The position numbers and the translations under genes are program-made. The notes under the pieces are model-generated. The model ran no database searches. It was given only the letters and a program-made list of their open reading frames with translations, and had not been told where the DNA came from. Positions 1 through 35,190 of a stretch of DNA of 35,190 nt are shown one piece after another. The DNA is from Bernardetiaceae bacterium. GTDB lineage: Bacteria; Bacteroidota; Bacteroidia; Cytophagales; Bernardetiaceae. The stretch covers positions 1 to 35,190 of the forward strand of contig JAFIER010000125.1 of the NCBI GenBank assembly GCA_020832465.1. Reading direction: 5' to 3'. The number at the start of each line of letters is the position of its first letter. Position 1 is the stretch's first letter.

Positions 1-3000
1 GGGAATATCGCCATTGGTAAAATCGCATTCACCCGCATCTACGCTGCGTGTGTAATCGGGTTTTGCGGTGAGCACTGGAGCGATATTGTCCTGAACGGTT
101 ACAGTGGCTGTGCAAGTAGAAGTACTTGTTCCGTCAGAAACAACAAGCGTTACAGTGTTGTCTCCAATGTCAGTACAATCAAAAGTTTTGTTAGGAGTGC
201 CCGTATCTTGGAAAGTATAAGAAGTAATAGTTCCTGTGCTTCCGCCATCAATAGCAGTAGCATTTACGTTTACGCTGCCTGTGGCATCTACTTCGACGAC
301 AATATCTTGACATAGCGCATTTATATCATCGTTTTCGGTAGTAAATGTCCAGTTGCCTGTGGTTATACCTGCAAAATCTACTTGGCATTCATTTTTGACA
401 AAGCCTGCTGGCACAATTACATTATAAGTGGTATTGTAAGCTAAGGCAGCAGGCAGATTTACGGTAAGCGTATTTCCAGCGATAGAAACAGCGGGGTCAG
501 TTATTGGAATTGTAATTGGCGTAGTTCCGTCAGTAATCGTAAGCGAACCCGTTCCAGCTGTGATGTCAGTATCAAAGGTAATGACAAGGTCTGTATTTAT
601 ACTTACGTCAGTAGCTGTATGTGCGGGGTTTAAAGCAGTAGCTATAGGTGCATCTCCTGAGCAGAGTAAGAATCTATCTACGCCAAGTCCGTATCCCCAA
701 GCGCCGTTATCATCGTAATGAAAAGCAATCCATACATCTGACTCACCCGCATAGGCATCTAAGTCAATGTTTAGCGTTTGCCATGCGTCATTATTGGCTA
801 TTGTAACGAGCGTTGTCCAGGGCCCACTTACACTTGTGGTACTAATTTTCACAAAAGCCTCGCCAGGTCCAAAGTTATCTCTACGGAACACATCTACTTC
901 TAAATTGACGGAGCTATAAGCGGAGAAGTCAAACTTAGGCGAGATTAAATAATCTTCGCTTGAGTTGCAATTACACTCATCATCATTGGTAATCGCAGCT
1001 TGTGTACCGTCGGTAGCGGGTGGGATGTTGAAAAATGCGCTACTCAAAGCAGCTGGTGTGCCGTATTTGAAGCCTCCTGTGGCCGAGAGTTGCGTGCGTG
1101 TCCAGCAGGTGCCCGGGTTAGGCTCTTCGAAGCTCTCGAAATAGGGCAAAGTCGTTACGATGCTACCAAACTCGTATCCTGTAATTACATCGTTAGCCGG
1201 ATTAGCATCAGTAGGGTAGTTGATTTGTGCATCGATTTCATTAGGACTTACCGCTGTGATATTGATAGGCGTAGCAAAAGTATAAGTAATTTCAGCATCT
1301 ACGGCAAGGGGTGCGGCAAGTGTAAAGGTTTCATTGACTGTAGTGCCGTCGTAGGTGTATGAAAGTGGGATATTCGTACCAGCGGGGAAAGCATCACAAG
1401 ATACATTTTTAATTCTCACAATTATATCCTCTGTAGCGGGGATTGCTGTAACGCAAATCGGATTTTCTATGGCAAGGAGTTCGAGGTCATCGACAATTCC
1501 GTCAACAACAGCACTTACTGCTAAGGCGCGCTCACTGACTGCTCCTGCTGTAGTCAAAGCTTTGACTGTAAACCAGTATGTACCTGATGGCAGTCCTGTT
1601 ACAGAGAAGTTTGTCGCTGTAGTTGTACCTACGGATACGTATTCGGACGTAGGCAAATCGAGCCTGAATACTTCATATTCATTAGCTCCTGCTGCTGCTG
1701 TCCACGTTAAATTGACTCCCCCACAAATAGCCGTAGCGTTGAGCGCGGTGGGTCTTTGTAAGATATTAAAATTATTTGGGCTCATGCCACTCAATGCACC
1801 TTGCTGTACGCGCACTCGGGCTTGGTGTGTATTGGCTGTGCCGGGCGTAGTCCAGTTAAATTGTCTTTGATTTTGGTTGATCGTGGTAGAAATATTTACC
1901 CAGGTCGTGCCCCCGTCTAATGAATATTGAAGGGTTTGATTTCCTGTAACACCTTCGGCTTCCCAAGTAACTCGGTATTGTGCTCCGGAGATAAGGCTTT
2001 CTCCACCAACGGGATATGTAATTTCGATATAAGGGGCATCGACTGTCCAACTTATCGCATAATCTTGCGGTCCGGAGGGTACATTTGTGCCTTCGACTTC
2101 TATGGTATAAGTACCAGCGGGTGGGTCAATGATAGTAACTTGCTCTACATTATTCAAGTTATCCACACCTGTGGTAGCCGTAGCAGCGGGGTTAGCAGGG
2201 TTGAGTAACCAAGGTAGGTTTGAGCCAGATGATGGGTCTATGACTCTTATATCTAAGTTATTAACTAGTGCGGGGTTTGCGTTCAAGGCAGCTGCGGGGT
2301 CTTTCCAAGAGAGTATGACATTTAGCTTTTTTGTACCAGCGGGTACGGTAATGGTATGCGTATTTGTATTTCCATTATCGACGTTGCTCTCGAGGTATCG
2401 GTTTTCATCGAGTGCTTCAATGGCTTTTTTGATATTGATATTTCCGTAACCATATTTATAATCAGGTCCTACATTACCTAAATCAAGTGCATTATTAAGC
2501 ACGACGGCTTTAACAAGCGCAATACTCGGATAAGTACCTGCTCCTGTATTGTCTCTGTACCATTCGTAAAGGAGCGTGAGTGCGCCCGATACGCCGGGTG
2601 TGGACATAGAAGTACCCGTTTGGTTTTGATAGTTGTTGTTGGGAATAGTAGAGAATACCTGGGTTCCTACGCCACAAATTTCGGGTTTGAGCCTACCGTC
2701 TCTGACGGGTCCGTAGCTACTATAAGTTGTTTCTCCGAGTGCCTGTGTGAGTGCCCCTACTCCGATACTATTTTTAGAGATTTCCCAGCCGTTGGTAATA
2801 CTTCTAAATCCACCAGCCACACAGCCTGATCCTTGCGTATTACCAATAGCCCATTGCACGGCAAGTGTAGGATATTGATCAACGAGCAGATCTATAAATC
2901 TTGCATTGGCATCGTAATTACCGGGCGTACCGCCGCCGCCACAGCCTACGAATCCATTACCCCAAGAGTGTGTCATGAGCTGAACTCTATCGGCAGGCGT

Positions 3001-3981
3001 ATCCATAGCATTTTGCATCTCGGCATTTGAGCTACCAGCGGTATAGTTCCAAGCGAAAAGTGTGGCTTTGGGTGCCATACCACGTGCAGCAGGGTTGATA
3101 TGCCCGCCACCGATGACCGTACCCCCTACGTGGGTAGCGTGTCCGCTTGAGCCTCCGCCCTCTTTATTGACTAATCTTGAATCGAAATCTATATGAGGAC
3201 CGACGACTCCGCCGTCCCATTCACCAATTCGGATTCCTTCTCCATCTAAGCCAAAGTAATGTGGATTGCTCGCCGCATCAACGCCATGATTAGCACGTCC
3301 GGGACGGTTTCTCTCAAGGAGCGGCTGCCCAGCGGGTTCGATGTAATTTACCCAGGGTTTATCGAAAAGCTGTGAGAGTTTTTCTTTAGGAATTTCAGCA
3401 ATGACGTTATCGTAAACTATCTGAAAGGCTTCTCTAAAAGGTGGGCGTAGTTGTAATTTTTGCGCTTCACGCTGAAAGTTAGCCCTATCCATTTGTGTAG
3501 ATAGCGTCAGGCTGATGCGGAGGTATCCATCGGACATTTGCGCCCACTCGGGGAGGTTTTCAGGCTCAAAAGCCTCACTTCCCTTGTGTTTAGGTTGTAG
3601 TGGAAAAAGCGTTCGCACGCCCCATTGTGCTAAACGGTTTGCCGAAAGGCTGGGGGAGAGTTCTGCAAAGTATGCTTTTTTAGGCATATAATCTTTCAAA
3701 ACTAACCCCTCTTGTCGCATTATTTGACGTGAAGCTGCATTAGGAAGTTCTTCAAATTGCACGAGTAGGTGGTATTTACCCTCGAAAAGATAAGGCGATA
3801 AGTCTAAATCTCCTCGTTGGTAATCTTCAATATTAGATAGTGGATATTCTGTACCTGATTTGAACTCCAAAGCCTGCGATGGAGCTTGCGCATAAAGCTG
3901 ACTCATAGTCAGTAGCAATAGTATAGGCATCAGGATTGCCAAAGTTAAAGAGTAGGAGTAAGTCCCGTAAGTTTTATGCAT
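1..3981 (-). CDS. Secreted subtilisin-like (S8) serine protease with adhesin-type C-terminal domains, partial (3' end off window)
   Basis: The frame is open for 1327 codons from an ATG at 3981 to the left edge, so the C-terminus is missing. Residues 1 to about 33 form a signal peptide (hydrophobic core, then QLYAQA). A pro-region of roughly 180 residues follows. The S8 domain has the full triad: D256 in EWDGG, H281 in SGHATHVGG and S458 in TGTSMSTPG. Downstream I see an Ig/fibronectin-III-like part (about 640-815), a MAM or choice-of-anchor-J-like domain (about 940-1107, ending GLGVDRFLL), an SbsA-like Ig domain (about 1110-1210) and the start of an HYR-like beta domain. In this phylum such proteins usually end in a type IX secretion signal; that part is outside the window, so export to the surface is inferred. 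It is probably a surface-bound or released protease. Substrate unknown. Confidence 0.93.
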   Translation of the reverse strand, partial: MHKTYGTYSYSLTLAILMPILLLLTMSQLYAQAPSQALEFKSGTEYPLSNIEDYQRGDLDLSPYLFEGKYHLLVQFEELPNAASRQIMRQEGLVLKDYMPKKAYFAELSPSLSANRLAQWGVRTLFPLQPKHKGSEAFEPENLPEWAQMSDGYLRISLTLSTQMDRANFQREAQKLQLRPPFREAFQIVYDNVIAEIPKEKLSQLFDKPWVNYIEPAGQPLLERNRPGRANHGVDAASNPHYFGLDGEGIRIGEWDGGVVGPHIDFDSRLVNKEGGGSSGHATHVGGTVIGGGHINPAARGMAPKATLFAWNYTAGSSNAEMQNAMDTPADRVQLMTHSWGNGFVGCGGGGTPGNYDANARFIDLLVDQYPTLAVQWAIGNTQGSGCVAGGFRSITNGWEISKNSIGVGALTQALGETTYSSYGPVRDGRLKPEICGVGTQVFSTIPNNNYQNQTGTSMSTPGVSGALTLLYEWYRDNTGAGTYPSIALVKAVVLNNALDLGNVGPDYKYGYGNINIKKAIEALDENRYLESNVDNGNTNTHTITVPAGTKKLNVILSWKDPAAALNANPALVNNLDIRVIDPSSGSNLPWLLNPANPAATATTGVDNLNNVEQVTIIDPPAGTYTIEVEGTNVPSGPQDYAISWTVDAPYIEITYPVGGESLISGAQYRVTWEAEGVTGNQTLQYSLDGGTTWVNISTTINQNQRQFNWTTPGTANTHQARVRVQQGALSGMSPNNFNILQRPTALNATAICGGVNLTWTAAAGANEYEVFRLDLPTSEYVSVGTTTATNFSVTGLPSGTYWFTVKALTTAGAVSERALAVSAVVDGIVDDLELLAIENPICVTAIPATEDIIVRIKNVSCDAFPAGTNIPLSYTYDGTTVNETFTLAAPLAVDAEITYTFATPINITAVSPNEIDAQINYPTDANPANDVITGYEFGSIVTTLPYFESFEEPNPGTCWTRTQLSATGGFKYGTPAALSSAFFNIPPATDGTQAAITNDDECNCNSSEDYLISPKFDFSAYSSVNLEVDVFRRDNFGPGEAFVKISTTSVSGPWTTLVTIANNDAWQTLNIDLDAYAGESDVWIAFHYDDNGAWGYGLGVDRFLLCSGDAPIATALNPAHTATDVSINTDLVITFDTDITAGTGSLTITDGTTPITIPITDPAVSIAGNTLTVNLPAALAYNTTYNVIVPAGFVKNECQVDFAGITTGNWTFTTENDDINALCQDIVVEVDATGSVNVNATAIDGGSTGTITSYTFQDTGTPNKTFDCTDIGDNTVTLVVSDGTSTSTCTATVTVQDNIAPVLTAKPDYTRSVDAGECDFTNGDIP

Positions 3982-4039
3982 CGTAGTATTTATTTTGGGT
4001 ATATTTGAAAATTACAGATATTTATTTTGTATTTAACTG

Positions 4040-4071
4040 CATATTTACGAAAATGATTTAAAAAAAACAAA
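4040..4071 (-). promoter_or_regulatory. Candidate promoter of the S8 protease gene
   Basis: Read on the minus strand: TTTG, 20 nt, TAAATATG. This matches the Bacteroidota primary sigma consensus (TTTG, N19-21, TAnnTTTG) with one mismatch and would start transcription about 50 nt before the ATG at 3981. The region is very A+T-rich, so a chance match is possible. Confidence 0.4.
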
Positions 4072-4211
4072 TTGCTATGAAAGTTCACTTGTAAGCTATT
4101 CGCCGATTAGAACTAAAAACTCACTAAAATTTTCCGTGCTCGTTATTTTTTTTACAATTTTTAAAGTAAAATAACCATGACTTTTTGTTTTTTTGTAGCC
4201 TTTTTCTGTAT

Positions 4212-4243
4212 ATTGCTCAGCATTTAATAGAACGATATTTTTG
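4212..4243 (+). promoter_or_regulatory. Candidate promoter of the KdsC-like gene
   Basis: ATTG, 20 nt, then a perfect TATTTTTG (TAnnTTTG). Transcription would begin near 4250, leaving a leader of about 20 nt before the TTG start at 4269. Confidence 0.5.
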
Positions 4244-4268
4244 TACTACCGACTAAAACTTTAATAAG

Positions 4269-4793
4269 TTGAATAACAAGCATAAAGCGAGTGTTGTAAA
4301 AGTCATTATCAGCGATGTCGATGGCGTGCTTACCGATGGGGGAATCATTTACGATAGTCAAGGCAATGAGAGCAAGCGCTTTCATGTGCGTGATGGTTTG
4401 ATGATGAAGCATATTCAATCCTTAGGTTTTAAAGTTGGGGTAATAACGGGTCGCGATTCGAGCGTAGTGCGCAAACGCTGCGAAGAGTTGGGGTTAGCTT
4501 TTCACTATCACGGCATCAAAGACAAAATCCAATGCTATGAAAAAATTAAAGCTACTTATAATTTTTCCGATGTTGAGGTAGCCTATATTGGAGATGATTG
4601 GAACGATCTTTCGCTTCTTCAAAGAGTAGGCTTTAGTGCTGCCCCCGTAGATGCTGCCGAAGCCGTCAGAAAGTCAGTAGATTTCCTGTTGCATAGCAAA
4701 GGGGGTGAAGGTGCATTTAGAGAGTTGGCAGAGTATATTCTCAAAAGTCAAAATCAATATGAAACGCTCTTGAACAATTTTTTTAAACCCTAA
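4269..4793 (+). CDS. kdsC: KdsC-like HAD phosphatase (3-deoxy-D-manno-octulosonate 8-phosphate phosphatase)
   Basis: A 174-residue protein of the small cap-less HAD class, the usual KdsC length. Visible motifs are the nucleophile loop DVDGVLTDG (motif I, near residue 16), GVITGRDSS (motif II) and GDDWNDLSLL (motif III/IV, metal-binding acidic residues). KdsC removes phosphate from KDO-8-phosphate to give KDO for the lipopolysaccharide inner core, in the cytoplasm. The start is a TTG, supported by the promoter candidate just upstream and by homology beginning at about residue 9. No other KDO gene lies in the window, so another HAD substrate such as an acylneuraminate phosphate is possible. Confidence 0.85.
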   Translation: MNNKHKASVVKVIISDVDGVLTDGGIIYDSQGNESKRFHVRDGLMMKHIQSLGFKVGVITGRDSSVVRKRCEELGLAFHYHGIKDKIQCYEKIKATYNFSDVEVAYIGDDWNDLSLLQRVGFSAAPVDAAEAVRKSVDFLLHSKGGEGAFRELAEYILKSQNQYETLLNNFFKP

Positions 4794-4873
4794 TTATTCC
4801 ATAAGGCAATGAGCTTAGCAATAACCTATCTCTAAGTCATGTTATTTCTGGCCGCCGAATGTCTATTAGTATG
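4794..4873. repeat. Degenerate copy of the intergenic MITE-like repeat
   Basis: The right half (GTTATTTCTGGCCGCCGA, then a TATTAGTATG-like end at 4864-4873) closely matches the right half of the copy at 11236-11267. The left arm keeps only AATAAC around 4820. The element appears decayed. It lies in the gap between the KdsC-like gene and the next gene. Confidence 0.5.
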
Positions 4874-4944
4874 AGACAGATATAACTTAGCCTATCCAAA
4901 GCTACTAAAAACCGATTTTTATCCATTCAAAACGCAAGCATATT

Positions 4945-5343
4945 ATGCAAAATTACACTCAGATTGATACGGAAAATTTTCCTATCATAACAGTAACTTA
5001 TAGCGATAGAACGCCCACCGAAGCCGAATTTGATGCGTATTTACAAGATATATTGGACAAGGTTTACAATGCTTTTGCAACGGATTTTGTCATTATATTT
5101 GATGCAAGAGATGCAAAGCCCTATTTAGCCTCAAAATTGCGCATCAAACAAGGCAATTGGATAACAGAACATACGGAAATTATTCAAAAGCACTGTAAGA
5201 GTTGGGTGTTCGTACAACCTAATACCATTCTGCAATATACACTCAAAGCTATTTTTGCTATATCACCACCACCAGTAAGCTACAAAATATATCGCGATAT
5301 AAAGGAAGCGGAAGACTATGCAAAAGCATTGTTTAGTTCTTGA
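4945..5343 (+). CDS. Small cytoplasmic protein of unknown function, possibly STAS/SpoIIAA-like
   Basis: A 132-residue soluble protein with no signal peptide or membrane segment. I do not recognise a family with confidence. The alternation of strands and helices, with VTYSDRTPTEAEFDAYL at the N-terminus, VIIFDARDAKPY in the middle and WVFVQPNTIL towards the end, resembles SpoIIAA/STAS-like alpha-beta proteins that are common as orphans in Bacteroidota. There is no obvious phosphorylatable STAS serine motif. The upstream gap holds a decayed repeat copy and the next gene is convergent, so it is probably transcribed alone. Confidence 0.7.
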   Translation: MQNYTQIDTENFPIITVTYSDRTPTEAEFDAYLQDILDKVYNAFATDFVIIFDARDAKPYLASKLRIKQGNWITEHTEIIQKHCKSWVFVQPNTILQYTLKAIFAISPPPVSYKIYRDIKEAEDYAKALFSS

Positions 5344-5357
5344 TTTTGTATTAGCGT

Positions 5358-6032
5358 TTAAGCTGCACTTCCCCTGACAATAAATGCCTGTGCGGCTACA
5401 TAAGTAAGCATAACCCAGAGGCCGGCAAGCGGGATTTCCATATTTGTATCAAACTGATTGAAAGCCAAAATACCGTCAGAAACAGCAAAAAGCGATGCGC
5501 CGTAATATACGTATAATGGATTTTTGCCAATCGTATTACTTGCCCTATCTAAGGCTAAATAAGCCATTGTTAGTATCGTAGCGGCGTAAAAGGGTACGGC
5601 AATCTGTAAAAGCCATGTATCGAGCCGGGGGAATAAAAAATAAATCACTGCCGCCCAAGTAAGTACAAAAGGCAATATTCCCGTAAAATGCTTACGCCAA
5701 GGGGTGCGTCTTTTGATTTGCATATCTTCATAAAAAGCATATATATAAGCAAGGTGTGTTATAAGGAACAGGCCAAGCCCAGCTATAAACCATTCATTAA
5801 ACATCAATACAATATCTCCAAGCCAAGAAAAAATAAGTCCTACGAAAATCCATTTTCTATATGGGCTTAAAGGGTGGCTACTGACTTTCCAGAAATAAAA
5901 TAAAAGTGCGGGCATGAGCAAAGGCTTCGAGATAAAGTCTAATATTTGCTCGTCTATGATTCTACCGATAAGATTTGTTATCCAAATCGTTAAAAAAACG
6001 GCGTAGAAAATATTTTTTTGTGTTGCATTCAT
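5358..6032 (-). CDS. YhhN family membrane protein (lysoplasmalogenase-like)
   Basis: About 224 residues with seven or eight predicted membrane helices. Family features are KPLLMPALLFYFW in the second helix, FSWLGDIVLMF in the third and FLITHLAYIYAF in the fourth. Characterised YhhN proteins (human TMEM86B and a Legionella homologue) hydrolyse the vinyl-ether bond of lysoplasmalogen; most bacterial members are untested. I chose the ATG at 6032. A TTG two codons upstream is possible but less likely. It ends 14 bp from the stop of the convergent small gene and stands alone, upstream of and divergent from the ribosomal operon. Confidence 0.85.
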   Translation of the reverse strand: MNATQKNIFYAVFLTIWITNLIGRIIDEQILDFISKPLLMPALLFYFWKVSSHPLSPYRKWIFVGLIFSWLGDIVLMFNEWFIAGLGLFLITHLAYIYAFYEDMQIKRRTPWRKHFTGILPFVLTWAAVIYFLFPRLDTWLLQIAVPFYAATILTMAYLALDRASNTIGKNPLYVYYGASLFAVSDGILAFNQFDTNMEIPLAGLWVMLTYVAAQAFIVRGSAA

Positions 6033-6125
6033 AATCAAAATAGATAGTTTTTGTAGGCAAATCTATCAATTAAATCGCTAAAAATCTAAGATTTTGAGAA
6101 AATATAGAAATAATTGGTAAAAAGT

Positions 6126-6156
6126 TTTGAAAAGCAATAAATAAGATGTAATTTTG
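6126..6156 (+). promoter_or_regulatory. Strong candidate promoter of the rpsL-rpsG-fusA-rpsJ operon
   Basis: TTTG at 6126-6129, exactly 19 nt, then TAATTTTG at 6149-6156. This is a complete match to the Bacteroidota consensus. It predicts a start near 6163 and a leader of about 100 nt before rpsL, in keeping with a highly expressed translation operon. Confidence 0.75.
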
Positions 6157-6264
6157 CAATTCTGAAATCCAAACGTATCACTCGATGGACCCACACGCAA
6201 AACTGACAAAAATGGCTAAATTTTGTTTGTTTTATTGTCTCATTACCAAAAGAAAGTTGTTTTA

Positions 6265-6651
6265 ATGCCAACTATTCAGCAGTTAATTCGCAAAGGGCGC
6301 AAGGAAATTGTAAAGAAATCAAAGTCTCCGGCTTTAGATGCCTGCCCTCAAAAACGCGGTGTTTGTACGCGCGTTTACACGACTACGCCCAAGAAGCCTA
6401 ACTCGGCTATGCGTAAAGTCGCAAAAGTACGTCTCACAAATGGAATCGAGGTTATTGCCTATATTCCAGGCGAGGGTCATGAGTTGAAAGAACACTCTAT
6501 CGTGCTTATTCGCGGCGGTCGTGTAAAAGATTTACCCGGTGTGCGTTATCACATCGTGCGCGGCGCACTCGATACGAGCGGCGTAAAAGGTCGTAACCAA
6601 AGCCGTTCGAAATACGGCACTAAAAAGCCTAAGGCAGAGAAGAAAAAGTAA
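6265..6651 (+). CDS. rpsL: 30S ribosomal protein S12
   Basis: The 128-residue S12 begins [14 protein letters not shown]. The frame is open upstream to 6223, but family alignment and the A-rich context before the ATG at 6265 decide the start. S12 sits at the decoding centre. The two loops tied to streptomycin response carry the wild-type residues (TTPKKPNSA and [11 protein letters not shown]), so the sequence predicts a sensitive S12. The aspartate in KDLPG is the residue methylthiolated in many bacteria. A lysine-rich tail (KKPKAEKKK) extends the C-terminus slightly. First gene of the operon. Confidence 0.98.
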
Positions 6652-6819
6652 GTTTTGAAAAAGACTTATTTTCAAAGCGCTCGATGTCAGTGTTTTAACG
6701 TATTTGACAATTGATTTGTCTGCCGTTATTTTCACTCTAATTAAGCGCTAATTCTACTTTGCTTGGCTTAGATTTATTTGATTTTTATTACAAAAATTCC
6801 TTTTAATTTTTCATATACG

Positions 6820-7308
6820 ATGAGAAAAAGAAAACCCAAAAAGCGCGTACTCCAGCCCGATCCGCGCTATAATGATACCAACGTAACACAATTTGTAAAC
6901 CATTTGATGTTGGCGGGCAAAAAATCATTAGCATTCCGTATATTTTACGATGCTATGGATCTTATCGAAGCTAAACTTGCAAAATCTGCCGAGGGTGGTG
7001 AAGTAAGTGGTTTGGAAGTATTCAGAAAAGGTTTGGCCAATGTAACGCCAAGCGTAGAGGTTAAAAGTCGCCGTGTGGGTGGCGCTACTTTTCAAGTACC
7101 TACGGAGGTAAGAGCTGGCAGAAAAAATGCACTTGGAATGAAGTGGCTCATTAGTTTTGCACGAAAAAGAAATGAGCGTACTATGGCAGAGCGACTCTGT
7201 AACGAGCTACTCGCAGCCTCACGAGGTGAAGGTGCTGCCGTCAAGAAAAAAGACGATACGCATCGTATGGCTGATGCCAACAAAGCCTTCTCACATTTTC
7301 GTTTTTAA
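6820..7308 (+). CDS. rpsG: 30S ribosomal protein S7
   Basis: A 162-residue protein starting MRKRKPKKRVLQPDPRY, slightly longer than the usual 155-158. The basic N-terminus, VGGATFQVPTEV and the C-terminal THRMADANKAFSHFRF are S7 signatures. S7 nucleates assembly of the small-subunit head and lines the E site. The start at ATG 6820 was chosen by family length; an in-frame upstream extension to 6778 is A+T-rich and atypical. It lies 168 bp after rpsL and 65 bp before fusA. Confidence 0.98.
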   Translation: MRKRKPKKRVLQPDPRYNDTNVTQFVNHLMLAGKKSLAFRIFYDAMDLIEAKLAKSAEGGEVSGLEVFRKGLANVTPSVEVKSRRVGGATFQVPTEVRAGRKNALGMKWLISFARKRNERTMAERLCNELLAASRGEGAAVKKKDDTHRMADANKAFSHFRF

Positions 7309-7373
7309 TGTACTTGGTGAGCTATTACACAAAAAATTCATTGCATTTCACCATATTTTATTTTCTTTAAGTC

Positions 7374-9518
7374 ATGTCTAAAAAAGATCTCACATATCGT
7401 CGGAATATTGGTATTATGGCTCATATTGATGCCGGAAAAACTACCACTACCGAGCGTATTTTGTATTATACTGGTCTCACGCACAAAATCGGAGAGGTTC
7501 ATGATGGCGCAGCCACAATGGACTGGATGGAGCAAGAGCAAGAGCGAGGTATTACAATTACTTCGGCAGCGACTACAACACAGTGGAAATACCCACGTGA
7601 TAAAGACGCTAATTCTACTGACGAAACCAAAGATTATCAAATCAATATCATAGACACACCTGGTCACGTGGACTTTACCGTTGAGGTTGAGCGTTCATTG
7701 CGTGTACTTGACGGTGCTGTTGCATTGTTTTGCGCCGTAGGTGGTGTTGAACCTCAGTCTGAAACCGTATGGAGACAGGCAGACCGTTATAAAGTGCCTC
7801 GTTTGTGCTTTGTAAATAAAATGGACCGTGCGGGCGCAAATTTTTTCTCTGTTGTCAAAGAAATCAAAGAAATGCTTGGCGCAAACGCAGTGCCTATGCA
7901 AATTCCGATTGGCGCAGAAGATACATTTAGAGGCGTTGTAGATTTAATCCAACAAAAAGCGATTATTTGGGACGACGATACGCAAGGAATGACTTATAAA
8001 TACGAAGAAATTCCAGAAGACCTCAAAGAAGAGTTTCAAGAATATCGCAACAAACTCATAGAAGAGGTTGCCGTGATGGACGAAGAGCTCTTTATGAAGT
8101 ACGACGAAGATCCAGAGTCTATCACTGCTGATGAAATGATGGCTGCTATTCGCAAAGCGACTATGGCTATGCAAATTTTTCCAGTATTTTGTGGTAGTGC
8201 TTTCAAAAATAAAGGTGTACAAGCGGTATTAGATGCTGTTTGTTCATTCTTACCTTCGCCGTTGAACGTTCCACCTACAAAAGGACGCAATCCAAAAACA
8301 GAAGAGGACGAAGAGAGAAGCCCCTCTGTTGATGAACCATTTGCAGCATTGGCTTTCAAAATCGCTACAGACCCCTTCGTAGGTCGTCTTTGCTTTATGC
8401 GTGTATATTCAGGATATTTGGACTCAGGTTCTTATATTTTGAACAACCGTACGGGCAAAAAAGAGCGTATCTCACGCCTTTTGCAAATGCACTCTAATAA
8501 GCAAAATCCAATTGATAGAGTTGAAGCCGGCGATATCTGTGCTGGTGTTGGTTTTAAAGAAATCAAAACTGGTGATACGCTTACTTCTGAATCTAATCCA
8601 CTTGTTCTGGAAGAAATGACTTTCCCAGAGCCTGTAATTGGATACGCTATCGAGCCTAAGAAACAAGCTGACCAAGATAAATTATCTATGGCTATTTCTA
8701 AACTCGTAGAAGAAGACCCTACCTTGCAAGTAAATACAGATACAGAAACAGGTCAAACTGTATTGCGCGGTATGGGTGAGCTTCACTTAGAAATTATTAT
8801 CGACCGCCTGCGTCGTGAGTTTAAGGTTGAAATCAATCAAGGTGCACCTCAGGTAGCATTTAAAGAAGCGATTACAAAAGCCGTAACTCACCGAGAAACT
8901 TATAAAAAGCAAACAGGTGGTAAAGGTAAATTTGCGGATATTCAATTTGAGCTTATGCCTGTTGATGATCCCGAAAATGCAAAAGAAGGATTCCTCGAGT
9001 TTGTTGATGAAATCAAAGGCGGTGCAATTCCAAAAGAATTTATACCCGCTATCAAAAAAGGTTTCGAAGAATCATTGAAAAATGGTGTACTCGGCGGATT
9101 CCCTATATTAGGGGCAAAAGTACGTCTATTTGATGGCTCTTTCCACAACGTGGACTCTGACGCTTTATCTTTTGAAATGGCTGCACGTCTGGGCTTCAAA
9201 ACCGCAGGCAGGCAAGCAGGTGCACAGCTCTTAGAGCCTATGATGGACGTAGAAGTTGTATGCCCAGAAGAGTTTACAGGTCCTGTAATTGGAGACCTTA
9301 ACAGACGTAGAGGTATGCCAAAAGGACAAGTAATGAAAGGTACGGGCGTAGTGATAAAAGCTGACGTGCCACTTTCAGAACTCTTTGGTTATGTTACCGA
9401 TTTGCGTACTATAACCTCAGGACGTGGTGCTGCATCGCTTACATTCTCGCATTATGCACCTATACCTAATAACCTTGCGGAAGGTATTATTGCACAGCTT
9501 AAAGGTGCAACCGCTTAA
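7374..9518 (+). CDS. fusA: Translation elongation factor G
   Basis: A 714-residue EF-G with the complete GTPase motif set: G1 [15 protein letters not shown], switch [11 protein letters not shown]3 DTPGHVDF and G4 NKMDRAGA. Domains II to V follow in normal order, ending in [14 protein letters not shown] catalyses GTP-driven translocation and, with RRF, ribosome recycling. A short insertion between switch I and G3 ([18 protein letters not shown]) lengthens the G domain and appears typical of the phylum. No tuf gene follows, unlike the proteobacterial str operon. Confidence 0.98.
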
Positions 9519-9530
9519 TATTTTTATTTT

Positions 9531-9574
9531 GCATCAAAATCGTTAATCCCATAAAAGATAAACGGTTTTGATGC
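9531..9574 (+). promoter_or_regulatory. Intercistronic stem-loop between fusA and rpsJ
   Basis: GCATCAAAATCGTT (9531-9544) pairs with AACGGTTTTGATGC (9561-9574): a 14-bp stem with one G-U pair and a 16-nt loop. No U tract follows, so a simple terminator is unlikely. It could be an RNA processing or mRNA-stability element, or a partial attenuator that sets rpsJ output. Confidence 0.55.
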
Positions 9575-9600
9575 TTGGTTTTGTCAAACAAGCTACAAAC

Positions 9601-9906
9601 ATGACGCAGAAAATTCGCATAAAACTTAAATCTTACGATCATAACCTCGTAGATAAATCTACTGAAAAAATCGTAAAAGCGGTAAAGAATACAGGGGCTG
9701 TAGTAAACGGTCCGATTCCTTTGCCTACTGACAAAGAAAAATTTACAGTACTACGTTCGCCACACGTAAATAAAAAATCACGTGAGCAGTTCCAACTCTG
9801 TACACACAAAAGACTGATAGATATCTATTCTAGCAGCTCGGATACAGTAGATGCACTCATGAAATTAGAACTACCAAGCGGCGTAGATGTAGAAATTAAA
9901 GTCTAA
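9601..9906 (+). CDS. rpsJ: 30S ribosomal protein S10
   Basis: A 101-residue S10, starting [20 protein letters not shown] and ending VEIKV, the family length. The ATG at 9601 is preferred over the upstream in-frame start at 9568 because the extension is not conserved in S10. S10 is part of the small-subunit head and also binds NusB in antitermination. It follows fusA by 82 bp, with a stem-loop between them. In most Bacteroidota I would expect rplC next; here a terminator follows instead. Confidence 0.97.
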
Positions 9907-9936
9907 TTATAACAGACTTAATTCTTTATCAAAACC

Positions 9937-9978
9937 AAAAAAGCCTCCAGGATTAAGTACAATCTTGAAGGCTTTTTT
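9937..9978 (+). terminator. Rho-independent terminator after rpsJ
   Basis: The left arm begins AAAAGCCTCCAGGATT; the right arm is AATCTTGAAGGCTTTTTT, with a 6-nt loop and two mispaired positions. The stem leads into a run of T at 9973-9978. It ends the rpsL-rpsJ transcript. Confidence 0.85.
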
Positions 9979-10038
9979 GATTTACGACAACCATAAGTAT
10001 CTTACATCTAAATAAATACAATAGCAAACTAACTGCTC

Positions 10039-11187
10039 ATGCAAAACTTCGAGATGACCGCTCAAACCCTTTACGGTGTAGAGCAAATTTTAGCAGAGGA
10101 ACTCAAGCATATAGGTGCTCAAGATATTCAAATAGCTAATCGTGCTGTTAGCTTTAGTGGTGATAAAGCACTACTTTACAAAGCAAACCTCTGCCTACAT
10201 ACGGCTTTACGCATACTCGTTCCGATACATAGCTTTAAAGTTACTGACGAACAATCCCTTTATACACAAATTAAAGCTATGCCCTGGGAGGATTATCTCG
10301 ATGTAAAAAATACACTCGCTATCGGCTGTGTATTAGCTACAGATAGATTTCACCACTCTCGCTTTTTAGAACAAAAAACAAAAGATGCCATTGTAGATAG
10401 ATTTAGAGAAAAATATCGCCGCCGCCCCTCCGTAGAGCTTCGCCAGCCAGATTTAAGAGTGCATCTTTATATCAAAGACGATAGCTGTCTCGTTTCACTT
10501 GATAGCTCGGGCGAATCCCTACACAAAAGAGGCTATCGCCAAGAAACAAACCTTGCACCAATTAACGAAGTGCTGGCTGCTGCCCTTATCAAACTCTCCC
10601 ACTGGGATAAGAAAACACCACTTATAGACCCCATGTGTGGCTCTGGCACACTGCTTACAGAGGCCGCTCTTATCGCTGCACAAATCCCACCCGGCTCTTT
10701 TAAGTCTATTTTTGGATTTGAAAAATGGAAAGATTTTGATGCTGATATTTGGGAGCAAGTCTATGATGAAGCTATGGACGGCATCAAAGATAGCGAACTT
10801 CCACTTATTTTAGGAGGCGAAATTTCTAAAAATGTAGCGCGCAAAGCACAAAAAAATATCTTAGAAGCTAATCTTGGCAAATATATTCAAATCAAAAATA
10901 TTGCTTTTCAGGATTTTTTACCCCCTGAAAATCATAGCGGTGGTATGCTCATTATGAACCCTCCTTATGGCGAGCGCATGGACAAAGAAGAGGATATTAA
11001 AGCATTTTATAAGGAAATTGGAGACGTGCTCAAAACAAATTGGAAAGGCTATCAAGCATGGATTATCACCTCTAACCTCAAGGCTATCAAACGGCTTGGG
11101 CTACGACCCAGTCAGAAATTGAAAGTCTATAACGGCTCGCTCGCCTGTAGCTTTTCGCAATACGAACTCTATGAAGGCTCAAGATAA
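10039..11187 (+). CDS. THUMP-domain class I rRNA/tRNA guanine N2-methyltransferase (RlmL/YpsC-like)
   Basis: A 382-residue protein. An N-terminal ferredoxin-like/THUMP region (about 1-160) binds RNA. The Rossmann methyltransferase follows, with DPMCGSGTLLTEAALIA at about residue 197 for S-adenosylmethionine binding and the catalytic N307-P-P-Y (MNPPYGERM), typical of N2-guanine or other exocyclic amino methylation. The closest functional guess is m2G modification of 23S rRNA (RlmL N-terminal half, or YpsC). The fused RlmK half of the E. coli protein is absent. It follows the rpsJ terminator and is therefore a separate transcript. A repeat copy begins within a few bases of its stop codon. Confidence 0.9.
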   Translation: MQNFEMTAQTLYGVEQILAEELKHIGAQDIQIANRAVSFSGDKALLYKANLCLHTALRILVPIHSFKVTDEQSLYTQIKAMPWEDYLDVKNTLAIGCVLATDRFHHSRFLEQKTKDAIVDRFREKYRRRPSVELRQPDLRVHLYIKDDSCLVSLDSSGESLHKRGYRQETNLAPINEVLAAALIKLSHWDKKTPLIDPMCGSGTLLTEAALIAAQIPPGSFKSIFGFEKWKDFDADIWEQVYDEAMDGIKDSELPLILGGEISKNVARKAQKNILEANLGKYIQIKNIAFQDFLPPENHSGGMLIMNPPYGERMDKEEDIKAFYKEIGDVLKTNWKGYQAWIITSNLKAIKRLGLRPSQKLKVYNGSLACSFSQYELYEGSR

Positions 11188-11189
11188 AC

Positions 11190-11267
11190 CATAGCACATA
11201 CTCGGCAGCCAGAAATAACATTTCTTTGAGAAATATTATTTCTGGCTGCCGAGTGTATAGTAGTATG
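11190..11267. mobile_element. Short MITE-like repeat, 78 bp, perfect 18-bp internal stem
   Basis: CTCGGCAGCCAGAAATAA (11201-11218) is the exact reverse complement of 11236-11253, with a further CATTTCT/AGAAATAT pairing inside. The right terminus TATAGTAGTATG (11256-11267) matches the family end. The left terminus CATAGCACATA (11190-11200) is degenerate. It starts three bases after the methyltransferase stop codon. No target duplication is visible. Confidence 0.7.
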
Positions 11268-11278
11268 TTGCGCAATAT

Positions 11279-11323
11279 AAAATTAGAACTAACAGTGCTG
11301 GCCGAACTGTTAGTTCTAATTTT
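11279..11323. terminator. Palindrome between convergent genes, likely bidirectional terminator
   Basis: The arms AAAATTAGAACTAACAG (11279-11295) and CTGTTAGTTCTAATTTT (11307-11323) pair perfectly over 17 bp. Each strand ends the stem in a T run. It lies between the convergent methyltransferase and hemF genes and belongs to a palindrome family also found at 20357, 22289, 23159 and 24871. Confidence 0.7.
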
Positions 11324-11376
11324 AAGGACAAGGGTTATTTTATAAGATGTGTTAGCTCTGAAATGATTTAACAGGT

Positions 11377-12279
11377 TTAGATACTTATCCAGTCCACCTC
11401 TTTCTTGAGCTTGGCAATAGTTTCGGCTTCGGGCGTACCGCGCTCTGGTGCGTAGTTGTAATGCCATTCCGCTACGGGCGGCATACTCATCAAGATAGAT
11501 TCGGTGCGTCCGTCTGTATCGAGTCCGAATTTTGTGCCTTTGTCGTAAATCAAATTAAACTCTACATAACGACTGCGGCGCACATTCTGCCATGCCGTAT
11601 GTGCATCATTGTAAGGCAAATTTTTATTTTTTTGCATCAAATGCGTATAAGTATCAGCAAAAATACTCCCTACATCTTTGACAAAATTCCAAATATCGGT
11701 TTTGCTTTGGGTTTCGTTTTCTTTGAGGTGGTCGAAAAATATTCCACCTATACCTCTTGTTTCTTGGCGGTGTGGCAAATAAAAATAATCATCAGCCCAA
11801 GTTTTGAATTTAGGATAATAATCAGCGTGGTGCTTATCACAAACAGCTTTAAGTTGCTCGTGAAAATAACGGGCATCAGCATCGACGACATAGTGTGGCG
11901 TGAGGTCTATGCCTCCTCCAAACCAATAAACGCCGTTGCTCATTTCAAAATAACGCACATTCATGTGAATAATAGGCACCATAGGGCTTTGAGGGTGCAA
12001 TACGATAGAAACACCAGAGGCGAAAAAATTAGCTTTATCGAGCTTTAATACTTCTAACATTTTTTGAGGTGGCTCGCCATGCACTGCCGAGAAATTGACT
12101 CCCCCTTTGGCTATGACATCTCCATGTCGGATAACTCTGGTGCGCCCGCCACCGCCGCCAGGGCGTTCCCAAAGTTCTTCTTCAAATTTTGCTTTGCCAT
12201 CTGCTCCTTCTATCGCTTTACAAATACTATCTTGTAAGGTTTTGAACCACTCGGCAGCTTCGCTCTGAAAATTATTCAT
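11377..12279 (-). CDS. hemF: Oxygen-dependent coproporphyrinogen III oxidase
   Basis: A 300-residue HemF. Family blocks are LWERPGGGGGRTRVIRHGDV, KGGVNFSAVHG, FFASGVSIVLHP, WFGGGIDLTPHYV and RGIGGIFFDHL. It uses O2 to convert coproporphyrinogen III to protoporphyrinogen IX in haem synthesis, in the cytoplasm as a dimer, and so points to aerobic growth. Length and start match the family. No other haem gene is adjacent. The gene is flanked by repeat elements on both sides and appears to be a single-gene unit. Confidence 0.97.
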   Translation of the reverse strand: MNNFQSEAAEWFKTLQDSICKAIEGADGKAKFEEELWERPGGGGGRTRVIRHGDVIAKGGVNFSAVHGEPPQKMLEVLKLDKANFFASGVSIVLHPQSPMVPIIHMNVRYFEMSNGVYWFGGGIDLTPHYVVDADARYFHEQLKAVCDKHHADYYPKFKTWADDYFYLPHRQETRGIGGIFFDHLKENETQSKTDIWNFVKDVGSIFADTYTHLMQKNKNLPYNDAHTAWQNVRRSRYVEFNLIYDKGTKFGLDTDGRTESILMSMPPVAEWHYNYAPERGTPEAETIAKLKKEVDWISI

Positions 12280-12356
12280 ATTCTTAGTTTTTGTGTAATG
12301 TTTTTGCTATGCTTTATAAGCCTTCTATGGCTTAGTCATTAAAAAAGGAAATTTAT

Positions 12357-12482
12357 CGTACTACTATATATGAGCCACTCAGAAATGACATTTCTCAAAG
12401 AAATGTTATTTCTGAGTGGCTTATTTTTCCGTAGCACGTGAGGTTTTCCAATCCCACGCTATGGAAAAATGTGCAGTAGTGC
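12357..12482. mobile_element. MITE-like composite repeat (two palindromic modules)
   Basis: The left terminus CGTACTACTATA (12357-12368) is one base off the family end. Module A is a stem GCCACTCAGAAATGACATTT... (12374-12395) pairing with 12399-12420 around a CAA loop. Module B is an interrupted palindrome at 12422-12470 ending CCCACGCTATGGAAAAAT. The right terminus (GCAGTAGTGC) is diverged. It lies upstream of hemF and downstream of hpf, where no gene is present. Confidence 0.7.
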
Positions 12483-12510
12483 AAAAATAAGCAACAAAGG
12501 GCTTAAAAGC

Positions 12511-12563
12511 AAAAAATTACTCGCAAATAGTCCTTATAGCAAGGCGTATTTACGAGTAATTTT
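12511..12563 (-). terminator. Rho-independent terminator of hpf
   Basis: Read on the minus strand, AAAATTACTCGTAAATA (12563-12547) pairs with 12529-12513 over 17 positions with one mismatch. The stem ends in six T residues at 12516-12511. It begins 28 bp after the hpf stop codon. Confidence 0.75.
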
Positions 12564-12590
12564 CGTGCTTACAATCTCAATAAAATAGGA

Positions 12591-12893
12591 TTACTGCTTC
12601 AGCACAATTTTTTCTTTGAACTTTTTAATCTGACGGCGCAAGGCTTCTGCCGTTTCATCAGTAGCAGCTTCAAAAGACTTACTCTGCGACTTTGCAAAGA
12701 CGCTTGAGCCGGGAAGATTTAGCTTTACCTCCACCAATTTATTTTCATTAGCATCTCCCGGTTCTACCCTTAGAAATACTTCCCCGTCAATAATATCGCC
12801 ATAAAATGTTTCTAACTTATCCAAACGAGCTTGAATAAATTCTAACAAGCCATCTCTGGCATCGAAACCTACTGAATGAATGTTGAGTTTCAT
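12591..12893 (-). CDS. hpf: Ribosome hibernation promoting factor, short form (HPF/RaiA family)
   Basis: A 100-residue protein starting MKLNIHSVGFDARDGLLEFI, with the beta-alpha-beta-beta-beta-alpha fold of HPF/RaiA and the block VEVKLNLPGSSVFAKSQSKSFEAA. It binds the small-subunit mRNA and tRNA channel in slow growth. The C-terminal dimerisation domain of long HPF is absent. The frame is open 58 codons further upstream, but that stretch is lysine/asparagine-rich and unlike the family, so the ATG at 12893 is the start. A terminator follows it directly. Confidence 0.9.
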   Translation of the reverse strand: MKLNIHSVGFDARDGLLEFIQARLDKLETFYGDIIDGEVFLRVEPGDANENKLVEVKLNLPGSSVFAKSQSKSFEAATDETAEALRRQIKKFKEKIVLKQ

Positions 12894-13366
12894 ACACTTT
12901 CTTATTTGATTGTCAAAAAAATTAATTAAAACCGAAGCAAATCGCTGAAGCGTTAATTTGGATTTACTTCTCGAATTTAATATGCAATCTTTTTTTGAAT
13001 TTTGCAAGCAAATTGCTGTTTTTTTTATTTTTTTTGTATTTAATAGCTTTCCTCTAAGGGTGCTCATAAGCTAACCACTTGATTTATAATCTTATCTATT
13101 ATCCAATGATTTTGCCTGTATAAAAAATTTGCAAACTGCGTTAGCTATGAAATATTTGGGGTGTACGACAATTTTGCTAAATTATCTCAGAAATGTCGTT
13201 TCTAAAAATTTGACATCTAATATCTTTAATGCCTGTAGTACGAAGCTCCAGTTTCGTTATAAGCCACTTCCAAAGCTTCGGGCTACAGCTTTAAAAACTG
13301 TGAAGGCTGAAACTATCTAAGTTGACATACACCCAATATTTGTCTTGATAATGCAAATCCTAAAAG
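12894..13366. other. Intergenic region without a supported gene
   Basis: This A+T-rich stretch separates two minus-strand genes. It contains the leader of hpf, an AGAAA/TTTCT mini-palindrome at 13190-13204, the shared 17-mer TTTGACATCTAATATCT (13209-13225) and a CTGTAG/CTACAG-bounded hairpin. A 63-codon plus-strand frame here covers the repeat and is not credible. Confidence 0.6.
13233..13288. repeat. CTGTAG...CTACAG hairpin repeat (module C)
   Basis: CTGTAG-TA-CGAAGCT (13233-13247) pairs with AGCTTCG-GG-CTACAG (13274-13288). The same pattern recurs at 22265, 24986 and 32348. The 17-mer TTTGACATCTAATATCT just upstream is identical at 22241-22257. Confidence 0.65.
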
Positions 13367-13879
13367 CTATTTATTGTTTTGAGCGACATAGCCTTTGTCT
13401 TCTTTGAGGTAGGGAGATAAGGCAGCTTCTACGGCAAGGGCATCGCATCTTTCGTTTAGCGGGTGCCCGGCGTGCCCCTTGACCCAGTGCATAACGACTT
13501 TGTGTTTTCTGTATATTTTCAAAAAACGCCTCCATAAATCGCTATTGATACGCTCACTACCGCCTTTAGCTATAAAATTTTTCTTTTCCCAGCCTAATAT
13601 CCATTTTTTTTCTACGGCATCGACCACATATTTTGAATCAGAATATACGTGCACTTCCATGCCATCTTTGCGCAAAGCCTCAAGTCCTATAATAACAGCA
13701 AGGAGTTCCATACGGTTATTTGTAGTTTTTTTAAAACCCTCTGCAAACTCTTTTCGGCGGTTGTAGGCACGTGAAATAAGCACTACGCCATAGCCACCTG
13801 GTCCGGGGTTTCCTCTCGATGCACCATCGGTATAAAGTTCCACAAGATTAGGATTAGTGAGGTTATTGGTTTGGCTCAT
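13367..13879 (-). CDS. rnhA: Ribonuclease HI
   Basis: A 170-residue RNase HI with the catalytic acidic residues visible: Asp in LYTDGASRGNPGPGG, Glu in NRMELLAVIIGLEAL, Asp in VHVYSDSKYVVDAV and Asp in HPLNERCDALAVEA. The substrate-handle motif WVKGHAGH is also present. It cleaves the RNA strand of RNA-DNA hybrids such as R-loops and Okazaki primers. The start at 13879 places the first beta strand at residue 12, with a short extra N-terminus. It is probably monocistronic. Confidence 0.96.
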   Translation of the reverse strand: MSQTNNLTNPNLVELYTDGASRGNPGPGGYGVVLISRAYNRRKEFAEGFKKTTNNRMELLAVIIGLEALRKDGMEVHVYSDSKYVVDAVEKKWILGWEKKNFIAKGGSERINSDLWRRFLKIYRKHKVVMHWVKGHAGHPLNERCDALAVEAALSPYLKEDKGYVAQNNK

Positions 13880-14078
13880 TTTTATTTTGATTATACTTGA
13901 ATAAAATTAGCGTTTTAGGCACCAGTGCTTTTTTATTATTTCAGCAGGTGTCTGTTTATGAGCTTATTAAGCAGTTAAAAAAGGTTGTTATTTTTGTACA
14001 CTTACTTATATACGCCCTGTATTTGCAAAAGTTGTCAAAAATATAGAAGGAAGCTCCGTGCAGGCTGCTATGCTTTAT

Positions 14079-14219
14079 ATTTGCTTACATACTACTGTAG
14101 GTTTGCGATCCAGAAATAAGATTTCTTTGAGCCCTATTATTTCTAAGTTCTTTTTATTCATAGGGTGAGGTTTGGAAACCCCACGCTATGGAAAAAAGTA
14201 TAGTGGTATGATTTGCTTA
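14079..14219. mobile_element. MITE-like element (14088-14210) with perfect 9-bp target-site duplication
   Basis: The 123-bp element starts CATACTACTGTA (14088-14099) and ends TATAGTGGTATG (14199-14210); the ends are inverted repeats at 10 of 12 positions. It is flanked on both sides by ATTTGCTTA (14079-14087 and 14211-14219). Inside are an imperfect module A (CCAGAAATAAGATTTCTTT at 14110) and a module B palindrome centred on GGTTTGGAAACCCC. It encodes no protein, so mobilisation would need a transposase supplied elsewhere. Confidence 0.85.
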
Positions 14220-14237
14220 GATTTATGCTTTTCTCGC

Positions 14238-15971
14238 TTAGAGTTTTCCTTCGGCAACTTTTTGCTCGAGCTCTGGCGTGGGGTTTAGGTCTAATGCTTT
14301 TCTCCAATATTCTAAGGCTCTCTCCGTGTCATTGAGCTTAAAAAGCACATCGCCATAATGCTCAAAAATAGCGGGGTTTTGTGTATTAGATACGGCACGA
14401 GCGAGGTATTTTTCGGCTTCTTTATATTTTTTACGCATAAAGAGCACCCAGCCGTGTGTATCCAAATAGGTAGCATTATCTGGATGCAGGCGTACTAATC
14501 TTGCCGACATTTCTTCGGCGAGGTTTAGTTTTTCGTTCCGCATAGCGAGGTGGTAGCTATAATTATTAAGAGCGTGTGCGTTGTCAGGATAAGTATTGAT
14601 AGCCTCTTCGTAAGCGGCATAGGCTTTGGTATAATTTCCTTTTCTATATTGTACGTCTCCGATTTGCGCTTCGAATTGGCTAATCATCATATCGTTATTG
14701 ACAACAAGGCGTTTGCCCTGCAAAAGTGAAGATAAGGCTTCGTCATACTCCTCGAGTAGCATGTACCCAATGCCATTATAAAACCATATAGAGGCTTGAT
14801 TAGGAAAAATAGACAAGGCTTCTTCTGAGTAGAAAATAGCACTATCACCATTTCGCTCTTCTATAGTAATCTGTAAGATACGTTCCCATATACCGAAGTT
14901 ATCAGGGTTATAATCTACGGCTTTAAGATAGTGATGTTTGGCTACTTTGTTTTTACCTTCTATCATCAAAAAATCTCCGTAGATTGCCTGTGCTGCGGCT
15001 TCTTCGGGGTGTGAATCTACGACTTGTCGTGCGAGCATTGTACCTATATTGCGTGAATAGTTATTAGCTTCTGCTTCTTGGTAATAGGTAAGCAATACTG
15101 AAATTTTGGCATCGAGCTGTACTTTGGGGTCTTTGAGTACTTTTTCAAGTGCGTTGGTTTGTGCCTCGCGGTTTCCCTCTCTGCGATAAATTTCGGAAAG
15201 CATGAGATAAGGCTCTGTATTTTCTGGATTTTGAGACAGAAAATCTTCGATTATTTTTTTTGCTTTATCGTTTTTGTTTCTTTCCATAAGCATTTCTGCT
15301 TGGCTCAGCATATATTCTGCCACTGTGGGGAAAGCCACTAATAGTTTTTCGCCTTCTTTGATAGCCGCATCGAGGTTATTGATTTCAATATAAAGCATTT
15401 GTTTCTGCCTTACTACTGACTCATTAAGCCCGTACTGACTTTCCATTTTATCATAAATTTTGATTGCCTCTTTGATTTTGCGCTGTGCAATATAGCTATT
15501 AGCCCATTCTACGTAATCCGCTTCAAGGGCATCTTCTGCAAGATTTATCAGCTCTTCGTAAGTCTCTGAGGCATCGGCATAACGATTCATTTCATAGTAT
15601 AGCGATGCCAAAAGTCTGTAATAGTAAGAGTTTACCTTATTTTTTTCGATAGCTTGCAAAAGAAAAGGAATGGCATAATCAAAACTTTCCATTTTAAAAT
15701 AAGTACGGGCTATTTGGTATGCAATTTCGTCGTTATCGGGATCTTTTTTTAATGCTTTTTCAAAATAAGGAATTGCCTTATCGTGCTCATCTAAGATAAA
15801 AAACTTCATACCCTCGATAAAAAACTTTTCAGCCTCTACGAGGTTTTTTTCAGTCTTGTCTTTGCCTTTATTTTTATTTTTACCCCATTGTGCATAGCTT
15901 GTATGAACTACACTAAGGCTTAAAATTAGCGTCAAAATTATGAAAGAACGTTTATAAAAATTTTTTATCAT
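14238..15971 (-). CDS. Secreted tetratricopeptide-repeat protein
   Basis: About 577 residues. The ATG at 15971 gives a clean signal peptide (MIKNFYKRSFIILTLILSLS, then VVHTSYAQ); a longer frame to 16007 would bury it. The rest is a near-continuous array of TPR units of about 34 residues, from AEKFFIEGMKFFILDEHDKA at the N-terminus to DTERALEYWRKALDLNPTPE at the C-terminus. It is probably periplasmic or at the inner face of the outer membrane, and acts as a protein-interaction scaffold. In many Bacteroidota a protein of this type follows dut and a sugar nucleotidyltransferase, as here, which suggests a conserved envelope role. The usual next gene (DUF4292) is not present; a repeat element follows. 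Confidence 0.88.
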   Translation of the reverse strand: MIKNFYKRSFIILTLILSLSVVHTSYAQWGKNKNKGKDKTEKNLVEAEKFFIEGMKFFILDEHDKAIPYFEKALKKDPDNDEIAYQIARTYFKMESFDYAIPFLLQAIEKNKVNSYYYRLLASLYYEMNRYADASETYEELINLAEDALEADYVEWANSYIAQRKIKEAIKIYDKMESQYGLNESVVRQKQMLYIEINNLDAAIKEGEKLLVAFPTVAEYMLSQAEMLMERNKNDKAKKIIEDFLSQNPENTEPYLMLSEIYRREGNREAQTNALEKVLKDPKVQLDAKISVLLTYYQEAEANNYSRNIGTMLARQVVDSHPEEAAAQAIYGDFLMIEGKNKVAKHHYLKAVDYNPDNFGIWERILQITIEERNGDSAIFYSEEALSIFPNQASIWFYNGIGYMLLEEYDEALSSLLQGKRLVVNNDMMISQFEAQIGDVQYRKGNYTKAYAAYEEAINTYPDNAHALNNYSYHLAMRNEKLNLAEEMSARLVRLHPDNATYLDTHGWVLFMRKKYKEAEKYLARAVSNTQNPAIFEHYGDVLFKLNDTERALEYWRKALDLNPTPELEQKVAEGKL

Positions 15972-16019
15972 GGTTTTATGCTTGATATGTAGGCATTTTA
16001 TGCGCAATGCCTTAGAAAA

Positions 16020-17024
16020 TTAACGTTTATAGGTAGAATAATCACCGATACTTATGTCTTCGAACCGTCCTTTGTATGAAACAAAATTTCCTATCATAGA
16101 GTTTTCTAAGGTGGCATTATTGATTTGAGATTCTTCTTGAATCAAAGAGTTTTTGATAATGCTGTCCTCTACGATGGTATTTGCCCCTATAGATACGTGC
16201 GGTCCGATGACTGCGTTGGTAATTTGCACCTTCTCACCGATAAATACGGGCGGTATAATGACGCTATTTTTGATTTGCGCGGTTTGGTGTACGAGTTCTT
16301 GGTCTTTGATAAATTCCAAGTATCGCGCATTAGTTTCTACGGTTACATTTTTGTTACCGCAATCGAGCCATTCCTGCACCTTCCCTGTTTTAAAAATCGT
16401 ACCTTCTGCACGCATATTTTCTAAGGCATTAGTGAGTTGATACTCTCCTTTGTCTTTGATGTCGTTATCTATTAAATACTGTAAGTGCTTTCGCAGATAA
16501 GCCCCGTCTTTAAAGTAGTAAATACCGATAATGGCTAAATCAGATACAAACTCTTGTGGTTTTTCGACAAAAGCGCGAATCCCGCCCTGCTCATCAGTAT
16601 CAACAACACCAAAGGCACGGGGGTCTTCTACGGATTTGACCCATATAACGCCCTGCTGCTCCGCCTCGAGTTTGAAATCAGCCCTAAAAAGTGTATCTGC
16701 AAAAGCGACCATAACATTCCCTGAAAGGGAGTCCGCCGCACACAAAATAGCGTGTGCCGTACCGAGTGGTTTATCTTGATGATAAATACTATGCTTTGCA
16801 CCAATGCGCTGTGCTATTTGTTGCAAATCCTCTTCAACGGCCTGGCCAAAGTCGCCGATAATAAAAGCAACCTCTTCGATTTTTTCTTGACTTACTTCTG
16901 CAATATCTTCAACCAAACGCTCTACAATAGGTTTTCCAGCGATAGGAATAAGAGGCTTAGGAATAGTAAGGGTATGTGGGCGCAGGCGCGAACCCCTGCC
17001 TGCCATAGGAACAATAATTTTCAC
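16020..17024 (-). CDS. Sugar-phosphate nucleotidyltransferase with left-handed beta-helix tail
   Basis: A 334-residue protein. The N-terminal nucleotidyltransferase domain has MAGRGSRLRPHTLTIPKPL (nucleotide-binding loop and PKP lysine), VAFADTLF (metal-binding Asp) and VEKPQ. From about residue 245 hexapeptide repeats such as IKNSVIIPPVFIGEKVQI and VIGPHVSIGANTIVEDS form a left-handed beta-helix. It joins a sugar-1-phosphate to an NTP to make an activated NDP-sugar for envelope polysaccharide or LPS. The exact sugar cannot be read from sequence. The start codon is GTG at 17024, fixed by the MKIIVPMAGRG homology. Its stop is 48 bp before the TPR gene, so co-transcription is likely. Confidence 0.9.
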   Translation of the reverse strand: MKIIVPMAGRGSRLRPHTLTIPKPLIPIAGKPIVERLVEDIAEVSQEKIEEVAFIIGDFGQAVEEDLQQIAQRIGAKHSIYHQDKPLGTAHAILCAADSLSGNVMVAFADTLFRADFKLEAEQQGVIWVKSVEDPRAFGVVDTDEQGGIRAFVEKPQEFVSDLAIIGIYYFKDGAYLRKHLQYLIDNDIKDKGEYQLTNALENMRAEGTIFKTGKVQEWLDCGNKNVTVETNARYLEFIKDQELVHQTAQIKNSVIIPPVFIGEKVQITNAVIGPHVSIGANTIVEDSIIKNSLIQEESQINNATLENSMIGNFVSYKGRFEDISIGDYSTYKR

Positions 17025-17139
17025 TTGTAATGCTATTTATTAGTTATTTTACTCCAAATTTTGTTTTCTGAGTTATTGGTTAGGCATTTAGTAGCGTAGC
17101 TGAGCGAGCTTTTTAGCACAAAAAACACGGTGGTATGGC

Positions 17140-17571
17140 TCAAGCGCCTGTACTTCCATAACCATTTTGCCCTCTATCGGTTTCACTTAAGGCTTCTGTT
17201 TCGAGCCACTCTATGGTTTCGTGCTTAGCCACTACAAGTTGGGCTATGCGTTCAGAAGGGGTTATTTGAGCCTCTTCTGAGGATAGATTTACCAAAAGCA
17301 CCTTAAGCTCGCCACGGTAATCAGCGTCGATAGTGCCGGGTGCGTTCAGTACGGTAAGTCCTTTGCGGTAAGCCAAACCGCTGCGAGGGCGCACCTGCCC
17401 TTCGTAGCCTTTAGGCAATGCCATAAAAATACCCGTAGGAATAAGTTTGCGCTCAAGCGGTGCAAAAGTTATATTTTCTGTTATATTTGCATGTAAATCC
17501 ACGCCTGCCGCGGCTTCTGTTTGCGCTATTGGCAAAGGATTAGATGTACGGTTAATGACCGGTATCTGCAT
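17140..17571 (-). CDS. dut: Deoxyuridine 5'-triphosphate nucleotidohydrolase (dUTPase)
   Basis: A 143-residue trimeric-type dUTPase. All five motifs are visible: AAAGVDLHA, PRSGLAYRKG, GTIDADYRGELKVLLVN, RIAQLVV and, at the C-terminus, NGYGSTGA. The usual Phe of GGFGSTG is Tyr here, a tolerated aromatic swap that stacks on uracil. It hydrolyses dUTP to dUMP, preventing uracil incorporation and supplying dTMP synthesis. It is probably the first gene of the unit running into the nucleotidyltransferase 115 bp downstream. Confidence 0.96.
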   Translation of the reverse strand: MQIPVINRTSNPLPIAQTEAAAGVDLHANITENITFAPLERKLIPTGIFMALPKGYEGQVRPRSGLAYRKGLTVLNAPGTIDADYRGELKVLLVNLSSEEAQITPSERIAQLVVAKHETIEWLETEALSETDRGQNGYGSTGA

Positions 17572-17727
17572 AAAATCAAATTTTATAGGTTCTTATCAAA
17601 TTATTTTGCAATTTGCAAAAATACACTTGTTTTTGCTAATTTTAGTCTCACTTTTTGTGTTTTAGGCGCATAATTTTAACTTTACATAGATTCAACGCCA
17701 AATAAGTGCCCCAAAGAACTGTTTGCA

Positions 17728-17758
17728 TTTGCCCATAGTTTGTGCGCATATATGTTCG
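17728..17758 (+). promoter_or_regulatory. Candidate promoter of the lipoprotein gene
   Basis: TTTG (17728-17731), 19 nt, TATGTTCG (17751-17758), one mismatch from TAnnTTTG. A start near 17765 leaves a leader of about 30 nt before the ATG at 17795. Confidence 0.5.
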
Positions 17759-17794
17759 TATGATTTTTTTACATAAACCAAACTCCCTGCTTTT

Positions 17795-18361
17795 ATGCTT
17801 TTAATCAAAAAAATATTACAAACTGTAGTGCTTCTGCCCCTATTACTCTTGGGCTTAAGTGGTTGCCTTACCGAGCCAAACTACCCGGATATACCACAAA
17901 TTAGTTTTTTGAGTATTAAAGTATTTCCAAGTAAGGCAATAGAGCGTGCAGATTCCGTAGTAGTCATCATTGAAATCAATGACGGTGATGGAGACTTAGG
18001 GCTTAGCCCGAACGAAACCAATCCGCCTTTTTCACTTTTTAATCCCGATAGCACCGAAAACAAATTCTTTTTCAATTATTTTATTGAAGTAGAACGCCTT
18101 GAGGGTGATGATTTTGAGCCTATTATGGTAGGCGGCACTCCCTTTACACTCAACGGAAGGTTTCAAAGGCTCAATCCCGAGGGCAGGCAAGGTGCTATGG
18201 ATGTTGAGCTGGGCTACCGTTTTTTGGTTATTTTTGGTGGTGCATTCTCACCCGTACAAGCGGGGGATATTTTAAGATTTAAAATTCAAATTGCAGACCG
18301 CGCGCTCAACCTGAGCAACGAAATACATACAGACCCCATTGAAATAGGAGTCAGAGAATAA
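17795..18361 (+). CDS. Lipoprotein of unknown function
   Basis: A 188-residue protein with a lipoprotein signal: MLLIKKILQTVVLLPLLLLG followed by the lipobox LSGC, so the mature form would start at Cys24 and be attached to a membrane. The rest is predicted all-beta. It contains VVVIIEINDGDGDLGLSPNE, an acidic loop that looks able to bind calcium, and ends in a conserved-looking DPIEIGVRE strand. I do not recognise a named family; similar short lipoproteins with a GDGDLG motif are familiar from Bacteroidota genomes. It is likely co-transcribed with the small membrane protein 79 bp downstream. Confidence 0.85.
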   Translation: MLLIKKILQTVVLLPLLLLGLSGCLTEPNYPDIPQISFLSIKVFPSKAIERADSVVVIIEINDGDGDLGLSPNETNPPFSLFNPDSTENKFFFNYFIEVERLEGDDFEPIMVGGTPFTLNGRFQRLNPEGRQGAMDVELGYRFLVIFGGAFSPVQAGDILRFKIQIADRALNLSNEIHTDPIEIGVRE

Positions 18362-18440
18362 TTTTTTTTATTTTAGGCATAAACAGCCGCAGGGCTGCCA
18401 ATGCTCAAATCTAACAACACTAAAAAATCATTACTAAATC

Positions 18441-18593
18441 ATGGATAATCCTCAAAACACGGAAGAAGGCGATAACTCGCTTTCCGAAAAAGCACCTTTT
18501 TTAGGTCAGTGGCGCAATATTTATGCCCTTTTACTTATCGAGCTTCTGCTTTTGATGAGTATTTTTTACTGGATTACGAGTGTTTATCGCTAA
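18441..18593 (+). CDS. Small single-pass membrane protein (50 residues)
   Basis: An ATG at 18441 opens a 50-codon frame ending in TAA at 18591. The first 25 residues are acidic and polar, then GQWRNIYALLLIELLLLMSI starts a single membrane segment that ends YWITSVYR. I recall tiny proteins of this design (W-R-x-x-Y-x-L followed by one helix) in many Bacteroidota, often beside transporters, with no known function. The coding pattern, a real start and the position 79 bp after the lipoprotein gene support it. The N-terminus is probably cytoplasmic by the positive-inside rule, though its few charges make this weak. Confidence 0.75.
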   Translation: MDNPQNTEEGDNSLSEKAPFLGQWRNIYALLLIELLLLMSIFYWITSVYR

Positions 18594-18729
18594 AGGCAAA
18601 CAAAAAATATCTTTTCTAAGTAGCTTTAAGGTATAAAAATTGATGTTTATTATAATTGCATAGCCATAATGCGCTTTTAGCATCATATTGCTTGCCCAAT
18701 CAATACATTCAACAAATATTATTTTGATT

Positions 18730-19221
18730 ATGAAATTTTTAATTCCTTGCTACTCGGTTCTTTTTTTGCTGTTTTTATCCAGTTTTTTCTTTATGAATCC
18801 TTCTTCCAAAGAAATTGCCCCCCCCAATCAAGCCTTTGATGCGCCATTCAATAAGCTACATCATTATGGTTATGATAATTACATTGACTTTATGGATTGG
18901 ACAATGCCATTGGCTAGTAAAAAATTTTCAGATTTAAGCGAAAGCGAAAAAAAAGAAGCTATTGAAGCTCTAAAATGCGGTGATTGTGAATACAAAGGCA
19001 TCAAACTCTACGGAAAAGTGCAGTTTGTAACCTCTTTTGCAGATATCAAGATTCAATACGTAGAGTCTTTTCCCGATATTAAGGTGCAGTATGTAACCTC
19101 CTTTCCCAATAAATGCGGGCAGTGGCAGAAAGTAACCTCTTTTCCAGATTTTAAAGTGCAAATGGTGAGTTCGTTTCCTGATTTAAAAGTTAAGGTCGTA
19201 ACTTCTTTTCCGGGTATGTAG
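18730..19221 (+). CDS. Exported protein with tandem 11-residue SFPD repeats
   Basis: A 163-residue protein. The ATG at 18730 gives an N-terminal hydrophobic signal (MKFLIPCYSVLFLLFLSSFF); an upstream in-frame start at 18688 would displace it. After a helical part (about 35-80) and a CxxC pair (KCGDCEYKG), residues 94-163 are six degenerate repeats of about 11 residues on the pattern K-[VI]-Q-x-V-x-S-F-P-D-[IFL], interrupted once by NKCGQWQ. The strict alternation suggests a small beta-solenoid or beta-roll. I believe similar SFPD repeats exist in other bacteria but cannot name a family or function. It stands alone between the small membrane protein and the amidohydrolase. Confidence 0.85.
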   Translation: MKFLIPCYSVLFLLFLSSFFFMNPSSKEIAPPNQAFDAPFNKLHHYGYDNYIDFMDWTMPLASKKFSDLSESEKKEAIEALKCGDCEYKGIKLYGKVQFVTSFADIKIQYVESFPDIKVQYVTSFPNKCGQWQKVTSFPDFKVQMVSSFPDLKVKVVTSFPGM

Positions 19222-19231
19222 GTAAAAAATC

Positions 19232-19262
19232 TTTGCTTTATGTCATTTTTTTTGTATTTTAG
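19232..19262 (+). promoter_or_regulatory. Candidate promoter of the ACMSD-like gene
   Basis: TTTG (19232-19235), 19 nt, TATTTTAG (19255-19262), one mismatch from TAnnTTTG. It would start transcription near 19270, about 25 nt before the GTG start. Confidence 0.45.
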
Positions 19263-19294
19263 CGTTTAACTAAAACCTATATAACATATAACAC

Positions 19295-20350
19295 GTGGAG
19301 CATAACGATAAAATTTTTACTATAGACATACACACCCATATTCTGCCCGAGACCATGCCTAATTTGCGTAAGCGTTACGGCTATGGGGGTTTTATCCGTT
19401 TAGACCATCATAAACCTTGCTGCGCCCGTATGATGATGGACGATCGTTTTTTTAGGGAAGTGCAAGATAACTGCTGGTCTGCTGAAAGGCGTATGGAAGA
19501 GTGTAATCACCACAAAGTAGATGTGCAGGTGCTCTCTACCGTACCTGTGATGTTTAGCTATTGGGCTCTTCCGCATCATGCCTATGATTTATCTCAAATG
19601 CTCAATGACCATATTGCAGGCATCGTAAGAGACTATCCGGATAGATTCATTGGCTTAGGCACTTTGCCTATGCAAGATACAGAATTGGCGATTCGCGAAC
19701 TCGAGCGATGCGTCAAAGAACTTGGACTTGCTGGCGTAGAAATTGGTTCGCATATCAATGAATGGAATCTTGATGCGCCCGAGCTTTTTCCTATTTTTGA
19801 AGCCGCGGAGGAGCTTGGTGCAGCAATTTTTGTACACCCTTGGGATATGATGGGCAAAGATAAAATGCCCAAATATTGGCTTCCTTGGCTCGTCGGTATG
19901 CCAGCAGAGACCTCGCTTGCCATTTGTTCTATGATTTTTGGCGGAGTTTTCGAGCGTCTTCCCAATCTTAGAGTAGCTTTTGCGCACGGTGGGGGTTCTT
20001 TCCCCGCTACTATTGGGCGAGTGCAGCACGGATTTGATGTGCGCCCCGACCTCTGTGCCATAGATAACCCCATTGCGCCTACTGATTACTTAGGTAAGTT
20101 TTTTATTGATTCCTTAGTGCATAGCCCCGAGATGTTAGACTATGTTGTGAATCTCCTAGGAGCTGATTGCGTTGCCTTAGGTACGGACTATCCATTCCCT
20201 CTCGGCGAACTTGAGCCGGGAAAACTAATTCATTCAATGCCTTATAGTAAGGAAAAAAAAGAACAACTCCTCAGCGGCACAGCTCTTAAATGGCTCGGTC
20301 TAAAAAAATCTGATTTTGCCTTTAAGCAAACTTGGGATGATAGCATTTAA
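19295..20350 (+). CDS. Amidohydrolase of the ACMSD family (2-amino-3-carboxymuconate 6-semialdehyde decarboxylase-like)
   Basis: A 351-residue metal-dependent TIM-barrel protein. Metal and catalytic residues are visible in order: IDIHTHILPE (HxH), the His of FVHPWDMMG, the His of AFAHGGGSFPATIGR and the Asp of LGTDYPFPLGE. Length and the CCARMMMDDRFFREVQDNCW block agree with bacterial ACMSD. The enzyme diverts the kynurenine pathway of tryptophan breakdown away from quinolinate and NAD. No kynurenine genes are in the window, so a related decarboxylase role on another aromatic ring-cleavage product is possible. The start is GTG; no upstream in-frame ATG exists. The gene is convergent with argS across a perfect palindrome. 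Confidence 0.88.
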   Translation: MEHNDKIFTIDIHTHILPETMPNLRKRYGYGGFIRLDHHKPCCARMMMDDRFFREVQDNCWSAERRMEECNHHKVDVQVLSTVPVMFSYWALPHHAYDLSQMLNDHIAGIVRDYPDRFIGLGTLPMQDTELAIRELERCVKELGLAGVEIGSHINEWNLDAPELFPIFEAAEELGAAIFVHPWDMMGKDKMPKYWLPWLVGMPAETSLAICSMIFGGVFERLPNLRVAFAHGGGSFPATIGRVQHGFDVRPDLCAIDNPIAPTDYLGKFFIDSLVHSPEMLDYVVNLLGADCVALGTDYPFPLGELEPGKLIHSMPYSKEKKEQLLSGTALKWLGLKKSDFAFKQTWDDSI

Positions 20351-20356
20351 AACAGC

Positions 20357-20395
20357 TTTAGCACTAACAGCTCTACCCGAGCTGTTAGTGCTAAA
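20357..20395. terminator. Perfect 17-bp palindrome between convergent genes (bidirectional terminator candidate)
   Basis: The arms TTTAGCACTAACAGCTC (20357-20373) and GAGCTGTTAGTGCTAAA (20379-20395) pair perfectly around a 5-nt loop. Each strand's stem ends in T or A runs. It lies 7 bp after the ACMSD-like stop and 14 bp before the argS stop. Confidence 0.7.
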
Positions 20396-20408
20396 TTTCT
20401 GCCTTGCT

Positions 20409-22196
20409 TTACATCTGCTCGGGCATCTCGATGCCTAAAAGCCTTGCTACCGCACGCAGCACCTCGCCCGTGTGTGCCGAGAGTGCAATACGCATCGCTT
20501 TTTTAGCTGCATCAGATTCAGGAAAAATAGGTAAATCAGCATACATCTTACCATAAGCGCGTGCCAACTCGTACATATAGTTTGCCATCACAGCAGGAGA
20601 ATAAGAATCCGCCGCCTCTCGAAGTGTATTTTCATACTGACTCAAAAGATAAAACAGTTCACTCTCACTTGCCTCAAACTCACTCACAGCAGCATAAGCC
20701 TCAGCATCATAAGCAATATTATCTCGCTCTGCTTTGCGCAAAATTGCAGATATTTTTGCATGTGTATATTGCAAATAAACACCACTATTACCCTGAAAAT
20801 CAATAGAATCTTCTGGGTTAAATAACATTTTTTTCTTAGGCTCGACGCGCAACAGATAGTACTTGAGCGCACCTAAAGCAAGCTGGCGATAAAGCTGCTC
20901 GGCTTCCTGCACAGAAAAGTTCTCAATTTTACCTAACTCTTCCGTACGGTTTTTAGCTATTTGAATCATCTCGGCAAGCAACTCATCGGCATCTACGACC
21001 GTACCCTCACGAGATTTCATTTTGCCTTCAGGCAACTCAACCATACCATACGAAAGATGAAAAATGCCATCGGCATAAGCACGTCCCATTTTTTGCATCA
21101 ATACTTTGAGTACCTTGAAGTGATAATCCTGCTCGTTGCCTACGACATAAATCGAGTGCTGCATCGGAAAATCTTTGTACTTCAAATCAGCCGTACCCAT
21201 ATCCTGCGTCATATACACCGAAGTGCCATCGCCTCTTAGCAATAGCTTTTCATCGAGTTTTTCCGCTTTGAGGTCTGCCCATACAGAACCCTCTTCTTTG
21301 CGAAAGAAAACACCTTTTTTCAACCCCTCTTCTACGATTTCTTTGCCCAAGAGGTAGGTTTCAGACTCGTAATAATAAGTATCAAAACTTACACCTATAT
21401 CTTTGTAGGTTTTTTCAAAACCTTCATAAACCCAGCTATTGAGCTTTTTCCAAAGTGCCACGACTTGAGCATCACCGGCTTCCCAAGCGAGGAGCATTTC
21501 TCGAGCTTCTTGCATGATAGGGGCATTTTGTTCCGCCTCTTTTTCAGTATTTCCTTCGGCTATAAGTGTTTGAATTTGAGACTTATACACCTCATTAAAC
21601 TTGACATAATAATCGCCGATGAGGTGGTCGCCTTTTTTGCCACTTTGCTCGGGCGTTTCGCCGTTTCCAAATTGGCGGTAAGCCACCATAGATTTACAAA
21701 TATGAATCCCCCTATCATTAATAAGATTTGCCTTACACACCTCAAAGCCTGCCGCTTCAAGAATTTGAGCTACGGCAAAACCTAAAAAATTATTGCGCAA
21801 ATGCCCTAAGTGCAGCGGTTTGTTTGTATTGGGTGAAGAGTATTCTATCATTGCCTTTTCACCTCTTAAAGGCAGTTTCTGCCACTCGCCCACTGTGCGC
21901 TGGGCAAGCCAAGAAACCCAAGCAGAAGGTTTAAGACTTAGATTGAGAAAACCTTTTACTACTTGAAAATCAGCGATAAGACTATGGCTATCTTTAAGAT
22001 AATGACCTAAAAGCTCGGCAGTTTGCTGCGGATTCTTTTGCGTGAGTTTGCCATAAGGAAAAGTTACGAAAGTATGCGTACCGACAAACTCTTTGCGTGT
22101 GGGTTGCAATACAAGCTTTTCCTGCTCCATATCTAAATCAAAAGTAGCTTTAAACGCCTCTGCTAAGGCTTTTTGTATTTGTAATTCTAAGGACAT
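20409..22196 (-). CDS. argS: Arginyl-tRNA synthetase
   Basis: A 595-residue class I synthetase. The HIGH-type motif is HLGHLRN in SSPNTNKPLHLGHLRNNFLG (about residue 125). The KMSKS-type loop reads GKMKSREG (about residue 395). An N-terminal Arg-tRNA-synthetase-specific additional domain (1-110) and a C-terminal DALR anticodon-binding domain (from about 475, YLQYTHAKI) complete it. It charges tRNA-Arg and needs the tRNA for activation. The start is the ATG at 22196. It is probably monocistronic, with repeats in the upstream gap. Confidence 0.97.
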   Translation of the reverse strand: MSLELQIQKALAEAFKATFDLDMEQEKLVLQPTRKEFVGTHTFVTFPYGKLTQKNPQQTAELLGHYLKDSHSLIADFQVVKGFLNLSLKPSAWVSWLAQRTVGEWQKLPLRGEKAMIEYSSPNTNKPLHLGHLRNNFLGFAVAQILEAAGFEVCKANLINDRGIHICKSMVAYRQFGNGETPEQSGKKGDHLIGDYYVKFNEVYKSQIQTLIAEGNTEKEAEQNAPIMQEAREMLLAWEAGDAQVVALWKKLNSWVYEGFEKTYKDIGVSFDTYYYESETYLLGKEIVEEGLKKGVFFRKEEGSVWADLKAEKLDEKLLLRGDGTSVYMTQDMGTADLKYKDFPMQHSIYVVGNEQDYHFKVLKVLMQKMGRAYADGIFHLSYGMVELPEGKMKSREGTVVDADELLAEMIQIAKNRTEELGKIENFSVQEAEQLYRQLALGALKYYLLRVEPKKKMLFNPEDSIDFQGNSGVYLQYTHAKISAILRKAERDNIAYDAEAYAAVSEFEASESELFYLLSQYENTLREAADSYSPAVMANYMYELARAYGKMYADLPIFPESDAAKKAMRIALSAHTGEVLRAVARLLGIEMPEQM

Positions 22197-22240
22197 TTTT
22201 GTGTGTTTTTATCGAGCATCAGAACTATTAGTATAACTCA

Positions 22241-22285
22241 TTTGACATCTAATATCTCTACTGCCTGTAGGAACGAAGCTACAGC
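22241..22285. repeat. Partial copy of the CTGTAG-type repeat (module C)
   Basis: TTTGACATCTAATATCT (22241-22257) is identical to 13209-13225. It is followed by CTGCCTGTAG and ACGAAGCT, also as at 13231-13247. The right arm is shortened to AGCTACA. Confidence 0.6.
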
Positions 22286-22288
22286 TAC

Positions 22289-22335
22289 AAATTTTAGAAC
22301 TAACAGTTCTGGCAGAACTGTTAGTTCTAAAATTT
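22289..22335. terminator. Perfect 22-bp palindrome downstream of the beta-barrel gene
   Basis: Left arm 22289-22310 and right arm 22314-22335 are exact reverse complements (core AGAACTAACAGTTCT) around a GGC loop. It is the longest member of the palindrome family and lies about 100 bp after the stop of the gene at 22437, so it probably terminates that minus-strand transcript. Confidence 0.65.
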
Positions 22336-22436
22336 TATTAAGTGTCTACTGACTGCACTATTAGTTCTGCTACCTAATCGTGATAATTTTGAATTTACAA
22401 AACTAAGTTTTTTCGGGGATTTAAACAAACGTTTTT

Positions 22437-23102
22437 TTAAAACTGAATACCACCTCTAATCACAAGCGGCGACTGATAGAGCGAACGCTGCGGATTGCGA
22501 GTCAGGTTATAGAGTGCCATAATCGTAAAAGCTGTGCGTCCTTGCCCCACAGGTGCGGCATAGCCTGCGCCTAAGAAAAAGGAAGAAAACCAGCCTCGCC
22601 CAATACCACGCGAACTCGGGTCGCTTGTAGCATCTATCGAATTGAGGCTTTCAAACTCAGCCTGCACAAAAATATTTTCTACCACAAACTGACGCGCAAA
22701 AAGTCGCCCACCATATACGCTATAGCGAGATGCAAGAGGACCACTCCCCCAAAGGTTGTTGCGCCAGTACTGATAAGTAAAACCCGCTCCCAAGGAAAAC
22801 CCTTCTGTTATGCGGTAGCCTGCAATCGGTGAAATATCTACAAAAGTAACCGTACCGAAGCCAAAGCCAAGATTTCCGCCAAAATAAATACGGTCACGTA
22901 AGCTCATCTCATCGCCATCGTTATACTTATCATTGCTATTTTGATTTCTATCATACTCTTCGGCGGCAGCCCAATCACGGCTATCCTCCATATAAGTATC
23001 ATGCTCGTCTATGCGTGTGCTGTCAGTTTGCGCAAAAAGTGAGCTGCTAAAAAATAGGCTACATAACAAAATGATAAGTAAGTAGTTTGTTTTTTGAATC
23101 AT
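22437..23102 (-). CDS. Outer-membrane beta-barrel-like protein of unknown function
   Basis: A 221-residue protein with a signal peptide (MIQKTNYLLIILLCSLFFSS, then SLFAQ). After an acidic, Asn/Asp-rich linker (about 26-68), the rest reads as alternating amphipathic strands rich in Gly and aromatics: IYFGGNLGFGFGTVTFVDI, ISPIAGYRITEGFSLGAGFT, FFLGAGYAAPVG and the final PLVIRGGIQF ending in Phe, as outer-membrane proteins do. It is probably a small 8-strand barrel of the type common in Bacteroidota. Function unknown. It is divergent from bshC with 148 bp between the two starts. Confidence 0.82.
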   Translation of the reverse strand: MIQKTNYLLIILLCSLFFSSSLFAQTDSTRIDEHDTYMEDSRDWAAAEEYDRNQNSNDKYNDGDEMSLRDRIYFGGNLGFGFGTVTFVDISPIAGYRITEGFSLGAGFTYQYWRNNLWGSGPLASRYSVYGGRLFARQFVVENIFVQAEFESLNSIDATSDPSSRGIGRGWFSSFFLGAGYAAPVGQGRTAFTIMALYNLTRNPQRSLYQSPLVIRGGIQF

Positions 23103-23158
23103 GGTAAAACGTGTTTAGGTTATAAAAAAAGTATTTCTTGACTAAATATTTGAAAATC

Positions 23159-23191
23159 AGCACTAATAGTTCTTTCAGAACCCTTAGTGCT
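23159..23191. repeat. Imperfect palindrome in a divergent promoter region
   Basis: AGCACTAATAGTTCT (23159-23173) pairs with AGAACCCTTAGTGCT (23177-23191) with two mismatches around a TTC loop. It belongs to the same family as 20357 and 22289. This copy lies between two gene starts, so it is not acting only as a terminator. Confidence 0.6.
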
Positions 23192-23250
23192 ACTGCGTTT
23201 TGCTTTGTCGTTTTTGATTGCTCACTTAACCCATAAAACCACATTATTTA

Positions 23251-24852
23251 ATGACTATAGATACAGACTGCAATTCAAGCACTTTGTCGGCGGTTATGCC
23301 TTCTCTTGATTTTATAGAAACATCGCAATTTAGCGATATTTTTTTAGATTTTGTAGCAGCCCGCCCTGCCCTTCAAGATTTTTATGCACAGCCACCTACG
23401 ATTGAGGGTTTTGCCCATCAAATCAAAAGCAAAGCAAGTTTTGACCCTCAAAAACGAGAGGTTTTGGTGCAAACACTTAAGTCCCAATACAAAAACATCT
23501 CTAATATCGAGAATAGTTTGCAAATTTCCAAATTAAAAAATTCACATACATTTACCGTAACTACGGGGCATCAACTCAATGCCTATACAGGTCCGCTGTA
23601 TTTTCATTACAAAATTTTGAGTTGCATCAAAACCTGTGAAATTTTGCAAAAGCAATATCCCGACTATGATTTTGTGCCTATATATTGGATGGCAAGCGAA
23701 GACCACGACCTCGAGGAGATTGCTGAGTTTAGGCTTTTTGGAAAAACGCTACAATGGCAAACGCATCAAAAAGGTGCGGTAGGGCGCATGAGTCCCGAAG
23801 GTCTGGCTGATTTGCTGGCTGATTTTAAAGAAACAGCCCCCCTACTGGAGGAGGCTTATCGCCAAAATACAACACTCGCTGATGCCATGCGAGAAATCGT
23901 CGATGCTCTTTATGGGAAATACGGCCTGCTTGTCCTCGATGCTGATACAGCTGCGCTCAAAGCAAAATTTACACCTTATATCCAGCGCGAGTTGCAATCA
24001 CAGGTTTCAGAAAAATCGGTTTTGAAAAGCAATCAAAAGCTCGATGCTTTGGGCTACAAAACTCAAGTAACACCACGCAATATCAACCTTTTTTATATGG
24101 ATAAGGATTTGCGTGCACGCATAGAAAGAAATCAAGATGGGAGTTTTCAAGTGGTAGATACCGATTTGAGGTTTGAAGCAGAGGAGTTGATTGAGCTTTT
24201 GCAATCACAGCCAGAGCGTTTTAGTCCGAATGTAGTGCTTCGCCCGCTTTATCAAGAGGTTATTTTGCCGAATTTGGGGTATGTAGGCGGTCCGGGTGAG
24301 TTGGCGTATTGGCTACAGCTCAAAGCGATGTTTGAGGATTTTGAAGTGCCTTATCCGATTTTGATGCCTCGCAATTTTAGGCTAATTCTCAATACAGCTA
24401 CTGCCGAGCGCATCGAAAAACTCGGGCTTAGCCACGCAGACCTTTTTAAAGATAGCGATACACTTCGTATTGATTACGTCAAGCGGCAGGCAGATAATGA
24501 TATTCATTTGCAAAATGAGCAAGAAGAAATAGCAAATTTTTACGCCCGATTAGCCGATAAAGTAGAAAATATAGATGCCTCGCTCAAAAATAAAGTAGCG
24601 GCAGAAGCACAAAAAACAGCTAAATCCTTAGCTAATTTAGAGACCAAATTGCGCAAAGCCGAAGAGCGCAATCACGAAACCGCCATACGCCAAATTTATA
24701 AAATCAAGGCACAACTTTTTCCCGATGGAAACCCACAAGAACGCATAGATAATTTTATGAATTTTTGGCTCAACTCCCCCTGCTTTTTAGCTGATTTGCA
24801 TAAGCATACAGCACCTTTTGATTTTAAATTTCAGATTTTGCGTACTTTGTAG
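23251..24852 (+). CDS. bshC: Bacillithiol biosynthesis cysteine-adding enzyme BshC
   Basis: A 533-residue BshC. Signatures are VTTGHQLNAYTGPLYFHYKI, VPIYWMASEDHDLEEI, RPLYQEVILPNLGYVGGPGE (nucleotide-binding core) and a C-terminal coiled coil (about 425-490, KLRKAEERNHETAI). It joins cysteine to glucosaminyl-malate in the last step of bacillithiol synthesis, the low-molecular-weight thiol that replaces glutathione here. bshA and bshB are not in the window, as is common where the pathway is scattered. The start is the ATG at 23251. Length matches the family (about 530-540). Confidence 0.95.
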   Translation: MTIDTDCNSSTLSAVMPSLDFIETSQFSDIFLDFVAARPALQDFYAQPPTIEGFAHQIKSKASFDPQKREVLVQTLKSQYKNISNIENSLQISKLKNSHTFTVTTGHQLNAYTGPLYFHYKILSCIKTCEILQKQYPDYDFVPIYWMASEDHDLEEIAEFRLFGKTLQWQTHQKGAVGRMSPEGLADLLADFKETAPLLEEAYRQNTTLADAMREIVDALYGKYGLLVLDADTAALKAKFTPYIQRELQSQVSEKSVLKSNQKLDALGYKTQVTPRNINLFYMDKDLRARIERNQDGSFQVVDTDLRFEAEELIELLQSQPERFSPNVVLRPLYQEVILPNLGYVGGPGELAYWLQLKAMFEDFEVPYPILMPRNFRLILNTATAERIEKLGLSHADLFKDSDTLRIDYVKRQADNDIHLQNEQEEIANFYARLADKVENIDASLKNKVAAEAQKTAKSLANLETKLRKAEERNHETAIRQIYKIKAQLFPDGNPQERIDNFMNFWLNSPCFLADLHKHTAPFDFKFQILRTL

Positions 24853-24870
24853 TAGAGCAATATTCCGCAG

Positions 24871-24897
24871 TTAGCACTAACATTTTTTTAGTGCTAA
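24871..24897. terminator. Short palindrome after bshC
   Basis: TTAGCACTAA (24871-24880) and TTAGTGCTAA (24888-24897) pair perfectly over 10 bp, with T residues in the loop. It lies 18 bp after the bshC stop and is a reduced member of the palindrome family at 20357. Confidence 0.55.
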
Positions 24898-24922
24898 TCA
24901 TACGATTAGACATGTAGCAACC

Positions 24923-25035
24923 AGCAATAACATTTCTCAAAGAAATGTTATTGCTCCCCCCCTTTCTGCGCCGCTAATAAGAAAACTCCAGCTTCGTTAT
25001 AGACTATTTACGAAGCTGGAGCTTCGGGCTACAGA
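24923..25035. repeat. Composite of module A and module C hairpins
   Basis: Module A: AGCAATAACATTTCT (24923-24937), CAA loop, AGAAATGTTATTGCT (24941-24955), a perfect 15-bp stem. Module C: CTCCAGCTTCG (24986-24996) pairs with 25011-25021 over 11 bp, followed by GCTTCGGGCTACAG. No CATAC-type termini are clear, so the modules can exist apart from the bounded element. Confidence 0.65.
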
Positions 25036-25084
25036 TATTAAATTTCTGCTGCCTGAACTATAAAAAGTGTTAATACTAAGTAAT

Positions 25085-26062
25085 TTATAATTTTTTGGAA
25101 AGCATTTCCTCTTCTGTCGCTATTTTTACGATTTGATGCACTACATCATCTAATTTTAGGGCAGATATTTCTAAGAGTAAAAAAAGTTCAGAAACCTCTT
25201 TGTTCATTTTTTCTTGTTTGATGAGGGAGAGCAATCCCAGAATAGAAGCTACGGGCTGGCGCACTTTATGAGATTGCAAATGGGTAATTTCACGAAACTT
25301 TTCATTCTGAAGTCTCACTTTTTCCAAAGTAATGATAAGCTCGGTTCGGTCTTGAAAAAGCACACTAAGTCCTGTAGGTGATGGATAAGCATTGACGCTA
25401 AACCATCGCCCCCACTCGTATGCTTCTAAATCAAAATGTGCGCTCTCGTTGGTGGCGATAGCTTCTTCAAAAGGCTCTTTGCAACCCACAACGATGCTCT
25501 GTGGAACTACATCAAAAATATTTTTTCCCAAAATTTCATGCTCGGACGCTTTTAATGTATGCTTTACAATAGGATTGATGCGCACAAAACGAAACTGATT
25601 ATCTAATACAAAAAAACCGTCAGTAATATTATCTATTACCAAGTCTATTTTTTTAGCATAATCGAGAAGTTTAGTATTGGCTTTATAGCGTTCCGTAACA
25701 TCACTACCAATGCAAAGAATACCAAGTATATTTCCTTGCTTATCTAAAAATGCAGAAAACTGCCATCTTGTCCATACAAAATCCTCTCCCTCTTTGTCGG
25801 GTTTTCTAATATCTATGGTTTTGTTTTTTGTAGGATTCGTAATACAAAAACAGGCTGTTTGGTTACAAAGTTCTACATCACCTTGATACACCGATTGACT
25901 AAATGGTGTACCTATAAAATTTTCATATATATAAGAAAACTTACGAGCAAAAAAATCATTGACATAAGTATAATTTCCCTCTAAATCAGTAATCGTGAGA
26001 TACAGTGAATCTGAATCTTTCAGATACGCTGGGAGTATAGCAAGATGTTCGTCTGATAACAT
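25085..26062 (-). CDS. Double-PAS protein with a histidine-kinase phosphoacceptor-like domain but no ATPase domain
   Basis: A 325-residue soluble protein. PAS 1 covers about 12-130 (LEGNYTYVNDFFARKF ... GILCIGSDVTERYK, a PAC-like end). PAS 2 covers about 132-245 (TDGFFVLDNQFRFVRINPIV). After a short coiled coil comes a DHp-like helix pair with H265 in SHKVRQPVASILGL. The protein then stops at residue 325, so the N, G1 and G2 boxes of the kinase ATPase are absent. It may be phosphorylated in trans, act as a scaffold or phosphotransfer protein, or be a decayed kinase. It starts 93 bp after the acyl-CoA reductase stop on the same strand. Confidence 0.88.
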   Translation of the reverse strand: MLSDEHLAILPAYLKDSDSLYLTITDLEGNYTYVNDFFARKFSYIYENFIGTPFSQSVYQGDVELCNQTACFCITNPTKNKTIDIRKPDKEGEDFVWTRWQFSAFLDKQGNILGILCIGSDVTERYKANTKLLDYAKKIDLVIDNITDGFFVLDNQFRFVRINPIVKHTLKASEHEILGKNIFDVVPQSIVVGCKEPFEEAIATNESAHFDLEAYEWGRWFSVNAYPSPTGLSVLFQDRTELIITLEKVRLQNEKFREITHLQSHKVRQPVASILGLLSLIKQEKMNKEVSELFLLLEISALKLDDVVHQIVKIATEEEMLSKKL

Positions 26063-26155
26063 TGGAGCATAAAATGAGATGAATATTCATGTAAATCTAC
26101 GTATTATTTTTTAAAAAATCAATTTGTTTAGTAAAAGTTTGCATAAATGCTAAAA

Positions 26156-27181
26156 TTATTCAAGTTGCATCAAAAATTTCATTGTGTCTATGTTGTCTGC
26201 ATAGTCTGTCCAACTCGGTTTTTGTGCCTTTCCAAAAGGTATAGCGTTTATTTTTGTTTCAGGATTTGTAATTACACACTGCAATTGACTTTTGATATTT
26301 TCAATATTGAGTAAAACGCTGTTGTAAGTTTTATAGTATTCGTAGTACAAAACTGCCATAGGAGAGATTAAATCTTTACTTTCCTTACACAACAAAAAAC
26401 CGCTATCTAAGTGCGGGTCTTGGTTCATGAGCATAATAGCCTTGTTATAATCATAGTTATTAGCATACTTATTATGCGCTAATATCTTAAAATTTTGTTC
26501 TGCTTCTTGATGCCAAATACTAAACAAAGGCTCAAAATCATAGCCTTCGGGCACGTATATTTTCGAGACATTACGACATCCCAATCCAAAGTATCGAAAT
26601 ATATCTTCAGCAAAAGTGCACAATTCATTTTCGCTTTCCTTCCCTGTAAGTACAGCCACAGAAGTACGGTTACGCCGAATAATGCTTGGATATTGGCCAA
26701 AATAATAATCAAAATACCTCGAGCTATTATTGCTCCCCGTAGCGATAAAGGCATCAGCCCCTTTGAGTACATCTTCAAAAAATATTTGCTCTTTTGCCGC
26801 AGGGTATATCTCGCAAAGTTGCGAAAAAATCCAGCGAGGGAGGAAGTTATCTTTGCTACTAAGACGCACACGCAAACAATGACCACTCAAAAATACTGAA
26901 AAAAAATCGTGCATACCTACCAAAGGAATATTCCCAGCCATAATAAGCCCCACCTCTTTGCGTGAAGCACGCTCCGCAGGATAGGCAGAAAGCCAAGCCT
27001 CAATAGCTGGTAGTTGCAGCAATGATGCCCACTCTGAAACTGCAAAATCTATATTTTCGTGAGTAAACCAATTGTTACGAATATAAGCCTGATGATAAAT
27101 TGCTGTTTTATCGCTTTCGCTAAGATTTGCCAAGCGTTCGCCCAAAGTCGCAAGGGCTTGCATACGTGAAGTAATAGACAT
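26156..27181 (-). CDS. LuxC-like acyl-CoA reductase family protein
   Basis: About 341 residues. The ATG at 27181 (MSITSRMQALATLGERLANL) is preferred to 27226 because family homology starts there. Blocks resemble the acyl-CoA reductase/LuxC fold of the aldehyde dehydrogenase superfamily: VGLIMAGNIPLVGMHDFFSV, ADAFIATGSNNSSRYFDYYF (cofactor region), SVAVLTGKESENEL and the catalytic cysteine in FRYFGLGCRNVSKIYVP. Such enzymes reduce fatty acyl-CoA or thioester to aldehyde with NAD(P)H. In Bacteroidota the gene is a common orphan without lux genes, so bioluminescence is not implied. Here it sits between a PAS protein and a GT-C-like gene. Confidence 0.88.
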   Translation of the reverse strand: MSITSRMQALATLGERLANLSESDKTAIYHQAYIRNNWFTHENIDFAVSEWASLLQLPAIEAWLSAYPAERASRKEVGLIMAGNIPLVGMHDFFSVFLSGHCLRVRLSSKDNFLPRWIFSQLCEIYPAAKEQIFFEDVLKGADAFIATGSNNSSRYFDYYFGQYPSIIRRNRTSVAVLTGKESENELCTFAEDIFRYFGLGCRNVSKIYVPEGYDFEPLFSIWHQEAEQNFKILAHNKYANNYDYNKAIMLMNQDPHLDSGFLLCKESKDLISPMAVLYYEYYKTYNSVLLNIENIKSQLQCVITNPETKINAIPFGKAQKPSWTDYADNIDTMKFLMQLE

Positions 27182-27276
27182 AAGTTTTTTGTAGCGTTTT
27201 TGATTGTGAAAATACAAAGATAACAAAAAACTCGCTTAATTGTATGAAAATTAACTGCTTCCTGCTGTCAGCTCAA

Positions 27277-28488
27277 TCAAATCCAAAGACTCCACCATTC
27301 AGCAATGGTTTCTTTTATTGAAAAATCTAATAATCCAAAGCGACGTACATACAAATACATTAGGCTTTCACGTAGCCGGACAAGTAACCAAAATAAAAAT
27401 ATAGCAACCCCCAATAATTTAAAAAATAAATACTTATTGATTTTGCGATAAGCCGACCATAACAGTTTTAAATAAAAAATCAAAACAAAATGATGTAACG
27501 GAAAAAGTAAACGCTCAAAGTTATAATTATAATGCGCTAATCTAATAATTACAAAAAGACTTGCTAAATAAACAAGAATATACCAAATTTCAAAATGATA
27601 GTTTTGGTAGAATTTTGCATCGCGAAATATCCAATACACAAACAAAATAACATACAGCAAACCTATCAAAACCCGAAAATAGTAAGCCTGATAAAATACT
27701 TCAATAGGATTGAGCCAATGCCCTAAAATACTCAAGCTCTTGATAAGTACTTCAATATCAAGTGTATGAAAAGCAAACCTTGTGTGCCCACCACTCACTA
27801 CACCGTAATGCAAATAATTCCGTAAGAACCAAAGACCAACAGGCAATAAGGAAAAAGTACATAAAATAAAGCCGCGCTTATACTCTTTTTTGAGCATAAA
27901 AATAAGCGTCAAGCTAATCACAAAAGTAAGACCTATATAGCGAATCATAGGCAACAGCGAGGTACAAATGATAAGCCATATAAAAAATTGCGTGTTTTGT
28001 TTTTTTCTAAATTCCCTATATATTGCGATAAGCAAAAGGCTAAAGGCAATATAAGTAACCTCTGAAAAGGCGTACATATATACTTTAAAAAGAGTAGCTG
28101 CCGCTATAGTAAGCACAAGTACAATTGCTTTTTGAAACCAAACCGCACGGGGAAAATACAGGCGAAGCAAAAGCCAAGCGGTAACAAAAAGCATCAATAC
28201 TTGCACATAAAGCGCTGCATACTTTACAGGCATATCACTCAAAAAAAGTGATATAGCAATAAAAAAAGGATAAAGTGGCGGATATAAATAATAAGGCTGT
28301 CCATCTTTGCCCACACATTCGCAAGCAGTGAGCATAGACTCGGCGCAAGCAGTGTAAGTACCAGCATCAGAACTGGTAGTAACGCCCCAAGCATTTGCCA
28401 ACAAAAAAATAAATGGGTAGCAGAAAGCTAAAAGTAATGTAATAAGCTCGCTACCAGAGGTATATTTTGAAATGTCAATTTTATTCAT
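27277..28488 (-). CDS. Multi-pass membrane protein, GT-C glycosyltransferase-like
   Basis: A 403-residue integral membrane protein with about 10 predicted helices. After the first helix the loop TTSSDAGTYTACAESML carries an acidic residue where GT-C enzymes (ArnT/PMT type) bind the lipid-linked sugar donor, and YLYPPLYPFFIAISLF resembles the following conserved block. It would transfer a sugar from a polyprenyl carrier on the outer face of the inner membrane. The family is divergent, so donor and acceptor are unknown. Stop and start distances (95 bp before the reductase) allow co-transcription. Confidence 0.75.
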   Translation of the reverse strand: MNKIDISKYTSGSELITLLLAFCYPFIFLLANAWGVTTSSDAGTYTACAESMLTACECVGKDGQPYYLYPPLYPFFIAISLFLSDMPVKYAALYVQVLMLFVTAWLLLRLYFPRAVWFQKAIVLVLTIAAATLFKVYMYAFSEVTYIAFSLLLIAIYREFRKKQNTQFFIWLIICTSLLPMIRYIGLTFVISLTLIFMLKKEYKRGFILCTFSLLPVGLWFLRNYLHYGVVSGGHTRFAFHTLDIEVLIKSLSILGHWLNPIEVFYQAYYFRVLIGLLYVILFVYWIFRDAKFYQNYHFEIWYILVYLASLFVIIRLAHYNYNFERLLFPLHHFVLIFYLKLLWSAYRKINKYLFFKLLGVAIFLFWLLVRLRESLMYLYVRRFGLLDFSIKETIAEWWSLWI

Positions 28489-28634
28489 GATTGAAAAAGG
28501 CTTGGCATTTTATAGCCTTCACCCATATTAAGTAACATGAGATGATATGCTAAAACTTAAACCTAAATATACTCTGCCGCAAATAAATTTGGGGGCTTAA
28601 TCGTTTAAAAACCAAAAATTTAATCGTAAAAGAC
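28489..28634. other. Intergenic sequence upstream of the GT-C-like gene
   Basis: A+T-rich, with no credible gene; presumably holds the promoter of the minus-strand GT-C-like gene. The nine bases GTAAAAGAC at 28626-28634 directly precede a repeat element. Confidence 0.5.
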
Positions 28635-28758
28635 CATACTACTATATATTCGGTGGCCAGAAATAACATATCTGAGAGAAAGGTTATTTCTAAGCTCATT
28701 TTTCCATAGCCTCTGGGGTTTGCAAACCCCACGTTATGGAAAAATGTATAGTGGTATG
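28635..28758. mobile_element. MITE-like element, 124 bp, best-preserved termini
   Basis: The left end CATACTACTATA (28635-28646) and right end TATAGTGGTATG (28747-28758) are inverted repeats at 11 of 12 positions. Module A (GGCCAGAAATAACATATCT...AGGTTATTTCT) and module B (TTTTTCCATAGC, then GGGGTTTGCAAACCCC, then ATGGAAAAA) lie inside. Flanks are GTAAAAGAC on the left and GTAAAAAAGAC on the right, which fits a 9-bp target duplication with later growth of the A run. No coding capacity. Confidence 0.82.
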
Positions 28759-29099
28759 GTAAAAAAGACTAAAAATCTACCTAAATCGTAGGCAAACTGT
28801 AATTTTGAACGCACAATTTAAAAGCCATAATACGCTACTTTTAGATAAAAAATGTGAAAAGATATAACCATAACAGAGTTTAGACGTATATATTTTATTA
28901 TTGGTGCGTAATTATAAGGTACATTTCAAAACTGCCTCTCAAAGACCTCTTACAAAAAATCTGTATAAATTGTGGGCAAACCCAGTTTATTTACTTTTTC
29001 CATGTTTGCTCTCCGCAGCAAACACCAATTTTATTAGCGTGGTAGCAGATGCTAAAAGCTGCTTTTGCTTGTTTATTCAATTTTTAAATTATCAAAATT
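28759..29099. other. Intergenic region upstream of the first CHAT-TPR gene
   Basis: 341 bp with no credible gene. A TAATTTTG box occurs at 28800-28807, but without a TTTG partner at the right distance and 290 bp before the start, so I do not call a promoter. A 91-codon plus-strand frame overlapping the next gene's start has no protein-like composition. Confidence 0.5.
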
Positions 29100-32000
29100 A
29101 TGCAAAAAATTGCGTTTCTTTTTGTTTTTATTTTTGCACTTACCTTTTCTGCACAAGCACAAACAACGTGGCGTGAGTGGGATAGCTTGGGAATGGCTTA
29201 CCAAGCCCAACAGCAATATAAAATGGCTGACTCCGCTTTTAACCAATCTCTGAATATAATTGAGCAAGAATATGGTAAAATAGACACCCTATATACCAAT
29301 ACATTATCGCAATTATTGGCATCTGCTTATTATCAAGGCGACTATAAGCGTGCTATTGCTTATGGCGAGCAGCAAATTGATATTGAAGAGCAGCTATTTG
29401 GCAAGATGCACCGTAAGTATGTTGCTACTTGCACTAATTTAGGGATATTGTACCAATCAATAGGGATTTACGATAAGGCAGAGCTTTTTCTTACAGAAGG
29501 AAAAAATTCCGCAACGCAAGTTTTTGGTAAAATGCACCCTACTTACGGAAGTGCGTGCAACAATTTAGCATCGCTATACCAAGTCCAGGGTTTTTACGCT
29601 AAAGCAGAGGTTTTATTTTTAGAGTTTAAGCAGATTCAAGAGCAAATATCGGGGAAAATGGATAAGTCTTATGCCAATGCCTGTAATAACTTAGCCAATC
29701 TATATGAACAGCAAGGGCTGTATCACAAAGCAGCCGATTTGTACATAGAAGCTAAGGGTATTTATGAGCAGGTTGTAGGAAAAACGCATACGGATTATGC
29801 AAGGGCTTGCAATAATTTGGCTGCCCTATACCAAGAACAAGGCTTCCATGAAAAAGCCGAACCCTTATACATAGAAGCTAAAAATATCTACGAGCAGGTC
29901 TTTGGCAAAATGCACCCCGAATATGCAACCTCCTGCAATAATTTAGCTCACTTGTATCAAATACAGGGTTGGTACACTGAGGCAGAGAATTTTTATATAG
30001 AGGCTAAAAACATTCAAGCTCAAATCTTAGGAGATAAGCACCCTGCCTATGCGAATACTTGTAGTAATTTAGCGAATTTATATTTCTCACAAGGCTTATA
30101 CAAAAAAGCCCACCTAATCTATACAGAGGCTAAAAATATCGCTGAGCAGGCTTTTGGAAAAATACACCCTGAAACTGCGAAATATATCAATAATTTAGCA
30201 GGCTTGTACAAAGCACAAGGCTTATACGACAAAGCAGAGCCCTTGTACATAGAGGCGCAAAATATCTACGCACAATTTGTAGGCAAAAATCACCCCTACT
30301 ATGCTGTTTCTTGTAGTAATTTGGCTGATTTATGTATGAAAAAAGGTTTATACACTAAGGCAGAGCCTTTGATGGTAGAATCTGTGAGTATTATTGAACA
30401 ATCCTTAGGAAAAAACCACCCTTATTATACCAAAACCATCGCTAATTTAGCAGGCTTATATTACTCTCAAGACGCTTACGACAAAGCCGAACCCTTGTAT
30501 ATAGAGGCTAAGAACACACAAGAAAAGCTCTTCGGAAAAAGACACCCTGATTATACGGCTTATTGCAACAGTTTAGCGGGTTTGTATCACAAAAAAGGTG
30601 CGTACCAACAGGCTGCCCCTTTGTATGCAGAGGCATTGAACAATACATTTGCAGATATAAACACCTATTTACCCGCTTTTTCTGAAAAGGAGCGCATCGC
30701 TTATCTTAGCAGTCTTGCAATAGACTTTGCTAATTTTCAAGATTTTGCATTGCACTATCAAAAAGAAAATCCCAAAATCACCGCTGACCTCTACAATCAA
30801 AACCTCTTTACCAAAAGCCTCGTTTTCGCCTCTACCCAAAAAATGAGACAGCAAATTTTGAGCAGTGGCGATAGCAGTTTGATACAAGATTTTGAAAATT
30901 GGAAAACAAAAAAAGACACTTATAACAAGCTGCTTCAAAAATCCAAAGAAGAGCAAGAGAAAAGCGGTGTGAGTCTCACTCAAATGGCTTCAGACATCAA
31001 CGAATTAGAAAAAAGCCTCTCCAAACGCTCCACGCTTTTTACCGAAAATACAACTATCCAAAACTACAAATGGCAGCAAGTAAAAGACAAGCTCGGCAAA
31101 AAAGAAGCCGTCGTTGAAATTATGCGTACCTATAAAACTAAGGGCTATGATAGTTTGGGTAGAGGGCTTGCTGATACTGTCTATGTTGCGCTTATCGTAA
31201 CCAACAAGACAAAAAAACAGCCCGAAATGCTGGTCTTAGAAAACGGTAGCGAACTCGAGACAAAATACCTCAACTATTACAAACGAGCCATTGAGTTTAA
31301 AATCGAAGACCAAAATTCCTACAATCAATATTGGAAACCCATTGACGAAAAACTTAAAAGTTTAAATAAACGAGGCTTCGATAAAATCTACTTCTCGCCC
31401 GATGGCGTATATCATCAAATCAGTTTGAATAGTTTGCAAAACCTTGAAACAGGAGAGTTTCTGTTAGCATCTCAAAATATTCAACTCATCGGCACAAGCC
31501 GTGATTTGATAGAGTTAGGAAACAATGAAACAGATTTGAGTCAAAACTTTGAGAATTATCGCGCCTATCTTTTAGGCTATCCCACTTACAACTTCGAGGG
31601 CGAAGGTAAGAATGTAGAAGGTGAAGACCGCAGTTTCTCGAGTTTACAGCGTATTGTAGGACAGCGTGGTGCGGTGGCTCTTTTGCCCGGTACGAAGACT
31701 GAAATAGAGACTATTAAAGGCTATTTCAATCAAAAAAATATCAAAACCCAAGTGCTACTCGAGGCTGATGCCAATGAAGAAAATTTCAAAAGTTTTAAAA
31801 GTCCTACCATTTTGCACGTTGCTACGCACGGCTTTTTCGTACCAAAAATAAAAGATTCTGAAGTACAGACAATGCAAGATGCCGTAAACCGCCAACTGCT
31901 CGAGAATCCCTTCATGCGCTCAGGCTTACTGCTCGCTGGCTGCGAAACCCCTAACCCCGAAGGCGAAGATGGCGTACTTACTGCCGAAGAAGCCATGAAT

Positions 32001-32303
32001 TTAAGTCTCGAAAATACGGAACTCGTCGTGCTTTCGGCTTGCGAAACGGGCTTAGGCGATATTCAAAACGGCGAAGGCGTTTTTGGTTTACAGCGTGCTT
32101 TTCAGCAAGCAGGCGCAAAAACGATTTTGATGTCTTTGTGGAAAGTATCAGACGAAGCCACACAGCTTTTGATGACAGAATTTTACAGAAACTTGCTTTC
32201 AGGAAAAAGCAAAAGAGAGGCTTTTAAAGCCGCACAACTTGCTTTGAAGCAGAAATACCCAGAACCCTATTATTGGGGGGCGTTTGTGATGATTGGGGAA
32301 TAA
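29100..32303 (+). CDS. Exported CHAT-domain protease-like protein with tetratricopeptide repeats
   Basis: A 1067-residue protein. Residues 1-21 are a signal peptide (MQKIAFLFVFIFALTFSAQA). Residues 30-520 hold ten clear 42-residue TPR units of the kinesin-light-chain type (NNLAxLYxxQGxYxKAExLY ... GKxHPxY) plus divergent N-terminal ones. A helical linker follows, then the CHAT domain (about 760-1067) with the caspase-type dyad: H910 in LHVATHGFF and C981 in LSACETGLGD. CHAT proteins are caspase relatives; TPR-CHAT members can be proteases switched by a partner. The signal peptide places this one outside the cytoplasm. Its convergent neighbour is a paralogue. Substrate and trigger are unknown. 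Confidence 0.93.
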   Translation: MQKIAFLFVFIFALTFSAQAQTTWREWDSLGMAYQAQQQYKMADSAFNQSLNIIEQEYGKIDTLYTNTLSQLLASAYYQGDYKRAIAYGEQQIDIEEQLFGKMHRKYVATCTNLGILYQSIGIYDKAELFLTEGKNSATQVFGKMHPTYGSACNNLASLYQVQGFYAKAEVLFLEFKQIQEQISGKMDKSYANACNNLANLYEQQGLYHKAADLYIEAKGIYEQVVGKTHTDYARACNNLAALYQEQGFHEKAEPLYIEAKNIYEQVFGKMHPEYATSCNNLAHLYQIQGWYTEAENFYIEAKNIQAQILGDKHPAYANTCSNLANLYFSQGLYKKAHLIYTEAKNIAEQAFGKIHPETAKYINNLAGLYKAQGLYDKAEPLYIEAQNIYAQFVGKNHPYYAVSCSNLADLCMKKGLYTKAEPLMVESVSIIEQSLGKNHPYYTKTIANLAGLYYSQDAYDKAEPLYIEAKNTQEKLFGKRHPDYTAYCNSLAGLYHKKGAYQQAAPLYAEALNNTFADINTYLPAFSEKERIAYLSSLAIDFANFQDFALHYQKENPKITADLYNQNLFTKSLVFASTQKMRQQILSSGDSSLIQDFENWKTKKDTYNKLLQKSKEEQEKSGVSLTQMASDINELEKSLSKRSTLFTENTTIQNYKWQQVKDKLGKKEAVVEIMRTYKTKGYDSLGRGLADTVYVALIVTNKTKKQPEMLVLENGSELETKYLNYYKRAIEFKIEDQNSYNQYWKPIDEKLKSLNKRGFDKIYFSPDGVYHQISLNSLQNLETGEFLLASQNIQLIGTSRDLIELGNNETDLSQNFENYRAYLLGYPTYNFEGEGKNVEGEDRSFSSLQRIVGQRGAVALLPGTKTEIETIKGYFNQKNIKTQVLLEADANEENFKSFKSPTILHVATHGFFVPKIKDSEVQTMQDAVNRQLLENPFMRSGLLLAGCETPNPEGEDGVLTAEEAMNLSLENTELVVLSACETGLGDIQNGEGVFGLQRAFQQAGAKTILMSLWKVSDEATQLLMTEFYRNLLSGKSKREAFKAAQLALKQKYPEPYYWGAFVMIGE

Positions 32304-32607
32304 CGTTTCTGCCAGAAATGTTAGTTCTAAAAAATATTTGTACGCCCTGTAATAACGAAGCTCCAGCTTCCTTCTATGTTACTTCCGAATCTGGAGATTC
32401 GGACTACAGATTTTTTCCGTAGCGAAGAGTTTGCAAACCCTTCGCTATGGAAAAATATAGGATTTGAGAACCCTTCCCTATGGAAAAAAAATGTAGGGCT
32501 ACTCCCCTATCATCACAAAAGCACCCCAATAATAAGGCTCGGGGTATTTTTTACGAAGAGTTAATTGTGCGGCTTTGAAAGCCTCTCTTTTGCTTTTTCC
32601 TGAAAGC
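32195..32607. repeat. 43-nt nearly identical inverted segments at the 3' ends of the two CHAT genes
   Basis: 32195-32237 in the plus-strand gene and the complement of 32565-32607 in the minus-strand gene match at 42 of 43 positions (encoding roughly LSGKSKREAFKAAQ). Nearby conserved protein stretches are much more diverged at synonymous sites. The gap between them holds palindromic repeats. Confidence 0.7.
32304..32498. repeat. Repeat cluster between the convergent CHAT genes
   Basis: It contains a half palindrome (GAAATGTTAGTTCTAA, 32317 region), a module C hairpin from CTGTAATAACGAAGCTCC (32347) to CGGACTACAG (32409), and a module B palindrome at 32411-32455 (TTTTTCCGTAGCGAAG ... CTTCGCTATGGAAAAA). 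A second module B right half follows (CTTCCCTATGGAAAAA, to about 32490). It probably ends both transcripts. No CATAC-type termini are evident. Confidence 0.7.
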
Positions 32608-35190
32608 CATTCCCTATAAAATTCGGTCATCAAGAGTTGGGTGGCGGCATCATCTACCTTCCAAAGGGACATGAGTACGCTGCGTGCGCCGGCAACGATG
32701 AAGGCTCTTTGTAAGCCGAATACGCCCTCTCCGTTTTGTATGTCGCCGAGTCCGGTCTCGCAGGCGGAAAGCACCACTAAGTCGGTGTTGTCTATGTTGA
32801 GGTTCATGGCTTCGAAGGCGGTGAGTACGCCGTCTTCTATGTCGCGGTCGGTGTTGAGGCGGAGGAACTGCTGCTCGGCGAGGGTCTTGGCGGCGCCGGT
32901 GAGCAATACGCCTGAGCGGAAGAGGGGGTTGGTCAGGTAGGTGAATTTCCCCTTGATGTCTTCTTCAAAGAAACCGTGCGTGGCAATGTGCAGCACATTG
33001 GGTTTGAGCATCTCTTTGAGGGTCTGCTCGCGGGCGGCTTCGTGCAGGTAGGTCTGCTGCCTCCATTGGTGCTTTTCCAAGAGTGCCGATATTTCCTTTA
33101 CCTCCTTTTCCGTGCCGGGCAGGGGGGCGATGCCTGTGCGCTCCTCTCCCGCCTCCTTCACCTCTGAGCCAAAGGCAGGGTTGCCGATGAGTACAGCCAA
33201 GCGGCTCGGCAGAGGGGCTTCCCGCACCATCAGCAGGTCGCGCCCGGAGGTGAGTTGGGCAATTTCTATCTCGTCGGAGAGGTACTTTTTGGTTTTGGGG
33301 TTGTAGAGGGTGGCGATGTTGATTTGGTGGAACACCCCGTCGGCAGAAAAATAGACTTTGTCGTATTTGGAAAGCACCTTTTGCAGGGGCTGCCAAAAAT
33401 GGGCGTAGGATTCTTCGTTTTCTATTTTGTAGCGTATGGTATTTTGATAGTAGGCGAGGGCTTGCTGCTCCAAGTAGTTGCCATCGGGGTAGTGGACGAT
33501 TTCTATGCCCTTGCTTTTAGGGGTCAGCACGAACGCCATGTAGTTGATTTTGTCGGTAAATTTCTGCTTTTGGTAGTCGTAGTTGCGGTAGCGGACAATA
33601 TCCACCACGGCTTCTTTTTTGCCCAAGGTTTTCTGCACATTTTGCCAAGTGGCAGGGGCTTCGGGGGTGAAGTAGAGCAGGGAGAGGTCGGTGAGTTGGC
33701 GGTCTTTGTCTTGCAGGACTTGCCGGAGGCTGTCGGCGGAGATTCCGCGCTTTTTCTGCTCTTCGGGAGTGAGGGAGAGGGCAAAGCCTACCGCTTGGCG
33801 CAAGTCCTGCACCTCGTCGTAGAGGGCGATGAGCCTGCGGTCGCCACTTTTGAGGATGCGCCGCTTGATGAGGTTGCTCGTATTGAGCAGTACCGCCTTC
33901 TGCCGCAGCCACAGCCCATGCGCCTGCTCCAAGAGTTCGGGCTTATTTTCCCGCGCCGCGAGTTCGGTGAACTGCTCAAACGCCTCCCTAAAAGTAGCGT
34001 ACAAAGCCGCCCGCTCCTCCTCGCTGAGTCGGTTGAACTGCTCCTGCATATACGCTTCGTAAAACGCCACCACCTCCGCATACAGCGGCAGGGCTTCGGA
34101 AGTGCGCCCGTGGTGGTAGTAGAAATGGGCGAGGGAGTGGCGGGTTTCTGCAACTTCTTTGCTTTTTTCTCCTAAGGTGCTTGTACGAATGTCAAGGGCT
34201 TGTTTGAGGTATTGTTCCGTCAGGGCAGTTTCTTTTCCCAAGGCTAAGTACAGAGAGGCTAAGCGATGCAATGGATAAGCATACTCGGGGTGCTTTTCGC
34301 CTAAGATTTCTTTTAGGTTTTTTTTCAGGCTTTGTTCTAAGAGAGGCTCAGCTTGGGTGTAGTTGCCCATATGCCGATACAACTCTCCTAAGTTATTCAA
34401 CACTACTGCATAAGAAAAGTGCTTTTCGCCTACCGTTTCTTTATAGATTTGCAGGCTTTCCTTAAAGAGATGTTCGGCTTGGACGTAGTTGCCCATAATT
34501 CTATACAAAGACGCTAAGTTATTGAGCGAAAGTGTATAGTCAGGGTGCTTTTCGCCCAAGGCTTCTTTGCGAACTTGCAGGCTTTCTCTGTGTAGCGTCT
34601 CGGCTTGGGCATAGTTGCCCATATTCATATACAAAATCGCTAAGTTATTGAGCGAAAGTGTATAGTCAGGGTGCTTTTCGCCCAAGGTTTCTTTGTAGAT
34701 TTTCAGAGCTTCACGGTATAGTGGATCGACTTGGGCGTAGTTGCCCATATTATGATACACAGTCGCTAAGTTATTGAGCGAACGTGCATTGTCGGGGTGC
34801 GTTTCGCCTAAAATTTCTTTGCGCAAGGTGAGGGCTTGTTGGAAGTAGTTTTCTGATTTTGTTGGTTGGTTGCCTTTGAGAGATGGGTGATAAAATGTAC
34901 CTGAATTGTGTAAAGCGGTAGCATTGACAGCCGTCTTTTCTCCAAAAACTTTGCATAATTCCACATTTTCCAACAAAAAGGCTTCTGTGCTGTCTTTTTC
35001 TGCTACAAACGTCATACTGCGCCCCAAGCCATTGCGGGTTTGCAGATACGGCTCGGAGTTTCTTCCAAACTCCGCTTCGGCTAAGGGCAGGGCTTGCTTG
35101 TAAATGGGTATGGACTCAGCAAACGCTTGTGCCTGCATGAGGGAGTCGGCTTGTTGATACATCTGCTCCCACGTCTGGGCTTGCGCTGAT
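32499..35190 (-). CDS. Exported CHAT-TPR protease-like protein, paralogue of the upstream gene, 5' end off window
   Basis: The frame is open to the right edge. The first in-window ATG (35162) is not the start, because codons before it read SAQAQTWEQ, matching the signal-peptidase site of the paralogue (SAQAQTTW). At least 896 residues are visible. The N-terminal part has seven or eight TPR units, four nearly identical at DNA level. A helical linker (VVAFYEAYMQEQFNRLSEEE onward) and a CHAT domain follow, with the dyad His (codon 32976-32978, HIATHGFFEED) and Cys (codon 32760-32762, LSACETGLGD). The C-terminus KYPEPYYWGAFVMIGE is identical to the paralogue. About 32640-34170 is strikingly G+C-rich against both flanks. 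Confidence 0.92.
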   Translation of the reverse strand, partial: SAQAQTWEQMYQQADSLMQAQAFAESIPIYKQALPLAEAEFGRNSEPYLQTRNGLGRSMTFVAEKDSTEAFLLENVELCKVFGEKTAVNATALHNSGTFYHPSLKGNQPTKSENYFQQALTLRKEILGETHPDNARSLNNLATVYHNMGNYAQVDPLYREALKIYKETLGEKHPDYTLSLNNLAILYMNMGNYAQAETLHRESLQVRKEALGEKHPDYTLSLNNLASLYRIMGNYVQAEHLFKESLQIYKETVGEKHFSYAVVLNNLGELYRHMGNYTQAEPLLEQSLKKNLKEILGEKHPEYAYPLHRLASLYLALGKETALTEQYLKQALDIRTSTLGEKSKEVAETRHSLAHFYYHHGRTSEALPLYAEVVAFYEAYMQEQFNRLSEEERAALYATFREAFEQFTELAARENKPELLEQAHGLWLRQKAVLLNTSNLIKRRILKSGDRRLIALYDEVQDLRQAVGFALSLTPEEQKKRGISADSLRQVLQDKDRQLTDLSLLYFTPEAPATWQNVQKTLGKKEAVVDIVRYRNYDYQKQKFTDKINYMAFVLTPKSKGIEIVHYPDGNYLEQQALAYYQNTIRYKIENEESYAHFWQPLQKVLSKYDKVYFSADGVFHQINIATLYNPKTKKYLSDEIEIAQLTSGRDLLMVREAPLPSRLAVLIGNPAFGSEVKEAGEERTGIAPLPGTEKEVKEISALLEKHQWRQQTYLHEAAREQTLKEMLKPNVLHIATHGFFEEDIKGKFTYLTNPLFRSGVLLTGAAKTLAEQQFLRLNTDRDIEDGVLTAFEAMNLNIDNTDLVVLSACETGLGDIQNGEGVFGLQRAFIVAGARSVLMSLWKVDDAATQLLMTEFYREWLSGKSKREAFKAAQLTLRKKYPEPYYWGAFVMIGE
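34361..34864. repeat. Four tandem 126-bp DNA repeats encoding TPR units
   Basis: The anchor AGTTGCCCAT starts at 34361, 34487, 34613 and 34739, spaced exactly 126 bp (42 codons). Long stretches between anchors (for example CTAAGTTATTGAGCG and GGGTGCTTTTCGCC) are nearly unchanged between units. This points to recent tandem amplification within the minus-strand CHAT gene. Confidence 0.85.

Follow-up and report, generated by a model that had tools for sequence, protein, structure and literature searches.

MIC231 cassettes of the Bacillus cereus group are non-autonomous elements on IS4-family ends, and they can carry genes. MIC231 (IS231, IS4 family) is described as modular in the title of a reference in De Palmenaer 2008 (PMC2266710), and Table 1 of that paper gives the IS4Sa subgroup a size of 1150-1750, ends of the form CA------T and a duplication of 8-10. 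High copy numbers have been reported for Correia elements (>120 copies in N. gonorrhoeae) and for ERIC (up to 711; review PMC10969869). In the Bacteroidota, the Cardinium MITE stems from IS982 (PMC9769881), and BrickBuilt is a MITE of P. gingivalis (PMC4596501).

The window, by which we mean the whole stretch of 35,190 nucleotides from a Bernardetiaceae genome that was analysed, contains a 123-bp MITE. Like MIC231, it is a non-autonomous element on IS4-family ends; however, subgroup and host are different, and it carries palindromes only, in hundreds of copies. Correia and ERIC are similarly short, intergenic, hairpin-forming and present in hundreds of copies, but their ends are different; in the window family the duplications are 9 bp long, and a partner IS has been identified, along with a hybrid unit of the two. 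The Cardinium MITE and BrickBuilt are likewise Bacteroidota MITEs, IS-derived or intergenic, but differ from the window MITE in IS family, ends and core. The kind of element, a gene-less MITE that borrows an IS transposase, is well known; the suggestion in the original prediction that the element is new applies only to this particular family of copies. The unusual part of the element is its shared hairpin core.

The window element

The original prediction placed a 123-bp element between two copies of ATTTGCTTA, which is correct to the base (Table 1). The element is gene-less as proposed: ORF inspection revealed no long ORF inside it. It is flanked by an RNase H-like ORF (13367-13879, minus strand) and a TPR-like ORF (14238-16007, minus strand), both labels being inferred from the sequences and not from a family search. 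In the 12-bp ends 10 of 12 positions pair, and the family consensus extends the ends to 16 bp (CATACTACTRGACATT ... AATGTMTAGTAGTATG). The two palindromic modules are real, with the element folding better as single-strand DNA than 200 of 200 shuffles (z = -3.6). An Rfam search with the element returned no family; the best match, mir-553, was below threshold and is taken as chance.

Table 1. Positions of the MITE copies in the window and of the parts of the element at 14088-14210.
Feature	Positions	Strand	Remarks
Left target-site duplication ATTTGCTTA	14079..14087	.	Same letters as 14211-14219; family 9-bp rule
MITE copy, 123 bp (modal length in family 122)	14088..14210	+	nhmmer 102 bits; at least 72 matches in own genome
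Left terminal inverted repeat, consensus CATACTACTRGACATT, window copy CATACTACTGTAGGTT	14088..14103	+	
Palindromic module A, consensus AGAAATAACATTTCT TTG AGAAATGTTATTTCT, decayed in window copy	14112..14144	+	
Palindromic module B, consensus CCATAGCGTGGGGTTTGCAAACCCCACGCTATGG, limits approximate	14156..14193	+	Alignment and fold
Right terminal inverted repeat AAAGTATAGTGGTATG	14195..14210	-	
Right target-site duplication ATTTGCTTA	14211..14219	.	Read directly
Second window copy of the MITE	28635..28758	+	Flanks GTAAAAGAC/GTAAAAAAG
Third window copy, decayed	12357..12483	+	Duplication now unclear (4/9)

A large family of inserted copies

The window element belongs to a large MITE family with IS4-family ends. 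The genome (G000) is a draft assembly of 4.60 Mb in 289 contigs, in which a search with the element gave 593 first-look candidates; the best 40 of these 593 were scored, and all matched. Copies aligned together with their flanks have in common the ends CATACTACT(A/G)(T/G)ACATT ... AATGT(A/C)TAGTRGTATG and two palindromes, and share no sequence outside the ends. The inverted ends are beyond chance, as the end pattern occurs 385 times genome-wide with at most one mismatch, versus twice for the reversed pattern. The copy census covered 817 kb of the genome plus selected loci. A profile scan of the 817 kb yielded 188 merged regions, against none in the reversed sequence, and 59 copies in the 817 kb keep both ends, which extrapolates to approximately 300-330 bounded copies genome-wide. 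The modal length is 122 bp; forms of reduced length, the shortest about 80 bp, are devoid of all or part of one palindrome.

The flanks of 80 bounded copies carry a clear record of insertion. A perfect 9-bp duplication is present in 27 of them (0.000 expected from swapped flanks), and 40 match in at least eight of nine positions (0.19 expected). Left and right flanks are 64-76% identical in exactly nine columns, and identity falls to 14% in the adjacent columns. No duplication signal was found at 7, 10 or 11 bp in these 80 copies; perfect 8-mer duplications number two (0.015 expected).

Uninterrupted sites were found among paralogous sequences. For a nested copy (L089:19168, duplication ATTTTTAAT), the joined flanks align across the junction to several uninterrupted repeats, and for the second window copy they align in the same way to uninterrupted paralogous sites at L078 and elsewhere. 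The RNase H gene is present in seven relatives, and the TPR neighbor adjoins it in none of them; the relatives examined do not preserve this gene order.

These data bear out the original prediction of past transposition, including its expectation that other end-bounded copies exist: many were found genome-wide, with 9-bp duplications that differ from copy to copy, and insertion explains the flanking repeats. Short repeats are common in AT-rich flanks, and inverted ends next to a repeated 9-mer could in principle arise without transposition. The probability of such a coincidence is negligible here, since it is excluded by the family-wide duplication statistics and the empty sites.

A resident IS4-family insertion sequence

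The genome contains three DDE_Tnp_1 loci. One of them (L069) is a 1224-bp IS on contig C277 (26832-28055) with perfect 16-bp ends, CATACTACTAGACAAA / TTTGTCTAGTAGTATG. Their first 14 bases equal the MITE consensus, and positions 15-16 differ; the IS reads ACAAA at both sides, while most MITE ends read ACATT. A full IS with matching ends, which the original prediction proposed to look for, is present, with 14 of 16 end bases identical rather than all. Only one complete copy was assembled, and its own duplication is unreadable because the contig stops exactly at the right end of the IS.

The transposase is encoded by a single ORF of 384 aa without frameshift and matches DDE_Tnp_1 (PF01609, E 5.5e-22). 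It contains the YREK motif, Y(2)R(3)E(6)K, as YPLRWQIEVCFKHLK at 271 (271-285), and its residues E278 and D169 are invariant in an alignment of relatives. Among NCBIfam models, IS4_2 scores highest, with 149.7 bits, just under the cut-off of 152. YREK and the single ORF are as in the IS4 family, and the duplications of 9 bp (about one helix turn) in the MITEs and related ISs are a further likeness to it. Particularly, the size of 1224 bp, the CA------T ends (CATACTACT) and the 9-bp duplication resemble IS4Sa; this placement of the partner IS rests on size, ends and duplication length, the window element itself having no transposase. The ends, which the original prediction could not assign to a named IS family, are thus assignable to the IS4 family via the resident IS. 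The same IS supports the view that a transposase encoded elsewhere in the genome drives the non-autonomous element.

Other candidates were rejected. The remaining two loci have no such pair of ends, and nor do the IS5-like (L068) and IS701-like (L070) transposases of the genome. End pairs 500-2500 bp apart in 431 kb of sampled sequence are chance combinations with up to three mismatches per end and no duplication. A simple internal deletion of the resident IS is unsupported as the origin of the MITE because homology is confined to the ends and the interiors share nothing.

Related elements in other genomes

Genomes of the same family contain elements of 56-153 bp. Most of these combine an ACATT end with an ACAAA end, and several have 9-bp duplications (e.g. 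ATTAAATAC, ATTGTTGGT, GAAAACAGC, CTAGATTTT). These mixed-end MITEs bridge the two end types. Full ISs in relatives have similar ends and transposases 40-43% identical to the resident one. A Persicobacter IS of 1217 bp (ends CATACAGCTAGACATT) has perfect 9-bp duplications at three of three sites, and a Spirosoma IS of 1203 bp (ends CAGACTACTGGACATT) has a perfect 9-bp duplication as well.

A scan of GTDB genomes revealed MITEs with the same ends in MAGs labelled Saprospiraceae, Chitinophagales and Lewinella, most of them with 9-bp duplications. The cores of all these MITEs, including those from the same family, differ from the core of the window element. The exact two-ended pattern was absent from the other 394 genomes of a phylum-wide sample, and such elements are therefore patchy.

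A hybrid unit and the proposed mechanism

Besides the complete copy, the only match to the resident IS in the genome is to its last 31 bp, on contig C194. The order there is GGTTTGGAT, a MITE with both ends, ATAGCTAAATTAGC with the IS right end, and GGTTTGGAT. The hybrid, a MITE plus 31 bp of the IS right end, lies within a single 9-bp duplication; therefore, one end of the MITE and one of the IS were mobilized jointly. In the simplest reading, a MITE inserted into an IS copy close to its right end. The transposase would then have cleaved the outer end of the MITE and the end of the IS, moving the pair as one unit, the insertion of which would have left the single duplication. The arrangement is evidence, at the sequence level, for the use of both end types by one enzyme. 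The hybrid unit records a link between passenger and engine that is usually argued from end similarity alone.

We propose that the MITE has been moved in trans by an IS4-family DDE transposase, with the resident IS or a close sister very probably as the supplier. The enzyme would recognize the 16-bp ends (CATACTACTRGACATT), and repair of the staggered cut would leave the 9-bp target duplication. Cut-and-paste chemistry, the known mode of the IS4 family, is the likely route. The proposal is supported by the nine-column flank block in 80 copies, the uninterrupted paralogous sites, the ends of the IS and the hybrid, and also by the relatives, in which ISs and MITEs share end types and 9-bp duplications. 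That this particular IS is the source is what we infer. Arguing against the proposal are the difference at end positions 15-16 from the MITE consensus, the single assembled copy of the IS with its unreadable duplication, the MITE interior unrelated to the IS, and the IS4_2 score just short of the cut-off.

Accounting for the difference in the ends, a sister IS4-family element with ACATT ends, now lost or unassembled, may have spread the family, with the resident IS cross-mobilizing it only occasionally. ISs with such ends exist in relatives (the right end at L097 of G004; Persicobacter), and a sister copy could be missing from a draft in this many contigs. However, the hybrid unit uses both end types together, and Bernardetia MITEs combine one ACATT and one ACAAA end freely. 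We consider this scenario a real possibility, although an unlikely one.

The hairpin core

Neither palindrome is derived from the resident IS. The stem of module B has 25 paired changes, chiefly a single C-G/G-C swap (14 observed versus 4.2 expected). Module A has 11 such changes, eight of them in a single base pair (1.7 expected), and the terminal repeats have two. Together with the strength of the palindromes and the near-absence of copies from long ORFs (1 of 59, versus 44 expected), some of these paired changes might suggest that the copies are now retained as useful sequence, such as bidirectional terminators or structured RNA, and that transposition belongs to the past. However, any tolerated insertion is expected to avoid genes, and the paired changes are mainly at two positions (27/55, 70/103), which is compatible with few events. 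We regard retention for a function as improbable.

In oriented copies, the loop of module A reads TTG in 35 and the complement CAA in 10. The genome has 339 occurrences of the core AACATTTCTNNNAGAAATGTT, which is absent from all 38 relatives searched. The C-type core ACTAACAGTTNTNNNANAACTGTTAGT occurs 269 times in the genome and 2-27 times in each of five other genomes of the order, among 390 searched; the reversed control had no match in the 390 genomes. Two further MITE families in the genome, one with GGGTGTACG and one with GGTAGTCTT ends, enclose the same hairpin type; both have 8-bp duplications, which are perfect in 24% of the copies located for the first and 60% for the second. The hairpin type also stands alone in several genera. 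Among stand-alone copies, locus-specific complementary flanks extend the stem by at least 5 bp in 38%, versus 2.4% expected.

We tentatively speculate that the 33-bp hairpin (AGAA[AC]TAACA[TG]TTCT NNN + complement) can move or recombine as a module of its own, which at present seems doubtful. It would enter, or be exchanged between, MITEs of different transposases; its hosts would be MITEs with CATACTACT ends, which have 9-bp duplications, MITEs with GGGTGTACG or GGTAGTCTT ends, which have 8-bp ones, and, in another family, a TAGGACTTACGCA element. If so, MITEs would serve as exchangeable shells for one hairpin that they share and that spreads independently of them. Alternatively, successive MITEs may have repeatedly captured common terminator-like palindromes. 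A RAYT origin of module A was rejected: the hairpin is absent from the examined flanks of three Y1_Tnp loci, and the foot of the module A consensus has no GTAG/CGTC tag. Unrelated palindromic cores lie between the same ends in different Bacteroidota, and one hairpin type is shared by several MITE families; the source of bacterial MITE interiors thereby becomes directly testable.

Several further elements were observed. The second MITE family, with ends GGGTGTACG(A/T)CAA, is present at 13159-13334 in the window, where its 8-bp duplication is AATATTTG, and at L066:14169-14321 and L075:9934-10086; most copies contain hairpin module A. The third, of 91 bp (GGTAGTCTT...ACACTACC), is found at L050:16289-16379, L061:13207-13297, L090:5848-5938 and other sites, with 8-bp duplications and the C-type hairpin AGAACTAACAGTTCT inside; its near-identical copies represent a recent burst. 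The IS5-type L068 (contig C29) and IS701-type L070 (contig C207) have intact transposase genes, and are possibly the engines of the 8-bp families. In G147, from another family of the order, a TAGGACTTACGCA-ended element (L168-L172) contains both hairpin types, ACTAACAGTT and AAAAATAACATTTTT. Stand-alone hairpins with stem-extending flanks are located at 22296-22328 in the window and at L066:8334, L085:7593 and L080:7696, and a module B palindrome without MITE ends lies at 32407-32459 in the window.
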